A DNA stretch of 64,000 nucleotides from Flavobacteriaceae bacterium. GTDB lineage: Bacteria; Bacteroidota; Bacteroidia; Flavobacteriales; Flavobacteriaceae. Both the position numbers and the translations under genes were made by a program. How positions within the stretch are numbered: the stretch's first letter is position 1; each line of letters starts with the position of its first letter. Below the pieces are notes generated by a model. It was not told where the DNA came from, did not search any database, and worked only from the letters and a program-made list of their open reading frames with translations. The stretch is from positions 1 through 64,000 of the forward strand of contig JABSPM010000062.1 of assembly GCA_013215095.1 (NCBI GenBank), written 5' to 3'. Below are positions 1 through 64,000 of the stretch, in pieces.

Positions 1-90
1 TCCACGAACTCGGTCAGTTGTTGTTTTTGTTAATAATAAGCGTAATTCTTTCTCGCTCTCTAAAACTGAAATTTGTATCTTTTTTGGCAT
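1..90 (-). CDS. Transposase-like ORF, N-terminal fragment cut by window edge
   Basis: An ATG at 90 opens a frame of 30 codons that runs off the left edge without a stop. It begins MPKKIQISVLESEKELRLLL and is rich in Lys, Glu and Leu, resembling the DNA-binding N-terminus of helix-turn-helix transposases of the IS630 type. Two context facts support a transposase: it starts just inside a terminal inverted repeat (114-137), and that repeat interrupts a pirin gene. The family assignment is inference from 30 residues, because the catalytic DDE region lies outside the window. Confidence 0.55.
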   Translation of the reverse strand, partial: MPKKIQISVLESEKELRLLLTKTTTDRVRG

Positions 91-137
91 TCTACAATAT
101 ACAAAATATTACAGTAATATCAAACAAGAAATGGTAT
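1..137 (-). mobile_element. End of an insertion sequence inserted in the pirin gene
   Basis: Pirin coding sequence stops matching its family at about 138, right after the conserved HPHDNMEI block. The next 24 bases (137 down to 114) begin ATACCATTTCTTG when read into the element. They match the ends of three short inverted-repeat elements elsewhere in the window (about 20 of 24 positions for the copy at 29314). The junction carries TA at 138-139, as expected of TA-targeting IS630/Tc1-type elements. A transposase-like frame begins 24 bp inside the repeat. The other end of the element is outside the window. Confidence 0.65.
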
Positions 138-335
138 TATAATTTCCATATTATCATGAGGGTGTTTCCCAAAGCCCATTCCACCCTTTACAATATCGTC
201 GTTTAACACACGTAATGCTCCAAATTGTATGGCATTTGGATTATAATAATTTCCAAAACTAAAGGAATACCTAGCTTGTAGCCAACCAAAATTCCCGTGA
301 CCACGCTCTTCTGATTTAAATAATGTTGTTTTCAT
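138..335 (-). pseudogene. Pirin family protein, N-terminal remnant disrupted by an IS
   Basis: The frame from ATG 333-335 encodes a clear pirin N-terminus: MKTTLFKSEERGHGNFGWLQ at the start, then a cupin segment with GKHPHDNMEI that carries the first metal-binding histidines. An intact pirin of about 230-290 residues would continue with the rest of both cupin barrels. Here the frame enters the insertion sequence and stops at 120 after 71 codons. The metal site is incomplete, so the product should be inactive. It lies downstream of and in the same direction as marR, and pirins often accompany such redox operons. The 3' part presumably lies beyond the element. Confidence 0.85.
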
Positions 336-424
336 AATTTAATTCGTATTGTACTTTAAACTTATATCCTATTTTTATGGTTGAGAAATAATAGAACTTG
401 ATATCATATGTTATGAATTTAGTT

Positions 425-874
425 TCATTGCTTATCCCTGAGTTTGTCTAAAAGATGACTTAACACTGAGGCTTCCTTATCACTTATATTATCCAGAAAG
501 GGATGCTTGTTATTTTGCGTATCAATTTGACCAAGTATGTCTAAACCTTTACTGCTTATATTTATATATACTACACGACGGTCATTTTCACATGCAATAC
601 GTTCTATAAGTTCCTTTTCTCGCAATTTATCCATTAAACGTGTAGCATTTGGCGAACGTTCAATCATACGTTCCTTAATGGTTTGAACCTTTAAAGGCTT
701 ATTAGCTCCTCGCAGTATTCTTAAAATATTATACTGTTGTGGAGAAAGACCAAATGGCTTAAAAAAAGCAACTTGAAGACTATTAATCCAATTTGATGTA
801 TAAATAATATTTAATAACGCCTTAACTTTATCATTAGGAAAAGACGATTTTATCTCTTTTGCAAAATCTCCCAT
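425..874 (-). CDS. MarR family transcriptional regulator
   Basis: This 149-residue protein has the usual MarR length. A winged helix-turn-helix occupies roughly residues 35-110, with the typical QQYNILRILRG and ATRLMDKLREKELIER stretches (recognition helix) and DRRVVYINISSKG in the wing. It is the third gene of a leftward set (doxX-like, FMN reductase, marR) that originally ran on to pirin. A palindrome lies just upstream (876-891), and another lies upstream of the first gene (1871-1891). I infer that it represses its own operon in response to a quinone, oxidant or electrophile; the ligand cannot be read from the sequence. Confidence 0.9.
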   Translation of the reverse strand: MGDFAKEIKSSFPNDKVKALLNIIYTSNWINSLQVAFFKPFGLSPQQYNILRILRGANKPLKVQTIKERMIERSPNATRLMDKLREKELIERIACENDRRVVYINISSKGLDILGQIDTQNNKHPFLDNISDKEASVLSHLLDKLRDKQ

Positions 875-875
875 A

Positions 876-891
876 ATTTGTGATTACAAAT
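876..891. promoter_or_regulatory. Palindrome upstream of marR, possible operator
   Basis: ATTTGTGATTACAAAT is an inverted repeat (14 of 16 positions symmetric) ending one base before the marR start codon, in the intergenic gap after the FMN reductase gene. Its position fits autoregulation. Its sequence does not match the palindrome at 1871-1891, so both may not bind the same protein. Confidence 0.3.
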
Positions 892-916
892 GTGTTTTAT
901 AACTCTAATTGATAAG

Positions 917-1447
917 CTAAATTGCGTTTTCAAATGTCGCAATAGCGTGTTTTAATTGAAGGTCTATTTCAGTATTGATAATTTTACCTTCTGAGAAATT
1001 CTCTGCAAAAGACGGAAGAGAAAAGTCTGAAATAATATGTCCACCCATATAAGGGAAACGCCCTTTTGCAATTTCCAAAACAGTGGCACCTCCCCTAGCA
1101 CCTGGCGAGCTAGCCATTAATAACATTGGTACATTGTTCCACAACTTACCTTCTATTCTAGACATCCAATCAAATAGATTTTTAAATGCCACTGTATAGG
1201 CCCCATTGTGCTCTGCTAGTGCTAAAACAATGCCATTTGATGTTTTAATTTTGTCTAAAAATAACTGTGCATTATTGGGTACGCCATGTTCCATTTCATA
1301 CTCAATACTATAAAGTGGTAATTCAAAATCATTTAAATCTAAAACTTCTACCGTTACTTCTTTCAATTGACTTACAGCGTAGGTTGCTAGTTGTTTATTG
1401 ATGGAACTTTTACTATTTGTTCCTGCAAATGCGATAACTTTTTTCAT
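917..1447 (-). CDS. NADPH-dependent FMN reductase family protein (flavodoxin-like)
   Basis: The 176-residue protein has a flavodoxin-like fold. The N-terminal strand-loop VIAFAGTNSKSSINKQLA binds the FMN phosphate. LAEHNGAYTVAFKNLFDWMS and LLMASSPGARGG match the conserved blocks of the family that includes azoreductase/chromate reductase-type enzymes. It presumably transfers electrons from NAD(P)H through FMN to quinones or nitro/azo compounds in the cytoplasm. It lies 8 nt after the doxX-like gene and 42 nt before marR, so the three form one transcription unit. The physiological substrate is unknown. Confidence 0.88.
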   Translation of the reverse strand: MKKVIAFAGTNSKSSINKQLATYAVSQLKEVTVEVLDLNDFELPLYSIEYEMEHGVPNNAQLFLDKIKTSNGIVLALAEHNGAYTVAFKNLFDWMSRIEGKLWNNVPMLLMASSPGARGGATVLEIAKGRFPYMGGHIISDFSLPSFAENFSEGKIINTEIDLQLKHAIATFENAI

Positions 1448-1455
1448 GACTTTAT

Positions 1456-1812
1456 TTATTGTTTTATACGTTTACTGAATACATAAGATAAGGTTAATAA
1501 TACTAAGGCTACAATAGCACCTACTTGCTTACCATCACCAATCATATAATGTGCAAAAAATGCAAGTATAAATGCAAAGAAAAATCCAGCGTAAGCCCAT
1601 TCTTTCAAAACTTTAAAATTAGGATGCCACAAAGCAAATACACCTAAAAGTTTTGCAATACCGTATGGATATATAATATAGGAAGGATAACCAAAGGCTT
1701 CAAAATCTGACGTCGTTGTTTGATAATCAAAAAAATACATACTCGCAGACCCTAGCATGATTATGCTTAACAACCCTGTTGTAACATAAAATAAAATCTT
1801 GTTTTTTTTCAT
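1456..1812 (-). CDS. DoxX-like small membrane protein
   Basis: From ATG 1812 the product is 118 residues with four hydrophobic helices, typical of the DoxX-like family: ILFYVTTGLLSIIMLGSASM first, then segments around residues 45-60, 65-85 and 90-108. I prefer this start to the longer frame from 1845, because that would place the start codon inside the promoter -7 box (1842-1850). It is the first gene of the operon with FMN reductase and marR. DoxX-like proteins are often linked to redox stress and quinone biology, but their reaction is not established. Confidence 0.8.
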   Translation of the reverse strand: MKKNKILFYVTTGLLSIIMLGSASMYFFDYQTTTSDFEAFGYPSYIIYPYGIAKLLGVFALWHPNFKVLKEWAYAGFFFAFILAFFAHYMIGDGKQVGAIVALVLLTLSYVFSKRIKQ

Positions 1813-1841
1813 TTTTTTAAATTTATAAGATTTAATATAGT

Positions 1842-1850
1842 GCAAATATA
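1842..1850 (-). promoter_or_regulatory. Bacteroidota -7 box for the doxX-like operon
   Basis: On the minus strand the bases read TATATTTGC, a perfect match to TAnnTTTG. The distance to ATG 1812 leaves a leader of roughly 25 nt. No clear -33 TTG is seen, and that region is instead partly occupied by a palindrome. Confidence 0.6.
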
Positions 1851-1870
1851 CATAATTTTTTTAAAATATA

Positions 1871-1891
1871 CCATGGAATATATTTCCAAGG
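1871..1891. promoter_or_regulatory. Inverted repeat upstream of the doxX-like promoter, candidate MarR operator
   Basis: The arms CCATGGAA and TTCCAAGG flank a 5-base AT spacer, and 7 of 8 arm positions are symmetric. The site lies about 20 bp upstream of the -7 box, where the -33 contact would fall, so a bound repressor could block sigma. The nearest candidate binder is the MarR protein encoded at the end of the same operon. This is inference from position and symmetry. Confidence 0.45.
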
Positions 1892-1918
1892 GTTTTAATT
1901 GATTTATAAAGCCATTAC

Positions 1919-2057
1919 TATCTGGCATTTGGAACTACCAAAAAAAATGATTTTTGTCTTATCTAAAACAGAAAATGAAAGTATAGACCTATCCTTAAAT
2001 TAAAGAGAAAGCAAAAAAGGTCGTTTTATTCAAGTCATTACAAATGGGAAATGGCAC
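1919..2057. repeat. Decayed MITE-like repeat, copy D
   Basis: The right part (about 2013-2057: GGTCGTTTTATTCAAGTCAT, then ACAAATGGGAAATGGCAC) aligns with the right ends of the copies at 29314 and 63826. The interior AAAAAAAATGATTTTTGT matches their AAAAAATGATGATTTTTT block. The left terminal repeat is no longer recognisable, so this is an old copy or a chance resemblance strengthened by AT richness. It sits in the 300-base gap between the doxX-like promoter and the deiminase pseudogene. Confidence 0.4.
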
Positions 2058-2113
2058 AAAAAAGAGAAGCACTAAACAAATACTTCTCTAGGTCTGACTT
2101 ATTTTCTTTTTTT

Positions 2114-3507
2114 TTAGCGTTTTATTATCCGTTTTGTGACGCTTCCAAATTCGCCTTTAAATATGACAAATAAGGTACCTTGCCATGCGGGGTTTAATTC
2201 TAATTGTAGAATTCTATTACCATCTGTTATGGTTTGATTGTAAAGTTTTGTCCTAAGGTATTAACAATCGAGACGTTTATAACCCCTTTAATTTGATTTA
2301 AATTAAATGAAACATTTCTAGTAGTTGGGTTTGGAAACGCATTAGATATGTTTTTTCGGCCCAATCTTTAACGGAAAGTGATTTAACTTTAGTCGTCCAA
2401 TATACTTGAGGAGCGACTAAAGGTCTTGATAACGATTTTCCAGAATTTGCTTCTGCAAAAATATAATAATCAAAATTCGTTGTTTCTGCCATAGCTGGCA
2501 GGTTAACTGACCAATTATTATCATTTACAAGAGCCATACTAATTGGATTAAACGTTCCTGTGCCTTCCGGCCTCCAAAATACTTTTGCATTAGAAATTCC
2601 AGAAGTAGGTTTAATCATAGCATCGATAGTTATGGTACTACCATGATTAACCTCCTCTATGTGCTGATGAACAATCCATAGTGGGGCTGCAACTACAATA
2701 GTATGAATAATACAATGTATGGCTCCTCTTGATGCGATAAGATTTTTTCAGGATTATCCACATCAATCCTAATAATGTTGTATCCTGGCATAAGTTCTTG
2801 ATATTTTGCGATAGCTGATCCATCGACCTCTGTCTGTAAATTGGCACTAAAATTGTTCCATGCTCCATTTTCTTTTATAACTAATTCGAAAGCAAAAGCA
2901 TTACCTTAACCATCTGACATAAAATTTCTACCTGTATTTACTAAATCATTAGTTCCAGAATCGGTAATATATTCGTGAATTCAGCATATTTGCATGAGCA
3001 GAAGGTACGACATCGTCATTAGGTCTTGGTCGGTTGTATATCCAATCTACTAAGGCACGTTCTTCAACATCATCAGAATAAATGGTATTACCAGCATAAT
3101 CCCTTATCCAAATACTATTAGAAGGGACATCTAAAAAAGAAACATTTGTCAAACTTACTCCATTTCATATTAAGTAATTTGAAACCGAGGCTTCATTTTC
3201 TGTTACAATGATTACATGACAAGCGTTAACTCCAGCTTGGACGATTTATCTTAATATATTTTCATAATAGGAATTCCATCTTACAACAAGATATTCTACT
3301 GCCTCCCATTCTGTAGCAGTTCTAACGGAACCTTCTGGAGTTGCAGTAGCGACTGTACTCGCGTTTTTAAATTGAAACTTAGAAATCAATTCGTATTCTG
3401 ACTCCGATAAACCTTTAGGTAATGACTTTTCTTGTTGTGTCCAAGTGCTTTGAAACACAAAACTTAAAATAAAAAGCAATAAGGATTTTTTTCTTTAATA
3501 AATGCAT
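2114..3507 (-). pseudogene. Secreted peptidylarginine deiminase (PPAD/agmatine deiminase family) with Por sorting domain, decayed
   Basis: Fragments in different frames line up in order with a secreted peptidylarginine deiminase. They are a signal peptide (LLFILSFVFQSTWTQQ), RTATEWEAVEYLVVRWNSYY, SIWIRDYAGNTIYSDD, TGGNFMSDG, YQELMPGYNIIRIDVDN, and GAIHCIIHTIVVAAPL with the catalytic-type Cys. A type IX secretion C-terminal domain ends the gene (NAFPNPTTRNVSFNLNQIKG through GSVTKRIIKR). At least five frame changes occur, one in the signal peptide and one inside the sorting domain. About 130 residues carrying the HHID-type catalytic histidine are missing between TGGNFMSDG and the later block. 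No functional product is expected. The intact relative would citrullinate peptides or deiminate agmatine-like substrates outside the cell. Confidence 0.82.
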
Positions 3508-3616
3508 AGTTTAGAGCTATTAATTAATTTAAGTTAAATTACAAGTTTTTGATTTTGTAGTCGCACTTTTCTGTGACTATTAACTTTTGTATTTTAGCAA
3601 CAAAATAAATTATTAA

Positions 3617-5260
3617 ATGGATATCAACTTCAATAAGAACGAAGATTACAACAAACTATTAGTATCAGATTTAAAACGACGCTTAGCCAAAGTGAAATTA
3701 GGTGGTGGTGAAAAACGCATTGAAAAACTTCATACAAAGGGTAAAATGACGGCACGAGAACGCATCGATTATCTTTTAGATTCGAAATCAGAATCCATAG
3801 AAATTGCTGCTTTTGCAGGTGAAGATATGTATAAAGATCATGGTGGTTGTCCTTCGGGAGGTGGCGTTGTAAAGATTGGGTATGTTAAAGGAAAGCAATG
3901 TATAGTTGTTGCAAATGATGCTACGGTGAAAGCTGGTGCATGGTTTCCCATTACAGGTAAAAAAAATTTGAGAGCTCAGGAGATTGCAATTGAAAATAGA
4001 TTACCTATTATCTATCTGGTGGATTCTGCGGGTGTATATTTGCCAATGCAAGATGAAATCTTTCCTGATAAAGAACACTTTGGACGTATTTTTAGAAACA
4101 ATGCTGTAATGAGCAGCATGGGAATAACACAAATTGCAGCCGTTATGGGAAGTTGTGTTGCAGGTGGTGCTTATTTGCCTATTATGAGTGACGAAGCATT
4201 AATTGTTGATAAAACAGGAAGTATTTTTTTGGCAGGAAGCTATCTTGTAAAAGCTGCAATTGGTGAAAGTATAGATAATGAAACATTGGGAGGTGCAACA
4301 ACACATTGTGAAATTTCTGGTGTTACGGATTATAAGGCTAAAGATGATAAAAACGCTTTAGACACCATTAAAAATATTGTAGATAAAATTGGAGATTTTG
4401 ATAAAGCAGGTTTTAATCGTGTTACGGCGGTAAAACCTAAAGAAAACCCAGAAGATATTTATGGTATTTTGCCTAAATCGAGAGCTGACCAATATGACAT
4501 GAACACCATTATTAAACGTTTGGTTGATAATTCGGAATTTGAAGAATACAAGGCTGGATATGGACAAACCATCATTACGGGTTATGCACGAATTGATGGC
4601 TGGGCCGTTGGTATTGTTGCTAATCAGCGTCAAATTGTAAAAACAACAGGTGCTAAAACCAAATCTGCCGAAATGCAATTTGGTGGTGTTATTTACAATG
4701 ATAGCGCAGATAAAGCGACCCGTTTTATTGCCAACTGCAACCAGAAAAAAATCCCATTAGTCTTTTTACAAGATGTAACAGGTTTTATGGTTGGAAGTAA
4801 ATCTGAACATGGTGGAATTATTAAAGATGGCGCAAAAATGGTAAATGCTGTAAGTAATTCTGTAGTGCCTAAATTTACTATTGTAATTGGCAATTCTTAT
4901 GGTGCTGGTAATTATGCTATGTGCGGAAAAGCCTATGACCCTAGACTTATTGTAGCCTGGCCAAGTGCTGAACTTGCTGTAATGAGTGGGAAATCTGCGG
5001 CTAAGGTTTTATTGCAGATAGAAAAAGCATCTTTGGAAAAACAAGGCGAAACTATTACTGCCGAAAAAGAAGAAGCGCTTTATAATACTATCAAATCTAG
5101 ATATGATAATCAAGTTTCTCCTTATTACGCCGCAGCAAGACTGTGGACCGATGCCGTAATTGACCCTCTAGATACGAGAACATGGATATCTATGGGAATA
5201 GAAGCCGCAAACCATGCTCCGATTGAAAAACCTTTCAACTTGGGCGTAATACAAGTGTAG
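3617..5260 (+). CDS. Acyl-CoA carboxylase, carboxyltransferase (beta) subunit; methylcrotonyl/propionyl-CoA type
   Basis: This 547-residue protein has the tandem crotonase-like carboxyltransferase domains of biotin-dependent acyl-CoA carboxylases. TARERIDYLLD and GGVVKIGYVKGK lie in the N-terminal domain, with VMGSCVAGGAYLP supplying the oxyanion loop. PLVFLQDVTGFMVGSKSEHG and VIGNSYGAGNYAMCGKAYDP lie in the C-terminal domain. Overall length and the FMVGSKSEHGG block resemble 3-methylcrotonyl-CoA carboxylase beta subunits of leucine catabolism. Propionyl- or geranyl-CoA substrates cannot be excluded. The biotin-carrying alpha subunit is not in the window. The gene stands alone, closed by a strong hairpin. 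Confidence 0.9.
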   Translation: MDINFNKNEDYNKLLVSDLKRRLAKVKLGGGEKRIEKLHTKGKMTARERIDYLLDSKSESIEIAAFAGEDMYKDHGGCPSGGGVVKIGYVKGKQCIVVANDATVKAGAWFPITGKKNLRAQEIAIENRLPIIYLVDSAGVYLPMQDEIFPDKEHFGRIFRNNAVMSSMGITQIAAVMGSCVAGGAYLPIMSDEALIVDKTGSIFLAGSYLVKAAIGESIDNETLGGATTHCEISGVTDYKAKDDKNALDTIKNIVDKIGDFDKAGFNRVTAVKPKENPEDIYGILPKSRADQYDMNTIIKRLVDNSEFEEYKAGYGQTIITGYARIDGWAVGIVANQRQIVKTTGAKTKSAEMQFGGVIYNDSADKATRFIANCNQKKIPLVFLQDVTGFMVGSKSEHGGIIKDGAKMVNAVSNSVVPKFTIVIGNSYGAGNYAMCGKAYDPRLIVAWPSAELAVMSGKSAAKVLLQIEKASLEKQGETITAEKEEALYNTIKSRYDNQVSPYYAAARLWTDAVIDPLDTRTWISMGIEAANHAPIEKPFNLGVIQV

Positions 5261-5266
5261 GTTAAA

Positions 5267-5302
5267 ACGCATAAAAGCGAACCTTGTATCGCTTTTATGT
5301 GT
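5267..5302 (+). terminator. Hairpin after the acyl-CoA carboxylase gene
   Basis: A near-perfect 14-bp stem (ACGCATAAAAGCGA pairing with TCGCTTTTATGTGT) with an 8-base loop lies 6 bases after the stop codon. No long T-run follows, so its efficiency as an intrinsic terminator is uncertain. Confidence 0.55.
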
Positions 5303-5345
5303 CATCCATTTATGAATTGAATTTTGAATGTTTTTTAATATCTAA

Positions 5346-5376
5346 ATAAAAAAAGGAACAATTTTAAATTGTTCCT
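5346..5376 (-). terminator. Intrinsic terminator of the 5399-5863 gene
   Basis: AGGAACAATTT and its complement form an 11-bp stem. On the minus strand it is followed by a run of T (A-tract at 5348-5354). It lies about 20 bases downstream of the minus-strand stop codon. Confidence 0.75.
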
Positions 5377-5398
5377 ATCTTTCTATACCTATAAATTT

Positions 5399-5863
5399 TT
5401 ATGACTTTCTTCGCTTTCTTTTCTTTTTCTTTTTATCATCTTTTTCTATCTTACTAAAATCTAAGCCTTTAAATCGCTCTATTTCTTCTGCTGACATAAT
5501 TAGTGCTAATTCAGTACTAAAATCTTTATCAATTTGAATAAAGCGTTTTCTACGTTCATCTCTATTGACTTTTTTGTCTTCTAGAACAGCATTTTCAGAT
5601 TCGAATTTTTTTGTTAGTAAGCCCTTTAAAATTTCTTTTTCAAAATCATCCAAATTAAATTCCGAAACACATATTGGGAGCCTTCTATTCACTTCTTCCT
5701 GAACATCTTTCAATTCAACATAAGCTGTTGTGCTAGTTGTGGGAGGCGGTGTATATCCTCTTTGGCCACGTTGAATAGATCCCACATTTTGAGCATTAAC
5801 TGCAGCAAATACTAGTGAAAATATTGTAAATAAAATTTGAGCTTTAAATGGTTTGATTCGCAT
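5399..5863 (-). CDS. Secreted Lys-rich protein of unknown function
   Basis: I choose ATG 5863 (154 residues), which begins MRIKPFKAQILFTIFSLVFA, a signal peptide ending near VNAQ. The longer frame from 5893 would start about 12 nt after a -7 box. The mature part has a short Pro/Thr linker, then a charged helical stretch (LNLDDF-type motif, EKEILKGLLTKKF, SAEEIERFKGLDFSKIEK). It ends in an unusual basic tail (KKKKKRKRRKS). The helical region with repeated Asp/Glu-Arg pairs faintly recalls Spy/LTXXQ-like periplasmic proteins, but I cannot assign a family. It is monocistronic. Confidence 0.7.
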   Translation of the reverse strand: MRIKPFKAQILFTIFSLVFAAVNAQNVGSIQRGQRGYTPPPTTSTTAYVELKDVQEEVNRRLPICVSEFNLDDFEKEILKGLLTKKFESENAVLEDKKVNRDERRKRFIQIDKDFSTELALIMSAEEIERFKGLDFSKIEKDDKKKKKRKRRKS

Positions 5864-5903
5864 AGGAGTATTGAGTTTAACAGGATACGTCATTAATTGT
5901 GCC

Positions 5904-5912
5904 GCAAATTAA
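5904..5912 (-). promoter_or_regulatory. -7 box for the 5399-5863 gene
   Basis: The minus strand reads TTAATTTGC, one base away from TAnnTTTGC. It lies about 40 nt upstream of the chosen ATG at 5863. Confidence 0.4.
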
Positions 5913-6154
5913 TGATAATAGTCTATTTTTTTATCATAAACTTCATTTAATCTAAAATAAGCACTTTTTAATATTGAAATTAATAACTAAAAACTCTTTA
6001 AAAACAACATGATATTATTTAAAATTCTATCTAATCTCCATCAATTTAAAACATCATACTCTTACAAACCGAAAGAAGAACTATGGAACATAGTTCTTCT
6101 TTTTCAAACTTACAAAACAACAAACCAATCAATAACCTAAATGTGTAAGTTTGA

Positions 6155-8275
6155 TTATTGAGTTGCTTCTACCAATCGAACAAATTCTGCTCGATATCCT
6201 TTAAGGTCTTTTCCTCTCCCATTTTCTGCCAGTGACAAGATATCTTTTATAGTTGCTTGGTTATGGTACTTTGAATCTCTTAGCTTCATGCCAAATAAGG
6301 CTACTGCCGAAGCAAAGCTCATGTCAACAGAAACTGACGCGCTTACAGTGTCATTTACAACATGAGTTATTTCAATACTCTTCGTTGCATTTGGATGCTT
6401 ATATCTAAACTTTACGGTCAATAATTCATCCGAATAATTTTCACTAGGTGTTGTGTGTGTATATTTCAAGTTATTTGTGTCTTTGAAAAACTCATGTTTA
6501 ATACCAGCAGGTATTATCTCATATAACGCTGTAACATTATGTCCGCTACCTAATTCTCCTGCATCTTTTGTGTCATCTATAAAATCTTCATCTTCCAATA
6601 AGCGATTTTCATAGCCGATAAGCCTATAAGCTTGGACTTTAGCAGGGTTAAATTCAACTTGAATTTTCACATCTTTCGCAATGGTATAAAGCGTACCACC
6701 AAACTCTTGTCCAAATACTCTTTGAGCTTCTTGCATAGTATCTATATAAGCATGATTCCCATTTCCTTTATCCGCTAAAATTTCTAACTTGGAATCTTTG
6801 TAATTCCCATAACCAAACCCTAAAACAGAAAGAAATACGCCAGATTTTCGTTTTTCAATAATTAGATTTTCCATTGCTTTGTTGCTAGATGCACCAACAT
6901 TAAAATCTCCATCAGTTGCTAAAATCACTCTATTATTTCCGTTTTTTATAAAATGCTGTTGTGCTAGCTTATAAGCCAATTCAATACCTTCTCCACCCGC
7001 AGTTGAGCCACCTGCCTCTAAGTATTGTAAAGCATTAAGTATTTTTTCTTTATTATCTCCTGAAGTCGGTTTTAATATAACTCCAGCAGCTCCAGCGTAT
7101 ACAACAATAGACACCTTATCTATTGAACGTAGTTGATGTACTAATAGTTTAAAAGCTGATTTTAATAAACCTAATTTATTAGAAGCATTCATAGAGCCAG
7201 AAACATCTATTAAAAAGGTTAGATTAGATGGCGGTAAGTCTTCATTTTTATATGTTTTCCCTTGAATTCCAATTTTTACAAGTTTAGTACTTGTGTTCCA
7301 AGGCGTGTGGATGAGTTCATTGTGTATTGCAAAAGGATGTTCATTTGTTGGTTGTGGATAGTCATAATCAAAATAATTAATCATTTCTTCAATCTTTACA
7401 GCATCTTTCGGTATTTTTTGCCCCTTATTAATCATTCTTCTAATGTTACTGTAAGATGCTTTATCTACATCTATAGAAAAAGTGGATAATGGATGTATTA
7501 TGGTACTTTCAAAGTCATTTTCTTTAATTTCAGCATAGGAATCTTGAGATGATACCAGCTGTTCAAGATTAATTTTTCCATTCTTAGTAGTGATTACTAC
7601 TACGCCATTTTTTCCTGCTGTGCCATACAATTCAGCTGCTTTATCTCCTTTTAAAATAGTAACATTTTTAATACTATTAGAATCTATATTTGCTACATTA
7701 AATTGATGCAATTGACTACCATCATATGCTACTCCGTTAATAACAAATAAAGGTTGACTCGCTCCATTTATGCTTGTTACACCCCTTATCAAAACATTTG
7801 TTGCACTGCCAGTTGTTCCGTTTTGTGAAGTAATTTTAACGCCAGAATGCTTACCTGATAAAACCCTTGAAATACTATTTGAGTTTTTCGATGTTGATTG
7901 GCTCAATGTCGCTTGACTTACAGCATAGCCCAATGCCTTTTTTTCGCGTTTAAAGCACTGGGTCGTAATTACTATTTCTTCTAAGTCGGAAACCTCTTCT
8001 TTTAAGATAATATCCAGTTTAGATATTTTTTCAAGTTGTAGTTCTAGTGTTTTATAACCTATAGAAGTAAAGACTAATGTGTTTCCTATTTTAGATTCAA
8101 TTTCAAAATTGCCATCAAAATCCGTATGAGTACCAGATTTGGCACCTTTTACCATGACGTTTACGCCAACTAATGGTATTCCATACGCATCATGAACAGT
8201 GCCATAATAACTTAGTTTTTCAGCAAAAACATTTAAGGTGAAAATCGTGCATACTATAAAAATAAGTGTTCTCAT
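6155..8275 (-). CDS. TonB-plug/CarboxypepD_reg fused to YfbK-like vWA protein
   Basis: From ATG 8275 the product has 706 residues, and the longer frame relies on a TTG inside the promoter region. Domains in order: signal peptide 1-18 (MRTLIFIVCTIFTLNVFA); CarboxypepD_reg-like beta sandwich about 22-95; SusC-type plug about 110-235 (RGVTSINGASQPLFVINGVA, LKGDKAAELYGTAGKNGVVV) without any following beta-barrel; YfbK-type N-terminal region about 262-345 (STFSIDVDKASYSNIRRMIN); vWA domain with an intact MIDAS (DVSGSMN, 357-363); and a DUF3520-type C-terminus. It is probably an envelope protein that binds partners through the metal site. The plug without a barrel suggests a borrowed interaction module. 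Confidence 0.88.
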   Translation of the reverse strand: MRTLIFIVCTIFTLNVFAEKLSYYGTVHDAYGIPLVGVNVMVKGAKSGTHTDFDGNFEIESKIGNTLVFTSIGYKTLELQLEKISKLDIILKEEVSDLEEIVITTQCFKREKKALGYAVSQATLSQSTSKNSNSISRVLSGKHSGVKITSQNGTTGSATNVLIRGVTSINGASQPLFVINGVAYDGSQLHQFNVANIDSNSIKNVTILKGDKAAELYGTAGKNGVVVITTKNGKINLEQLVSSQDSYAEIKENDFESTIIHPLSTFSIDVDKASYSNIRRMINKGQKIPKDAVKIEEMINYFDYDYPQPTNEHPFAIHNELIHTPWNTSTKLVKIGIQGKTYKNEDLPPSNLTFLIDVSGSMNASNKLGLLKSAFKLLVHQLRSIDKVSIVVYAGAAGVILKPTSGDNKEKILNALQYLEAGGSTAGGEGIELAYKLAQQHFIKNGNNRVILATDGDFNVGASSNKAMENLIIEKRKSGVFLSVLGFGYGNYKDSKLEILADKGNGNHAYIDTMQEAQRVFGQEFGGTLYTIAKDVKIQVEFNPAKVQAYRLIGYENRLLEDEDFIDDTKDAGELGSGHNVTALYEIIPAGIKHEFFKDTNNLKYTHTTPSENYSDELLTVKFRYKHPNATKSIEITHVVNDTVSASVSVDMSFASAVALFGMKLRDSKYHNQATIKDILSLAENGRGKDLKGYRAEFVRLVEATQ

Positions 8276-8381
8276 AAGTGTTGGTTTTAAGGATTTTGAT
8301 GTAAATCTATACACCAAATTGAATCTATAAAACCAACAATGAGGGAATCTACCTTCTGATTGAGGGAATCGTTATATCTAC

Positions 8382-10148
8382 TTATTTAATGGTTGTAGGA
8401 TAAACAGTCATGAGCTGAATACCTTTGCGCTGTGTTGCGGATTTGATAGTACTAAGAGTTTCATAAACTTGGTCTCCAAACTTTTCTCTCAATAGAGTTT
8501 CATCACTTTTTATCCATCCAAAATTTTCAAAAATTTCATCAAAATTCATTTCAAAAACAGGATATTCTTCTATTCTGTACTCTTCAATTTCTGCAACTTT
8601 AGCAGCATATTCTAGTGCAACGTCCAAACCACCAATTTCATCTATCAACCCAATTTCTAAGGCATCTAATCCTGTATATACGCGTCCTTCGCCAATCTCT
8701 TTTACACGGTCTTGAGTCATGCCACGACCAACAGCTACGCGTCTTGTAAACAAGTCGTAAACATCATAAATACCATTCATAAAATAAGTGCGTTGATTCT
8801 CAGATAAGGGCTCCAAGAAACTATAAGTCATCGCATTTTTATGCGTGGTTACTTGTTCTGCATTAATTCCGATATTATCTGCTAAACCTTTTACATTTGG
8901 TAGCATTCCAAACACGCCGATACTCCCGGTAATTGTGGAGGCTTCAGCAACAATTCTATCTGCATTACAAGCGATGTAATAACCACCCGAAGCTGCAACA
9001 TTACCCATAGATACAATCACCGGTTTTACCTGCTTTGTCAATTCTATTTCTCTCCAAATAAGTTCGCTGGCTAGTGCACTTCCTCCTGGAGAATTAATAC
9101 GCAGTACAACGGCTTTTATACGCTCATCTTCTCTGGCTTCTCTAATTGCATCATTCATGACACCATCACCTATATAGTCTTTATTACCTTTGCCATAAAT
9201 AATTTCACCTTCCGCATAGATTACTGCAATACGATTTTTACTCCTAGTATTAAGTGCTATTTCTAAATCTGCATGCTCTGCATAATCCGTAATATTAATG
9301 GTGTTTAGTTCTTCTGATTTTGAAATGCCTAGTGCATTTTTCAACATATTTAAATATTCGTCATGATAAACTGCCTTATCTGCCAATTGAGACGCTACTG
9401 CTAAGGTTGCATTTCTAGCTAATAAATTTCCTGCAATTGTATCAATTTGATGTTCAGACAATCCTCTACTTTTAGCAATTTGAGACCTCATAGTGCTCCA
9501 AATAGAATTTAAGTAGATTGTAATTTGTTCGCGATTTTCATCACTCATTTCATTTAATAGATAAGGCTCTACAGCACTTTTGTATTTTCCGAGCTTAATA
9601 ACTTCCATCTTTACTCCTGTTTTGTCTTCAAAATCTTTATAGTAAAAACGCTCTGTAGACAAACCTTTAAATTCAAAAATAGCTGCAGGATTTACAAAAA
9701 TAGTATCTGCAACAGAACTCAAATAATAATCTTTCTGTGTGTAGATGTCACCATATGCCGTGATAAACTTTCCAGATGATTTGAATCGTAAGAGAGCATC
9801 TCTTAATGCTTGAATTTGTGCTACACCAGCAACGGTAATAGTATTATCTATAGATATCCCTTTAATTTTGTCGTCGATAGCAGCATAATCAATAGCATTA
9901 ATGATGTTAAATAATCCATCTTTTTTAGTATCGTCTAATGATGGAAAATCTTTAAATACGGTAGGGTCTGCATAATCTTGAACTGGAAAATTGAGCTTTA
10001 ATTCTAAAACCGAATTATTTTTCACATCCACGACATTGTCAGAATTACTACCTAAAGCAACGCCAACAATAATGAATAATAAAAAGAGGATTATACAAAA
10101 TATAATTAATCCTGTAATTGTAGAAAGTACACGTTTTAAAAAGTCCAT
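8382..10148 (-). CDS. sppA: Signal peptide peptidase SppA, 67-kDa type
   Basis: This 588-residue membrane-anchored serine protease degrades cleaved signal peptides. One N-terminal membrane helix (residues 8-32) precedes two ClpP-like repeats. The catalytic dyad is visible: Lys190 in KLGKYKSAVEPY in the first repeat and Ser387 in NVAASGGYYIA in the second, followed by STITGSIGVFG. The spacing of about 197 residues matches the E. coli enzyme. It lies 19 nt downstream of menE and probably shares its transcript; the association looks positional rather than functional. Confidence 0.95.
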   Translation of the reverse strand: MDFLKRVLSTITGLIIFCIILFLLFIIVGVALGSNSDNVVDVKNNSVLELKLNFPVQDYADPTVFKDFPSLDDTKKDGLFNIINAIDYAAIDDKIKGISIDNTITVAGVAQIQALRDALLRFKSSGKFITAYGDIYTQKDYYLSSVADTIFVNPAAIFEFKGLSTERFYYKDFEDKTGVKMEVIKLGKYKSAVEPYLLNEMSDENREQITIYLNSIWSTMRSQIAKSRGLSEHQIDTIAGNLLARNATLAVASQLADKAVYHDEYLNMLKNALGISKSEELNTINITDYAEHADLEIALNTRSKNRIAVIYAEGEIIYGKGNKDYIGDGVMNDAIREAREDERIKAVVLRINSPGGSALASELIWREIELTKQVKPVIVSMGNVAASGGYYIACNADRIVAEASTITGSIGVFGMLPNVKGLADNIGINAEQVTTHKNAMTYSFLEPLSENQRTYFMNGIYDVYDLFTRRVAVGRGMTQDRVKEIGEGRVYTGLDALEIGLIDEIGGLDVALEYAAKVAEIEEYRIEEYPVFEMNFDEIFENFGWIKSDETLLREKFGDQVYETLSTIKSATQRKGIQLMTVYPTTIK

Positions 10149-10167
10149 ATTTGATATTGTTTTCTAT

Positions 10168-11226
10168 TTAGTTGTTAAAAATTGAATTTAAAGTTTCTTC
10201 ACGCTTAATTTTTCCGCTAGACGTTTCTAAAAACTTTACAATGGTATAAATTTCTTTAGGTTTTTCAAATTTTTTCAAACCATTAAAAATGTCCAAGCTT
10301 AAATTATCCTTAGCAGACTCTAGTATCAATATCACTTTCTGACCTAATACCTTATCTGGTTTACTGGCAATAAAAAAACGCGAAGTGATAAAAGGATTTA
10401 ACTTAAATTCTATTTGCTCTGGAAATACCTTAATGCCTCCTGTGTTAATTACATTATCAAAACGTCCTAGTAATCGAAATTCTGAACTTGACTGCAAGGC
10501 TACAATATCATTAGTTACTAGGTGTTTTACATTGATATGTGGTGCATTTATAACTAAGCATTGTCTATCATCTTGTCTAATTTCTATATGAGGCAGTATT
10601 TTAAAATTGGAAAGTGCCATGCCTTTAATGTGCTTTACAGCAATATGTGTAATAGTTTCTGTCATGCCGTAAGTTTCATAGATCATACATGATGATTTCA
10701 ATATTTCAGGATACAGTCGAGGAGATAAGGCTGTGCCACCAACAATTAAGACTTTTATTTGATGCAGTTGACCAAAAGAGTGCTCGAGTTGTAACGGTAC
10801 CATTGCACAAAAATCATAGTACTTATTTGTTGTTTCTAATGGTTTGGATGTTGGAGGTATTACATCAAGTTCTAAACCCAAAATCATAGCTCTTACCAGC
10901 ATCATTTTTCCTGCAATATAAGTTGACGACAAGCACTGCAATGCTTTATAACCTGCTTTTAAATCGAAAAACGCACCTGTAGCAACTGCAGAATTTATCA
11001 TAGCCTGCTTTTCTAGTGTAATCACTTTTGGTACGCCGGTAGACCCAGAAGTATATACATTAATGGTACTTTTATTATTTAGCCAATCTGTTAAAAATTC
11101 CCCCATTACTTTTTCTTCATTAGCATTACTATTCTTGTAAGATTGCGCTAATACAATTAGTGTATTTATAGTATATGCTTTAGCATTTAATTTGAAGCTA
11201 GGATGTATATAATTATAACTTGGCAT
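10168..11226 (-). CDS. menE: o-Succinylbenzoate-CoA ligase (MenE-like AMP-binding enzyme)
   Basis: The 352-residue protein is an adenylate-forming enzyme of short MenE type. The phosphate-binding loop YTSGSTGVPKV lies near residues 58-68, YETYGMTETITHIA is the adenine/acid motif, and LLGRFDNVINTGGIKVFPEQ is the hinge. GKIKREE near the C-terminus supplies the catalytic lysine. It would activate o-succinylbenzoate with ATP and CoA in menaquinone synthesis. The shortened N-terminus is normal for Bacteroidota MenE. menC, menD and menF occur within 20 kb and support the assignment. The divergent DUF3857 gene starts about 100 bp away. Confidence 0.9.
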   Translation of the reverse strand: MPSYNYIHPSFKLNAKAYTINTLIVLAQSYKNSNANEEKVMGEFLTDWLNNKSTINVYTSGSTGVPKVITLEKQAMINSAVATGAFFDLKAGYKALQCLSSTYIAGKMMLVRAMILGLELDVIPPTSKPLETTNKYYDFCAMVPLQLEHSFGQLHQIKVLIVGGTALSPRLYPEILKSSCMIYETYGMTETITHIAVKHIKGMALSNFKILPHIEIRQDDRQCLVINAPHINVKHLVTNDIVALQSSSEFRLLGRFDNVINTGGIKVFPEQIEFKLNPFITSRFFIASKPDKVLGQKVILILESAKDNLSLDIFNGLKKFEKPKEIYTIVKFLETSSGKIKREETLNSIFNN

Positions 11227-11303
11227 TTTTGGTATGATATTGGTGATGTAAAATTATACTATTTTTAAATTCGAAAAGATGATATCTTAAATTAAAAAAA
11301 ATA

Positions 11304-11311
11304 TATCTTTG
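11304..11311 (+). promoter_or_regulatory. -7 box for the DUF3857 gene pair
   Basis: TATCTTTG is a perfect TAnnTTTG box, 17 bases before the ATG at 11329, which implies a short leader. No convincing -33 element is seen at 19-bp spacing. Confidence 0.5.
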
Positions 11312-11328
11312 AAACAATACGAAATTTT

Positions 11329-13218
11329 ATGAAGCAACTTTTTTTATGTGCCCTATTATTGCCTGCATTGTGTTTGTCTCAAGATTTTTTGGATGAGGAT
11401 TACCTCTACTTAAAGCGTCATGAGTATATTAAAGTCGATATGAATAAAAAAACGTTTACACTAGAAAAAAACGTTTACGAATCGGCAAAATATCAAACTG
11501 CAAAAAAAATGTATTTTGCCAATGAATCCATATACTATGATAGTTTTTCGGTAATAGAAGACATTGAGGCATACACCTACCACCCCGAAACAGATAAAAC
11601 AACCAAAGTAGATTATATTGAAACTAAGCGTGCTTTTGATAATGGTATCTTTTATAGTGACCAAGAATCAAAAAATTTCATTTTCCCAGCAGTTCGTAAA
11701 GGCGCTATCACAAATTTACGTTATAATGAAATAATCAAAGACCCTCATTTTATGGGGCTATTTCGATTTGGAACTTTTGTACCAACCAAGGAAGCGAAAC
11801 TTACGGTAGAGTTCCCAAAGCATGTAACTGTTGGCTATATTGAGTTTAACACTGAAAGCATAACTGTAGATTTAAAAAAAACGACAAAAGGAAAGAAAAA
11901 CATTTATACTTGGTCTATAAATGATATTGCGGGTTTTCAAGCCGAAGATGATACTGAAGACCCTCTACATTACCTACCTCATATTATTGTATATATTAAA
12001 AGCTATGAGCATAAAGGTAAAACCTATAATGTTTTAAATGATGTTAACGATTTGTACAAATGGTATACTACATTAGTGGAACGTATTGATTCTAAAAATT
12101 TGAACAAAGTTTATAAAATTGCAGAATCTCTTACCAAAGATTTAAGCACAAAACACGACAAAGCAGAAGCAATTTTTAATTGGGTGCAAGATAATATTAC
12201 TTATGTAGCATTTGAAGATGGACTAGGTGGTTTTATTCCACGCGGCGCGGCTAGTGTTTGTGAAAAGCGCTATGGCGATTGTAAAGACATGGCAAATCTT
12301 CTATTTGAAATGCTCAATCATGTTGATATCGAAGCCTATCGTACTTGGATTGGAACCAGAAATCGACCTTATTCCTATTACGAAGTACCAACACCAATGG
12401 TAGATAATCACATGATAGCAGCAGCTGTAATTGAAAAAGATACTATTTTTCTTGACGCCACAGATCGCTATGTCCCATATGGTATGCCTAGCGGATTTAC
12501 ACAAACCAAAGAAGCCCTTATAGGTATTGATGCCAATAATTTCAAAATTGTTAAAGTTCCACTCCAAGAACCTAACACGAGTGTGACTAAAGTTAATAGT
12601 GCTATTCGTTTAGAAAATGGTAGTATTAAAGTAGATGAACAACGTCTTTTGTCTGGATATGAAAAAGTTAATATGGTAAGTGACTATACCTATAAAAAGG
12701 CCGATAAAACAGAAGAAGAATTTTTAAACACTACGCTTACCCTTGGTAATAATAAAACGAAATATTCCAATATTAAAAAAACGCATTTTGATAATTCTAG
12801 AACACCTTTAGAATTGTCATACACACTTCATATTGATAACTACTCAAAAACAATAGGAAAAAAAACCTTTATTAATCTCAATATTGACAAAACCTTATCA
12901 AAGAGTAAGATTGATAATATCAATAGCAGAAAATATAGTAAAAAGATTGATTATAAATTTGAAAAAAAATACACGACATCTTTTACTGTACCAGATGGCT
13001 ATAAGGTAAACGCGATACCAAAAGATTTTGCCTTTGAACATCCTAATTATAGTTTTCAAATTAACTACACTCAAGACGGAGCCACAATTATTCAGCATAA
13101 AACCATAAAAATAAATACACTAAGTATTCAAAAGTCAGAATTTGAATCTTGGAATACATTTATCAAAAGTTTAATTAAAGCTTACAAAAAAAGTATAATA
13201 ATAGAACAAATTTCATGA
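11329..13218 (+). CDS. DUF3857/transglutaminase-like secreted protein
   Basis: This 629-residue protein starts with a signal peptide (MKQLFLCALLLPALCLSQ). An N-terminal beta-rich DUF3857 region runs to about residue 220. A transglutaminase-like core follows, with YGDCKDMANLLFEML (nucleophile Cys), NHMIAAAVIEKDTIFLDATD (His and Asp) and the typical IFNWVQDNITYVAFEDG lead-in. The C-terminal 200 residues are a DUF3858-like beta domain. The full Cys-His-Asp triad suggests an active protease or amide-exchange fold in the periplasm or at the outer membrane. The substrate is unknown. Its stop overlaps the start of the next, related gene by 4 nt. Confidence 0.88.
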   Translation: MKQLFLCALLLPALCLSQDFLDEDYLYLKRHEYIKVDMNKKTFTLEKNVYESAKYQTAKKMYFANESIYYDSFSVIEDIEAYTYHPETDKTTKVDYIETKRAFDNGIFYSDQESKNFIFPAVRKGAITNLRYNEIIKDPHFMGLFRFGTFVPTKEAKLTVEFPKHVTVGYIEFNTESITVDLKKTTKGKKNIYTWSINDIAGFQAEDDTEDPLHYLPHIIVYIKSYEHKGKTYNVLNDVNDLYKWYTTLVERIDSKNLNKVYKIAESLTKDLSTKHDKAEAIFNWVQDNITYVAFEDGLGGFIPRGAASVCEKRYGDCKDMANLLFEMLNHVDIEAYRTWIGTRNRPYSYYEVPTPMVDNHMIAAAVIEKDTIFLDATDRYVPYGMPSGFTQTKEALIGIDANNFKIVKVPLQEPNTSVTKVNSAIRLENGSIKVDEQRLLSGYEKVNMVSDYTYKKADKTEEEFLNTTLTLGNNKTKYSNIKKTHFDNSRTPLELSYTLHIDNYSKTIGKKTFINLNIDKTLSKSKIDNINSRKYSKKIDYKFEKKYTTSFTVPDGYKVNAIPKDFAFEHPNYSFQINYTQDGATIIQHKTIKINTLSIQKSEFESWNTFIKSLIKAYKKSIIIEQIS

Positions 13219-15149
13219 TAAAACAGATTACATTACTTGCTTTATTGGTGGTAACTAGCATCACTTTTGCACAACATTATAAGACCTATGATTGGGAATC
13301 ACAACCACGTTTGCATGAACTAAGCGAAGCAGAAAAGAAAAGCTCATCTGTTAGAATTTTACAGTATCATATTGTAGAATATGCCACAGCTGCTTCTAAT
13401 GGAAAACTTAAGATTTTTGAAACCACGCATAATATTACTCGTGTTAATGATGATAAAGGTATTGATAGGCATAATACGGTTTATATTCCAATGTATGGGG
13501 TAAATAACGTTGTGGATATCAAAGCGCGTACTCTTAATTCTGAAGGTAAAATCACAGAATTAAATAAAGACAATATCAAAGAAGTTAAAAATGTTGAGAC
13601 CTATGGGGATTTTAAAATTTTTGCAATAGAGGGTGTAGAAAAAGGTTCAGAAATTGAAGTCTTATACACAGTTGAAAAGACGTATGACAGACATGGTTCT
13701 CAAACAATTCAGAGTGATTTTCCTATAAGAAAAGCTGAATTTTTATTTATTACAGGAAAATTGAATGAGAATATTAAAGCATACCGTACAATCAATCAAT
13801 TTGAAACGACAAGCGTTAATGGTAAAAATGCAAAAGTTTTAAAGCTCAATGCTGTCCCTGCAATGATTAAGGAGGAATATGCTACGCCAAACGCTAATAA
13901 AATTGAAGTTGTTTATCAGTGCTTTCCTAAAGAGCAGAATATTACACAAGATATGTTTTGGAATAATGTAGTAACCAACGTCGGTAGTCAATTATTTCCA
14001 GAAAAATATCCAGAAATTGTAAAGACAGATGTCACAGCGATTGTAAAAGATTTAAATGCGCCTACACGATTTCAAATTGTAAATTTGGTGGATGATTACA
14101 TCAAAACCAACTTTACAGTAATAAAAAATAATAATCCAGATTTATCCAATTTAGAGTATATCTTGACTAATAGAACGGCTAGTGAATTTGGGATTCTAAA
14201 GGTATATGCACATTACCTTAAAGCTTTAGAAATTGAGTATGAAGTGGTGCTTACAGCAAATAGGTTTCAGTTTAAATTTGACCCAGACTTCTTTAACCCT
14301 AATGCCTTAAGAGATTTTCTAATTTACATCCCTCAAGAGAAAAAATATATCGCACCAGGACAAATTGAATACCGATTGGGTGAAGCACCTTTTAATATTT
14401 TAGGAAATTATGGCGTGTTCATAAGTAAAAATCTAGAATATTACTTTAGTAAAATCATTCAAAATGATAAGAACTATAGTCGTACAATGCGTAGCTCTAA
14501 CATTAGTTTTGGAAAAGATTTAGAATATGTTACCCTGGAGCAACATCATGAGTATACCGGGTTTTGGAGCGTCACCAATAGAGCTGTTTTAAACTTATCA
14601 ACTGAGCAAGCTTTAAAACAATTTGAAGATTATTTAACAGGTTCTGGTATCGAAGATAAAGTCATATTGAGTTACGAAACCAAGAACACCGAGATGCTAC
14701 AACAAACTTATAATTTACCTTTTATTGTAAATTGTAAATTGCAATCTGAAGCTTTATTGGAAGATGCTGGAGATAGTTATATCTTTCAAATAGGAAAGGT
14801 TATTGGTACACAAAGTGAGCTATATCAAGAGACGGATCGTTTAAACCCTATTGAAATGACCTATCCAAATCAATACGATTATACCCTTACTATAAACATT
14901 CCTGAAGGCTACGAAGCAGAAGGTTTAGAGTCTATTAATATCAAAAAAAATTATATCGCTGTAAATGGTACTGAAATCGCTAAATTTGAATCAAAATATG
15001 AGCAAAATGGTAACCAAATCATAATTACAATTCAGGAATTTTATAAAACTCATGAATTTGATTTACACCGTTACGAGGAATTTAGAACGGTCATTAATGC
15101 CGCTTCAGATTTTAATAAAGCCGCCATTCTTATAAAGCCTAAGGGATAA
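13215..15149 (+). CDS. DUF3857 protein, transglutaminase-like, probably catalytically degenerate
   Basis: The 644-residue paralogue of the preceding gene overlaps it by ATGA and is therefore translationally coupled. Signal peptide MIKQITLLALLVVTSITFAQ is followed by DUF3857 (about 40-250). In the region matching the transglutaminase core, the segment NRTASEFGILKVYAHYLKAL occupies the place of the YGDCKDMA nucleophile block. The Cys is therefore absent, and no HMIAAV-type His motif follows. It may be a non-enzymatic partner of the active paralogue. This pair arrangement recurs in flavobacteria, but its role is not known to me. Confidence 0.82.
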   Translation: MIKQITLLALLVVTSITFAQHYKTYDWESQPRLHELSEAEKKSSSVRILQYHIVEYATAASNGKLKIFETTHNITRVNDDKGIDRHNTVYIPMYGVNNVVDIKARTLNSEGKITELNKDNIKEVKNVETYGDFKIFAIEGVEKGSEIEVLYTVEKTYDRHGSQTIQSDFPIRKAEFLFITGKLNENIKAYRTINQFETTSVNGKNAKVLKLNAVPAMIKEEYATPNANKIEVVYQCFPKEQNITQDMFWNNVVTNVGSQLFPEKYPEIVKTDVTAIVKDLNAPTRFQIVNLVDDYIKTNFTVIKNNNPDLSNLEYILTNRTASEFGILKVYAHYLKALEIEYEVVLTANRFQFKFDPDFFNPNALRDFLIYIPQEKKYIAPGQIEYRLGEAPFNILGNYGVFISKNLEYYFSKIIQNDKNYSRTMRSSNISFGKDLEYVTLEQHHEYTGFWSVTNRAVLNLSTEQALKQFEDYLTGSGIEDKVILSYETKNTEMLQQTYNLPFIVNCKLQSEALLEDAGDSYIFQIGKVIGTQSELYQETDRLNPIEMTYPNQYDYTLTINIPEGYEAEGLESINIKKNYIAVNGTEIAKFESKYEQNGNQIIITIQEFYKTHEFDLHRYEEFRTVINAASDFNKAAILIKPKG

Positions 15150-15152
15150 ACA

Positions 15153-15689
15153 ATGTGTAGATCTTATATTTTTACTTCTGAACGTTTGGGGTTTAGAAAT
15201 TGGAAGCGTGATGACTTGGAAGATTTTGCAGCCATAAATGCGGACTTCCGTGTTATGGAATATTTCCCTTTTGTGCTTAATAAGGCAGATACAAAAGCCT
15301 CTATTCAGAGCTATCAAGAACATTATGACACATATGGCTACAATTATTTTGCTGTTGAAACCTTATCGAATAAGGAGTTTATAGGGTTTATTGGCATGGC
15401 TTTTCAAACCTATAAAAGCAAGTATACACCTGCGACAGACATTGGTTGGCGACTAAAACCATCGGCTTGGGGAAATGGCTATGCTACTGAAGGTGCAAAA
15501 CGTTGCTTAGAGTATGCCTTTAAGGCTTTAGAATTAGAGCGTGTCATTGCTATTTGTACTATAAATAATATTAATTCAGAGCGTGTAATGCAAAAAATTG
15601 GTATGACGAAATTAGGAAATTTTAAGCATCCAAAACTTAAAGATTATCCAGATTATGAGGATTGTTTATGTTATGAGATTGGCTTATAA
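15153..15689 (+). CDS. GNAT acetyltransferase, RimJ/RimL type
   Basis: This 178-residue protein matches the RimJ/RimL group: FTSERLGFRNWKRDDLEDFA at the N-terminus, IGWRLKPSAWGNGYATEGAK with the acetyl-CoA pyrophosphate-binding RxxGxG-like loop (WGNGYA), and a family-typical NSERVMQKIGM. It likely transfers acetyl from acetyl-CoA to an amino group of a protein or small molecule. It begins 3 nt after the stop of the upstream gene, so it is co-transcribed with the DUF3857 pair. The stop codon is embedded in the terminator stem. Confidence 0.88.
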   Translation: MCRSYIFTSERLGFRNWKRDDLEDFAAINADFRVMEYFPFVLNKADTKASIQSYQEHYDTYGYNYFAVETLSNKEFIGFIGMAFQTYKSKYTPATDIGWRLKPSAWGNGYATEGAKRCLEYAFKALELERVIAICTINNINSERVMQKIGMTKLGNFKHPKLKDYPDYEDCLCYEIGL

Positions 15690-15719
15690 AAAAACGCACC
15701 ATATAAGGTGCGTTTTTTT
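15688..15719. terminator. Bidirectional terminator overlapping two stop codons
   Basis: AAAAAACGCACC and GGTGCGTTTTTT pair around a 5-6 base loop, with A- and T-tracts on both sides. It serves the plus-strand acetyltransferase and the minus-strand CPBP gene. The stop codons (15687-15689 and 15718-15720) lie at the two feet of the hairpin. Confidence 0.85.
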
Positions 15720-16659
15720 ATTTTATATCGTCTTCTATAATCCTATAGTTATCTAGGGGTAATGGCGCTACAACTCCACATAGTTTTTCTTTCCAGTTCC
15801 TCCACTTGTATATTTTAGCAAAAATAAATGTTAAGATTGGAAACAACACAAATACTGGTATCATAATACTTGCTGCAGTTGATGATGTTGGGTCGGACAT
15901 ATCTTTTAAAATAGAATGTGTTTGAAACGCCGTCCAATCTGCTGTAACAAGTAATGCAGTAAACAAATTATTAGCAGCATGAAATCCAAGAGCTAACTCC
16001 AAACCTTCATCCATTAAGGTAATAATGCCTAAGAAAAATCCAGTACCTATGTAATAAACCATAACGATATACCCTAGCTTATCTACTTCTGGATTAGCAA
16101 TATGCATTACACCAAAAATCACTGAGGTTATGACTAATGGCACCCATTTATTTTTTGCTATTACACCAATACCTTGCATCATATAGCCTCTAAACAAATA
16201 TTCTTCGAAGCTAGTTTGCAACGGAACTAAAAGAATAGCAATAAGAGCTAATATTACAAATTTTTCGCTATTAAAATTCCATATATAGTCTTCAGGAGTG
16301 GTATAATAGTCTACAAGTATTAATCCACTAGAAAGAATCCCCCAAATGAAAAACGCAAAAACCACACGTTTCCAATCAATATGTGCTCTGGAGGTTGTTA
16401 AGGAAGTTAAGGACTGTTTGTGGATGTACTTTACCCAAAACAAGAGTAAGACTAAACCAATAGCTAGTGGCAATAAGGACTCAACTAAAAATCTATTTTT
16501 ACCTTTACGCTCTATTTCACTTTTAATAATCGCATTGGTATCCAAATCCAACAGTTTTACCGCCAGAAAATTAAGTACCATTAAACCTAGAAAAAGTCCA
16601 GGAATAATTAAATACTTCCAAGACCTAAACGATGCGTTATATACTTGTCTTATATACAT
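15718..16659 (-). CDS. CPBP family intramembrane glutamic endopeptidase
   Basis: The protein has 313 residues and about eight hydrophobic segments. The family motifs are present: SFEEYLFRGYMMQG (EExxxR), VIFGVMHIANPE (FxxxH) and LGFHAANN. These are the catalytic glutamates and the metal/water-coordinating histidines of CAAX protease and bacteriocin-processing enzymes (ABI/CPBP). It probably cleaves a membrane-embedded or prenylated substrate; the identity is unknown. It begins immediately after the menC stop, so it is translated from the menC message. Confidence 0.88.
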   Translation of the reverse strand: MYIRQVYNASFRSWKYLIIPGLFLGLMVLNFLAVKLLDLDTNAIIKSEIERKGKNRFLVESLLPLAIGLVLLLFWVKYIHKQSLTSLTTSRAHIDWKRVVFAFFIWGILSSGLILVDYYTTPEDYIWNFNSEKFVILALIAILLVPLQTSFEEYLFRGYMMQGIGVIAKNKWVPLVITSVIFGVMHIANPEVDKLGYIVMVYYIGTGFFLGIITLMDEGLELALGFHAANNLFTALLVTADWTAFQTHSILKDMSDPTSSTAASIMIPVFVLFPILTFIFAKIYKWRNWKEKLCGVVAPLPLDNYRIIEDDIK

Positions 16660-17697
16660 TTATAAATTTTTAATATTCCATTTTTGTTTCAAATTGTATT
16701 GCAATGTACCATTTTTCACTAGCAATGGACTGTCAAAATTATTGGTAAACAAACTTCCAGTTCCAAGACCTTGAGGCATTTTGTTGTTTAAAATATAGGT
16801 CCATTGTGCTATGGCATTCAAACCAATATTACTCTCTAACGCACTAGTTATCCACCAACCTATATTTTGAGACTCTGCAGTTTCAATCCAGACTTTACTG
16901 CCTCTGAATCCACCTACTAGACTTGGCTTTAAGATGATATAATGCGGATTAATTATTTGTAGCAACTCTTGTTTTTTTGGAATATCAAACACCCCAATTA
17001 ACTCTTCGTCTAAAGCTATTGGCAAAGGTGTTTGCTCGCATAATCTTGCCATCTGCTCTAATTGTCCTTGCTGTATGGGTTGTTCTATGGAATGTAATTC
17101 TAAATCAGACAATAGTTTTAATTTTTCTAAAGCTTCTGATGGTGTAAAAGCGCCATTAGCATCCACCCGAAGTTCTAAATCTTTAGCTGAGAATTCTTTT
17201 CTGATAGATTTGAGTAAATTGAGCTCCGTTTCAAAATCAATAGCGCCAATTTTCATTTTTATGCACGAAAAACCAGCATCAATCTTATCCTGAATTTGTG
17301 CTTTCATAAAAGCCTCACTACCCATCCAAATGAGTCCATTAATAGGAATAGTTTGTTTGTAAGACGTAAACTCAGATGGAAACAGCAGAAATGGGGTATT
17401 ACTTTCTAATGATTGGAATGCCATTTCTAATCCAAATTGAATACTTGGAAATTCAGTTAAGGTATCTAATAATGTCTCTAAGCCCAAATGAATATGGTCA
17501 CAAGCCCATTGTAATTTGGATTCAAAATTTGGTCGGTCATCAATACTTAAACCACGGAACATGCCACATTCGCCTATACCAAAACGGTGACCTCCTTCTA
17601 TTTTTATAAACCAAGTAGCTTTTTGCTTTAGCACACCTCTAGAAGTACCACTAGCCTGCTTGAAAATTAAACGATATGCCTTAAAAGTTGCTGTCAT
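16660..17697 (-). CDS. menC: o-Succinylbenzoate synthase
   Basis: The 345-residue enolase-superfamily enzyme dehydrates SHCHC to o-succinylbenzoate. The barrel residues are recognisable: Lys in CIKMKIGAI, metal ligands Asp in LRVDANGAF, Glu in SIEQPI and Asp-Glu in IALDEELIG, then Lys in IILKPSLVGG. The family's specificity loop and a C-terminal GLGTGSLFTNNF segment are intact. The CPBP gene follows directly. In this window menC is separated from menE by a block of plus-strand genes. Confidence 0.93.
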   Translation of the reverse strand: MTATFKAYRLIFKQASGTSRGVLKQKATWFIKIEGGHRFGIGECGMFRGLSIDDRPNFESKLQWACDHIHLGLETLLDTLTEFPSIQFGLEMAFQSLESNTPFLLFPSEFTSYKQTIPINGLIWMGSEAFMKAQIQDKIDAGFSCIKMKIGAIDFETELNLLKSIRKEFSAKDLELRVDANGAFTPSEALEKLKLLSDLELHSIEQPIQQGQLEQMARLCEQTPLPIALDEELIGVFDIPKKQELLQIINPHYIILKPSLVGGFRGSKVWIETAESQNIGWWITSALESNIGLNAIAQWTYILNNKMPQGLGTGSLFTNNFDSPLLVKNGTLQYNLKQKWNIKNL

Positions 17698-17802
17698 AAT
17701 TTATGAGTAACAAAAATACCTTATTTTTAAATAGAAATATAGCGACTTGTCATTAAATTCAATTGAACATTTATTTGAACGTCTATGATTGTCTTATAAT
17801 TG

Positions 17803-17836
17803 AAAAAAAAGACCTCTTGGATGTAGAGGTCTTTTT
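17803..17836. terminator. Hairpin with A/T tracts before the M61 peptidase gene end
   Basis: GACCTCT and AGAGGTC pair around a 7-base loop, with eight A on the left and five T on the right. On the minus strand it lies about 40 bases after the M61 stop codon and works as an intrinsic terminator. It would also stop plus-strand readthrough. Confidence 0.8.
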
Positions 17837-17874
17837 ATTAATTATACTGAAAAAATAGTAATTTTGTAGGAACT

Positions 17875-19770
17875 TTAACCTTTTAGCCATGCAGCTCTCA
17901 ATGCTTTCTGCGCTTCAGTGGCATTTTCATCCTCTTCCAAAGATTTAATTACAGCTTCTGCCACTTCTAGTGTGCCTTTAAGTTGAATTATTTCGCCATC
18001 ACGCTCTAGCTCTAAATCGTACTTTTGACCTTTTTGCCATAAAAACATTCCACCAATGACTTGCTGCAAACTTTGCAGATTTAAAGGCGCACCATTAACC
18101 TTCTTAATTACATCTCCAACTTTTATACCTTGAGACGCCCAAAATGAATTTTTAAGCGCAGTAGGTGAAAATGCAACATCACCAGTGGTGCCATTAACAT
18201 CGAATATAAAATTTTGTCCACCCGCAAAAATATAATTTGTTGCCTCAGTGCTTTCTACTTGTTTTAATCCAACTTTTTTAAAGAAATCTTCATATATTAT
18301 AGGTGCACTATTAATTACATGTGTGTTTAAAAACTCTCCAACACTTGGGTAGGTCATTCCTGTTATTTCTTCTATAATTTCGTCGTCATTAAAAGGTTTG
18401 TTTTTTCCGTATTTAAGAGATAATTCTTTCATTAAAGAGAGTATACTTCTAGTACCATTACTTTCTTCTCGCATTAAAATATCAATACACATACCTATTA
18501 AAGCACCTTTTAGATAAACATTATAATAGTTAGCCGCATAAGGTTGTTCTAACACGTTTTCACTCATATGCGTAAAACTCATAGTATCATCTAAGTTTTT
18601 AGACGCTGCTATCTTTCCTTTAATTGTATTATAAAACTCGTTTGAAGACACTAAGCCTTGGTGTACTTGAAAATGTTGTGCAAAATACTCCGTTACACCT
18701 TCATACATCCATAAATGCTTAGAAAAAGTAGGTGTGTTATAGTCAAAATAATGTACATCCTCCGAGTGCACGGATAAAGGTGTTACAATATGGAAAAACT
18801 CATGCGCAACAACATCGGTAATAGACTTGGCTAAATCCATTTTACTTGAAGACTCTGGCAATACAACGACTGTTGATGTATGGTGTTCTAACGCCCCCAT
18901 ACCTTTAGGTGCATCATCAGAACCGTCAGATAGATATAAATAAATATCATAGCGCGTAGTACTATTTATATCGCCTAAATACACTTTTTGTGCCTGCATC
19001 ATTTTATAAACCGTTTCTTTTTGGCTAGCAGCAGTATGTATCTTATTTGGAGAGTATACACTTAATACAACTTTAATATCACCTACCATAAATTCTTCAA
19101 CATCTACCTTACCATACATCATTGGATTATCTGTAATATCAAAATAACGTGGTGCAAAATAACTACTCGTCATTACTGTGCCGTCTTCACTATTTTTTAC
19201 AGCTATCTCCTCTAAAGCAGAAGTTTTAATAAAGTTTGATGGTGCAGTTACCTCTAAAGTGTATTGATTTGCTTTTAACATATCAAAATACCCAATAAAC
19301 CCATGGAGGTTTAAAACATAATTATCTTCTTCAATATTTGTACCAGCTGGCGAAAATGGATTTTCACCACCTATACCAATCGAGGTCTCTGTATCAAAAG
19401 TATCATTTACATAATATATGAGTTTATCGAGTTTGGTTGCATCACTAATCGTCCAAGTATTCACATCTATTTGATTAACTTCCATCGTGTTACCTTCATA
19501 ATCTAAGGCTTTCATGTCTTCAATGTACTTCCCAAAATCACTAACCGTATAGGTTCCCTGTATTATTCGTGGCATCCTATAAGTAACGGATTCTGCAGTA
19601 AAGCGACCTGGGTCTATAGTTACAGGTACTCTATCGTTTACAACTTTTGTCAAATCTAAACTTGTCTTAATGGGTGTTTCTAATGCTAAATCATTATTAG
19701 CTTTTGATTTTACAGAACCGCAACTTATAAATACGACACTTAAGCCTAAAATGGCAATATAATTTTTCAT
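17875..19770 (-). CDS. M61 family lipoprotein peptidase with PDZ domain (glycyl aminopeptidase-like)
   Basis: From ATG 19770 the product has 631 residues with a lipobox ending at Cys17 (LSVVFISC). The TTG at 19800 lies inside the promoter, which excludes the longer frame. An N-terminal M61 beta domain is followed by the thermolysin-like catalytic domain with HEFFH (323-327) and the third zinc ligand in WMYEGVTEYFA (about 355-364). A C-terminal PDZ domain spans about 510-600 (SQGIKVGDVIKKVNGAPLN). M61 enzymes remove N-terminal Gly/Ala from peptides. This one is likely anchored in the outer or inner membrane facing the periplasm. Confidence 0.92.
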   Translation of the reverse strand: MKNYIAILGLSVVFISCGSVKSKANNDLALETPIKTSLDLTKVVNDRVPVTIDPGRFTAESVTYRMPRIIQGTYTVSDFGKYIEDMKALDYEGNTMEVNQIDVNTWTISDATKLDKLIYYVNDTFDTETSIGIGGENPFSPAGTNIEEDNYVLNLHGFIGYFDMLKANQYTLEVTAPSNFIKTSALEEIAVKNSEDGTVMTSSYFAPRYFDITDNPMMYGKVDVEEFMVGDIKVVLSVYSPNKIHTAASQKETVYKMMQAQKVYLGDINSTTRYDIYLYLSDGSDDAPKGMGALEHHTSTVVVLPESSSKMDLAKSITDVVAHEFFHIVTPLSVHSEDVHYFDYNTPTFSKHLWMYEGVTEYFAQHFQVHQGLVSSNEFYNTIKGKIAASKNLDDTMSFTHMSENVLEQPYAANYYNVYLKGALIGMCIDILMREESNGTRSILSLMKELSLKYGKNKPFNDDEIIEEITGMTYPSVGEFLNTHVINSAPIIYEDFFKKVGLKQVESTEATNYIFAGGQNFIFDVNGTTGDVAFSPTALKNSFWASQGIKVGDVIKKVNGAPLNLQSLQQVIGGMFLWQKGQKYDLELERDGEIIQLKGTLEVAEAVIKSLEEDENATEAQKALRAAWLKG

Positions 19771-19796
19771 GTTATTTTTTAGTTTTTCATTAAGAC

Positions 19797-19827
19797 GCAA
19801 AAATCAATAATCTGTTACGGCTAACAA
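19797..19827 (-). promoter_or_regulatory. Promoter of the M61 peptidase gene
   Basis: On the minus strand a -33 TTG (19825-19827) is separated by exactly 19 bases from a -7-like GATTTTTGC (19797-19805, one mismatch to TAnnTTTG). The predicted leader before ATG 19770 is about 20 nt. Confidence 0.5.
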
Positions 19828-19886
19828 TTAAAAAATTTTGTTAAAAATAAAGCCATACAATTTTAATAAACCCAATAGATTTAAAG

Positions 19887-19894
19887 TATTTTTG
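19887..19894 (+). promoter_or_regulatory. -7 box upstream of the glycosyltransferase gene
   Basis: TATTTTTG matches TAnnTTTG exactly and lies about 36 bases before ATG 19931. No clear -33 element is seen. Confidence 0.45.
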
Positions 19895-19930
19895 AAATAA
19901 AAAATTTTTAAGTTTTACGTATTAGATTTT

Positions 19931-20938
19931 ATGATCCAAAATCTCGTTAGCATACTCACACCTTTTAAAAACACTAGCGCTTACATTTCAGAATGTATTA
20001 GTTCTATTATAAAACAGACCTATCAGAACTGGGAACTACTAATTGTTGATGATGGCTCTACGGATGACAGCAAAGCTATTGTGACTAATTTTGCAAATAA
20101 GGACATTCGCATCCGATTGTTGGATAATCCAGGGCAAGGCATTATTGAAGCGCTGCGATTTGCGTTACAAAACTCTAAAGGACAATATGTAACACGTATG
20201 GATAGCGATGATATAATGCCTATTTATAAATTAGAACATATGGTAAATGCATTAAAACAATATGGTGACGGACATATTGCGGTGGGATTAGTTAAATACT
20301 TTTCAGAAACGAAAGTTACTGACGGCTATCGTGATTATGAACAATGGCTTAATGGGCTTACTCAAAAAGGACATAATTTTAATGCACTGTATAAAGAATG
20401 TGTTATTCCATCTCCTTGTTGGATGACTTCTAGACAAGACTTATTGCGCTGCGACGCCTTTAATCCAAATCGGTATCCAGAAGATTATGATTTAACGTTC
20501 AGGTTTTACAAATATGGTTTGAAATGTATTCCTTGTGATACCTTATGGCATCATTGGAGAGATTATTCTAAACGAACTTCTAAAACGCATGTACATTATG
20601 ATATAGATTACTTTCTAGATTTAAAACTCCATTATTTTCTAGAATTGCATTATGAACCTTCTAGACCCTTAGTTATTATGGGGGCCGGTTACAAGGGCAA
20701 ATTATTAGCCAAATCTTTATTAGAGGCTAATATTACGTTCCATTGGATTAATGACAATCCAAACAAACAACACAAAAACATCTACCATCAGTCCTTAAAA
20801 TCTATGGCAATTTTTAAAACACTAGATCGTCCTCAGAGCATCATAACATTGGCTAATGCAAAGGTTCAAAACCAATTTGAAACTTTCATGAATCGTCATA
20901 ATATGATTGCAATGCAAGATTATTTCTTTTTTTGTTAA
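19931..20938 (+). CDS. Family 2 glycosyltransferase with extra C-terminal nucleotide-binding-like domain
   Basis: This 335-residue protein has a GT-A domain in residues 1-240. IVDDGSTDDS (38-47) contacts the nucleotide, RMDSDD (89-94) is the DxD metal motif, and YPEDYDLTFRFYKYG supplies the acceptor/catalytic ED motif. Residues about 246-335 form a second small domain beginning RPLVIMGAGYKGKLLAK, a glycine-rich dinucleotide-like loop. This module is more often seen in sugar-modifying or O-antigen acetyltransferase proteins. It is probably a sugar transferase for a surface polysaccharide or glycan. No other glycan genes are adjacent, so the acceptor is unknown. Confidence 0.85.
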   Translation: MIQNLVSILTPFKNTSAYISECISSIIKQTYQNWELLIVDDGSTDDSKAIVTNFANKDIRIRLLDNPGQGIIEALRFALQNSKGQYVTRMDSDDIMPIYKLEHMVNALKQYGDGHIAVGLVKYFSETKVTDGYRDYEQWLNGLTQKGHNFNALYKECVIPSPCWMTSRQDLLRCDAFNPNRYPEDYDLTFRFYKYGLKCIPCDTLWHHWRDYSKRTSKTHVHYDIDYFLDLKLHYFLELHYEPSRPLVIMGAGYKGKLLAKSLLEANITFHWINDNPNKQHKNIYHQSLKSMAIFKTLDRPQSIITLANAKVQNQFETFMNRHNMIAMQDYFFFC

Positions 20939-20990
20939 TGAAAACGTTAAATTTCTCGAAATCCAAAGAAGTGGATAGCAATTCATTTTC

Positions 20991-20998
20991 TATATTTG
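20991..20998 (+). promoter_or_regulatory. -7 box for the BatA-like/dihydroorotase-like operon
   Basis: TATATTTG is a perfect -7 box 18 bases before ATG 21016, so the leader would be about 12 nt. Confidence 0.5.
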
Positions 20999-21015
20999 AT
21001 AAATTATTATAAAGC

Positions 21016-22935
21016 ATGCAATTTAAACACCCCGAAATTCTTTACGCTTTACTCCTATTGGTAATTCCTATTATTGTACATTTATTTCAGTTAAGGCGTT
21101 TTCAAAAAGAAGCATTTACCAATGTTGCATTCTTAAAATCAGTTGTAATTCAGACAAGAAAGAGTTCTAAGATTAAGAAATGGTTAACCCTTTTGACTCG
21201 CTTATTCCTTTTAGCATGTATTATAATAGCTTTCTCCCAGCCATATTTTACTAATAACAAAGATTTAAATACCAAAGTAGAGTATGTTATCTATTTAGAT
21301 AATTCCTTTAGTATGCAGGCTAAGGGAGCTAAAGGAGCGCTTTTAAAGCGTGCTATTCAAGATATATTAACCACTGTAGATAATACGCAAGAATTGAGTG
21401 TGTTTACTAATGATATTACCTATAAAAACACGAATATCTTAGCACTAAAAAACGAATTAATTCAATTAGACTACAGTCCAAATCAACTCCCCTATGATGC
21501 AGTACTTATAAAAGGAAAGCAACTGTTTTCTAAAGGAAATAACACCTTAAAACATCTTATTTTAATTTCAGATTTTCAAAAAAAGAATAAAGCTTTAGAT
21601 GTTACATTAGACTCATCGACTCAGGTTAGTCTTGTGCAATTGATACCTCAAAACCTCAACAACATAAGTTTGGATAGTGTTTATATAAGCGGAAGTAATT
21701 CTAGTAATTTGAGTTTAGATGTCGCCGTAACTAGACCAGAACAGTATTCTGAAAATTTAAGTATTTCCTTGTATGAAAAGGAACATTTAATTGCTAAAAC
21801 TGCCATTACAACCTCCAATGACACGACAGCAACATTTAGCCTTCCTTTAAATCAGAAGTTTAACGGTCGTGTTGTTATTAACGATGAGAGCTTACAATTT
21901 GACAACACGCTATATTTTAACATTAATGCTACAAAAAAAATTAATGTTTTAAGCATTAATGAGGCAGATGACAATTACTTGTCTCGAATTTATTCAAAGG
22001 ACGAATTCAATTACAAATCTATTCCGCTAAATGCGCTTAACTTTAATGTGATTTCTAATCAGAATCTTATCATTTTAAATGAATTGAATAGCATCTCTAC
22101 CGCAGTTAAAAATGCGTTGATTAGTTTTAAATCTAAAGGTGGAAACATCTTAATTATTCCTTCAATTAACTCTAATAAATCTACATATAATCAGATGCTT
22201 AGTGTGTATGATTTAGGTTTAGATAAGGAAGTGCTAAACACTAAAAATATAACTAATATAAATTATGGACATCCTCTCTTCGAGAATGTTTTTGAGTCAC
22301 GCGTCAGCAATTTTCAATATCCAAAAGTCAATCAATTTTATAACATAAAAAATCAACAAAGTGCAATTTTAAATTATGAAGACAGCAGCCCTTTTTTAGT
22401 TGAGAGTAATGGCATATTTCTGTTCACTGCCGCCTTGAATTCAGGGAACTCAAACTTTACCAATTCCCAATTGATCGTTCCTGTTTTGTACAATATTGGA
22501 AAACAGAGTCTAAAACTCCCAAAGTTGTATTACGAATTGGGCAAGGAAAATATATTTGATATTGATACACAATTAGGTGCTGATGAAATTCTTAGTTTAA
22601 AATGTGCAGATGAGCGTTTTATTCCGCAACAGCAAAACTTAAACAATAAAGTTGTAATTACGACAAATGAGTTACCAAGAAGAGCATCTATTTACGAGGT
22701 GTTGCATAAGACTAATGCTTTAGAGCATGTTAGTTTTAATTATCCGCGGCACGAGAGCAGGCTTAAATATGAGTCGTTTGCAGGCATGAAACATGTTGAC
22801 GTTGCAACTTCAATTCCAGAATTATTGGAAACCATAAAAAATGACACAAATAATAATGCGCTATGGAAATGGTTTGTTATTTTTGCCCTAACATTTTTAG
22901 TTATAGAAATGTTCTTATTAAAATATTTTAAATGA
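21016..22935 (+). CDS. BatA N-terminal-domain membrane protein with degenerate vWA region
   Basis: The 639-residue protein opens with the BatA/aerotolerance N-terminus: MQFKHPEILYALLLLVIPII, then VHLFQLRRFQKEAFTNVAFL, and a second membrane helix near 60-80. A vWA-like domain follows, with DNSFSMQAKG in place of DxSxS, which could still hold a MIDAS ion. The central portion is beta-rich, and a last membrane helix lies near 615-635. Such proteins are periplasm-facing envelope factors in Bacteroidota with poorly defined roles. The stop overlaps the start of the next gene by 4 nt. Confidence 0.87.
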   Translation: MQFKHPEILYALLLLVIPIIVHLFQLRRFQKEAFTNVAFLKSVVIQTRKSSKIKKWLTLLTRLFLLACIIIAFSQPYFTNNKDLNTKVEYVIYLDNSFSMQAKGAKGALLKRAIQDILTTVDNTQELSVFTNDITYKNTNILALKNELIQLDYSPNQLPYDAVLIKGKQLFSKGNNTLKHLILISDFQKKNKALDVTLDSSTQVSLVQLIPQNLNNISLDSVYISGSNSSNLSLDVAVTRPEQYSENLSISLYEKEHLIAKTAITTSNDTTATFSLPLNQKFNGRVVINDESLQFDNTLYFNINATKKINVLSINEADDNYLSRIYSKDEFNYKSIPLNALNFNVISNQNLIILNELNSISTAVKNALISFKSKGGNILIIPSINSNKSTYNQMLSVYDLGLDKEVLNTKNITNINYGHPLFENVFESRVSNFQYPKVNQFYNIKNQQSAILNYEDSSPFLVESNGIFLFTAALNSGNSNFTNSQLIVPVLYNIGKQSLKLPKLYYELGKENIFDIDTQLGADEILSLKCADERFIPQQQNLNNKVVITTNELPRRASIYEVLHKTNALEHVSFNYPRHESRLKYESFAGMKHVDVATSIPELLETIKNDTNNNALWKWFVIFALTFLVIEMFLLKYFK

Positions 22936-24191
22936 ATCTATTCATAAAGGCTGTCACGATTATTGATTCAAAGAGTGATTATCATAATAAAACTCAAGAT
23001 ATTCTCATTGAGAATGGTATTATAACAAAGATAGCGTCTAACCTCCAAAACCCGAATTCATATCAAGAACTTACATTTGATAATCTTCATATTTCTCAAG
23101 GTTGGTTTGATAGTAGTGTGAGTTTTGGAACCCCAGGTTATGAAGAACGAGAGACTTTAGAAAATGGAGTTCAAACTGCTGCAAAATCAGGATTTACTGC
23201 AGTTGGATTAAATTCCAATACTAATCCTCCTATAGATAATAATTCTAGTGTAACCTTTATAAAATCTAAGACCAAAAATAGTGCTGTAGATGTCCATCCT
23301 ATTGGTGCTTTGACCTCAGCAAGCAAAGGTATAGACCTGGCTGAACTATATGATATGACTCAAGCTGGAGCCATAGCTTTTGGAGACTACAAAACACCTA
23401 TATCAAATGCTAATCTCATGAAAATTGCCTTATTATATGCGAGCAATTTTGATAGTTTGGTATGTGCTTTCCCTCAAGATAATAGCATCGCTCAAAAAGG
23501 GGTTATGAACGAGCATATAAATAGTACTAAATTAGGTCTGAAAGGAATACCAGCCCTAGCCGAAGAGCTACAGGTAGCTCGTGATGTGTTTTTATTAGAA
23601 TATACTGGAGGAAAATTGCACATCCCGACGATTTCTACTGCAAAATCAGTAGCATTAATTAGAGAGGCTAAACAGCGCAAGTTAAACATTAGTTGCAGTG
23701 TAGCTATTCATAATTTGTTTTTTACGGATGATGCTTTAACTGATTTTGATACAAAATATAAAGTATCTCCTCCCCTAAGTACACAAAATGATATCGATGC
23801 ACTTATATCAGGGGTTAAAGATGGTACGATAGATATGGTTACTTCAGACCATAATCCTCTGAATATAGAACTTAAGAAATTAGAGTTTGATTACGCCACT
23901 TGTGGAACCATAGGTTTAGAAAGTGCTTTTGGCGCACTTAATACGCTGTTTTCTACAAAAAAAACCATACAACTCTTAACGCAAGGAAAAGAACGATTTG
24001 GGATTAAACACCAAACAATAGATGTTGGAAATCCAATTAATGCTACTCTTTTTAATCCGAATAAAACATATGAATTCTCTAATGAAAATATATATTCTAA
24101 ATCAAAAAATAGCATTTTCTTAGGACATTCACTAAAGGGAAAAGCAATAGGTGTAATCCATAACAATACAATAGTTTTAACGCCCAATTAA
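22932..24191 (+). CDS. Dihydroorotase homologue lacking the metal-binding histidines
   Basis: The 419-residue protein has the whole amidohydrolase/dihydroorotase architecture: DILIENGIITKIA, FGTPGYEERETLENGVQTAA, SNTNPPIDN, GLKGIPALAEELQVARDVFL, TSDHNP and GTIGLESAFGALNTLF. The ligand positions are changed. The DxHxH motif reads DSSVS (60-64), the H-A-E block reads CAFPQD (178-183), and the fourth His before ISTA is Thr (233). Only the aspartates near 152 and 306 remain. It should not hydrolyse dihydroorotate. By analogy with the PyrC' chains that scaffold aspartate transcarbamoylase, a structural role is plausible but inferred. It is coupled to the BatA-like gene. Confidence 0.85.
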   Translation: MNLFIKAVTIIDSKSDYHNKTQDILIENGIITKIASNLQNPNSYQELTFDNLHISQGWFDSSVSFGTPGYEERETLENGVQTAAKSGFTAVGLNSNTNPPIDNNSSVTFIKSKTKNSAVDVHPIGALTSASKGIDLAELYDMTQAGAIAFGDYKTPISNANLMKIALLYASNFDSLVCAFPQDNSIAQKGVMNEHINSTKLGLKGIPALAEELQVARDVFLLEYTGGKLHIPTISTAKSVALIREAKQRKLNISCSVAIHNLFFTDDALTDFDTKYKVSPPLSTQNDIDALISGVKDGTIDMVTSDHNPLNIELKKLEFDYATCGTIGLESAFGALNTLFSTKKTIQLLTQGKERFGIKHQTIDVGNPINATLFNPNKTYEFSNENIYSKSKNSIFLGHSLKGKAIGVIHNNTIVLTPN

Positions 24192-24192
24192 G

Positions 24193-24528
24193 ATGAAAGA
24201 CAGCAACAACACGAAAGGAGAAACACTTGCAATTGTGAGTTACTTATGGCTCTTTGGAGTTATTATTGCTTATTTTATGAATAAAGAAAAAAATAAGCCA
24301 TTGGTATATTTCCATGTAAGACAGTCATTAGGTTTATGGCTTTCTATGTGGATTATTGGTCTTATTATTTCTAATTTTGATGTTGCTAGTCTGAGATTGT
24401 CATTTTGGATATTTTTTGGTGTTTTATTCTTTTATGGTATCGCAACGGCTATTGCCGGAAAAATGACAACAGTTCCTATAGTAGGGAAATTTTATCAAAA
24501 CATATTCAAATCATTAGGAGGAAATTAA
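24193..24528 (+). CDS. Small membrane protein, DUF4870/Tic20-like
   Basis: This 111-residue protein has three to four hydrophobic helices: about 11-28 (TLAIVSYLWLFGVIIAYFMN), 43-62 and 68-92. The N-terminal SYLWLFGVI followed by a charged loop and YFHVRQSLGLW is typical of the DUF4870/Tic20-like group of small bacterial membrane proteins. No function is established. It starts 1 nt after the previous stop and ends 1 nt before the next start, so it is part of the operon running from 21016 to 25183. Confidence 0.75.
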   Translation: MKDSNNTKGETLAIVSYLWLFGVIIAYFMNKEKNKPLVYFHVRQSLGLWLSMWIIGLIISNFDVASLRLSFWIFFGVLFFYGIATAIAGKMTTVPIVGKFYQNIFKSLGGN

Positions 24529-24529
24529 T

Positions 24530-25183
24530 ATGCATACAGATTTATCGCTCTATCACATTATACGACCGTCGTCTTTAATCAACAACGCACCTTTATTAAT
24601 TATGTGCCATGGTTATGGTAGTGACGAAAATGATCTCTTTTCATTTGCTAGTGAACTCCCAAAAGAACTCTTCATTATTTCTTTAAGAGCACCTTATCCG
24701 CTGCAAGGTGGTGGTAATGCTTGGTATGCGATTCACTTTGATGCACCACAAGGCAAATGGAGTGATGACGCACAAGCTAAAAGTTCTAGAGACAGCATTT
24801 CAAAGTTTATTGATGAAGCTTGCGAAACATATCCTGTAGCTGCCGATAATGTAACCTTGTTAGGATTTAGTCAAGGTACAATTTTAAGTTTAGCAACTAG
24901 TCTTACTTATCCAGAAAAAGTAAAAAATGTAATAGCACTAAGCGGCTACATCAATCCGAATATTTTACCAGAAAATAGTGCTTCAAAAGATTACTCGCAT
25001 TTAAATATTTACTGTTCTCATGGTAGTGTAGACCAAGTTATTCCTGTGGATTGGGCAAGAAAAACAAAACCATACTTAGAGCAATTAAATATCAAAAATC
25101 AATATAGTGAGTTTCCTGTTGGTCATGGTGTTGCGCCACAAAATTTCTATGAATTTAGCGCTTGGCTTAAAACGAAAATTTGA
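24530..25183 (+). CDS. Carboxylesterase/phospholipase-family alpha/beta hydrolase
   Basis: The protein has 217 residues. PLLIMCHGYGSDENDLFSFA holds the oxyanion region, LLGFSQGTILSLA the nucleophile Ser (GxSxG), GSVDQVIPV the Asp and FPVGHGVAP the catalytic His. Length and motifs match the YpfH/acyl-protein thioesterase-like group that acts on short-chain esters or lysophospholipids in the cytoplasm. It is the last gene of the operon. A second, more divergent hydrolase of the same superfamily lies at 31105. Confidence 0.9.
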   Translation: MHTDLSLYHIIRPSSLINNAPLLIMCHGYGSDENDLFSFASELPKELFIISLRAPYPLQGGGNAWYAIHFDAPQGKWSDDAQAKSSRDSISKFIDEACETYPVAADNVTLLGFSQGTILSLATSLTYPEKVKNVIALSGYINPNILPENSASKDYSHLNIYCSHGSVDQVIPVDWARKTKPYLEQLNIKNQYSEFPVGHGVAPQNFYEFSAWLKTKI

Positions 25184-25304
25184 CTTATACCATGGCAAAT
25201 CTTGATTTTTAAGCTATAAAAGAAACAAATGAAATTTTAAGAACTTGTCCTTTAGTGCTCATACAAACAAGGTTTTCTAATCGTTTTAAGCCAGAATAAA
25301 AATC

Positions 25305-26138
25305 TTATTTTTTAATATAAATACCGTCAGTTTTGAATTCTATTAGTCGTTGCTTATAAAGATTACCTATTGCTTTTTTGAAGTTTTTTTTACTCATCTC
25401 TAAGGTTTCCTTAATTTGTTCTGGTGATGATTTATCGGTAAGTGCGAGATAGCCACTGTTATCTTCTAATTCTTTCATAATTAGTTGGGCATTAGGTTCT
25501 ATATTTCTATACCCAATCTGCCCTAATGCAATGTCTAGCTTATTGTCATTTCTGATTTTTTTAACCACACCTTTCAACTTATCTCCCACACTAATAGTCT
25601 TAAAAAGGTCCTCTTTAAAAATTAATCCTAAATGTTTTTTATTCACAATAACATTCATACCAATATCCGATGGATGAGAAACGATAATATCTACTTCGTC
25701 AAAAGTCTTTACGGTAAGTTCTTTATTGTCTAGAAAACGCTTTGTTTTACTTGAAGCTACCAGTCTATTACTTTCTTCATCTAGATAACAATACACCAAA
25801 TACCAACCTCCTCTTTTCATTTTAAACGCCTGTTCTTTAAATGGACAGAATAATTCTTTAACCATTCCCCAATCTAGAAATGCACCAATTTTTGACACCT
25901 CACTACAACGCAGTAAAGCAAAATCACCACGCTTAATATATGGCTTATCGGTCACTGCAACTAATCTTTCATCATTATCCAAATAAACAAACACTTCAAG
26001 ATTATCACCTAGTTCAAAGATTTTAGGTACATATCTATTAGGCAAAAGCACTTCATTACCCTCTTCATCTCCAAGAAATAATCCTGGTTCTGTATCTCTT
26101 AATATCTCAAGTGTATTATAAACTCCAATTTCTATCAT
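25305..26138 (-). CDS. CvfB-like S1 RNA-binding protein
   Basis: From ATG 26138 the protein has 277 residues and begins MIEIGVYNTLEILRDTEPGL. Several S1-type OB folds occupy roughly residues 1-205; one has LLRCSEVSKIGAFLDWGMVK, another VGDKLKGVVKKIRNDNKLDI. A winged helix at about 225-277 (EQIKETLEMSKKNFKKAIGN) completes the CvfB arrangement. It binds RNA and in other bacteria affects virulence and stress gene expression; the target here is unknown. The longer upstream frame has no supporting features and crosses a terminator. DUF2853 and menD lie upstream on the same strand. Confidence 0.88.
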   Translation of the reverse strand: MIEIGVYNTLEILRDTEPGLFLGDEEGNEVLLPNRYVPKIFELGDNLEVFVYLDNDERLVAVTDKPYIKRGDFALLRCSEVSKIGAFLDWGMVKELFCPFKEQAFKMKRGGWYLVYCYLDEESNRLVASSKTKRFLDNKELTVKTFDEVDIIVSHPSDIGMNVIVNKKHLGLIFKEDLFKTISVGDKLKGVVKKIRNDNKLDIALGQIGYRNIEPNAQLIMKELEDNSGYLALTDKSSPEQIKETLEMSKKNFKKAIGNLYKQRLIEFKTDGIYIKK

Positions 26139-26171
26139 GTTACAAAAGTAAGGATAAATAATAGAGTAAAT

Positions 26172-26199
26172 AAAAAAAGCGCTGCAACATTGCAACGCT
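26172..26199 (-). terminator. Intrinsic terminator of the DUF2853 gene
   Basis: AGCGCTGCAA and TTGCAACGCT pair with one mismatch across a 2-base loop. The A-run at 26172-26178 gives a T-tract on the minus strand. It lies about 25 bases after the DUF2853 stop, inside the gap before cvfB-like. Confidence 0.75.
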
Positions 26200-26223
26200 T
26201 ATATATTTTAACAGAGTTCTCAA

Positions 26224-26562
26224 TTAATACATTGACTCTTTACCAAAGTGCTTTGTTAATAAATAATACACTACTGCCCTATATTTGTTACGATTTGAAC
26301 GTCCGTAAGTCTCCATTACTGCATTAATACCTCCGTCTAAATCATCGCTTTCAGATAAACCTAATTTTTTGATTAAAAAATTATTTTTAACGGTGTTTAA
26401 TTCACTTTCATCACTTCCTGAAACTGTAGAAGCATCAGCATTATAAATTGCTGGTCCACAACCAATAGTAACTTTTGTTAGTAAGTCCATATCTGCGTTT
26501 ACACCGCATTTGTCTTTAAGGTCTGCTGCGTACTTTGTAATCAGTTCATCTCTTTTACTCAT
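26224..26562 (-). CDS. DUF2853 family protein
   Basis: This compact 112-residue soluble protein matches DUF2853 along its whole length. MSKRDELITKYAADLKDKCG opens the N-terminal helix, KVTIGCGPAIYNADASTVSG lies in the centre, and RNKYRAVVYYLLTKHFGK is at the C-terminus. It is predicted all-helical and cytoplasmic, with no catalytic motif. The function is unknown to me. It follows menD by about 85 bp on the same strand, and this neighbourhood recurs in flavobacteria. Confidence 0.85.
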   Translation of the reverse strand: MSKRDELITKYAADLKDKCGVNADMDLLTKVTIGCGPAIYNADASTVSGSDESELNTVKNNFLIKKLGLSESDDLDGGINAVMETYGRSNRNKYRAVVYYLLTKHFGKESMY

Positions 26563-26648
26563 AATAAAAAGTTTTTTGTGTTAATTAATGTAATAAGTTT
26601 GTTATTTGTTAAGTAAGACCCTAAAATAATGAAAAAGTCACATTATAT

Positions 26649-28346
26649 TTACTTTATAGCTTTGAAGTAATTTAATAGCACGACATCATTTAATTGTGTG
26701 GGGGTGAAAATTTCTAATAAGCGCGGTTGAGAACTTTCTTTAAAAAAATGCGCTAAAGATGCCTTTAGTGATGCTTCAGAGCTAGCGCTGACATAATCAA
26801 AACGATACATTTTGCATAAATTTTCTGCGGTGTGCTGATGCTGCGTTTCAAAATACGTGTCAAAATTATCAGTATTCTTATGTCCTGGTAAAATTCTAAA
26901 GATACCTCCACCGCCATTATTTATAACAATAATTTTAAAATTTGATGGAATGTGTGTATTCCACAAAGCATTGCTATCATATAAAAAGCTCAAATCACCA
27001 GTGATACATACTACAGGATCATTTGCAACAACTGAAGCGCCAATCGCTGTAGATGTGCTGCCATCAATACCACTAGTACCTCTATTGCAAAATAGACTTA
27101 GCGTTGGATTTAAATCAAATAATTGCAAATATCTAATAGTTGAGCTATTTGCACATTGAATTTGTGTATTATTAGGTATGGCTTCTAATAGTAATTTGAA
27201 CGCTACAAAGTCTGAAAATGCAAGGTTTTCTAAATAGTTCTTATGCTTCTTAAATCTATACGATTTTATCTTAGTCCAAAAGCTTTTGTAAGAACTTTCA
27301 GTGTATTGCTGTACCATCTCTTTTAAAAAGCTATTTGGACTTGATTTTATATGTTGGTCTAAACAAAAAAAGGTGTCATTGGCTTTTTTTTCATCCACAT
27401 GCCAATGGTGTTTTGGTTTATAGGTTCTTAAAAAGGCTTTGATTTTTTTAGACACAATTAAACCACCGAACGTCAATAAAATTTCAGGTTGTAATTCTTC
27501 AAAATCCGAGGGTTCTAAAGGACCGATAATTTTATCGATACTTGGGAAAAATGAACTATGATGCAAATTAGATGTCGTTTCGGTAAATACTAAGACGCTT
27601 GGGTCTTCTGCTAACTGCTCTAGAACGTATTGTTCTATAGAGTTTGGCGCATTTACGCCTACTAATATCATTTTCTTTTTTGACGACATCCATACATTTT
27701 TATAGTGCTCAAAACTTACAGGTGCATTACAAGGTTTATTTTCGAAGTTTTTAGGCGATACAGAAAAATTATCAACAAGAGTATATAAAGGTTCATTAAA
27801 GGGTACATTAATATGTACTGGTCCCTTTTGTATCCATGCGATATTGATAGCCTTATTTATAGCGATTTCGTTCTGTTCTTGTATTTCATTATTAGCCGTT
27901 TCAATCTTCAGGGTAGCGTCATACGCTGTGTTTGAATCTTCGTTTAAATTAGCTTCAAACAAAATATGATTTTTGTACACACCTTTTTGATTAATGGTTT
28001 GTCCATCACCAATACCAATCAAATGCTTTGGACGATCCGCAGATAAAACCACAAGAGGTATATCACTATAATACGCTTCAGCAACTGCTGGGTAATAATT
28101 AAGCAAGGCACTTCCAGAAGTACACACTACAGCAACTGGTTCTTGCAATTGCTGTGCTATTCCCAATGCAAAAAAAGCAGCACAACGCTCATCTACAATA
28201 CTGTAGCATTTAAAATAAGGATGGTTTGTAAACCCAATTGTTAAAGGTGCATTTCTACTTCCAGGAGAAATGACAATGTGTTTTATTTGCTTTAGTTCAC
28301 AAAGCTTTATAACGGTTTGTGCTAATGGAATTTTTGGTATTCTCAT
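26649..28346 (-). CDS. menD: SEPHCHC synthase, ThDP-dependent
   Basis: The 565-residue thiamine diphosphate enzyme condenses isochorismate with 2-oxoglutarate. The N-terminal PYR domain contains IVISPGSRNAPLTIGF and the catalytic Glu region VDERCAAFFALGIA. The C-terminal PP domain has RGTSGIDGSTSTAIGA and the ThDP motif CITGDLSFLYDSNAL followed by INNGGGGIFRILPG. Length and motifs are complete. menF lies about 1.2 kb further on in the same direction, separated by a pseudogene and a MITE, so the ancestral menF-menD link may have been interrupted. Confidence 0.95.
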   Translation of the reverse strand: MRIPKIPLAQTVIKLCELKQIKHIVISPGSRNAPLTIGFTNHPYFKCYSIVDERCAAFFALGIAQQLQEPVAVVCTSGSALLNYYPAVAEAYYSDIPLVVLSADRPKHLIGIGDGQTINQKGVYKNHILFEANLNEDSNTAYDATLKIETANNEIQEQNEIAINKAINIAWIQKGPVHINVPFNEPLYTLVDNFSVSPKNFENKPCNAPVSFEHYKNVWMSSKKKMILVGVNAPNSIEQYVLEQLAEDPSVLVFTETTSNLHHSSFFPSIDKIIGPLEPSDFEELQPEILLTFGGLIVSKKIKAFLRTYKPKHHWHVDEKKANDTFFCLDQHIKSSPNSFLKEMVQQYTESSYKSFWTKIKSYRFKKHKNYLENLAFSDFVAFKLLLEAIPNNTQIQCANSSTIRYLQLFDLNPTLSLFCNRGTSGIDGSTSTAIGASVVANDPVVCITGDLSFLYDSNALWNTHIPSNFKIIVINNGGGGIFRILPGHKNTDNFDTYFETQHQHTAENLCKMYRFDYVSASSEASLKASLAHFFKESSQPRLLEIFTPTQLNDVVLLNYFKAIK

Positions 28347-28483
28347 AATTTGTAAAGGTATTTAAAAATAGAAACTCCGTAAAACAATCGTTCAATTTTT
28401 AGTCGATAGTTTTCAACACAGTATTGAAATGATTTTAGAATATAATTAGATACATTTTAGTTATTAATTAGCACTATATTCAA

Positions 28484-29110
28484 ATGAAAAAGATCACTTT
28501 ATTCTTAGCCTTTATTTTGGTTAGTAATCTTTTATTTTCTTAAACTAATATGGCACTTTGGTTTCTAAACACGGCAATAGCTCCAAATGGAAAAACCATC
28601 GCATTTACATTCAAAAGAGATATATACTTAGTCGCTGTAACTGGAGGAAAAGCTACACGAATAACTACACATGCATACTATGACAACACTAAGCCTGTTT
28701 AGTCTCACAATGGACAAAAGATTGCATTCTAGTCTAATAAACATGATAATTTTGATGTATTTGTAATAGATATTAATGGTGACCAATTAAAACGTTTAAC
28801 GTTTCACTATACTGATGACTGGGTTACCGATTTTTATCAAAATGACAATGAAGTTTAGTTCAATTCTATTTGCTTAGATAATAATAATTCTTTGTTGTTT
28901 TATCATTTGGGTGAGTTCTATAAGGTTCCTATAACTTGTGAACTACCAAAACAATTATTAAGTATAGCACTATTCTCAATCCATCTTTCTAGTAAATTAG
29001 CTTCTAAATATGCTAAGTTTATATTTTACTTGAGACGCACGAATAGCAAAGCAGATTTACGAACTAAAGAAATAAAATCTCTTGGAAAATTTGGATATGA
29101 GGTAGCTTAA
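28484..29110 (+). pseudogene. Tricorn-like/S41 peptidase, N-terminal beta-propeller remnant with nonsense codons
   Basis: A single frame from ATG 28484 keeps a signal peptide (ITLFLAFILVSNLLFS) and typical tricorn/TolB-like propeller repeats: APNGKTIAFTFKRDIYLVAV, GGKATRITTHAYYDNTKPV, FDVFVIDINGDQLKRLTFH and GEFYKVPIT. Four in-frame stops interrupt it at 28541, 28700, 28730 and 28856. At the first, a Gln is expected after the signal peptide, and at the second the Trp of PVWS. No frameshift is needed up to about 29100. An intact homologue has roughly 1000-1100 residues, so most of the propeller, the PDZ and the protease domain are gone. Confidence 0.8.
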
Positions 29111-29112
29111 CT

Positions 29113-29266
29113 TTTGATAATAAGAAAAAGAAGTCTTCGTTTTGAGCGGTTGAGAAATATCAAAAATTAACCTAAAGACTAGAAAAATAAATTTGACCAC
29201 ATTATCAATGGCAAAGATGAGAAAATTGAAGCTGCGATTAAGGAATTTTCAAAAGAGTCAGACTAA
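29113..29266 (+). pseudogene. C-terminal coding remnant of unknown gene
   Basis: Joining two frames gives a plausible charged C-terminus: FDNKKKKSSF, then AVEKYQKLT, then FDHIINGKDEKIEAAIKEFS, ending at TAA 29264-29266. It has several stops and one frame change. It may be the far end of the tricorn-like gene or of a second lost gene. I cannot assign a family. Confidence 0.4.
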
Positions 29267-29313
29267 CAATGCCTTATTTTCTTTGACGTTTTTCTATCAA
29301 AATACTCCAAGTA

Positions 29314-29474
29314 ATACCAGTTCTTTTGTTATATTACACATAAAAAAAATGATGATTTATTGTACTAGATAAATAATAAAAATCAGTCATAGCCTTAGTT
29401 AAGAGTTCTTTTATTTTGAAAGATAACGTAAAAAAGCGCGTTTTAATTGAGTAATTTAAGAGTAGAGATGGTAT
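29314..29474. repeat. MITE-like element, copy A (161 bp)
   Basis: The ends are inverted repeats. The left begins ATACCAGTTCTTTTG and the right, read inward, begins ATACCATCTCTACTC; 18 of 24 positions agree. The left end matches the end of the insertion sequence at 114-137 in about 20 of 24 positions, and TA precedes it. The interior is AT-rich and non-coding. Copies B and C share internal blocks such as AAAAATGATGATTT and GCGTTTTAATTGAGTAATTT. It lies between the tricorn-like pseudogene and the menF terminator. Confidence 0.75.
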
Positions 29475-29502
29475 AAAATGATAAATTGTATATTGCTATA
29501 CT

Positions 29503-29534
29503 AAAAAACGTCCTGCTTACTTCAGGACGTTTTT
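29503..29534 (-). terminator. menF terminator overlapping the coding end
   Basis: ACGTCCTG and CAGGACGT form an 8-bp stem with a 7-base loop. The A-run at 29503-29508 becomes a T-tract on the minus strand. The menF stop codon (29517-29519) sits in the loop, so the hairpin includes the last codons. Confidence 0.8.
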
Positions 29535-30629
29535 CATTATATTTGTTTTGTTAAGTGTTTCTTCCCATTCCTTATCTGGTATAGAATCTTTGGTTATACC
29601 GCCTCCAACATAGATTAACGCTTTACGATCTTGCAATTCCATACATCTTAAATTCACAAATAACTGTGTCGATTTTATATGCGTCTCAAACGCTCTCAAC
29701 TCTATATTACGTCGACTAGTTTTTGGACGTTTTATAACTTCTTTATTGAGTACACCAAGAAAACCAGTGTAATACGTTCTGTTATAATTTTCCTGGTCTA
29801 AAATAAACTGTTTAGCTTTATCTTTTGGTAAACCACAAACTGCTGGAGTAGGATGTAAGCACTCTAACACCGATTTTAAGTCTTCATTTTGAGATAAAAC
29901 CCCTCTAATTTTTGTTCTAAGGTGTACCACATTACCCGCTTGAATGGTTTCAGTTTTAGATGCTTGTAGGTGCTTTACCAAAGGTTTGAGTTGTGTTAAG
30001 ATGAAGTCGGTAACGATTTGCTGCTCTTCTTGTTCTTTAGTATCCCAATATACATCCAAATGCCCTGGGTATAATTGAGTACCGGCCAAAGACATGGTTT
30101 CAAAACGTTTACCTTCAACTTTGCAAAGTGTTTCTGGCGTTGCGCCAAGCCATAGTCCTATTTTCGGATGATACCAGCAATATCTAAATGCGCTACTATC
30201 ACTTGAAAATAGTTGTTGTAATAAAGCTCTTAAATTTAAACTAGATAGATGAACTGTTTCAATTCTAGATAAAACAATTTTATCTATTTCAGAAGTTGAT
30301 ATGGTTTTTATGCCATTGCTTACCAATTTTATATGTGATGACTTATTGTTGATCGTCTCAAGTTCAGAAGAATGAGGTGGCGCAGTAAAATTCTGGATAT
30401 CCGTTTGAATTTCCTCTGCTTTATTAAAGGGAATTAAAATCGTTTTATTTTTATTGTCAAAAGGGGCAAAAACAAACCCCATCTCCTTAAAATTACTGAC
30501 GGTATGTATCAAATCATCTTCTTGCAGTAGCCCTGAAAATGAAGTAGATTTGGGTTTAGCGTACACTACAAAAGGCAATACTTCATTAAACTGTTTGGTT
30601 ACGACTTTTATAAATGTATCTATAAACAT
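29517..30629 (-). CDS. menF: Isochorismate synthase (chorismate-binding enzyme)
   Basis: The protein has 371 residues from ATG 30629. An upstream start at 30674 would overlap the thioesterase gene by 37 nt. The C-terminal chorismate-binding domain is complete: KIVLSRIETVHL, FRYCWYHPKIGLWLGATPET, MSLAGTQLYPG, LRTKIRGVLSQNEDLKSVLE, LHPTPAVCGLPKDKAKQFI and the final IYVGGGITKDSIPDKEWEE with the Mg-binding Glu. It converts chorismate to isochorismate, the first step of menaquinone synthesis. A siderophore role (entC) is possible, but menD and a hotdog thioesterase nearby favour menF. It lies 8 nt after the thioesterase. Confidence 0.9.
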   Translation of the reverse strand: MFIDTFIKVVTKQFNEVLPFVVYAKPKSTSFSGLLQEDDLIHTVSNFKEMGFVFAPFDNKNKTILIPFNKAEEIQTDIQNFTAPPHSSELETINNKSSHIKLVSNGIKTISTSEIDKIVLSRIETVHLSSLNLRALLQQLFSSDSSAFRYCWYHPKIGLWLGATPETLCKVEGKRFETMSLAGTQLYPGHLDVYWDTKEQEEQQIVTDFILTQLKPLVKHLQASKTETIQAGNVVHLRTKIRGVLSQNEDLKSVLECLHPTPAVCGLPKDKAKQFILDQENYNRTYYTGFLGVLNKEVIKRPKTSRRNIELRAFETHIKSTQLFVNLRCMELQDRKALIYVGGGITKDSIPDKEWEETLNKTNIMKNVLK

Positions 30630-30637
30630 TAAGAGGT

Positions 30638-31060
30638 TTATTTCTTTGGTAAAGTGATGGTTGACAAGCGACATGATGAGACCAAATCCCCTTCGTCATT
30701 GGTAACTTTAATGTCAAAAAGTTGGGTTGTTTTCCCCTTATGTATAAACGTTGCTTTTGCATAAATGCATCCTGAAGTTACGCTTTTCAAATGATTTGCA
30801 GTAATTTCAGTTCCTCTCACAAAATATTTGCTTGTATCAATAAAAATATGCGCAGCAAAACTACCTACACTTTCTGACAACGCTGCAGTAGCTCCACCAT
30901 GCAAGACTCCGTCGGGTTGATAAACTTTAGAAGTTACAGGCATTTTTGCAACTAAAAAATCAACACCAACATCACATATTTCAATATTCAAAGTTTCCAT
31001 CAATGTGTTTTTACACGCTGCATTTGCAGTTTCTAGTAGCCTGTCTTTAGAAAATTCCAT
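30638..31060 (-). CDS. menI: Hotdog-fold (PaaI) thioesterase, probable DHNA-CoA hydrolase
   Basis: From ATG 31060 the product has 140 residues, the usual length. The family block DGVLHGGATAALSESVGSFA carries the catalytic acid in the long helix, and VRGTEITANHLKSVTSGCIY and FDIKVTNDEGDLVSSCRLST follow. Being 8 nt upstream of isochorismate synthase, it most likely releases 1,4-dihydroxy-2-naphthoate from its CoA ester. The family also includes phenylacetate-pathway enzymes, so specificity is inferred from context. It is divergent from the 31105 hydrolase across 44 bp. Confidence 0.8.
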   Translation of the reverse strand: MEFSKDRLLETANAACKNTLMETLNIEICDVGVDFLVAKMPVTSKVYQPDGVLHGGATAALSESVGSFAAHIFIDTSKYFVRGTEITANHLKSVTSGCIYAKATFIHKGKTTQLFDIKVTNDEGDLVSSCRLSTITLPKK

Positions 31061-31104
31061 ACTTTTAATTTTGAAATGTAAATGTACAAAAACCAAAGCT
31101 AAAA

Positions 31105-31740
31105 ATGAATTTATCTGATAAAGAAATCTCATACCAAACAACCAACACCTACTCCACTTTAAACAGTATTAACACGGTAACTAAGCATGTCTGGATTGTA
31201 TTTCATGGCATGGGTTATTTAAGTCGTTATTTTTCCAAATATTTCAAACAATTACGAGCGGATGAAAATTATATTATCATACCTCAAGCACCAAGTAAAT
31301 ATTATCTAAAATCTGGATTTAAGCATGTTGGCGCGAGTTGGCTTACAAAAGAAAACACACAAAATGACATGGAAAATATTTTAGATTATATAGATGCTAT
31401 CTTAGATGCTGAAAGGATTCCAAGCCACACCAAACTCATCGTTGTAGGTTATTCTCAAGGGGTTAGTATTGCGACACGCTATGTTGCAAGACGACGCTTA
31501 AACTGTAACCAATTGGTATTAATGTCTGGTAGTATTCCAAAAGAATTAGAACCAAAAGATTTTAGATTTTTAGATGCTAAGGTAAAACTAATCTATGGTG
31601 ATGAAGATGAGTATCTTAATGCAGAACGTATTGTATATGAAAAAACACGTGCTGAATCCCTTTTTGGTTCGTCTTTAGAGGTTATTCCATTCAAAGGAAA
31701 GCACGTCGTTAATATAGATATAATTAATAATTTGGTCTAG
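31105..31740 (+). CDS. Divergent alpha/beta hydrolase, esterase type
   Basis: This 211-residue protein has VWIVFHGMGYLSRYFSKYFK with the oxyanion HGMG, IVVGYSQGVSIATRYVARR with the nucleophile Ser, KLIYGDEDEYL with the Asp and FKGKHVVNIDIINNL with the His. It has the same overall plan as the esterase at 24530 but low identity. It is single, convergent with putA, and its substrate is unknown. A link with menaquinone is only positional: its divergent partner is the menI-like gene. Confidence 0.85.
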   Translation: MNLSDKEISYQTTNTYSTLNSINTVTKHVWIVFHGMGYLSRYFSKYFKQLRADENYIIIPQAPSKYYLKSGFKHVGASWLTKENTQNDMENILDYIDAILDAERIPSHTKLIVVGYSQGVSIATRYVARRRLNCNQLVLMSGSIPKELEPKDFRFLDAKVKLIYGDEDEYLNAERIVYEKTRAESLFGSSLEVIPFKGKHVVNIDIINNLV

Positions 31741-31873
31741 TCTTAGGAAAATCTAAAGTTTTTCTGAAACCCTAGATCCTCAGTAGCTTTCTATGCTTTT
31801 AATATAAAACTACAAAACAATAGTAACTCTTAAGATAAGGTTCTAATTGAAAGAAAACCCCGCAAGGGCGATA

Positions 31874-33043
31874 TTAAAGCTTTCTTCTTTTCTTTTCTTT
31901 TTTCAGTAAATCGAGCTCTCTATTGGTTTGCCCAGCTACAGAGGTATTTTCCTCTGCGCGTCTAATTAAGTAGGGCATCACATCTTTAACAGGACCAAAA
32001 GGCACATACTTTGCGACATTGTAACCGTAATTAGCTAAATTATAACTAATATGATCACTCATTCCGTAAAGTTGACCAAACCATACTCTATTATCATTAA
32101 TAGCAATATTATGCGACTGCATCAAGCTCATTGCTAAATAAGAACTCTTTTCATTGTGTGTTCCAACAAAAACGGATATATCCGTAATATTCTTAATGAT
32201 ATACTCTAAGACTTCATCAAAATTTAAATCTGTTGCCGTTTTGTCGATGCATATTGGAGATTTATAGCCGTGTTCTATTGCGCGATCACGTTCTTTTTCC
32301 ATGTATGCTCCACGCACAATCTTAAAACCTAAGAAATATTTTCCTTTAGCGCGTTCATGTAAGTCTTTCATATATGCCAAGCGGTCCCAACGGTAACATT
32401 GTAAAGTGTTATATACAATTGCTTTTTCGGTATTATATTCAGCCATTAACTCTTCGAGCAATTCATCTGCAGCCTCTTGCATCCAACTCTCTTCGGCATC
32501 AATTAGAATCTCAACATCTCTCTCCTTTCCTAACTTACACACTTTATGATAACGCATCACCAAACGGTCCCATTCTGCTTGTTCTTCTTCTGTAAATGCT
32601 TTTCCTTCTCCTTTTTTTTGATACAATTCAAAACGTCCAAAACCAGTTGGTTTAAATACAGCAATAGGCATCGCATCTTTTTGATCTGCAAACTCAATCA
32701 ACTCCAAAACCTTTTCCATTGCAGCATCAAATTGTGCTTCCTCTTCTTTTCCTTCAACAGAATAATCTAAAACTGTTGACACCCCTTTTTTGTACATTCT
32801 CTCAATTCCTGGAATGCAATCGTCTGCATTGACTCCACCGCAAAAATGGTCAAAAACCGTAGAACGGATTAATTTTTCTACAGGTAAATTAGCTTTCAAT
32901 GCAAAATTTGTTGCTGCTGTACCAATCCTAACTAAAGGTTGTACAGATATCATCTTAAATAAGAAATAAGCACGCTCTAATTCTGAATCACTTTTAAGTT
33001 GAAAAGCAATCTCAGTATTGTCAAATAGTTTTGAATCTGTCAT
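31874..33043 (-). CDS. putA: Proline dehydrogenase
   Basis: The protein has 390 residues from ATG 33043 and forms an FAD-binding TIM barrel that oxidises proline to pyrroline-5-carboxylate. Recognisable blocks are STVFDHFCGGVNADDCIPGI, AVFKPTGFGRFELYQKK, LIDAEESWMQEAADELLEEL, FKIVRGAYMEKERDRA (FAD/substrate arginine region) and VFVGTHNEKSSYLA. It is a stand-alone enzyme without the fused P5C dehydrogenase domain, as in other Bacteroidota. It is divergently arranged with aroB over about 96 bp. Confidence 0.93.
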   Translation of the reverse strand: MTDSKLFDNTEIAFQLKSDSELERAYFLFKMISVQPLVRIGTAATNFALKANLPVEKLIRSTVFDHFCGGVNADDCIPGIERMYKKGVSTVLDYSVEGKEEEAQFDAAMEKVLELIEFADQKDAMPIAVFKPTGFGRFELYQKKGEGKAFTEEEQAEWDRLVMRYHKVCKLGKERDVEILIDAEESWMQEAADELLEELMAEYNTEKAIVYNTLQCYRWDRLAYMKDLHERAKGKYFLGFKIVRGAYMEKERDRAIEHGYKSPICIDKTATDLNFDEVLEYIIKNITDISVFVGTHNEKSSYLAMSLMQSHNIAINDNRVWFGQLYGMSDHISYNLANYGYNVAKYVPFGPVKDVMPYLIRRAEENTSVAGQTNRELDLLKKEKKRRKL

Positions 33044-33061
33044 ACTAGAAATTTTGAAAAA

Positions 33062-33069
33062 CAAAAATA
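33062..33069 (-). promoter_or_regulatory. -7 box for proline dehydrogenase
   Basis: The minus strand reads TATTTTTG, a perfect TAnnTTTG, 18 bases upstream of ATG 33043. The -33 element is not evident at 19-bp spacing. Confidence 0.4.
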
Positions 33070-33139
33070 AATATTAGGCTGTTACTTTTTTAATAAAATT
33101 CAACTTATTTTTACCGCCAAATTGAAGATTAAAAATTAC

Positions 33140-34222
33140 ATGAAATCCATTATTTGCGATATCCACAATATATATTTTAAATCAGAGGGTTACAAGCAAC
33201 TCAATGCCATAATTGAAAGTGAAAATTATTCAAAAATTTTTCTTCTTGTTGACACTAACACACACCAATTATGTGCGGGTCATTTTTTAGGTCAGCTAAA
33301 GACTGACATCCCTATTGAGATTATAGAGATTGAAGCAGGAGAAGTCCATAAAACCATAGACACCTGTGTTGGTGTATGGAATGCACTTTCTGAACTTGAT
33401 GGTGATAGAAAATCATTGATGATTAACTTGGGTGGTGGTGTAATTACAGATCTTGGAGGTTTTGTTGCTTCTACTTTTAAACGCGGTATAGATTATATTA
33501 ATGTACCTACAACACTTCTTGCTATGGTTGACGCCTCTGTTGGTGGTAAAACAGGTGTAGATTTAGGGCATCTTAAAAATCAAATCGGAGTTATACATTC
33601 AAGTAAATTAGTACTTGTAGATTTTAGTTTTATTGATTTTTTACCAAAAGATCAAATGCGCTCAGGCCTAGCAGAAATGCTAAAGCATGGCCTGATAGTT
33701 GACGAAATATATTGGCGTCAATTATCACACCTACCTCACTTGAATTTATCTGATTTAGAGCAGCTTATATATGATTCCATCGTTATAAAGCATAACATTG
33801 TTATGGAAGATCCTAGTGAAGATGGTATTAGAAAAGCCTTAAACTTTGGACACACCTTAGGTCACGCCATAGAATCATATTTTTTAACACACACCAACAA
33901 AACTGCTTTGTTACATGGTGAAGCTATTGCTATAGGTATGATTTTAGCAACTTATATTTCCTTTAAATTATTGAACTTTCCCAAAAACAAACTTGAGGAA
34001 ATCACTAATGTACTCCAAAAAACATATCCTAAAGTAACTTTTGAACCCGATGACTACACCCCTATTATCTCACTCTTAAAATTTGACAAAAAGAACTCTC
34101 ATGGTAATGTGAATTTTGTTCTACTCAAAGACATTGGTGTTACCACAATAGATTGTATCGTTGAAAATGAACTTATTTTAGAGGCGTTCAATTATTACAA
34201 CACTTTTCAAATAGCCTTGTAA
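33140..34222 (+). CDS. aroB: 3-Dehydroquinate synthase
   Basis: The protein has 360 residues from ATG 33140; the longer frame needs a TTG. The NAD-binding part includes EVHKTIDTCVGVWNAL and GGGVITDLGGFVASTFKRGI. The metal-binding part includes YINVPTTLLAMVDASVGGKT, GLAEMLKHGLI, KALNFGHTLGHAIES and LLHGEAIAIGM, with all zinc ligands. It cyclises DAHP to 3-dehydroquinate in the shikimate pathway, which feeds chorismate to menF nearby and to aromatic amino acids. Confidence 0.95.
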   Translation: MKSIICDIHNIYFKSEGYKQLNAIIESENYSKIFLLVDTNTHQLCAGHFLGQLKTDIPIEIIEIEAGEVHKTIDTCVGVWNALSELDGDRKSLMINLGGGVITDLGGFVASTFKRGIDYINVPTTLLAMVDASVGGKTGVDLGHLKNQIGVIHSSKLVLVDFSFIDFLPKDQMRSGLAEMLKHGLIVDEIYWRQLSHLPHLNLSDLEQLIYDSIVIKHNIVMEDPSEDGIRKALNFGHTLGHAIESYFLTHTNKTALLHGEAIAIGMILATYISFKLLNFPKNKLEEITNVLQKTYPKVTFEPDDYTPIISLLKFDKKNSHGNVNFVLLKDIGVTTIDCIVENELILEAFNYYNTFQIAL

Positions 34223-34723
34223 TCGTCTTATAAATTATATGAATGCATTCAAGTTGCACTAAAATATAATTTTATAGGCGTAGCCTAACTAGTTCGAAAG
34301 TTTTTGTAGCTAAATAATCACTTTTGAGCACAGCATATGTAATCAGGGCTTGCTACTTACGCTAAATTTCAACTATTTAGACTCTCTAATACATAAGCCC
34401 ATAAACAGACTCCTCTAGAATAATAATAATTTTAGCTACATACAGGTACACTGGTAGCTTACTATGACATCTGTGTAATTTATTTGATTGGATCCAATTC
34501 ATCTATTTTGTATCTTATGGTATTGATATATAAGCTTTTCTAAATTAAATAATATCGTTTGATCTGAAACAATATGTTATTATAACGTATTCTGATTTCA
34601 TTATATATCAAACCTAAAACTACTTCATAATACTATTATCATATATAATTACCAATTTTAAACATTCTAGACGACCAATCCTTATAAATTATAACAATAG
34701 AGCTTAACTTAAAAAATATGTTT
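34223..34723. other. 500-bp non-coding stretch after aroB
   Basis: No convincing reading frame, promoter, RNA gene or relic protein is visible. The DNA is very AT-rich with scattered stops in all frames. It ends at the MITE-like copy B, so the region may be decayed accessory DNA. Confidence 0.5.
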
Positions 34724-34827
34724 TACACCTGTTCTTCTGTTAAGTTACGCATTAGGAAAATGATTATTTTTTATCTAACGTAAAAAGTTCATGTTAATTG
34801 AGTGATTTAAAAGAGTATAGATGGTAT
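34724..34827. repeat. MITE-like element, copy B (internally deleted, about 104 bp)
   Basis: The left part (TACACCTGTTCTTCTGTTAA) and the right part (AACGTAAAAAG, GTTAATTGAGTGATTT, AGATGGTAT) align with copy A. About 57 bases of the middle are missing. The block AAAATGATTATTTTTTAT matches the shared interior. It is non-coding and lies between aroB and the lrp terminator. Confidence 0.65.
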
Positions 34828-34853
34828 TGCTAATAAATTTGAACAATTGTCGA

Positions 34854-34880
34854 TAAAAAAAGCGCTTCTAAAAGAAGCGC
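34854..34880 (-). terminator. Terminator of the Lrp/AsnC gene
   Basis: GCGCTTCT and AGAAGCGC form a tight 8-bp stem with a 3-base loop. The A-run at 34855-34861 gives a T-tract on the minus strand, 27 bases after the stop codon. Confidence 0.8.
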
Positions 34881-34907
34881 CGTGTCAAATTCACTTTTTT
34901 TTCAAAT

Positions 34908-35393
34908 CTACATCTCTTTAAAAATAGAATGCATTAATCGTTTTTTATCATTTATACTTTCCTCTAAAGAAATCATAGTTTCTGTACGATATACACCTTC
35001 AATATCATCTATCTTAAAAATAACGTCCTTTGCATGTGTTGTGTTTTTTGCCCTTATTTTACAAAAAATGTTAAATTTTCCTGTAGTAATATGCGCAACA
35101 GTTATATTTGGAATATTATTAATACGTTCCAAAACAAATTGTGTTTGCGATGTATTTTGCAAAAAGACTCCAACATAAGCTATAAAAGAATAGCCAAGTT
35201 TCTGATAATCGAGCGTCAACGAAGATCCTTTAATTATTCCTGCATCCTCCATTTTCTTGACACGAACATGTACTGTACCTGCAGATATTAAAAGTTTTTT
35301 TGCTATATCTGTAAAAGGAATCCTAGTATTATCAATTAACATATCAAGTATTTGATGATCAATTTCGTCTAATTTAAATTTTGCCATTTTCAT
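34908..35393 (-). CDS. Lrp/AsnC family transcriptional regulator
   Basis: The protein has 161 residues (159 if the second Met is used). The N-terminal helix-turn-helix has DEIDHQILDMLIDNTRIPFT and LLISAGTVHVRVKKMEDAGI. The C-terminal RAM domain has SFIAYVGVFLQNTSQTQFVL and ITTGKFNIFCKIRAKNTTHA, the effector-binding fold. It probably senses an amino acid as an octamer. Targets are unknown; proline dehydrogenase is nearby, but aroB and a 680-bp gap separate them. It is monocistronic. Confidence 0.92.
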   Translation of the reverse strand: MKMAKFKLDEIDHQILDMLIDNTRIPFTDIAKKLLISAGTVHVRVKKMEDAGIIKGSSLTLDYQKLGYSFIAYVGVFLQNTSQTQFVLERINNIPNITVAHITTGKFNIFCKIRAKNTTHAKDVIFKIDDIEGVYRTETMISLEESINDKKRLMHSIFKEM

Positions 35394-35451
35394 ATTTTAT
35401 TAAATAAAAATCAAAAATAAAATATTTTTAATAAAAATAATGCATTATTTT

Positions 35452-36573
35452 TTAAATATTTGGCAATTTTATTGAAAATAATTCATTGTTAATTTGCACA
35501 GAATCAAGAACTTCATATAATTTAATGTTTTTACCATTAACTTTTAATACTTCTCCCCCATTTGCATTGATTTCTCGATGTCCAAAATGGTGTTTCAAAT
35601 CAGAAATTTTTTCGATTTTAGGTCTAAATTTAACGGTTTTTCCATCAAATTCCTCATGATATTGAATTGCAATATCTAAGCAGTCAGAATTTACTTTAGC
35701 ATTCCTAATTATAAGATCATAAAACAATTTTTTATTTTCAGGAATATCTAAATATCCCTCGCTATTGGTGGTTACCAAGTCCCCAGAAATATAGTTTAGG
35801 GCCGCTTTAAGTGCCTCAAATATATAAAACCTCGTGTGTTCCCTGTGATAGTCGTTAGCATAATGTCCAGCTTCAAAAAGTACCGTAGGTACACCTAAGC
35901 TTTGAAATGTATCACCGACACAATTCAGATTAAAACTATCATTGTAGCGTCCTATTTGATCTTTTAAAATAGGTTTTAAGTACTTTGCCATTGCCACAAT
36001 AAGGTTCATCGCTTTTTGTCGCGTTGGTGTTACGGACCTATTTTCATCTTCGGCAGGTGACAAAAAACTTATCGTAGCAGGTTTATTTTGACTTCCAGCG
36101 CTAAAAATAGTACGTTGACCATGCAAATTAAAGCAGTAATCTGGTTTAAAATTATCAAAAACCATACGCAATAGCTTGCTTTCTGGTTGCGACAAACGCT
36201 GTGAATCTCTATTTAAATCTACATCAGCCGCATTAAGTCTTTTATAATCTTCAGCGCCATCTGGATTAAGAATTGGAATAATAACCAAACTACAGTGACG
36301 CAAAATGGTCGAATGGGCGTCTTCTATATATTTGAAAAGATCGAAAAGCGCCTTAGTAGTTGTAGATTCATTACCGTGCATCTGAGACCACATAAGTATC
36401 TTAGTTGGGCCTTCACCAACACTAACCGAATAAATAGGCGAAAGCTCCACGGAATACCCAATGGTATCTAATTTAAATTTGGTAGGTAAGCCATGAAGTA
36501 TTGGTGTAATATGGTTGTTAGAAATATAACGACCCTGAAGTTTATCTTCTCTATATATATTGTGTAGTGACAT
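35452..36573 (-). CDS. M14 family zinc carboxypeptidase-like protein
   Basis: The 373-residue protein has the M14 zinc ligands HGNE (in MWSQMHGNESTTTKALFDLF) and a later His in FNLHGQRTIFSAG. The substrate Arg/Asn block is DVDLNRDSQ and the catalytic Glu lies in VLFEAGHYAND. There is no signal peptide, so it is probably cytoplasmic. A C-terminal beta domain of about 90 residues resembles the succinylglutamate-desuccinylase-like subgroup. The peptide or amide substrate is unknown. Its promoter region is shared with the XRE regulator and carries several copies of a 16-bp palindrome, so it is a likely target of that regulator. Confidence 0.88.
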   Translation of the reverse strand: MSLHNIYREDKLQGRYISNNHITPILHGLPTKFKLDTIGYSVELSPIYSVSVGEGPTKILMWSQMHGNESTTTKALFDLFKYIEDAHSTILRHCSLVIIPILNPDGAEDYKRLNAADVDLNRDSQRLSQPESKLLRMVFDNFKPDYCFNLHGQRTIFSAGSQNKPATISFLSPAEDENRSVTPTRQKAMNLIVAMAKYLKPILKDQIGRYNDSFNLNCVGDTFQSLGVPTVLFEAGHYANDYHREHTRFYIFEALKAALNYISGDLVTTNSEGYLDIPENKKLFYDLIIRNAKVNSDCLDIAIQYHEEFDGKTVKFRPKIEKISDLKHHFGHREINANGGEVLKVNGKNIKLYEVLDSVQINNELFSIKLPNI

Positions 36574-36590
36574 TTGTAATTTAGCTTTGA

Positions 36591-36867
36591 GTTTACAAAA
36601 GTAAACAATTGTTTTTTTACAGTTGTAAACAGCTGATTAAACCTAGTAGTTTACAATTGTGTACATGACGTGTAAAGTTATAAAATGCTTTTGTAAACAT
36701 AAGATTATTTAGCTAATAAAAATCATAAAATCAACTATTTATGCATCTTTACTTCAACTAAATATTCAATAAAAAATCTTTTGTTTACAACAAACAATTG
36801 CATGTTGAGAATATTTACTTTACATTTGTAATCAAATCGCTCCCTATTGTTTTTTACAATGATAAAC
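36591..36867. promoter_or_regulatory. Operator array: GTTTAC-N4-GTAAAC palindromes
   Basis: Five sites with the same 16-bp spacing occur between the M14 gene and the XRE regulator: 36591-36606 GTTTACAAAAGTAAAC (perfect arms), 36615-36630 TTTTACAGTTGTAAAC, 36649-36664 GTTTACAATTGTGTAC, 36818-36833 CTTTACATTTGTAATC and 36852-36867 TTTTACAATGATAAAC. The last spans the XRE start codon. Half sites occur near 36691 (TTTTGTAAAC) and 36783 (GTTTACAA). Two clusters, one at each gene, suggest that the XRE protein binds and controls both divergent genes, including itself. Confidence 0.7.
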
Positions 36868-37260
36868 AACTTAGAATTCACGTCACGGCTCAAAAAAATC
36901 CTTACTCACTACAGTCTTAGTGCCTCTGCCTTTGCTGAAAAAGTTGGTGTACAACGCTCAAGTATTTCACATTTGTTATCTGGTAGGAATAAGCCAAGTT
37001 TAGATTTTGTTATGAAAATATCCAATGCCTTTCCTGAGCTCAACTTGTATTGGTTACTCAATGGTAAAGGCGATTTTTTACAATCACATATTCAAGCTAA
37101 AACACTTTTTGAAGCAGCACCAAAATCAGAAACACCTCCTGCCCCAAGTTCTTTAGAAAATAAAGATACTCCTACTCCATCTGTAAATTTTAAGGATGAG
37201 ACTATTGAACGTATTGTTATTTTTTATAAAAACGGAACTTTTAAAAATTTCAAGAACTAA
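36859..37260 (+). CDS. XRE-family helix-turn-helix regulator
   Basis: From ATG 36859 the protein has 133 residues; the upstream TTG at 36847 is less likely. A Cro/C1-type HTH covers residues 5-60: RLKKILTHYSLSASAFAEKV, QRSSISHLLSGRNKPSLDFV and LYWLLNGKGDFL. A Pro/Ser/Thr-rich linker (residues 75-110) leads to a short C-terminal segment, TIERIVIFYKNGTFKNF. This small HTH-plus-tail type is common in Bacteroidota and is not phage-linked here. The array of 16-bp palindromes upstream, one across its start codon, points to autorepression. Confidence 0.88.
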   Translation: MINNLEFTSRLKKILTHYSLSASAFAEKVGVQRSSISHLLSGRNKPSLDFVMKISNAFPELNLYWLLNGKGDFLQSHIQAKTLFEAAPKSETPPAPSSLENKDTPTPSVNFKDETIERIVIFYKNGTFKNFKN

Positions 37261-37285
37261 ACGGTATGTTTATTAATTTTGCATT

Positions 37286-37660
37286 ATGACAAAACTTAAA
37301 TATCTTTTCATTTTTGCGCTAATCACTGGCTGTTACCAAATAGAACGCAATTGCACCAATTTTACAACAGGTAAATTTAAAAGTGTTATTAGCATAGATG
37401 GCAAAACCTATATCTCTACATTTGTAAGAGACCAAAATATACAAATTGAAAACTTTGAAAATAAAACCGATTCTTCTACTGTACGTTGGATAAACGATTG
37501 CGAAGTTGTATTTAAAACCATCCACCCAAAAAATCGCGCAGAGCGAAAAGATATTCATTTAAAAATACTTACAACAACAGATTCTAGCTATACATTTGAA
37601 TATAACTATGTTGGTGAAACAGTTAAACAAAAAGGGAACGCAATTAAAATTGATAACTAA
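37286..37660 (+). CDS. Small lipoprotein of unknown function
   Basis: This 124-residue protein carries a lipoprotein signal MTKLKYLFIFALITGC with Cys16. The mature part contains a second and third Cys (ERNCTNF, INDCEVVF) and a beta-rich composition typical of a small sandwich or lipocalin-like fold. It starts 25 nt after the XRE gene and ends at a terminator, so it probably belongs to the same transcript and may be under the same control. I do not recognise an established function. Confidence 0.75.
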   Translation: MTKLKYLFIFALITGCYQIERNCTNFTTGKFKSVISIDGKTYISTFVRDQNIQIENFENKTDSSTVRWINDCEVVFKTIHPKNRAERKDIHLKILTTTDSSYTFEYNYVGETVKQKGNAIKIDN

Positions 37661-37666
37661 AAAAAT

Positions 37667-37700
37667 AAAATCTCGAGATTGAATTTAATCCCGAGATTTT
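37667..37700 (+). terminator. Terminator after the XRE-lipoprotein unit
   Basis: AAAATCTCG and CGAGATTTT form a 9-bp stem with a 16-base loop, about 7 bases after the stop codon. The T-run is part of the stem foot. Confidence 0.65.
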
Positions 37701-37930
37701 AAAGTTTATGCAGTTTATGAGATACTGCCTTTTGTTTTTATTTGAAATATAACGTACTCCATGCACTTCAAAAAATTATTACTCTAGACATTAAGCAATC
37801 AAAAGTAGCAGACTTAAATTTGCAATGCATTTACAAGTATTGAACTACGATTAAAATCTGTGATAAATTGACAAGGGGTTACAGGTTATAATTTGTATTT
37901 ATTCTTAGGCATTTAGTGTAAAATGTCTTC

Positions 37931-39268
37931 TTATTTATCAATAATTACTGTTCTTGATAAGCTTGACCCATTAGCTAAAAACTTAACTATGTACACTCCC
38001 GAATAAACAGTCTGTATGTCAAAAAAACCAATAGTTTGTCCTTTATTTATTTTCTTTTTTTGAATTAGTTTTCCCTGAGCATCTATTAATTCAATCTCAA
38101 TATCTTGATTATTTATGCCACCAATTTGAATATTAATAAGGTCATAAGATGGATTTGGAAATATTTTGATATTTATAGTATTAACATCGGTGCCTATCGT
38201 TGATAATGCACTATCATATATTGTTGTATTCTCGTCCACAGAACTCACCTCTCTATCTTGATACACACCATAAAAAGTAGGTCCAACTGCATAAGGGTAT
38301 GCTGAATTCCAATTTTCATCTACAGTAGCAAAATAACAATAGATACCATTAGGATACTCTGGTGTAACACAAAATCGACCATTGTGTTCATCTAAATAAT
38401 CAGATTGACCACTATGATCTATATATTCATAATCTTCTCTAAATGTTCCCAGTGGCCATGTTGTTTCGGACGGAACCGATCCTGTGCCGCGAGTTGTTTT
38501 TAATTCATAACTCGATTTTATTCTAACAATCTCTCCTGTACCATCTGTATTTGCATACCCATAAGCTCCATAAACTGGAAAGCCGTCATAAGCAAAACCA
38601 ATTAGTGGAGAATGTTGCATTGCATCTATGGTATATAATCCGTCTGCATCATAAAGGTTGCATATCGTAGAAATAACATTTAAATCTAAATCAAATGCTG
38701 ATGGATTTTGATGATGATGGTAATTGCCATCTGCTGGATGACCTTTAGAGCAGTCAAATCCAGACATTTCGGCAAGAACAGCATCTCTATTCCAATCCAT
38801 TGTAACTCCTCCTGGGCACGGTGAATTTCCTGGTCCTCCACACAGAGAATTACTTGATGGATCCCAGGCTACGCCATCACTATAATCAAATAAAGCAACA
38901 CCGTTTATAAACACGCCTATATTACCCATTGTGGTTGGGGTTGAAGTGCCTGTGTTTTGAGTAGGGTTTAAAGGAAATTTAAAAATAGCATCTTGATCTT
39001 CTGCTTGAGACGGATTTCCATCTTGAAATGGTCCAGTTGGATAAGCTGGAATTCCTTTAGTGTGTATGAATACATTATTTGTAGAATATTCTACCAATTG
39101 ACAATTTACCAATATATTATTGGGAATGGTTGTTGAGTTTCCAGACATATAATAAGATCCTGTCGTGGTGGTGTTTTGCAACCAAGTAGTTATTGCTGGA
39201 TTAGTTTGAGCATTTAAGCTTAAAAAATTGCCCAGAATACACAATGAAAATAAAAATACAATACGCAT
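37931..39268 (-). CDS. Secreted YHYH-domain protein with type IX sorting domain
   Basis: The 445-residue protein has a signal peptide (MRIVFLFSLCILGNFLSLNA). The YHYH domain covers about 70-340, with the His cluster GNYHHHQNPSAFD (181-193), the Cys pair in LCGGPGNSPCPGG and GFAYDGFPVYGAYGY. The last 75 residues are a Por secretion C-terminal domain (FPNPSYDLINIQIGG, SGVYIVKFLANG). It is exported through the outer membrane and attached to the surface or released. The YHYH family is uncharacterised, but its His-rich loop suggests metal binding. It is the last gene of the operon with MbnP-like and peroxidase genes. Confidence 0.88.
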   Translation of the reverse strand: MRIVFLFSLCILGNFLSLNAQTNPAITTWLQNTTTTGSYYMSGNSTTIPNNILVNCQLVEYSTNNVFIHTKGIPAYPTGPFQDGNPSQAEDQDAIFKFPLNPTQNTGTSTPTTMGNIGVFINGVALFDYSDGVAWDPSSNSLCGGPGNSPCPGGVTMDWNRDAVLAEMSGFDCSKGHPADGNYHHHQNPSAFDLDLNVISTICNLYDADGLYTIDAMQHSPLIGFAYDGFPVYGAYGYANTDGTGEIVRIKSSYELKTTRGTGSVPSETTWPLGTFREDYEYIDHSGQSDYLDEHNGRFCVTPEYPNGIYCYFATVDENWNSAYPYAVGPTFYGVYQDREVSSVDENTTIYDSALSTIGTDVNTINIKIFPNPSYDLINIQIGGINNQDIEIELIDAQGKLIQKKKINKGQTIGFFDIQTVYSGVYIVKFLANGSSLSRTVIIDK

Positions 39269-39314
39269 ATGATTTTTTTTAGTTATTCATAGTTATTTAG
39301 ACGACATATAAAAT

Positions 39315-40346
39315 TCATTCCTTCGTTTCAATTGATATTTTTTTGAACTGATGTTTTTTGTTGAATACAAACTCTTTATCATTGAGTGTTAGCAAAAAGG
39401 CAATTAGGTCTACTTTTTCGTTTGAAGTTAACTTTATTGGGAGTTTCAAAGCAGGAGAAAGCCTGTCCGAATTTTCAATATTTGAAGTATAGTGATCTAT
39501 TGCTTCTTTTAGTGTTGCAAATCTCCCGTCGTGCATGTATGGGTAAGTGTATGACAAATTCCTCAAACTAGGCACTTTAAATTTATTTTTATCTTCGGGG
39601 TTTTGAGTGATACTATACCGCCCTAAATCATTAAGTGATGGGTCAACGGGTAATGCATTAGTTTCAAACTTGAAATTGGAGAACAAAGGCTCGGTGTGAC
39701 ATATTGCACAATTTTTTTTAAATAGTTGATGCCCATTTTTTTCCTGATCTGAAAACACGTCTTTACCCAACATCACTTGATCGTACTTTGCACTTGCCGA
39801 AACAAGTGTAAGCTGAAATTGAGACAAGGATTTTAATATTTTTGATGTGTTAATGATGGAATCTTGAAAGGCAATAAAAAATAACGTTTTATACTCTTCT
39901 GAAGCATTGAGCTTCTCAATAACATCATTAATAGTACTTCCCATTTCACTAGGATGTGTTATCGGCGCTAAAGCTTGCATATCCAAATGATTGACAGCAC
40001 CATCCCACATAAATGATTTTTGCCAAGCTAAATTAAATAAAGCAGGTGCATTTCTGTTGCCAATAGAGTCAAATATTCCATGACTCAAATCGTGGTCAGT
40101 ATGTGCAAATGCATTAAAAGGAGAATGACAAGACGCACAAGAAACACTATTGTTTGCAGAAAGTAAAGGGTCATAAAATAATAATCTTCCTAATTCTATT
40201 TTATTACTATCCAGTGGATTTTTCTGAAAATCATAAGTAGGTTGAGGAAAATATTGGGGTGGGTTAAAGAAGTAAGTATTCTTGATGATATCAAAAGACA
40301 ACAAAGCAAATATTGATAAAGTAAAAAGAAGTTTTGTTTTCTTCAT
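39315..40346 (-). CDS. Di-haem cytochrome c peroxidase, MbnH/MauG-like
   Basis: The protein has 343 residues with an N-terminal export signal. Two covalent haem sites are present: CASCH (70-74) and CAICH (213-217). Surrounding blocks IELGRLLFYDPLLSANNSVS, GNRNAPALFNLAW and YTYPYMHDGRFATLKEAIDH match bacterial CcP/MauG enzymes in the periplasm. It begins exactly where the MbnP-like gene ends. In methanotrophs MbnH, a relative of this enzyme, oxidises a Trp of MbnP to kynurenine, so this pair may do the same. A simple H2O2-removing peroxidase is the alternative. Confidence 0.9.
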   Translation of the reverse strand: MKKTKLLFTLSIFALLSFDIIKNTYFFNPPQYFPQPTYDFQKNPLDSNKIELGRLLFYDPLLSANNSVSCASCHSPFNAFAHTDHDLSHGIFDSIGNRNAPALFNLAWQKSFMWDGAVNHLDMQALAPITHPSEMGSTINDVIEKLNASEEYKTLFFIAFQDSIINTSKILKSLSQFQLTLVSASAKYDQVMLGKDVFSDQEKNGHQLFKKNCAICHTEPLFSNFKFETNALPVDPSLNDLGRYSITQNPEDKNKFKVPSLRNLSYTYPYMHDGRFATLKEAIDHYTSNIENSDRLSPALKLPIKLTSNEKVDLIAFLLTLNDKEFVFNKKHQFKKISIETKE

Positions 40347-41018
40347 TTAAGGAACCTGTTTAAAAAGTAACTGCAATTTATTACTAATTCGTATTGCTTT
40401 ATCACTAGGTGACATTACATTATAAACTTCTGATACATCTATTTCTTCAAATAATTTATTTAACTGAATATATATTTGTCTAGGGTGGCTTTTATTGAGT
40501 TTTAAGCTCACTTTTCTTAAGGTATTAAAAGGAGGCAAATAGCCACCTATATGCCAATAAAATTTATTTTTCCTCCCTGGACAACGACTTGATGTACCGT
40601 CTAATTTAAAGTTGATATAGCCACTCTGCCAGGTCCAATACATTCCTTTACTAGGATCTAAATCACCTTCATATACCCCAGAAACATTGGTCAGGCTATC
40701 TACACCAATATTAAATCGCAATTCATCAAATCTAAAAAACTTATGTTCTGAAATATAATAGGTACTGCTATCTGTGGCGTCTATTAAGTGCGCTCTTTTT
40801 CTGGAAACATGTACTAATGAATCATTTTTGTAATATTTTAAGTTGGTAATATAGCATTTAAAACTATTTATCTTTAGCGTATCAGTTTTAAACAGATAGG
40901 TCTTGTTTATTACTAAATTTTCTGTCTCAAATTTTGGTTGAAAAATAATGTTTAGAGCCTCTTGTCCAAATGTTAGAGGTCCAATTAAAAACAAGAAAAT
41001 AAAAATCAATATTTTCAT
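40347..41018 (-). CDS. MbnP-like periplasmic protein
   Basis: This 223-residue protein has a signal peptide MKILIFIFLFLIGPLTFGQ. The MbnP-like domain covers the rest: FNIGVDSLTNVSGVYEGDLD, then GMYWTWQSGYINFKLDG with the conserved Trp pair (128 and 130), and FYWHIGGYLPPFNTLRKVSL. In the methanotroph system a Trp in MbnP is converted to kynurenine and contributes to a copper site. Here the gene is directly followed by the di-haem enzyme and overlaps the Spy-like gene by 4 nt. A copper-binding role is inferred from family and context. Confidence 0.87.
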   Translation of the reverse strand: MKILIFIFLFLIGPLTFGQEALNIIFQPKFETENLVINKTYLFKTDTLKINSFKCYITNLKYYKNDSLVHVSRKRAHLIDATDSSTYYISEHKFFRFDELRFNIGVDSLTNVSGVYEGDLDPSKGMYWTWQSGYINFKLDGTSSRCPGRKNKFYWHIGGYLPPFNTLRKVSLKLNKSHPRQIYIQLNKLFEEIDVSEVYNVMSPSDKAIRISNKLQLLFKQVP

Positions 41019-41476
41019 TTAAATTGAATTTTTTCACGATGTTTTTTATTACTAAATATACGTTCTAACTCATCAACCAATTCATTAAATTTCTTTATTT
41101 GAAGAGAATTACAAATTGATTTAATGTCTTTAAAATGATTGAAATGAATAGTTTCTATTTGTTTTTGAATGCTACCAATTTTGGAGGTTAGTGAATCGAC
41201 ATGTATTTTGTTACTGTCGTTATGGAGTAAGCTGTAAAGTTCTTTTTTTAATTGAATTATGCTATTATCTTTTGTTTTAATATCTTTTTTATGCTGGTCA
41301 ATCAATAGCTCGTAGTCAACAATTTGTTGTTTATCAAGATTTAACTTTTCTATTATTATAGATTTTGGAACATCATCAGAACGTTTATGTTTTTTTGTTA
41401 TGACAAAAAATAAGGTTAAAAAATTGCTCATTAGCAGTAAACCTATAATAAGCAGATAAAAATATTTTCTATTCAT
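41015..41476 (-). CDS. Periplasmic Spy/CnrX-like heavy-metal-sensor family protein
   Basis: This 153-residue protein has one N-terminal membrane anchor (YFYLLIIGLLLMSNFLTLFF). The rest is a long helical periplasmic domain: LNLDKQQIVDYELLIDQHKK, LKKELYSLLHNDS, FNHFKDIKSICNSLQIKKFN. This is the four-helix hairpin of the Spy/CpxP/ZraP/CnrX superfamily. It overlaps the preceding and following genes by a few bases. The order sigma, membrane protein, CnrX-like mirrors cnrH-cnrY-cnrX, suggesting it senses a metal and controls sigma release. Its metal ligands are not obvious. Confidence 0.8.
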   Translation of the reverse strand: MNRKYFYLLIIGLLLMSNFLTLFFVITKKHKRSDDVPKSIIIEKLNLDKQQIVDYELLIDQHKKDIKTKDNSIIQLKKELYSLLHNDSNKIHVDSLTSKIGSIQKQIETIHFNHFKDIKSICNSLQIKKFNELVDELERIFSNKKHREKIQFK

Positions 41477-41735
41477 AATAAAATAAATTATTATTTTTTG
41501 GTATTAACTCTATCCTGTTGTTACCGTATTCTTGGGATTTAGAAAAACTATTGATAAAATACAATTGTGATATAAACAATCCCATAACCAGAGTAGCAGC
41601 AATAATTACTTTATACAACGGAACAAAACGACCTTTATCATTATAAAGGCGTTCTTCTATCTTTTTATAAAGTAAATTTGAAGTCTTTACAGGTTTTATA
41701 TTTTTTAGTGTGTCTAAAGTATCTTGTTCCATCAT
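41469..41735 (-). CDS. Small single-pass membrane protein, candidate anti-sigma factor
   Basis: The protein has 88 residues (the second Met at 41732 is an alternative start). An N-terminal cytoplasmic segment of about 43 residues, with charged helices (LLYKKIEERLYNDKGRFVPL), precedes one membrane helix (VIIAATLVMGLFISQLYFIN). A short periplasmic tail follows. It has no zinc-binding ZAS motif. Its position right after an ECF sigma gene and before a CnrX-like gene makes it the likely anti-sigma, comparable in layout to CnrY. This is inference, because the sequence itself is not diagnostic. Confidence 0.6.
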   Translation of the reverse strand: MMEQDTLDTLKNIKPVKTSNLLYKKIEERLYNDKGRFVPLYKVIIAATLVMGLFISQLYFINSFSKSQEYGNNRIELIPKNNNLFYYE

Positions 41736-41770
41736 TAATTGGACGATTATTTAATTAAATTCCTTCGCTA

Positions 41771-42292
41771 TTAAAGTGATTTTTTTAAATTTATTTTTGC
41801 GCGTTGAAACAAAGAATCCACAGATTTTACACTCAATTTCATGATTTCCGCTACTTTTTTTTGAGACAGACCTTCAATTTTTAATAGAATAATTACCGTT
41901 TTTTGATTTCCTTTAAGTTGGTAAATTTTTTGCATTAAACGTTTTAGACTTTCATCCTGCTCCATAAGAATTCCAGGATGATCAAAATCGGGTAAAAGAT
42001 GGTCTTCATTCATCTTATCATTACCAAGTAGTGAAGTAATAAAACCTCGTCTTTTACGTTTTTTATGCTTAATAAAATCAAGCGATTGATTAACTGTAAT
42101 GCGATAAATCCACGTTTTAATAGTAGCTTCATTTCTAAAGCTATCTATTTTGTAATAAATTTTAACAAAAACATCTTGTGTTATTTCTTCGGCATCTTGG
42201 ACGTTTTGACTATATTGAAGTGATAAATTAAACACAAGATCTTTGTATTTATCGTAAATTTCATCAAATATTTGTGTATTTATTATATTCAA
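41771..42292 (-). CDS. ECF-type RNA polymerase sigma factor
   Basis: The protein has 173 residues. Region 2 is LVFNLSLQYSQNVQDAEEIT followed by QDVFVKIYYKIDSFRNEATI and TWIYRITVNQSLDFIKHKKR. Region 4 is LKGNQKTVIILLKIEGLSQK with KVAEIMKLSVKSVDSLFQRA. The only usable start is TTG at 42290-42292, since no ATG occurs in frame before region 2, so translation may be deliberately weak. It heads a six-gene leftward operon that ends with the YHYH gene and presumably activates it. Confidence 0.88.
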   Translation of the reverse strand: MNIINTQIFDEIYDKYKDLVFNLSLQYSQNVQDAEEITQDVFVKIYYKIDSFRNEATIKTWIYRITVNQSLDFIKHKKRKRRGFITSLLGNDKMNEDHLLPDFDHPGILMEQDESLKRLMQKIYQLKGNQKTVIILLKIEGLSQKKVAEIMKLSVKSVDSLFQRAKINLKKSL

Positions 42293-42538
42293 AAGCTTTA
42301 ATTATCCCATCATTATATACTAATTATAATCGTTATATTTTGTAAAAACATCTATTTAAGTCATTATCACTTCCCTAAAGTGGTATTACATTAAATCCCC
42401 ATCTGGATCTCGTTGCAGTCTTATCTTCTGAAGTTTAATAGATATTGTTCAAGGCTATAACTAAGCCATAGCTTGCTTGGAAATAAAAACAAAAAACCTC
42501 GCAAAATCTAAGCATTTTTAACGGTGTTAACACAAAGC

Positions 42539-45160
42539 TTAAAACAAACTTATTTGTGTTTCATCATTACCTTCATTTTCTTGTTTTGCGCTTGAATTTT
42601 CAGACACGATTTCTTCATCTACAACTTCAAATTCATCGGCTGGCGTAGTTTCTGGTGCTTCATAAGGCAAAGATTCTAATAGATTTATTTGGTTTACTTT
42701 ATATTTTGTCAATTGATTTCCTAAAGCTGTAATTCCTTTTATATTAATAAATTCTTCGAGATTAACCTCTAAATTATCTCTACGATCCTTACCACGTTCT
42801 TTTGCATAGATCACTTCTGCCATTGGTTTCCAATCGGTAGATACAATTTCCAATTGGGAATCTTGATGATTGGAAATAAAGACGTCTTCTCTACCTTCAT
42901 TTTCTACTAAGAAACGTTTGACATAATAACGCTGCTTTTCACCATCAAAATATATTACAGATATAGGTTTTTTTGGTATCCATTTTTCTATGATAATCAT
43001 ATCTGTATCAAAATGTGCTGTGAGTTCAGGTATTATGGTTTTTACAATTCCAGATTGTGTGATAATTAAAATACGATCTTCACCTCTAAATTCTCCAATA
43101 AGATCGCCACGGCCATCTACATTTAAACGTCTAACTGCATCATCAAACCAGATTTTTCTTGGTTTTAAAGTACTTAGTCCCTTTTCTTTAAAATCTACGC
43201 GTTTAATTGTGTATTTCGTTACTAGATTTCCTTTAGAAGCACGTCCTTTAATTAAGATATCGGCAAAATCCATATCCCATTTCAATTTTTTCACGCTACC
43301 TACTTGACGCAAGGCAATTGAAACGATTTCTGCTTCGCCATTTGGATTAGCCGAAAAATACAACAATACCGACCCTTTATTACCATTGGTTAAGTCATAC
43401 GTTCTATCTCTTGTAATGCTAGTAACTGCAAAACGTTTGGTATAGGATGCACCACCTTTGCCATCGCGATAAATCATATTATAAATTGTACGTTTATCCT
43501 TCTTTTTAAATACGGCGACGTGGATAATATGTTTACCTATAAAGGTTTTATTATCTACCCGAGTGACCATCATTTTTCCTTCTTTTGTAAATACAATAAT
43601 GTCATCAATATCACTGCAATCCGCAACATACTCATCTTTACGAAGCGATGTACCTATAAAACCTTCTTCTCTATTAACATAAAGTTTCGTGTTTCTAATA
43701 ACCACCTTGCTTGCATCTACATCATCAAAAATTCTTATTTCTGTTTTGCGTGCTCTATTTTCCCCGTAATCTTTTTTTAAGCGTTGAAAATAGGCAATAG
43801 CATATTCGATAAGATGGGCCAAATGATGTTTAACTTCAGCAATTTGGGCTTCTAATGCTTCAATTTTTTGTTGGGCTTTATCGATATCAAATTTAGAAAT
43901 ACGTTTAATTCTTATTTCTGTCAAACGCGTAATGTCATCCACCGTAATCTTTCGTTTTAAGTGTGTTATGTGTGGTTGAAGACCTTTGTGAATAGCATTA
44001 ATTACACCATCCCATGTTTCTTCTTCCTCAATATCACGATAGATTCGATTTTCTATAAAAATGCGTTCTAAACTTGCAAAGTGCCATTGCTCTTCAAGTT
44101 CATTACGTTTTATTTCTAATTCTTTTTTTAATAACTGAACAGTGTTATCTGTGGAGCGTCTTAATATCTCAGACACCCCAATAAACAAGGGCTTATTATC
44201 TTCAATAATACAACCTAATGGCGAAATTGATGTTTCACAATTGGTAAATGCATATAAGGCATCTATAGTTTTGTCTGGAGATATTCCTGAGGGCAAATGC
44301 ACCAAAATTTCAACTTCAGCCGCTGTATTATCTTCAATCCGTTTAATTTTAATTTTCCCTTTATCATTAGCTTTTAAGATAGAGTCAATTAAACTAGAGG
44401 TTGTGGTTGCGAAGGGAATTTCGGTGATTACCAATGTGTTTTTATTGCGTTGAGAAATTCTAGCACGACAACGCACCTTCCCTCCTCTTAAACCATCATT
44501 GTAATTGGTGAAATCTGCGATTCCTGAAGTTACAAAATCTGGAACTAAAGTAAAGCGTTTGCCTTGTAAATGTTTGATTGAAGCATCTATTAACTCTAAA
44601 AAGTTATGTGGTAAAATTTTTGTAGATAATCCCACTGCAATGCCTTCAGCGCCTTGTGCGAGCAATAGAGGAAACTTTACAGGCAAGTTTATAGGCTCCT
44701 TGCGACGGCCATCATAAGAGGATTGCCATTCTGTTACTTTTGGACTAAAGACAACGTCCAAAGCAAACTTAGATAATCGCGCTTCAATATAACGTGATGC
44801 TGCTGCACGATCTCCAGTAAGAACATTACCCCAGTTTCCTTGGGTGTCAATCAACAAATCTTTTTGTCCAATTTGCACCATGGCATCAGCAATACTTGCG
44901 TCACCATGAGGATGATATTGCATGGTATGACCGACCACATTTGCTACTTTATTATAGCGCCCATCATCCAGATCTTTCATAGAATGCATGATACGCCGTT
45001 GTACTGGCTTAAAGCCATCTTCAATTGCAGGAACTGCACGTTCTAAAATTACATAGGAAGCATAATCTAAAAACCAATCCTTGTACATTCCTGTAACTTT
45101 AGTTATGGTTTCTTGATTGTCTTCTGGGGTATTTAATATGTCGTCGTTTTCTTCTAGCAT
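42539..45160 (-). CDS. parC: DNA topoisomerase IV/gyrase subunit A
   Basis: The 873-residue type IIA topoisomerase breakage-reunion subunit has EDGFKPVQRRIMHSM, HTMQYHPHGDASIADAMVQI, and the catalytic Tyr124 in RAAASRYIEARLS. The coiled-coil gate lies at about 430-480. A beta-pinwheel C-terminal domain with degenerate repeats (GKMMVTRVDNKTFIGKHI, IVKTIIPELTAHF) and an acidic tail follow. It pairs with the ParE-type subunit 48 nt upstream. A true gyrA normally exists elsewhere, so decatenation is the likely main role. Confidence 0.92.
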   Translation of the reverse strand: MLEENDDILNTPEDNQETITKVTGMYKDWFLDYASYVILERAVPAIEDGFKPVQRRIMHSMKDLDDGRYNKVANVVGHTMQYHPHGDASIADAMVQIGQKDLLIDTQGNWGNVLTGDRAAASRYIEARLSKFALDVVFSPKVTEWQSSYDGRRKEPINLPVKFPLLLAQGAEGIAVGLSTKILPHNFLELIDASIKHLQGKRFTLVPDFVTSGIADFTNYNDGLRGGKVRCRARISQRNKNTLVITEIPFATTTSSLIDSILKANDKGKIKIKRIEDNTAAEVEILVHLPSGISPDKTIDALYAFTNCETSISPLGCIIEDNKPLFIGVSEILRRSTDNTVQLLKKELEIKRNELEEQWHFASLERIFIENRIYRDIEEEETWDGVINAIHKGLQPHITHLKRKITVDDITRLTEIRIKRISKFDIDKAQQKIEALEAQIAEVKHHLAHLIEYAIAYFQRLKKDYGENRARKTEIRIFDDVDASKVVIRNTKLYVNREEGFIGTSLRKDEYVADCSDIDDIIVFTKEGKMMVTRVDNKTFIGKHIIHVAVFKKKDKRTIYNMIYRDGKGGASYTKRFAVTSITRDRTYDLTNGNKGSVLLYFSANPNGEAEIVSIALRQVGSVKKLKWDMDFADILIKGRASKGNLVTKYTIKRVDFKEKGLSTLKPRKIWFDDAVRRLNVDGRGDLIGEFRGEDRILIITQSGIVKTIIPELTAHFDTDMIIIEKWIPKKPISVIYFDGEKQRYYVKRFLVENEGREDVFISNHQDSQLEIVSTDWKPMAEVIYAKERGKDRRDNLEVNLEEFINIKGITALGNQLTKYKVNQINLLESLPYEAPETTPADEFEVVDEEIVSENSSAKQENEGNDETQISLF

Positions 45161-45208
45161 TTATGCTTGTTTAATAGCTATTGTTTAAATACGTATTGTT
45201 TGCCTTTT

Positions 45209-47068
45209 TTAATTTTCGTCATCTACAAAATCCAATTCCACCTTTAGATTATTTATAATAAATTCTTGTCGTGTTGGTGTGTTTTTTCCCATATAAAACG
45301 TCAAAAGCTCTTCAATAGACATACTTTTGTCTAGCATAACGGGATCTAGACGAATGTCATCACCTATGAAATATTTAAATTCATCGGGAGAAATTTCACC
45401 CAAACCTTTAAATCGTGTAATCTCTGGTTTCGGCTTCAATTTTTCTATGGCATTACGTCGTTCTTGATCGGAATAACAATAAATGGTTTCTTTTTTATTT
45501 CTAACCCTAAATAAAGGGGTTTGTAAGATATAAAGATGACCTTCTTTAATCACTTCTGGGAAAAATTGTAGAAAAAAAGTTATTAATAGCAAACGAATAT
45601 GCATGCCATCTACATCGGCATCTGTTGCAATAACAATATTGTTATACCTTAAATCTTCTATAGATTCTTCTATATTTAAGGCGGCTTGCAACAAATTAAA
45701 TTCTTCGTTTTCGTAAACGATTTTTTTACTTAATCCATAAGAATTTAAAGGTTTTCCTTTAAGGCTAAAGACAGCTTGCGTGTTTACATCACGTGATTTT
45801 GTAATACTACCAGATGCCGAGTCACCCTCAGTAATAAACAATGTGGTTTCTAAACGTCTGTCTTTTTTGAGATCGCCCAAATGCACACGGCAATCTCTAA
45901 GTTTTTTATTATGAAGATTTGCTTTTTTTGCACGTTCCTTTGCGATTTTACGTATTCCTGAAAGCTCTTTTCTTTCGCGTTCAGCTTGTAAAATTTTGCG
46001 CTGAATGCCTTCTGCAACTTCCGCGTTTTTATGTAAAAAATTATCTAAATAGCGTTTTACAAAATCGTTAATAAAGGTACGTACCGTTGGTAATTCTCCT
46101 CCCATTTCTGTAGAGCCCAATTTAGTCTTGGTCTGACTTTCAAAAACTGGCTCCATCACTTTGACTGCTATTGCAGCAATCACAGATTTTCTAATATCCG
46201 AAGCATCGTAATTTTTACCATAAAATTCTCTTATTGTTTTTACAAATGCTTCTCTAAATGCAGCGAGATGCGTCCCCCCTTGTGTGGTGTTTTGCCCATT
46301 TACAAATGAATGATATTCCTCACTATACTGGGTTTTACTATGTGTAATGGCTATTTCAATATCTTCAGCTTTAAGATGTACAATAGGATATAGCATATCA
46401 CTTTGGGATGTGTTCTCTTCAAGTAGGTCTTTTAATCCATTTTCACTAAAGTATTTTTCACCATTAAAAACTATGGTCAAACCAGGGTTGAGATACACAT
46501 AATTTTTTAGCATTTTTGAGACATACTCATTCCGAAACTTATAATTCTTGAAAATGGTATTATCTGGAATAAAAGAGACTTTAGTTCCCTTTCGTCTTGA
46601 AGTTTCGTCTAAGTATTCTTGTTTGGTCAACTCTCCACGTTCAAATTCTGCTGAGGCTGATTTTCCGTCTCGTGTAGATTCTACTCTAAAATATGTAGAT
46701 AAGGCATTAACCGCTTTGGTACCTACACCATTTAATCCTACCGATTTTTTAAAAGCTCTAGAATCATATTTCCCTCCAGTATTCATTTTGGAGACGACAT
46801 CAACTACTTTTCCTAGGGGAATACCACGACCATAGTCTCGTACAATAACCTTATTACCTTGAATAGAAATTTCAATGGTTTTTCCAGCCCCCATAACGTA
46901 CTCATCAATAGAGTTATCTAAGACCTCCTTAACTAAAATATAAATACCATCATCTGCGGATGAACCATCACCCAATTTACCAATGTACATTCCAGGGCGC
47001 ATTCTAATGTGCTCTTTCCAGTCTAATGAACGAATGTTCTTTTCTGTATAATTGGATTGCTCAGCCAT
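45209..47068 (-). CDS. parE: DNA topoisomerase IV subunit B
   Basis: The 619-residue ATPase subunit has [10 protein letters not shown] at the N-terminus. GHKL motifs are [28 protein letters not shown] and [15 protein letters not shown]. The TOPRIM domain has [13 protein letters not shown] and [18 protein letters not shown], and the C-terminus has [13 protein letters not shown]. Its length is that of ParE rather than the longer GyrB forms. It is followed by parC in one unit. Confidence 0.93.
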
Positions 47069-47144
47069 AACAAAATAATTGGATATGTCGCTAATATAAC
47101 ATTTCGGCTGAAAATAAGAAACTCTAAAATCACAAAGTAATTAA

Positions 47145-47177
47145 CAAAAAAGCCAACGCTTTCAAAGGCATTGGCTT
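47145..47177 (-). terminator. ychF terminator
   Basis: AAGCCAACGC and GCATTGGCTT form a 10-bp stem with one mismatch and an 8-base loop. The A-run at 47145-47150 supplies a T-tract on the minus strand, about 30 bases after the ychF stop. Confidence 0.8.
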
Positions 47178-47204
47178 AAAACTATTATACGTTAAATTTA
47201 AAAA

Positions 47205-48299
47205 TTAAACATTAAACAAAAAATGCATCACGTCACCATCCATTACGGTATATGTTTTTCCTTCTACTCGCATTTTACCTGCTTCTTTCACTTTAGTTTC
47301 GCTACCATAAGCTACATAGTCGTCATAGCCTATAACTTCTGCTCTAATAAAACCTTTCTCAAAGTCGGTATGAATAACTCCTGCAGCTTGTGGTGCAGTT
47401 GAACCCACCGTGACAGTCCATGCCCTAACCTCTTTCTTCCCAGCAGTAAAATAGGTTTGTTGATTTAATAATTTATATGCTGAACGAATTAATTTTGATG
47501 CTCCTGGTTCTTCCAGCCCTATGTCTTGCAAAAACATTTGACGTTCTTCAAAATCATCAAGTTCATTAATGTCTGCTTCAGTACCAACTGCAAGTATTAA
47601 GACTTCTGCTTTTTCGTCTTTAACTGCTGTTTTTACCTGTTCTACATAAACATTACCTGATACCGCACTACCTTCATCAACATTACAAACATACATTACT
47701 GGCTTATCGGTAATTAACTGCAGTGGTTTTACATAGTCGTTATAGGCATTTTCATCAAAATCTATAGCACGTACAGATATTCCTGCTTCTAAGGATGTCT
47801 TAATTTTCAGTAAAACATCATATTCTTTTTGTGCGTTTTTATCTCCAGTTTTGGCAGCCCTTCCAATCTTATCGGCTTTTTTTTCAACAGATTCTAAATC
47901 TTTTAATTGCAATTCAATATCTATAGTTTCTTTATCTCTAATAGGGTCTATACTCCCATCTACATGTACAACGTTATCATTGTCAAAACAACGCAAGACA
48001 TGAAGAATAGCATCTGTTTCTCTGATATTGCCTAAGAATTGATTTCCTAAACCCTCTCCTTTACTTGCTCCTTTAACCAATCCTGCTATATCTACGATTT
48101 CTACAGTTGCTGGAATTACGCGCTCTGGTTCTACAAGCAATTCTAACTTTGCTAACCTTGGGTCTGGCACATTAACAACTCCAATATTCGGTTCTATTGT
48201 ACAAAACGGAAAGTTTGCACTTTGCGCTTTGGCGTTTGATAAACAATTAAATAAGGTTGATTTACCTACGTTTGGTAATCCTACAATTCCGGCTTTCAT
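47205..48299 (-). CDS. ychF: Redox-regulated ATPase YchF (Obg-like)
   Basis: The 364-residue P-loop protein has MKAGIVGLPNVGKSTLFNCL (Walker A), VDIAGLVKGASKGEGLGNQF (switch), a coiled-coil insertion near 130-200, and NVDEG in place of the GTP-specific NKxD. This explains its ATP preference. The C-terminal TGS domain (RAWTVTVGSTAPQAAGVIHT) is complete. It binds ribosomes and is linked to oxidative stress control. It is a single gene. Confidence 0.96.
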   Translation of the reverse strand: MKAGIVGLPNVGKSTLFNCLSNAKAQSANFPFCTIEPNIGVVNVPDPRLAKLELLVEPERVIPATVEIVDIAGLVKGASKGEGLGNQFLGNIRETDAILHVLRCFDNDNVVHVDGSIDPIRDKETIDIELQLKDLESVEKKADKIGRAAKTGDKNAQKEYDVLLKIKTSLEAGISVRAIDFDENAYNDYVKPLQLITDKPVMYVCNVDEGSAVSGNVYVEQVKTAVKDEKAEVLILAVGTEADINELDDFEERQMFLQDIGLEEPGASKLIRSAYKLLNQQTYFTAGKKEVRAWTVTVGSTAPQAAGVIHTDFEKGFIRAEVIGYDDYVAYGSETKVKEAGKMRVEGKTYTVMDGDVMHFLFNV

Positions 48300-48430
48300 C
48301 TATGAAGTATTTATTTTTTAACCCAAATTTCACTTTTTTGGGACTGCAAATGTAATTATTTCTCATTATTATACATTACAATCGTAACAAATAAAAAGCG
48401 TGCTCGTCAAAACTTTATAAAACTGAATCA

Positions 48431-49903
48431 ATGATAAAAAAAATATTTTTTGCGATTTATAGGTTTAAAATTCGTTTTTAGTTTTGGTCAAAATATTACG
48501 GCCAAACTTTTAGATGCGAGCAATAGCCCTATTCCATATGCAACTATAAAACGGGTAAAAATAAAGGTGTTATAAGCAACGAAGAAGGTTTATTTACTAT
48601 TCATCAAAATGAATTAGAAAATCATACTATTGAAATTAGCTGTCTTGGGTTTGCAACTGCAACATTAACCCTTGAAGAGATTAAAAATACAAATAATATT
48701 ATCATTCTTGAAACTTATATTAGCGAGTTAAATCAAGTATTTCTAAGTAATAAGGCTATAGATCCCAAAACGATTATAGCTAAGGCAAATGAAAATTTAT
48801 CTCAGAATTATAAAAATAAAAATCAAGATTATCACTTATTCTACAGAAAGAGCTCTACTGTAAAATTCAATAATTTAAGTACAGAAATCAAAAAAGCATC
48901 AGGAATTCGAAAAAAACATCTTGTCAATGCTAATTTAGCTTTAGATTCTCTAAACCGTGCTATCAAAAATAACAATGCAGTTCATTTTAGAGATTATCTT
49001 GCTAATTTTTATGTTAAAGATGAAAACAACACAAAACTTAATATTCACAAGATAACCAGTCTTTTAGACCAAAAGAAAAATTTTTCTATAGAGAATATTC
49101 AAAGTAAAATACAAACCATTATTCTTAAATATTTGGACACCACAAAAACATTTAAGATTAAAACTGGTATTCTCAAAATAGAAGATTCACTAGATCTCAA
49201 GGCTTCTAGAGAACAAAGCAATAGAATGACTTACGATCTGGAACCACTAAATAAGGATACTTTTACCTTATTAAAGGCATCTCAGAATTATGAAAATACA
49301 TTATTACGTTCTCTTCTTAATACAGATGACTATGAATACAGTTTTGAAGGCACCACAGGTTTTAATAACGAATTGGTTTATATTATCAACTACAAACCAA
49401 AACGTTCTAAATCAAAATTTTCAGGAAAATTGTATGTCGCAGATGAAACCTTTGCCATACTAAAAATAGACTATCGTTTTGCTAAAGGCAAACGCGGTGA
49501 AAAAGTGAACCTAAAGTTTTTATTAGGTATTCAATATGAAGAAAACATAAAGCGAGGCATCATTATATTCCATAAATCTGAAGATGGTGTTTATTATCCC
49601 CATTACATTAAAGAAGAAAGAGGAAATTTTTTCTTTATTGATAGATCACTCAAATTTATTGAAAATAGTGCATCAAAAAACAAAGTAACTTTTAATTTCT
49701 TAATAGAAGGACGTGCTAGAGAGAAGCGTGAAATGTATTTTATAAGACATTCTTATTTGAAGAATTCTACTTATGACGCCTATGAGCAAAAGGAAAATGT
49801 CAAATTCCAAAAGTTATCACAATATGATCCTAATATATGGAAAACATACAATGCAATAGAGCCAATTGAGGAAATGAAACAATTTAAAGGTGCAACAGAT
49901 TAA
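48431..49903 (+). pseudogene. CarboxypepD_reg-like surface protein with two 5' frameshifts
   Basis: The coding trace begins at ATG 48431 (MIKKIFFAI), shifts frame near 48455 to give IGLKFVFSFGQNITAKLLDA and SNSPIPYATIK, and shifts again near 48550 to TGKNKGVISNEEGLFTIHQN. From there it stays open to 49903 (about 450 codons). The family is a periplasmic/outer-membrane protein with an N-terminal CarboxypepD_reg-like domain and a large C-terminal region, as in many Bacteroidota. Both shifts are single-base length changes in short T and A runs. Without correction, only an internal start at TTG 49133 or later gives protein. A sequencing error or phase variation is an alternative to decay. Confidence 0.75.
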
Positions 49904-49943
49904 TCAATTTTTTGATACCAGACTGTATAGGATTTAGTTTTTT

Positions 49944-50306
49944 TTAAAATGATGATCCAAAAGGATGCATGAAATGCTGTTTAGCAAATAACTGGTCATC
50001 AGTTTCAATACTATCAGTATCGGGAACACAACAGTCTACTGGACAAACGGCTGCACACTGAGGTTCGTCATGAAATCCTTTGCATTCTGTACATTTATCT
50101 GGCACTATATAATAAAATTCGTCACTAATAGGCTCCTGCGATTCATCTGCATCAGCTTTGCGACCATTTGGCAGTACAATATTACCAGACAAACTTGTTC
50201 CATCATTATACCTCCAATCATCAGCCGCTTCATAAATAGCTGTATTAGGGCATTCTGGCTCACAAGCACCACAGTTAATACATTCGTCTGTTATAATTAT
50301 TGCCAT
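49944..50306 (-). CDS. 2[4Fe-4S] ferredoxin
   Basis: The protein has 120 residues from ATG 50306. The first cluster motif [12 protein letters not shown] lies near residues 9-20, and the second, [18 protein letters not shown], near 74-91 has the longer loop of the YfhL/Alvin family. It is a cytoplasmic electron carrier. The hydrophobic upstream extension in the frame to 50402 is intergenic DNA carrying the divergent promoter, so I reject it. It is divergent from the LuxC-like reductase gene, a recurring neighbour in flavobacteria. Confidence 0.93.
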
Positions 50307-50331
50307 AATAATATTTAAATTTAGTTTTGCA

Positions 50332-50339
50332 TAAATTTG
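50332..50339 (+). promoter_or_regulatory. -7 box for the luxC-like/serC/serA unit
   Basis: TAAATTTG is a perfect TAnnTTTG, about 44 bases before ATG 50383. No -33 element is seen at the usual distance. Confidence 0.45.
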
Positions 50340-50382
50340 CAAACACAAAAATAACGCCAAAAAAAGTGTTATACAAGAAATA

Positions 50383-51444
50383 ATGAACAACAAAACTAAC
50401 AATCTAGAACCGTTTATAGAATTGGGTCACTTTCTAAGTCAATTCACTCAAAATGGGTTTGAACGCAAGACAACTGTAAAGTATAATGATCTGTTTTTCG
50501 ATGGATTTAAACATCAAATTAAACAGGCTAAAGCACATAATGGCTGGTTTACGAAGACCAATGTGCTATATGCTATTGAAAGCTGGGCAAAAGCATTGAC
50601 TCAAGAGCACTTAAAAACCTGGTTAAAACCTTATGAAGCAAAGGTAATAACACCTAAAAAGGTCGCTATTATCATGGCAGGTAACATTCCATTAGTTGGG
50701 TTTCATGACTTTTTAGCCGTACTTATTACAGGACATCATGTTTTGGTAAAACAATCTTCAAATGATAAGCACTTGCTCCCATTAATAGCAAAATATCTCG
50801 AATATGTTGCTCCCAATTTTAAAGGGCGTATACAATTTACGGATGACAAACTTAAAGATTTTGATGCAGTCATTGCAACAGGTAGTAATAATACTGCGCG
50901 ATATTTTGAACATTATTTCAAAAACAAACCTAGTATTATTAGAAAAAATAGAAATTCGATAGCTATTATAGACGGTAGTGAATCGGAAGAGCAAATGAAA
51001 GCTTTATCAAATGACATCTTCAAATACTACGGACTTGGTTGTAGAAACGTTTCTAAACTGTTTGTACCTAAAAATTACGATTTTAATGCCTTTTTTCAGG
51101 GAATTTATGATTGGCATCCTATTATTAATGACCAAAAATATGCTAATAACTATGATTATAATAAAGCGGTATATCTTATGAGTGAATTTGATATGTTAGA
51201 AAATGGATTTTTAATGATTAAAGAAGATACAAGTTACGCTTCCCCAATTGCCACAGTTTTTTATGAATACTATGATTCTAAAGCAACACTAAAAACCAAA
51301 ATTGAAACGGATAAAGACCAGATTCAGTGCGTTGTTGCAAATGAATTTTCATCTGATGAAATTGCATTTGGTCAAACTCAAAATCCAAAATTATGGGATT
51401 ATGCCGATGGTATTGACACTATCGCATTTTTATTAAATTTATAA
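50383..51444 (+). CDS. Acyl-CoA reductase, LuxC family
   Basis: This 353-residue aldehyde-dehydrogenase-fold protein has the LuxC pattern: [60 protein letters not shown] and the nucleophile Cys220 in [11 protein letters not shown]. It would reduce an acyl-CoA or acyl-protein to an aldehyde with NAD(P)H. No other lux genes are present, so this is not bioluminescence. Bacteroidota carry it stand-alone, usually next to ferredoxin and the serine genes, and the physiological acyl substrate is unknown. Confidence 0.9.
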
Positions 51445-51516
51445 GGTAAATTATTTACTTTTATCATGAGTAATTAACGAATTAATTCAGACCTTTACAC
51501 TTAAAATTTTCAAACT

Positions 51517-52578
51517 ATGAAGAAACATAATTTTAGTGCTGGACCATGTATTTTGCCGCAAGAAGTCATGCAGCAAACTGCTGCTGCAGTTTTAGATTAC
51601 GACAATGGTTTATCGCTTATAGAAATCTCGCATAGAAGTAAAGCCTTTGTAGATATTATGGAAAACGCAAGAGCGTTGGTTTTAGAACATTTACAACTAG
51701 AAGGCAAAGGCTACAAAGTTTTATTCCTACAAGGAGGTGCTAGTACCCAATTTTTAATGGTAGCTCTTAACTTATTAGAAAAAAGAGCAGGTTATCTTAA
51801 TACTGGAACTTGGAGTAAAAAGGCAATTAAAGAGGCTCAAATTTTTGATGATATCTACGAAGTAGCCTCTTCAGAAAATGCCAATTACAATTATATTCCA
51901 AAAGGATATGACATTCCAAAGGAGTATGACTATTTCCACTGTACTTCCAACAACACGATTTTTGGAACACAGATGAAAGATTTCCCTGAATGTGATATTC
52001 CTTTCGTTTGTGATATGAGTAGTGATATTTTTTCACGTCAATTAGATTTTACAAAATTTGACCTTATTTACGCTGGGGCACAAAAAAATATGGGCCCTGC
52101 AGGAACTACACTAGTAATAGTCAAAGAAGATATTTTAGGACAAGTCTCTCGTCATATACCATCTATGATGGACTATAAAGTACATATTAGTAAAAGCAGT
52201 ATGTTTAATACACCACCAGTTTTTGCGGTATATACTTCAATGTTAACCCTAGAATGGTTAAAAAAACTTGGAGGTATTGCATCCATTGAGAAAATCAACG
52301 AGAAAAAAGCACGATTAATGTATTCTGAAATTGACCTCAATCCCCTATTTAAAGGGTTTGCAACAAAAGAAGACCGTTCATTTATGAATGCTACGTTTAC
52401 CTTAGTCAATGAAGATCTTAAAGAGACGTTTGACACCATGTGGAAAGACGCAGGCATTAATGGTTTAAATGGACACAGAAGTGTTGGTGGTTATAGAGCT
52501 TCAATGTATAATGCTCTGCCTTTAGATAGCGTAAAAGTATTGGTCGAAGTTATGAGTGAATTAGAAAGAAAAGCATAA
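51517..52578 (+). CDS. serC: Phosphoserine aminotransferase
   Basis: The 353-residue class V aminotransferase begins KKHNFSAGPCILPQEVMQQT, the SerC signature. The PLP lysine lies in IYAGAQKNMGPAGTT, and GLNGHRSVGGYRASMYNALP near the end binds the phosphate. It converts 3-phosphohydroxypyruvate with glutamate to phosphoserine. It lies 8 nt before serA, so both steps are co-transcribed; serB is not in the window. Confidence 0.96.
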   Translation: MKKHNFSAGPCILPQEVMQQTAAAVLDYDNGLSLIEISHRSKAFVDIMENARALVLEHLQLEGKGYKVLFLQGGASTQFLMVALNLLEKRAGYLNTGTWSKKAIKEAQIFDDIYEVASSENANYNYIPKGYDIPKEYDYFHCTSNNTIFGTQMKDFPECDIPFVCDMSSDIFSRQLDFTKFDLIYAGAQKNMGPAGTTLVIVKEDILGQVSRHIPSMMDYKVHISKSSMFNTPPVFAVYTSMLTLEWLKKLGGIASIEKINEKKARLMYSEIDLNPLFKGFATKEDRSFMNATFTLVNEDLKETFDTMWKDAGINGLNGHRSVGGYRASMYNALPLDSVKVLVEVMSELERKA

Positions 52579-52586
52579 ATATAGAA

Positions 52587-53540
52587 ATGAAAATATTAGC
52601 AAACGATGGTATATCTCAAAGTGGTATTGATGTATTAAAAAAATCTGGATTTGAGGTAATTACAACAAAAGTAGCCCAAGAACAATTGGCTAACTTTATT
52701 AATACGGAACATATTGATGTGGTACTTGTTCGTAGCGCTACAACGGTAAGAAAGGACGTTATTGACAGCTGTCCCAATTTAAAAATTATTGGCCGCGGTG
52801 GTGTTGGAATGGATAATATTGATGTAGATTATGCACGCTCTAAAGGTTTACATGTCATCAATACGCCAGCAGCCTCTTCTAGTTCGGTTGCAGAACTTGT
52901 ATTTGCGCATTTATTTGGTGGTGTACGATACCTGCATGACGCTAATAGAAACATGCCATTAGATGGAGACTCTCAATTTAAAAACTTAAAGAAAGCATAT
53001 GCTTCTGGAAAAGAATTGAGAGGCAAAACATTAGGTATTATTGGATTTGGACGTATTGGTCAAGCTACAGCTAAAATCGCCTTAGGTGTTGGTATGAAAG
53101 TAATTGCATTTGACCCTTTTATTGAAAGTGCCATTATTAATCTGGACTTCTTTGATGGGCAAACTTTAGATTTTAAAATCGATACCATTTCAAAAGAGGA
53201 CGTTTTAAAATGTTCAGATTTTATTACACTGCATGTACCTGCTCAAAAAGACTACGTTATAGGAAAAACCGAATTTGATTTAATGAAGGATGACGTTGGT
53301 ATTGTTAATGCTGCTCGTGGTGGTGTCATCGATGAAGTTGCTTTAATTGATGCTTTAGAAAACAATAAGTTATCTTTTGCTGCTCTTGACACTTTTGAAA
53401 ACGAGCCTACGCCAGCTATAAAAGTGCTAATGAATCAAAAAGTATCATTAACGCCACATATTGGAGCTGCTACCAAAGAAGCACAGAATAGAATTGGAAC
53501 GGAATTAGCTTCACAAATTATTGAACTACTTGTAAAATAA
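52587..53540 (+). CDS. serA: D-3-phosphoglycerate dehydrogenase, short form
   Basis: The 317-residue D-2-hydroxyacid dehydrogenase has GRGGVGMDNIDVDYA, the NAD motif LGIIGFGRIGQATAKIAL, VNAARGGVIDEVALIDAL with the catalytic Arg, and LTPHIGAATKEAQNRIG with the catalytic His. It lacks the C-terminal ACT domain, so it should not be inhibited by serine in the classical way. Position next to serC identifies the substrate. Confidence 0.94.
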   Translation: MKILANDGISQSGIDVLKKSGFEVITTKVAQEQLANFINTEHIDVVLVRSATTVRKDVIDSCPNLKIIGRGGVGMDNIDVDYARSKGLHVINTPAASSSSVAELVFAHLFGGVRYLHDANRNMPLDGDSQFKNLKKAYASGKELRGKTLGIIGFGRIGQATAKIALGVGMKVIAFDPFIESAIINLDFFDGQTLDFKIDTISKEDVLKCSDFITLHVPAQKDYVIGKTEFDLMKDDVGIVNAARGGVIDEVALIDALENNKLSFAALDTFENEPTPAIKVLMNQKVSLTPHIGAATKEAQNRIGTELASQIIELLVK

Positions 53541-53579
53541 AGACTTACATAAAACAATGTGACCAAATTGTAAAATAGG

Positions 53580-53611
53580 AGTCCTAATATATAGATATTG
53601 GGACTTTTTTT
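53580..53611 (+). terminator. Terminator after serA
   Basis: GTCCTAATAT and ATATTGGGAC pair (one G-U) around a 4-base loop, followed by seven T. It is a clear intrinsic terminator about 40 bases after serA. Confidence 0.9.
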
Positions 53612-53665
53612 GTTAAATTGTTCCTATACATTAACCGATAACATAAACCTATAAAATAACTTATT

Positions 53666-54307
53666 ATGTCAGGAATATTAGATTTACTCAACAGTGATTT
53701 AGGAAAGAAAATAATTGGCGGTGTCTCTGGGCAAACAGGAGAATCTGCAGATAAAACTGGAAACCTATTAAGTATGGCAATGCCAGTATTAATGCAGGCT
53801 ATGAAACGTAATGCTTCTACGCCTGAAGGCGCAGAAGGTTTAATTGGAGCTTTAAACGGAAAACACGATGGAAGTATTCTAGACAACCTAGGCAGCCTAT
53901 TTAATGGCGGTGTTGACCAAGATGTTATGGATGATGGTGATAAAATTTTGGGTCATGTTTTAGGTGGGAAAAAAGAAAATGTAACTAATGCTTTAAGTGC
54001 TAAGTCTGGAATAGAAGCTGGTTCTGTATCAGAAATATTAAAAGTTGCTGCACCTCTTTTAATGGGAGTACTTGGAAAACAACAAAAAGAGCAACAGGCA
54101 TCCAGTCAAAATGGATTAGAAGGCTTATTGGGTGGTTTCCTAAATGGGAATTCGCCACAGCAAGAACAAAGCTTTTTAGAATCTATTCTTGATGCGGACG
54201 GTGATGGTAGCGTTATTGATGACGTTGCAGACATGGTACTTGGAAGTAGTAAAAAAAATGAAGGTGGACTTGGCAGTTTACTCGGTGGTATCTTCGGTAA
54301 AAAGTAA
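53666..54307 (+). CDS. DUF937 domain protein
   Basis: The 213-residue protein has the Gly/Leu-rich DUF937 pattern: GILDLLNSDLGKKIIGGVSG, LLSMAMPVLMQAMKRN, HVLGGKKENVTNALSAKSGI and KVAAPLLMGVLGKQQ. DADGDGSVIDDVADM near residue 178 looks like a single EF-hand/dockerin-type calcium loop. There is no signal peptide. Members are thought to be soluble helical-bundle proteins with no proven function. It is monocistronic between two terminators. Confidence 0.88.
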   Translation: MSGILDLLNSDLGKKIIGGVSGQTGESADKTGNLLSMAMPVLMQAMKRNASTPEGAEGLIGALNGKHDGSILDNLGSLFNGGVDQDVMDDGDKILGHVLGGKKENVTNALSAKSGIEAGSVSEILKVAAPLLMGVLGKQQKEQQASSQNGLEGLLGGFLNGNSPQQEQSFLESILDADGDGSVIDDVADMVLGSSKKNEGGLGSLLGGIFGKK

Positions 54308-54328
54308 TAAGCACCTATAATTGTAACA

Positions 54329-54357
54329 AGCCAAACACCTCGTGTTTGGCTTTTTTT
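54329..54357 (+). terminator. Terminator of the DUF937 gene
   Basis: AGCCAAACAC and GTGTTTGGCT pair perfectly across a 3-base loop, followed by T7. It lies about 20 bases after the stop codon. Confidence 0.92.
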
Positions 54358-54405
54358 AATACAAATATCAAAGTTTATTCGTATCTTACATTCAAAAGCT
54401 TTGAA

Positions 54406-54837
54406 ATGAAACATATTGTATTATATCTTGTGCTAGCTCTCGCGATAATTGCCTGCAATAGCTCTAAAGTTCACACAAAAGGCCAAGATAAAGTCACAAC
54501 AAAGTCACAAGACACTGTTAGAATTGCAAATGATTCTCTTGCCTATGAAATAATTATTATTGAACCAGGCTTTAACAGCTGGTTAAATGGACGAGGGAAG
54601 CCAAGGGGGTATTATTCTCAAAACTTCCTAGAATCTAGAAATCAACTATACGTTGCAGAATGGAACCGTAGAGTTCTCAACACAAATCAATTTGATACGC
54701 GTTTATATGAAATGCAAATAGATTACAATTCACAAATAGATTATGGCTATGAGGTCAATTATTTGCTCTACTATTATTTTATTTATTTTCAAAGACATTA
54801 TAAGCAACAATTAATAGGTTTTGTCTCCAGATTATAG
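54406..54837 (+). CDS. DUF6146 family lipoprotein
   Basis: From ATG 54406 the protein has 143 residues with lipobox LALAIIAC (Cys17). The mature domain, YEIIIIEPGFNSWLNGRGKP through LYVAEWNRRVLNTNQFDTRL, matches DUF6146, a short Bacteroidota family with aromatic C-terminal strands. Function is unknown. An upstream in-frame Met at 54346 lies inside the preceding terminator and is rejected. The DUF6787 gene follows by about 30 nt. Confidence 0.82.
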   Translation: MKHIVLYLVLALAIIACNSSKVHTKGQDKVTTKSQDTVRIANDSLAYEIIIIEPGFNSWLNGRGKPRGYYSQNFLESRNQLYVAEWNRRVLNTNQFDTRLYEMQIDYNSQIDYGYEVNYLLYYYFIYFQRHYKQQLIGFVSRL

Positions 54838-54870
54838 CTTATCTTTGTATAGATTTTTTCTAAATAAAAA

Positions 54871-55371
54871 ATGCACTGGTTTAAACAACGTTGGGAAATA
54901 CAACAGAATTGGCAACTCCTCTATCCTTTCATAGGAATTTTAGCGGTACTATATACCGCTTATAAGCTTGCACTTGTATGCTTTAAAACACATATTATCT
55001 ATACTATAATTAGCACTATAGCAACATCCATTGCGCTTGTGTATTTCGTTTTATGGCTTTTCAAAAGGCTAAAAAACAAATGGCAGGTTACATATCGCTG
55101 GCAAATGATAAGGATTTTTATCGTTTTTGCAATAACTGGTTCACTATCTTTAGTTGTTTCAAAACCTATTTTTGAGATTTTAGGATTTATTAAAGAAAAC
55201 TTTAACAGTCATAGTTTACTACTAATCTTATATTATATTCTAAAAATTATCTTAGTTTTGCCTTTTTATATCATATTACTTATTTTCTTTGGCTGGTTAT
55301 TAAATGAATTTGAATTCTTTTATAATTTTGCATCAAAGATGCTAAGACGATTTGGGATTAAACTGAAGTGA
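54871..55371 (+). CDS. DUF6787 family membrane protein
   Basis: This 166-residue inner-membrane protein has four hydrophobic segments near 18-40, 45-65, 80-100 and 118-145. The signature WFKQRWEIQQNWQLLYPFIG opens the protein and WQVTYRWQMIRIFIVFAITG lies in the middle. DUF6787 proteins are restricted to Bacteroidota and uncharacterised. It is in the same unit as DUF6146 upstream and the small His/Cys protein downstream. Confidence 0.82.
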   Translation: MHWFKQRWEIQQNWQLLYPFIGILAVLYTAYKLALVCFKTHIIYTIISTIATSIALVYFVLWLFKRLKNKWQVTYRWQMIRIFIVFAITGSLSLVVSKPIFEILGFIKENFNSHSLLLILYYILKIILVLPFYIILLIFFGWLLNEFEFFYNFASKMLRRFGIKLK

Positions 55372-55375
55372 TTTT

Positions 55376-55708
55376 TTGAAACATAGTCTAAAACATATAA
55401 TTCTTTTTGGCAGCGTAGCGTTCACGCTCACAATAGCAGTGTTATCACCTACTGCTTTGAAGTTTGCACATAGTTTTGAGCACCACGACCATGACATTTG
55501 TAAAACGCCACAAACACTTCATTTTCATGAATTAAAGTTTGATTGTGATTTATGTGATTTTCAATTAACACAAACGTATTTATTAAGTCAATTTGACTAC
55601 CAACTTTCTGAACAAACAACTCTGAATAAAACGGTTTCAGAGCAATATGAATTTAAGTATTGTCACCAACAACTATCCTTTTCTTTAAGAGGCCCTCCAT
55701 TATGTTAA
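55376..55708 (+). CDS. Small secreted His/Cys-rich protein preceding a TonB receptor
   Basis: The protein has 110 residues from a TTG start 4 nt after the DUF6787 stop. One N-terminal hydrophobic segment (HIILFGSVAFTLTIAVLSPT) is followed by a His-rich stretch (FEHHDHDICKTPQTLHFHEL) and a CDLCDF motif, with another Cys at KYCHQQ. It resembles short Bacteroidota proteins found just upstream of metal-related TonB receptors. Zinc or copper binding is a reasonable inference; no reaction is known. Confidence 0.65.
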   Translation: MKHSLKHIILFGSVAFTLTIAVLSPTALKFAHSFEHHDHDICKTPQTLHFHELKFDCDLCDFQLTQTYLLSQFDYQLSEQTTLNKTVSEQYEFKYCHQQLSFSLRGPPLC

Positions 55709-55756
55709 TATAATTAAGTACAAACTTATTTTTAACATTCAATTTATTAGTACATA

Positions 55757-58123
55757 ATGAAAAAAATATGCATTGGAGTTTTCCTTTGTATGTTTTGCTT
55801 ATGGAAGCTATCAGCACAACAAACATTTCGTATTAGTGGCTATGTCGTTGACAAACAATCGGAAACACCATTACAAGATGCCCTTGTTAAAGTAGCTAAC
55901 AATAAATATACAACAACTAACGATAAAGGCTATTTTAGTCTAGATAAATTGACAACTGGGACTTATCAACTCCAAGTAATATTATTGGGTCATAAGGATT
56001 ATTTTATAGAAATAACACTTCGTAGTAATCAGACTATTTACATTGCTTTAGAGGAAGAATTGAGTACCTTGTCTGAGGTTGTTCTTCATAGCAAAACTCA
56101 TCAAAGAGAAGCTAAAGAAACGGCAATAGTTTCTGAAGAAATCAATGAAACTTTTCTCGAGGAAAACAGAGAAAATAGTTTAATGCAGACCTTAAATAAA
56201 ATCGCTGGAGTTAGTTCAATTACAATTGGTTCGGGGCAATCTAAACCAGTAATTAGGGGACTAGGTTTTAACAGGGTAGCTGTTATTCAAAAAGGCATTA
56301 AACATGAAGCCCAACAATGGGGATCAGATCATGGACTTGAAATTGATCAATATGGCATTGATGAAATTCAAATTATAAAAGGCCCTGCGTCTTTAATGTA
56401 TGGTTCTGATGCTATTGCTGGCGTGGTAAATATTAGGCAAGATAAAATTCCAGAAAAAAACACATTTTCTGGAGAAATTAATTTGTTAGCAGAAACCAAC
56501 AATGATTTATTTGGTACTTCTGTAGGCATGCAATCGAGAAAAAACAAATGGTATTATAATGGGCGTTTAACATATAGAGATTATGCAGATTATAAGGTCC
56601 CTACAGATAGCATTAGGTATGACAATAATGTTTTTGAGTTGCATGACAATAATCTAAGAAACACGGCAGGAAAAGAGGCTAATGCTAGTTTTGGATTTGG
56701 ATATATATCCAATAAATTCAAAACCGAAACCTATATAAGTAATGTGCATGCTAAAACTGGTTTTTTTGCCAATGCGCATGGCTTTGAAGTAAGGCTTTCT
56801 GATATTGATTATGATGCATCCAACAGGGATATTGATTTGCCTTATCATAAGTTAAATCACATCAAACTAATTAACAATAGTAGTTTTATTTTTGATAAGC
56901 ATATCTTAAAATTTGGTTTAGGTTTTCAGAATAATTTAAGAGAAGAATATTCAGAACCAACGCCACATGGTTTTATGCCAAAACCCAGCAGTACTAAAGA
57001 ACGAAAATTCAATAAAAGCACATATATATTGAATGTTAAAGATGAGTTTGTACTAAATCATCATGATATTGTTATTGGCGCAAATACGGAATATCAAAAC
57101 AATCGTATTGGAGGATGGGGATTCTTAATTCCGGAGTATAAACGGTTTACCTCAGGAATATTTGTTTATGATAAATATATGGTCAAAGAGAATTTGTTTT
57201 TACAAGCCGGTTTGAGATATGATTTTGGCGTTGTAGATACTGTATCTTATTTCGATTGGTTTCAATCTGAAGTAAATAATGAAAATGGAACAACTTCTTC
57301 TCTATTCATACAAAGAGCTAAAGATCAAACATCTTATTTTTATAACACCAGTGCTTCCCTTGGTCTAAGTTATATTAGAGATAAGACATCTTATAAGCTT
57401 AATGTGGGAAAGAGTTTTCGTGTACCATTAGCCAACGAACTAGCTTCGAATGGTGTTAATTATCATATGTTTAGATATGAAAAAGGAAATCCAGACTTAG
57501 ATGCTGAATCTTCATATCAAATTGATGCACAAGTTACTTATGAAGCGAACAGTATAAACGTTTCGGTTACACCTTTTGTCAACTTCTTTGATAATTTTAT
57601 TTACTTAAACCCAACGTCAAATTATTACGAGACGCTTCAAATTTATGATTATACACAAACGCAAGTTTTCCGTTTTGGTGGAGAAATTAATGTAAATATT
57701 CAACCTTGGGAAGCATTGCAAGTTAATGCTTCGATTGAATATGTATATGGGAGACAAACCAGTGGTGTAAAAAAAGGCTTTGCATTACCCTTTTCGCCTC
57801 CCCTATCCTCATTTTTAAGTGTTACTTATGCGCTTAAAGATATGGCATGGTTTTTAAAGCCTCAGTTTAAAGCAGATTTTAGACTAACGGCAAAACAAGA
57901 AGATATTGTACCTCCAGAAGAATATACATCTGGGTATAATGTGCTTGGGGTTTCATTTATTTCTGAATTTGAAATGTTCAATTCCAAAAATAGATCGCAA
58001 TTGCGTATAAAAGTGAATAATGTGTTTGATACCAAATATTTTGATCATACCAGTTTCTATCGCTTGATTGATGTTCCTGAAGCTGGGCGAAACTTATCTG
58101 TATCCTTAACAATTCCATTCTAA
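55757..58123 (+). CDS. TonB-dependent outer-membrane receptor, probable metal/metallophore type
   Basis: The 788-residue receptor has signal peptide MKKICIGVFLCMFCLWKLSA. A CarboxypepD_reg-like domain covers about 25-105 and a plug about 115-230 (KPVIRGLGFNRVAVIQKGIK, IIKGPASLMYGSDAIAGVVN). A 22-strand barrel ends in the aromatic strand NLSVSLTIPF. It has the vitamin B12/zinc-like plug features EAQQWGSDHGLEID and EVRLSDIDYDA. Together with a His-rich upstream protein and two His/Asp-rich lipoproteins downstream, it likely imports a divalent metal such as zinc. The ligand is inferred, not proven. Confidence 0.9.
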   Translation: MKKICIGVFLCMFCLWKLSAQQTFRISGYVVDKQSETPLQDALVKVANNKYTTTNDKGYFSLDKLTTGTYQLQVILLGHKDYFIEITLRSNQTIYIALEEELSTLSEVVLHSKTHQREAKETAIVSEEINETFLEENRENSLMQTLNKIAGVSSITIGSGQSKPVIRGLGFNRVAVIQKGIKHEAQQWGSDHGLEIDQYGIDEIQIIKGPASLMYGSDAIAGVVNIRQDKIPEKNTFSGEINLLAETNNDLFGTSVGMQSRKNKWYYNGRLTYRDYADYKVPTDSIRYDNNVFELHDNNLRNTAGKEANASFGFGYISNKFKTETYISNVHAKTGFFANAHGFEVRLSDIDYDASNRDIDLPYHKLNHIKLINNSSFIFDKHILKFGLGFQNNLREEYSEPTPHGFMPKPSSTKERKFNKSTYILNVKDEFVLNHHDIVIGANTEYQNNRIGGWGFLIPEYKRFTSGIFVYDKYMVKENLFLQAGLRYDFGVVDTVSYFDWFQSEVNNENGTTSSLFIQRAKDQTSYFYNTSASLGLSYIRDKTSYKLNVGKSFRVPLANELASNGVNYHMFRYEKGNPDLDAESSYQIDAQVTYEANSINVSVTPFVNFFDNFIYLNPTSNYYETLQIYDYTQTQVFRFGGEINVNIQPWEALQVNASIEYVYGRQTSGVKKGFALPFSPPLSSFLSVTYALKDMAWFLKPQFKADFRLTAKQEDIVPPEEYTSGYNVLGVSFISEFEMFNSKNRSQLRIKVNNVFDTKYFDHTSFYRLIDVPEAGRNLSVSLTIPF

Positions 58124-58145
58124 TAAAACATGAAAAATATAACTT

Positions 58146-58628
58146 ATGACTATTAGTTTAAAACCAATGATTTTAGTAGTGCTAATGCTGTGCTTTATTA
58201 CAACATCATGCAGTAGTGATGATGACAACACAGACACTACAAAACCAACAATAACAATAAATTATGATGGTGGTTTCCCTCAGGCTTGCGAAGCATTAGA
58301 AAGAGGACAAACCTATACATTCAAAGCTCAGGTAGCAGACAATGTTGCTTTGGCATCATATAGCCTAGACATTCATCATAACTTTGACCATCATACCCAT
58401 GACGATCAGATAGGTGACTGTGAATTTCATGACGATAAAACTCCCATAAATCCTTTTTTGGTATTAGAGAATTATAGTATCTCTGGAGAGCAACAATCCT
58501 ATGAAATTGCATTAGAAATTAGTATCCCAAATGATGTTGATACAGGGGATTATCACTGTGAATATTCTGTTATAGATAAAACAGGATGGCGAAGTCAAAC
58601 AAGTATTGACATAACAATTATAGAATAA
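58146..58628 (+). CDS. DUF4625 lipoprotein with His-rich motif
   Basis: The 160-residue lipoprotein has CFITTSC (Cys22) followed by SSDDDN, an acidic stretch like the Bacteroidota lipoprotein export signal for the cell surface. The single DUF4625 beta-sandwich has SLDIHHNFDHHTHDDQIGDC with many histidines and acidic residues facing one loop. This suggests divalent metal capture next to the TonB receptor 22 nt upstream. No enzyme motif is present. Confidence 0.82.
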   Translation: MTISLKPMILVVLMLCFITTSCSSDDDNTDTTKPTITINYDGGFPQACEALERGQTYTFKAQVADNVALASYSLDIHHNFDHHTHDDQIGDCEFHDDKTPINPFLVLENYSISGEQQSYEIALEISIPNDVDTGDYHCEYSVIDKTGWRSQTSIDITIIE

Positions 58629-58657
58629 TTAAAATATAAAATATTTAAAAATATAAA

Positions 58658-59410
58658 ATGAAAAATTTAGCAAACCTTAGACATAACCTAGCATGCATTA
58701 TGCTATTCATTTTTGGACTCACTATAAACTCTTGTACTAGCGACGATGAGGATAATAATGTATTAAGTGCTCCAGTAATTAATACAGAAGATATAGAAAT
58801 AGGTCATGACAATTCACATTCTGCAACTCCAGGAACCGAACTTCATCTCGATGTAGAAATAGAAGCTGAAGGCAAAATAAGTACAATAGCAATAGAGCTT
58901 CACAAAGAAGATGGTTATGGTGAAGAGTATGAGTATGAATGGACCGAATTTGAAGGTCTACTTAACTTAGATTTCCATGAACACTATGAAATTCCTGCTT
59001 CAGCAACAATTGGAGAATATCATTTTCATTTCGTTGTAACAGATATGGAAGGAAGTCAAACGTCTTATGAAGCTGATTTCAATTTGGTTAATGGTCCTGT
59101 AATTGTTGCTACAGTAATTGGAGAAAACAATAGTCATACAGGTACTCCGGGAGAAGAATTGCATATGGACGTTGAAATAGAAGCTCAAGGAGGAATAAGT
59201 ACAATAGAAATAGAGCTACACAAGGAAGATGGTTCTGATGAAGAATATGAGTATGAGTGGACTTATAGTGGAGAAACAGCTTTAGACTTCCATGAACATT
59301 ATGAAATTCCTGCCAATGCGTCAACAGGAGAATACCATTTCCATTTTGTTGTTACAGACCTCTTAGGTAACCAAACGAGTTACGATGCAGAATTTGAAAT
59401 TGAAAATTAA
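58658..59410 (+). CDS. DUF4625 lipoprotein with two tandem domains
   Basis: The 250-residue lipoprotein has lipobox LTINSC (Cys26) followed by TSDDED, again resembling a surface-export signal. Two DUF4625 domains (about 40-145 and 148-250) are internal duplicates: IELHKEDGYGEEYEYEWT and IELHKEDGSDEEYEYEWT, DFHEHYEIPA and GEYHFHFVVTD occur in both. The histidine and glutamate clusters are repeated, so it could bind twice the metal. It is the third member of the receptor operon. Confidence 0.82.
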   Translation: MKNLANLRHNLACIMLFIFGLTINSCTSDDEDNNVLSAPVINTEDIEIGHDNSHSATPGTELHLDVEIEAEGKISTIAIELHKEDGYGEEYEYEWTEFEGLLNLDFHEHYEIPASATIGEYHFHFVVTDMEGSQTSYEADFNLVNGPVIVATVIGENNSHTGTPGEELHMDVEIEAQGGISTIEIELHKEDGSDEEYEYEWTYSGETALDFHEHYEIPANASTGEYHFHFVVTDLLGNQTSYDAEFEIEN

Positions 59411-59490
59411 TATTAATTTAAAACACTAATTATACTTTGCAAAAAGAGCGCCTTTACAAAAAACTAATTATACTGTTGTAGAGCATATAT

Positions 59491-59599
59491 CGTATGGAAA
59501 TGACTTAAAAACTTTAGAAAACTTACAGTTTTAATTTGACATGAGTTGGGTTATACCAAATCGTATGTCATGACCAAACTTTAAAGTACTTTCCATACG
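59491..59599. repeat. Short inverted-repeat element of unknown origin
   Basis: CGTATGGAAATGACTT at 59491 is inverted at the right end (AAAGTACTTTCCATACG, ending 59599), with about 20 matching positions over 25. A third partial copy (CGTATGTCATGACCAAACTT) lies inside near 59562. It could be a MITE relic or a structured RNA element. Its ends do not match the ATACC-type family. Confidence 0.4.
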
Positions 59600-59646
59600 G
59601 TTACAAAAAAACCCCTAATAATTAATAGCAGTTAAAGGCGTTCTTT

Positions 59647-59937
59647 TTATTTAGAATTAACTTCAATAATTTGTTCCTTTTGTCCAGTAAAAACATAACT
59701 ATACAGCCACATTAGTGTAAATGTTGGTATAACATCTAATCCTGGCATAGCTTCTTCAATAAAGACAATAGCTCCTGCAATTTTACCTGTGTTACCCTTA
59801 TACATTTTTAGCATTAACCACGCCGATATTGGCGCCCATATCACATCAATCAATTCTCCCAATCCTGGTAATAAAAAGCTTGTATATCCAAAGGCATCAA
59901 AAACTAAACTCAAGGCTAGTTTTTTATATTTGTTCAT
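59647..59937 (-). CDS. Small two-helix membrane protein
   Basis: The protein has 96 residues from ATG 59937 with two or three hydrophobic segments (LALSLVFDAFGYTSFLLPGL, IAGAIVFIEEAMPGLDVIPT, LMWLYSYVF). The Gly/Pro-containing second loop is conserved in similar small Bacteroidota proteins. I do not recognise a function. It is a single gene, convergent with the DUF4625 operon, and is flanked by non-coding DNA. Confidence 0.7.
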   Translation of the reverse strand: MNKYKKLALSLVFDAFGYTSFLLPGLGELIDVIWAPISAWLMLKMYKGNTGKIAGAIVFIEEAMPGLDVIPTFTLMWLYSYVFTGQKEQIIEVNSK

Positions 59938-59977
59938 CGTTTTAAAATTCATAGTGTATTGTTTTATAGAAACATAA

Positions 59978-60540
59978 CAAAAAACATACCAACTTTATAC
60001 GACACTATTTTTAGGATTTTGTGGCAGCACTTAAAAGTGATTTTAGAATGTATAGAGTAGTCTAACCTGCGTTATATTTAGATAATATCAGGGATTTTTA
60101 TATGAAAACGGAACGCATATCATGTGGGCTGTGTACAACATTTTTTTCTTCCAACGTTCTATTACCTCATTTCAAATTGATTGGCTTAAATAAGTAAACA
60201 CAATATTTTCAATACATTTGAGATATAAATCTAAAGCTTACCCTGTAGACGTAACAAATATCTATGCGACGCATGTCATTTCTTCATAATACGTTATCCT
60301 ACCAGTTATATAAACAAGGATTTTTAGCAGCACATTGTTTTATGAGGTTTCAAACCCGAAGACATCAGGTAAATAGCGTGATACCTATCATGCCAACATT
60401 AAATGAGATATTTTAACCTTTAGTTATGATAGTTTTATAAATCAAACATTAATTTTATAAAAACTGTAACATTTAAAAAAAATAACGTCTTTATAACAGA
60501 CAATCGCATCATCAATCAAAAATTATAAGTATTTCAAATA
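59978..60540. other. 560-bp non-coding stretch
   Basis: All frames are interrupted and no tRNA, hairpin with T-tract or relic of a known protein could be recognised. A motif (GGATTTT-GCAGCAC) occurs twice, near 60015 and 60318. It may be degraded accessory DNA; the last 60 bases hold the promoter region of the DUF5916 gene. Confidence 0.4.
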
Positions 60541-63060
60541 ATGAAACGACTACTTTTTAACATCCTATTTTTTCTTAGCATTCTATCATCTATCGGACAA
60601 ACTAAAAAAGCTTTACATATTAAGAGAACTCAAATTGCTCCAAAAATTGATGGTATTCTGAATGATGAAGCATGGAAAAATGCCGAAGTTGCAACAGATT
60701 TTGTACAATTTAAACCAGAACCTGGGCTTAAAATTCCTAAAAACAAAAGTACGAGTGTAAAAATGACTTACGATGACAATGCACTTTATGTTTCTGCATA
60801 TTTAAAGGATAACCCAGAACATATTCAAAAACAACTAACCAGCAGGGATGAATTTGGTACTTCCGATTTTTTTATTCTTGTACTTAATCCTAATAACGAT
60901 GGACAAAATGATGTTGAATTTTTTGTATTCGCTTCAGGAACACAAGGAGATGCTGTTTCTAACCCTTCTAATGGCGAAGATTTTGGTTGGAGTGCCGTTT
61001 GGGATAGTGCTGTGAAAATTGTAGATGATGGTTGGATTGTAGAAATTAAAATTCCTTATCGTGCTTTACGATTTTCAATAGACGTTGAAACTTGGGGCGT
61101 TAATTTTCATAGAGTTTTTATTTCGGACAACAACCACTATACCTGGAATCCAATTGATATCACCAAAGGCTATATAGGCTTATATCACGGCGAATTAAAA
61201 GGCATCACTAACATAGCGCCACCAGTTAGATTAAATCTCTACCCTTTTGGAACAACGGTCTTTAACACTGAAGAACGACCCAATTTTAAAATGGGTTTAG
61301 ATATAAAGTATGGTATTACTGAAAACTTAACCTTGGACGCCACTTTAATTCCAGATTTTAGTCAAGCATCTTTTGATGATGTTAGATTAAATCTTGGTCC
61401 ATTTGAACAAACTTTTGGAGAACAACGGCAATTTTTCAAAGAAGGTGTAGATTTGTTTAGCAAAGGTAATTTATTCTTTTCTCGACGTGTTGGTGGTGCC
61501 CCCTCTTATACCCCAGATTTAGATGATAATGAAGAGACAGTTGACTATCCCGACGAAGTAAAAGTTTTAAATGCTATAAAATTATCTGGACGAACAAAAA
61601 AAGGCTTTGGTATTGGTGTATTTAATGCTATTACTGAAAAAACAGAAACAACCATTCAGAATACCGAAACTAATGAAAAGAGAAGTGAAGTTGTAGAACC
61701 TTTTACAAATTACAATATTCTCGTTGTAGACCAGCAATTTAATGGTAATTCCTCTGTGAGTGTATTGAACACAAATGTGATAAGAGAAGGACATTATAGA
61801 GATGGCAATGTTACTGCCGTGTTAAGCGATTATTTCAACAAAAGAAACACGTACAACATTAGAAGTGATATAAAAATGAGTAATGTTAATGGCATAGATA
61901 AAAATGATGCCATTAATACAGGCCTTAGTGGTTTTTTACAAGCTGGAAAATCTCATGGAAAATTTAGATACAGTGGAGATATTAGTCTTTCTGATGACAA
62001 CTATGATATTAATGATTTGGGGTTAAATTTTAGGAATAATTTTCTAAACGTTGGCGCAGATTTTAATTATAGAATTTTTAAGCCTACAAAACGTTTAAAC
62101 AATTTTTACATCAATATGTATGTCAATCATGAAAGACTCTACAAACCTAATACCGTGACAGGAACAAATTTTGGATTGTCTTTGGATAGTCAAACCAAAA
62201 AATTACACTGGTTTACACTTAATTTAAGGATGGCGGCAGGGCAACAATATGATTATTTTGAGCCTAGAGATTTTGAAAATAAACTCTATTTTGTTTTTAA
62301 AAACATTGGAAGTATAAATGGTGCAATAAATACCAATTCAAACAAACGTCTTTCGCTAAGACTAGGTTCAGGTACTTGGCACGCCTTTGATAAATCCCGT
62401 GACCTTTTTGGATACTATATTCGTGTTTCTCCTAATTTTAGAGTTAATGACAAACTAACAACCAACGTCCAATTTAATTACACCAATAACAAAGGTAGCC
62501 GAGGATATGCCAATGAATCTAACACGATTGAAAATGAAATTATTTTTGGAGAGCGCGATATAGAAACTATTGTACTGCGTTTTTCTGGCAGTTATACTTT
62601 CAATCCTTTTCATAATATAAATTTGGTATTTAGAAATTATTGGACAACCGTAACTTATGATAGAAACCCTTATTTTTTACAAGAAGACGGCAGTCTAATA
62701 CTACAACCTGAAACTTTTGAAGACCTTGGTTTAGACACTTCTAATGTTAACTTTAGCACATGGAATTTTGATTTAAACTACACTTGGCAAGTAGCGCCAG
62801 GAAGTTTTTTAACCGCTTTGTACAGAAATCAATTGTCACATTCTGATACAGCCTCTGGAAGAGGATTTAATAACAGTATGGATACTTTGTTTGACCAAAA
62901 TTTTAATCATACAGTATCTTTAAGACTTCAATATTTTCTTGATTTTAATAGCGTTAAAACGATTTTTAAACCAAAACATCAACCTAAACAATCTACTCAG
63001 CTTAGCCCCCTATTTCATAATAGCGAAGCGACAAAACCTTATATGTTTGGAAAACCATGA
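60541..63060 (+). CDS. DUF5916 outer-membrane protein with CBM9-like N-terminus
   Basis: The 839-residue protein has signal peptide MKRLLFNILFFLSILSSIGQ. A carbohydrate-binding family 9-like domain covers residues 20-215 (KIDGILNDEAWKNAEVATDF, LYVSAYLKDNPEHIQKQL, WIVEIKIPYRALRFSIDVET, WGVNFHR). A DUF5916 beta-barrel-like region fills the rest (TLDATLIPDFSQASFDDVRL, GEQRQFFKEGVDLF). The family is widespread in Bacteroidota and probably sits in the outer membrane. The ligand is unproven. It precedes the ABC ATPase by 38 nt. Confidence 0.88.
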   Translation: MKRLLFNILFFLSILSSIGQTKKALHIKRTQIAPKIDGILNDEAWKNAEVATDFVQFKPEPGLKIPKNKSTSVKMTYDDNALYVSAYLKDNPEHIQKQLTSRDEFGTSDFFILVLNPNNDGQNDVEFFVFASGTQGDAVSNPSNGEDFGWSAVWDSAVKIVDDGWIVEIKIPYRALRFSIDVETWGVNFHRVFISDNNHYTWNPIDITKGYIGLYHGELKGITNIAPPVRLNLYPFGTTVFNTEERPNFKMGLDIKYGITENLTLDATLIPDFSQASFDDVRLNLGPFEQTFGEQRQFFKEGVDLFSKGNLFFSRRVGGAPSYTPDLDDNEETVDYPDEVKVLNAIKLSGRTKKGFGIGVFNAITEKTETTIQNTETNEKRSEVVEPFTNYNILVVDQQFNGNSSVSVLNTNVIREGHYRDGNVTAVLSDYFNKRNTYNIRSDIKMSNVNGIDKNDAINTGLSGFLQAGKSHGKFRYSGDISLSDDNYDINDLGLNFRNNFLNVGADFNYRIFKPTKRLNNFYINMYVNHERLYKPNTVTGTNFGLSLDSQTKKLHWFTLNLRMAAGQQYDYFEPRDFENKLYFVFKNIGSINGAINTNSNKRLSLRLGSGTWHAFDKSRDLFGYYIRVSPNFRVNDKLTTNVQFNYTNNKGSRGYANESNTIENEIIFGERDIETIVLRFSGSYTFNPFHNINLVFRNYWTTVTYDRNPYFLQEDGSLILQPETFEDLGLDTSNVNFSTWNFDLNYTWQVAPGSFLTALYRNQLSHSDTASGRGFNNSMDTLFDQNFNHTVSLRLQYFLDFNSVKTIFKPKHQPKQSTQLSPLFHNSEATKPYMFGKP

Positions 63061-63098
63061 GGTTAATCTCAGATTAAAATAGTATTTTCGGCGTCTAT

Positions 63099-63770
63099 AT
63101 GATTACAGCAAAAAACATTCATAAATATTTTGAAAATTTACATGTTTTAAAGGGGGTAAATCTTCAAATTAGCAAAGGCGAAATTGTATCCATTGTTGGT
63201 GCTTCGGGGGCAGGAAAAACTACGCTTTTACAAATTTTAGGAACTCTAGAAAAAAGTTCTAAACAAAAGGCATCAGAGCTTAAAATTGACAATACCATTG
63301 TTAGTGATTTGACAGACAAGCAACTGGCTAAATTTAGAAATGAAAATATTGGATTTATATTTCAGTTTCATCAATTATTACCTGAATTTACAGCATTAGA
63401 GAACGTTTGTATTCCAGCGTTTATAAAAGGCGCCACAAAACAAGAGACCGAAAAAAAAGCTAAAGAATTATTAGACTTTTTAGGACTATCTGAACGCTAT
63501 AATCACAAACCCAACGCACTTTCTGGCGGAGAACAACAACGTGTTGCTGTTGCAAGAGCTCTGATAAATAGCCCTAAGCTTATTTTTGCAGACGAGCCAT
63601 CGGGAAATTTAGACAGTACTTCTGCAGAACAGCTTCATAATTTATTTTTTCAATTGCGAGACCAATTTGACCAAACCTTTGTTATTGTAACTCATAATGA
63701 AATCTTGGCTAATATGGCGGATAGAAAATTAGTAATGAGAGATGGTCAAATTATTTCGGTAGAAAATTAA
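63099..63770 (+). CDS. ABC transporter ATP-binding protein, LolD-like
   Basis: This 223-residue ATPase has Walker [10 protein letters not shown] (about 34-42), the Q-loop [20 protein letters not shown], the signature [15 protein letters not shown], Walker [13 protein letters not shown] and the H-loop VIVTHNE. Length and the [11 protein letters not shown] block fit the LolD/MacB group that powers lipoprotein release or efflux from the inner membrane. The membrane partner (LolC/E-like) is not adjacent in the window. Confidence 0.9.
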
Positions 63771-63825
63771 CCTTGGTAAAAATGTACACCTTTAAACCTA
63801 AAGTCCATATATAGCTATTAATGGT

Positions 63826-63978
63826 ATACCATTTTCCGTTTAAAAGTACCGTTAAAGAAAAAGATGATTTTTTATTTATAACAATAATAAAATCAAAGCA
63901 TTACCGCAGATAAGTCTTCTTTTATACTCAAAAAGAAAAGGGCGTTGTACTCAAGTAATTTTAGATGTAAAATAGTAT
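63826..63978. repeat. MITE-like element, copy C (153 bp)
   Basis: The left end ATACCATTTTCCGTTTAAAA and the right end, read inward ATACTATTTTACATCTAAAA, form an inverted repeat with 19 of 24 matches, the best-preserved pair in the family. The interior shares AAAGATGATTTTTTAT and GGGCGTTGTACTCAAGTAAT with copies A and B. It is non-coding and lies after the LolD-like gene. Confidence 0.75.
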
Positions 63979-64000
63979 TTTTCTAAGGCTAAAACGCCCC

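Follow-up and report, generated by a model that had tools for sequence, protein, structure and literature searches.

The locus described here has counterparts in several known systems. The CnrYXH/NccYXH systems of Cupriavidus metallidurans, which confer nickel/cobalt resistance, likewise comprise an ECF sigma factor, a small single-pass protein and a membrane-anchored four-helix hairpin. Their genes, in the order CnrY-X-H, differ in arrangement from those found here (sigma factor, 88-aa protein, sensor), and the downstream output is MbnP, MbnH and a YHYH protein instead of an efflux pump. The pair of MbnP and MbnH, referred to as the 'mysterious partners' (TIGR04052/TIGR04039), is already known, including its occurrence near ECF genes of another type, and the same two families are encoded side by side in our locus. 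However, the proteins analyzed here fall below both NCBIfam cut-offs, are accompanied by a YHYH partner and appear to be under CnrX-type rather than FecI/FecR-type control.

The MbnPH pairs of Methylosinus lie near ECF/FecR-type genes (MbnI/MbnR/MbnT-linked) and, according to PMC3621798, involve a FecR-type sensor (PF04773) and a TonB receptor, whereas our locus encodes a CnrX-like sensor. None of its six proteins matches PF04773 at E-values up to 1, and no receptor-like gene was recognized by eye among the adjacent genes. In the CorA/CorB and MopE/SACCP systems of methanotrophs, as described in PMC3912023, a surface copper protein with an oxidized tryptophan is encoded next to a di-haem gene. 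Those proteins contain a copper site made up of Kyn-x-His and a second His, whereas the MbnP studied here has Trp-x-Trp; its assignment to the CorA/MopE group was rejected because the residue located two positions after Trp is Trp, not His. Furthermore, CorA is repressed by copper, while a CnrX-type switch would predict induction.

The six genes are all found on the minus strand, at positions 37931–42292 of the window (the whole 64,000-nt stretch of DNA that was analyzed). The sigma factor gene is separated by 35 bp from that of the 88-aa protein, which shares 8 bp with the CnrX-like gene; the latter overlaps mbnP by 4 bp, mbnP and mbnH are spaced by 0 bp, and a gap of 46 bp precedes the YHYH gene. 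These ORF coordinates agree with the first-pass annotation, which had described six same-strand genes with overlaps or small gaps. Its family labels for the sigma factor, MbnP, di-haem and YHYH genes were confirmed by Pfam (PF04542/PF08281, PF20243, PF03150 and PF14240, respectively), and the residues that it had singled out, Trp128/Trp130 of MbnP and His184–186 of the YHYH protein, are correctly placed in the translations. Based on the gene order, the protein families, the CnrX-like fold, the retained Trp pair, His and MauG-type Tyr, and the linkage of YHYH to SCO1 elsewhere, we consider it moderately probable that the six genes form a single operon for extracytoplasmic copper handling in Bacteroidota, controlled by a CnrX-like switch.

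The MbnP-like protein (223 aa; 40347..41018) scores well above the cut-off of PF20243 (E-value, 7.6e-40; 137.3 bits, cut-off 27) and below that of TIGR04052 (27.3 bits, cut-off 140), a model that is matched at E-values of at most 1e-3 by 46 out of 47 aligned MbnP rows (best, 4.3e-16). Trp128, Trp130 and His156 are invariant in this alignment, which includes 39 of the 41 rows linked to the trio of sigma factor, 88-aa protein and sensor, as well as 8 others. Thus, the Trp pair pointed out initially is indeed kept, and the motif WxWxxG[YW] is present in 77 of 79 MbnP loci. The single MbnP sequence had no match among solved structures at E-values up to 1; the MbnP profile matched only the solved protein 7l6g, with which the WxW and the later His align, at an E-value of just 0.46.

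The di-haem protein (343 aa; 39315..40346; PF03150, 5.9e-52) contains two CXXCH sites, CASCH (70–74) and CAICH (213–217), both of which are conserved in its relatives. It matches TIGR04039 (1.9e-63) with 214.6 bits, below the cut-off of 362.85. The closest PDB entry is MbnH (6e1c; 4.4e-42), but 1iqc (7.4e-41) and 3o5c (8.6e-41) score nearly equally, as would be expected if the protein were an ordinary H2O2-scavenging cytochrome c peroxidase, MbnP were not a substrate, and the neighboring genes were a loose periplasmic stress cluster. We regard this as very unlikely. In MauG-type enzymes, Tyr replaces Met at the second axial haem site, and the di-haem protein has Tyr286 at the axial-ligand position, where the alignment shows Tyr in 6e1c and Met in 1iqc; Tyr occupies this position in 148 of 157 rows. 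Moreover, the di-haem gene is located no more than five genes downstream of mbnP in 74 of 79 loci, and the two genes overlap by a median of 4 bp (97 pairs). The sequence comparison therefore favors the earlier proposal of an MbnH-like rather than an ordinary peroxidase.

The last gene of the operon (37931..39268) codes for a YHYH protein of 445 aa with a type IX secretion tail (PF18962, 9.5e-12), which exceeds the cut-off of PF14240 by a wide margin (5.3e-59; 199.9 bits, cut-off 25). Its first motif reads GNYHHHQNP, and the second, identified by eye, GIYCYF. The alignment of this family consists of 32 rows, 27 of the 33 trio-linked ones and 5 others. The predicted structure was poor (mean pLDDT, 62.0), below use for fold searching, and the literature search on 'metallo-mystery pair' and YHYH retrieved nothing on function. 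The YHYH protein would most likely be another copper-binding component at the cell surface.

All six genes, on one strand and within five genes of mbnP, were found in 22 of 79 MbnP-selected loci, and in 20 of the 54 such loci with enough sequence on both sides. Two loci of other families (L103 and L109) also hold the complete set, and the genes are strictly contiguous in 17 of these 25 six-gene loci, the window included. The suggested conservation of the gene order in other Bacteroidota is thus borne out, and, since the same order recurs in many genomes, it is beyond chance. Among the 60 MbnP loci of the window's own family that were read (window included), the trio is present in the window only. 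Of the MbnP places listed, a part was read: 60 regions at first, among them L054, for which the simple ORF caller gave no MbnP ORF, and then 14 further places. Of the 68 loci whose upstream sequence is long enough, 25 contain the YHYH gene and lack the sensor. L212, which represents the same contig as L095, was left out of the alignments and later counts but is still included in the earliest locus lists. In the literature searched, mostly outside subscription journals, no description of the six-gene combination was found. What appears to be new is the probable CnrX-type control of MbnPH across Bacteroidota and the link between YHYH, SCO1 and MbnPH.

The putative metal sensor (41015..41476) is a membrane-anchored periplasmic protein of 153 aa with similarity to CnrX and Spy. 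Its AlphaFold model (mean pLDDT, 92.1) has CnrX as the first PDB hit both in Foldseek (2y39; E-value, 0.011; probability, 1.00) and in a second fold aligner (4wwf_B; Z, 11.1; 103 residues; rmsd, 2.9), with NccX (4clv) at ranks 14 and 12, respectively. The significance of these matches is moderate: no Foldseek match is below an E-value of 0.001, and the Z of 11.1 refers to a helical fold, for which the aligner cautions that bundles below Z 13 may reflect a common arrangement. Within these bounds, the claim that the Spy-like protein has a CnrX-like fold held up, and the first rank of CnrX makes a CnrYXH-type switch well supported, although the ligand pattern of CnrX is largely lacking.

Spy and CpxP have the same fold, and the switch might be real and yet, like them, sense envelope stress or misfolded or oxidized protein, with MbnPH and YHYH serving in oxidative or surface-protein repair. 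In sequence searches of the PDB, the best plausible hit of the sensor profile is Spy (3oeo; E-value, 0.049), and CnrX is not matched; one of 40 aligned sensors matches the NCBIfam Spy model. Related trios also precede genes without a match to MbnP, MbnH or YHYH, with conserved sensor residues being common to them. We nevertheless consider this rather improbable, as CnrX outranks both Spy and CpxP in the two fold programs, and 14 of the 40 sensors match PF13801 (Metal_resist), although not the window sensor itself, versus one for LTXXQ. In addition, SCO1 and multicopper oxidases are linked with the genes for YHYH and MbnPH, and His111 is found in 26 of the 36 sensors of the main MbnP-linked clade, while other groups have Thr there.

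The ligand residues of the sensor do not discriminate between metals. The CnrX ligand set (H42, H46, E63, H119 and M123, with E63 and M123 taken from PDB titles) is mostly without counterpart in the window sensor, whose periplasmic part contains neither a His-x3-His pair ahead of residue 61 nor any Met. His114 may match H119, as judged only from the end points of the match (37–140 versus 42–145). Reading metal specificity from His62, His114 and Cys122 was rejected, because these residues also occur in the sensors of other operons. CnrX and NccX are Ni/Co sensors, and an operon answering to nickel, cobalt or zinc, with MbnP and YHYH serving that metal, would be compatible with such a residue pattern. 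Copper is favored over other metals because the recurrent partners of the operon genes, SCO1, a copper chaperone, and multicopper oxidase, are copper proteins. The name of the MbnP family and the parallel with CorA/MopE point to copper as well, and a non-copper operon therefore appears unlikely.

The copper partners were found in other genomes, and no SCO1 or oxidase was noted adjoining the window operon. In L253, L254 and L213, the genes for the sigma factor, 88-aa protein and sensor are followed by a short YHYH gene, MORN_2 and SCO1, and in L213 the YHYH-MORN_2-SCO1 run continues into mbnP. The order in L247 is alike, without a called sigma or MORN gene; SCO1 is thus downstream of the sensor, 88-aa and short YHYH genes in four loci. 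Of 20 additional regions, 13 likewise have SCO1 following YHYH. Motifs of multicopper oxidases, SCO1 and CPC-type ATPases were detected in 4, 3 and 2 of 88 loci, respectively, versus none of 73 other MbnP loci, and Pfam confirmed 8 out of 9 motif-called copper genes. The small type-1-like copper motif was not enriched (5 of 88 versus 8 of 73).

By analogy with CnrX-CnrY-CnrH, the membrane-anchored CnrX-like protein would sense periplasmic metal, probably copper, and act through the small single-pass protein to free the ECF sigma factor, which would then transcribe its own operon. The predicted products are a secreted MbnP with its WxW pair, MbnH, which most likely oxidizes one of the MbnP tryptophans, putatively to kynurenine, and the YHYH protein, which would be exported by type IX secretion and most likely bind copper at the surface. 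A more tentative extension is that YHYH is a copper-protein family, and that a CnrX-derived copper sensor governs a regulon of two modules (YHYH-MORN-SCO1 and MbnP-MbnH-YHYH), in which MbnH oxidizes MbnP and might do the same to the YHYH protein exported along with it. In Bacteroidota, including some isolates, the widespread and puzzling MbnP/MbnH pair thereby gains a metal-sensing switch that is likely dedicated to it, and gene order across many genomes connects the uncharacterized YHYH family with copper proteins. The role of MbnPH outside methanotrophs and the function of YHYH become simple questions of induction, knockout and mass spectrometry.

As for the remaining components, the sigma factor (173 aa; 41771..42292; TTG start) matches PF04542 (5.5e-15) and PF08281 (3.7e-10). 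Neither a count of dyads in the sequences preceding 53 sigma genes nor a two-block Gibbs search of 29 upstream regions (8.49 per sequence versus 8.63, 8.08 and 8.40 for shuffled sequences) yielded a promoter motif. The putative anti-sigma factor of 88 aa (41469..41735) has no Pfam match and matched no CnrY chain by sequence; its size and the hydrophobic stretch at about residues 40–62, read from the sequence, fit CnrY. Ile26 and Tyr86 are each present in at least 90% of its 36 aligned rows. In both fold lists of the sensor, a Salmonella VirG-like protein (5io8, 5ihf) is placed directly under the CnrX rows and above NccX and, by Foldseek, above Spy too. No sensor ORF was obtained for L261. In the sensor tree, 35 of 41 MbnP-linked sensors group in one clade, to which only L246 belongs besides them; its genome has MbnPH elsewhere. 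Two further sensors labelled as 'other' adjoin related genes: L259 is next to a YHYH gene (Pfam), and L260 is next to an MbnH-like gene without MbnP.

The operon (37931-42292) comprises six minus-strand genes, which in order of transcription encode an ECF sigma factor (41771-42292), an 88-aa single-pass protein (41469-41735), a Spy/CnrX-like protein (41015-41476), MbnP (40347-41018), a di-haem protein (39315-40346) and a type IX-tailed YHYH protein (37931-39268). Based on the gene coordinates, the intergenic gaps from the sigma gene to the YHYH gene are +35, -8, -4, 0 and +46 bp. On the 5' side, a long same-strand gene, judged by eye to be gyrA/parC-like, stops 246 bp upstream of the sigma gene; two plus-strand genes are found on the 3' side. 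The family assignments made for the six genes in the first-pass annotation were borne out, and the Pfam cut-off for MbnP was easily met. The NCBIfam models gave 27.3 bits for MbnP and 214.6 bits for the di-haem protein (MbnH model), below their cut-offs of 140 and 362.85, respectively.

A scan of 84,980 species genomes for the MbnP subfamily yielded at least 557 confirmed relatives, the best 80 of which were kept, and 79 loci remained after one duplicate was dropped. The first-pass annotation had treated the six genes as one unit, and the search for the same gene order across Bacteroidota revealed that it recurs: all six genes are present in 22 of these 79 loci (20 when only the 54 loci with both flanks are counted), which were picked by likeness to the window MbnP, so that the fractions are not phylum rates. 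The complete order was also found among YHYH loci drawn across the phylum, in L103 (a different family of the same class) and L109 (a different family of the same order), while a third such locus, L095, has the order minus its start, which is cut off by the contig end. No other called gene stands between the six in 17 loci, with the window, L103 and L109 counted in. Among the best MbnP relatives, a di-haem gene lies at most five genes downstream of MbnP in 74/79 loci, the sigma, 88-aa and sensor genes occur in 27 of the 68 loci with at least 1.5 kb upstream, and YHYH in 49 of the 61 with at least 3 kb downstream. Record titles of the 22 six-gene loci, many of which are metagenome bins, include Flavobacterium, Crocinitomicaceae, Cryomorphaceae, Saprospiraceae, Aureispira and Chitinophaga.

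PF20243 is present in 98 of 199 genomes of the window's own family. Sixty regions were fetched there, giving 60 readable MbnP loci, the window included. The di-haem gene is the next called gene after MbnP in 58 of them, the MbnP-MbnH-YHYH order is seen in four, and the sigma trio in the window only; no sensor gene was detected in the other loci, also with better profiles. By eye, at least three other settings of the MbnP-di-haem pair exist in this family: one has a small protein containing Cys and another protein of ~330 aa, a second has type IX proteins preceding SufA/SufB-like genes, and a third has a TonB-receptor-like gene.

The model of the putative window sensor is confident (mean pLDDT, 92.1) and has a four-helix hairpin preceded by a helix at the N terminus. 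Foldseek placed CnrX at ranks 1-7 (top hit 2y39; E-value, 0.011; probability, 1.00), with no match at E < 0.001. VIA-align placed CnrX at ranks 1-8 (top hit 4wwf_B; Z 11.1; 103 residues; rmsd 2.9), within the range below about Z 13 where helical bundles possibly share a common arrangement. Ranked below CnrX in the fold lists are a Salmonella VirG-like protein, NccX, Spy and CpxP. Pfam Metal_resist was matched by 14 of the 40 aligned sensors, the window's among the 40 (best, 5.9e-9). Because CnrX comes first in both programs, the whole domain is covered and Metal_resist is matched by these 14 members, the Spy/CnrX-like identity proposed for the third protein is supported in its CnrX-like form. 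The sensor profile searched against PDB sequences reached Spy (E-value, 0.049) and did not reach CnrX. End points of the best VIA-align match (37-140 on CnrX 42-145; residue pairs are not printed) would put His114 at CnrX 119, which we take to be a metal ligand; the remaining CnrX ligands have no counterpart in the window sensor. His62 and His114 are nearly invariant in the sensors, including those of other operons.

The midpoint-rooted sensor tree contains one clade of 35 MbnP-linked sensors and one other (support 0.85), a second of six MbnP-linked, three YHYH-linked and two others (0.94), and a third of 12 sensors (0.93), one of which precedes a YHYH gene (L259). His111 is found in 26 of the 36 sensors of the main MbnP-linked clade, and Thr in 9/12 and 10/11 of the other two groups. 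In L260, a third-clade locus, the gene immediately after the trio of sigma, small protein and CnrX-like sensor is MbnH-like, and MbnP is missing. With an E-value of 1e-4 as threshold, members of the sensor family were detected in 152 of 390 genomes of the phylum. Based on this tree and the breadth of the family, the trio appears to serve Bacteroidota as a general device, one main lineage of which accompanies MbnPH. Its position, its length and its one hydrophobic stretch make the 88-aa protein a putative anti-sigma factor; a search for sequence relation to CnrY found none.

CnrYXH is a well-known system. Published work covers the MbnP/MbnH pair, its distribution and the finding that it lies near ECF/FecR genes in Methylosinus (PMC3621798). 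A literature search with limited coverage of subscription papers found no text on a CnrX-type switch controlling MbnPH or on YHYH function, which is no proof of absence.

The MbnP alignment of 47 rows (44 of the window's subfamily and three from other settings) has G105, W128, W130, G133, G141, H156 and G158 invariant. This stretch aligns, at an E-value of only 0.46, to GMxWxWQxG and a downstream His in the solved structure of a 'metallo-mystery pair' protein (7l6g). In CorA, Cu(I) is bound by H64 and H114, with Kyn62 close by (PMC3912023). Unlike CorA, the window MbnP has a Trp two residues after the Trp, and a CorA-type copper site is thus excluded. The nearest match of the di-haem protein is MbnH 6e1c (4.4e-42), and other di-haem peroxidases score almost as well. 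In the printed alignments, its Tyr286 stands opposite Tyr in 6e1c and Met in 1iqc; this position, that of the axial ligand in MauG, is Tyr in 148 of 157 rows (five Phe, four Leu). We infer Trp oxidation by MbnH. Another MauG-like di-haem gene in the window genome (contig 14) has SusD-/SusC-like genes, so judged by eye, beside it and no MbnP gene in its vicinity.

The window itself holds no proof of the metal's identity. In L253 and L254, sigma, 88-aa and sensor genes are followed by short YHYH, MORN_2 and SCO1 genes; L213 has the same order and then mbnP near the contig end. L247 carries 88-aa, sensor, YHYH and SCO1 genes, with neither sigma nor MORN gene called, and in L065 YHYH-MORN_2-SCO1 is divergent from MbnP-MbnH-YHYH. 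SCO1 follows YHYH on the same strand in 13 of 20 further regions (19 fetched for YHYH, 18 with a YHYH ORF called). In L274-L284, L287 and L288, as in the five loci just named, a short YHYH gene precedes SCO1/SenC, mostly with MORN_2 between. Most short YHYH proteins of the further regions have two YHYH motifs; in the long window protein, YHHH stands at the first motif and YCYF (by eye) at the second. Motif scanning of 88 loci of the window's MbnP subfamily revealed four multicopper oxidases, three SCO1 and two CPC-type ATPases, some several genes distant (8/9 confirmed by Pfam), against none in 73 other MbnP loci, mostly from the window's family; a loose fourth motif for small type-1 copper proteins matched 5/88 versus 8/73. 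It is quite probable that a switch of some kind senses metal and, given the YHYH-SCO1 and copper-protein neighbours in other genomes, we lean towards copper as the most likely metal of the operon.

By clustering, with Pfam run on some members, proteins of a sulfatase cluster recur in 13/88 loci and those of a CotH cluster in 7/88. A type IX-tailed sulfatase recurs beside MbnPH-YHYH (L166, L200, L204 and others); in L200 it shares one reading frame with a multicopper oxidase. The window genome has two more YHYH genes, on contigs 5 and 86. Each precedes a gene for a small, apparently secreted protein, of which that on contig 5 matches DUF6702 (24.4 bits; cut-off, 24). A possible metal uptake set lies at 55757-59410 in the window, where, judged by eye, a TonB-receptor-like gene precedes two lipoprotein-like genes whose products have many His and acidic residues.
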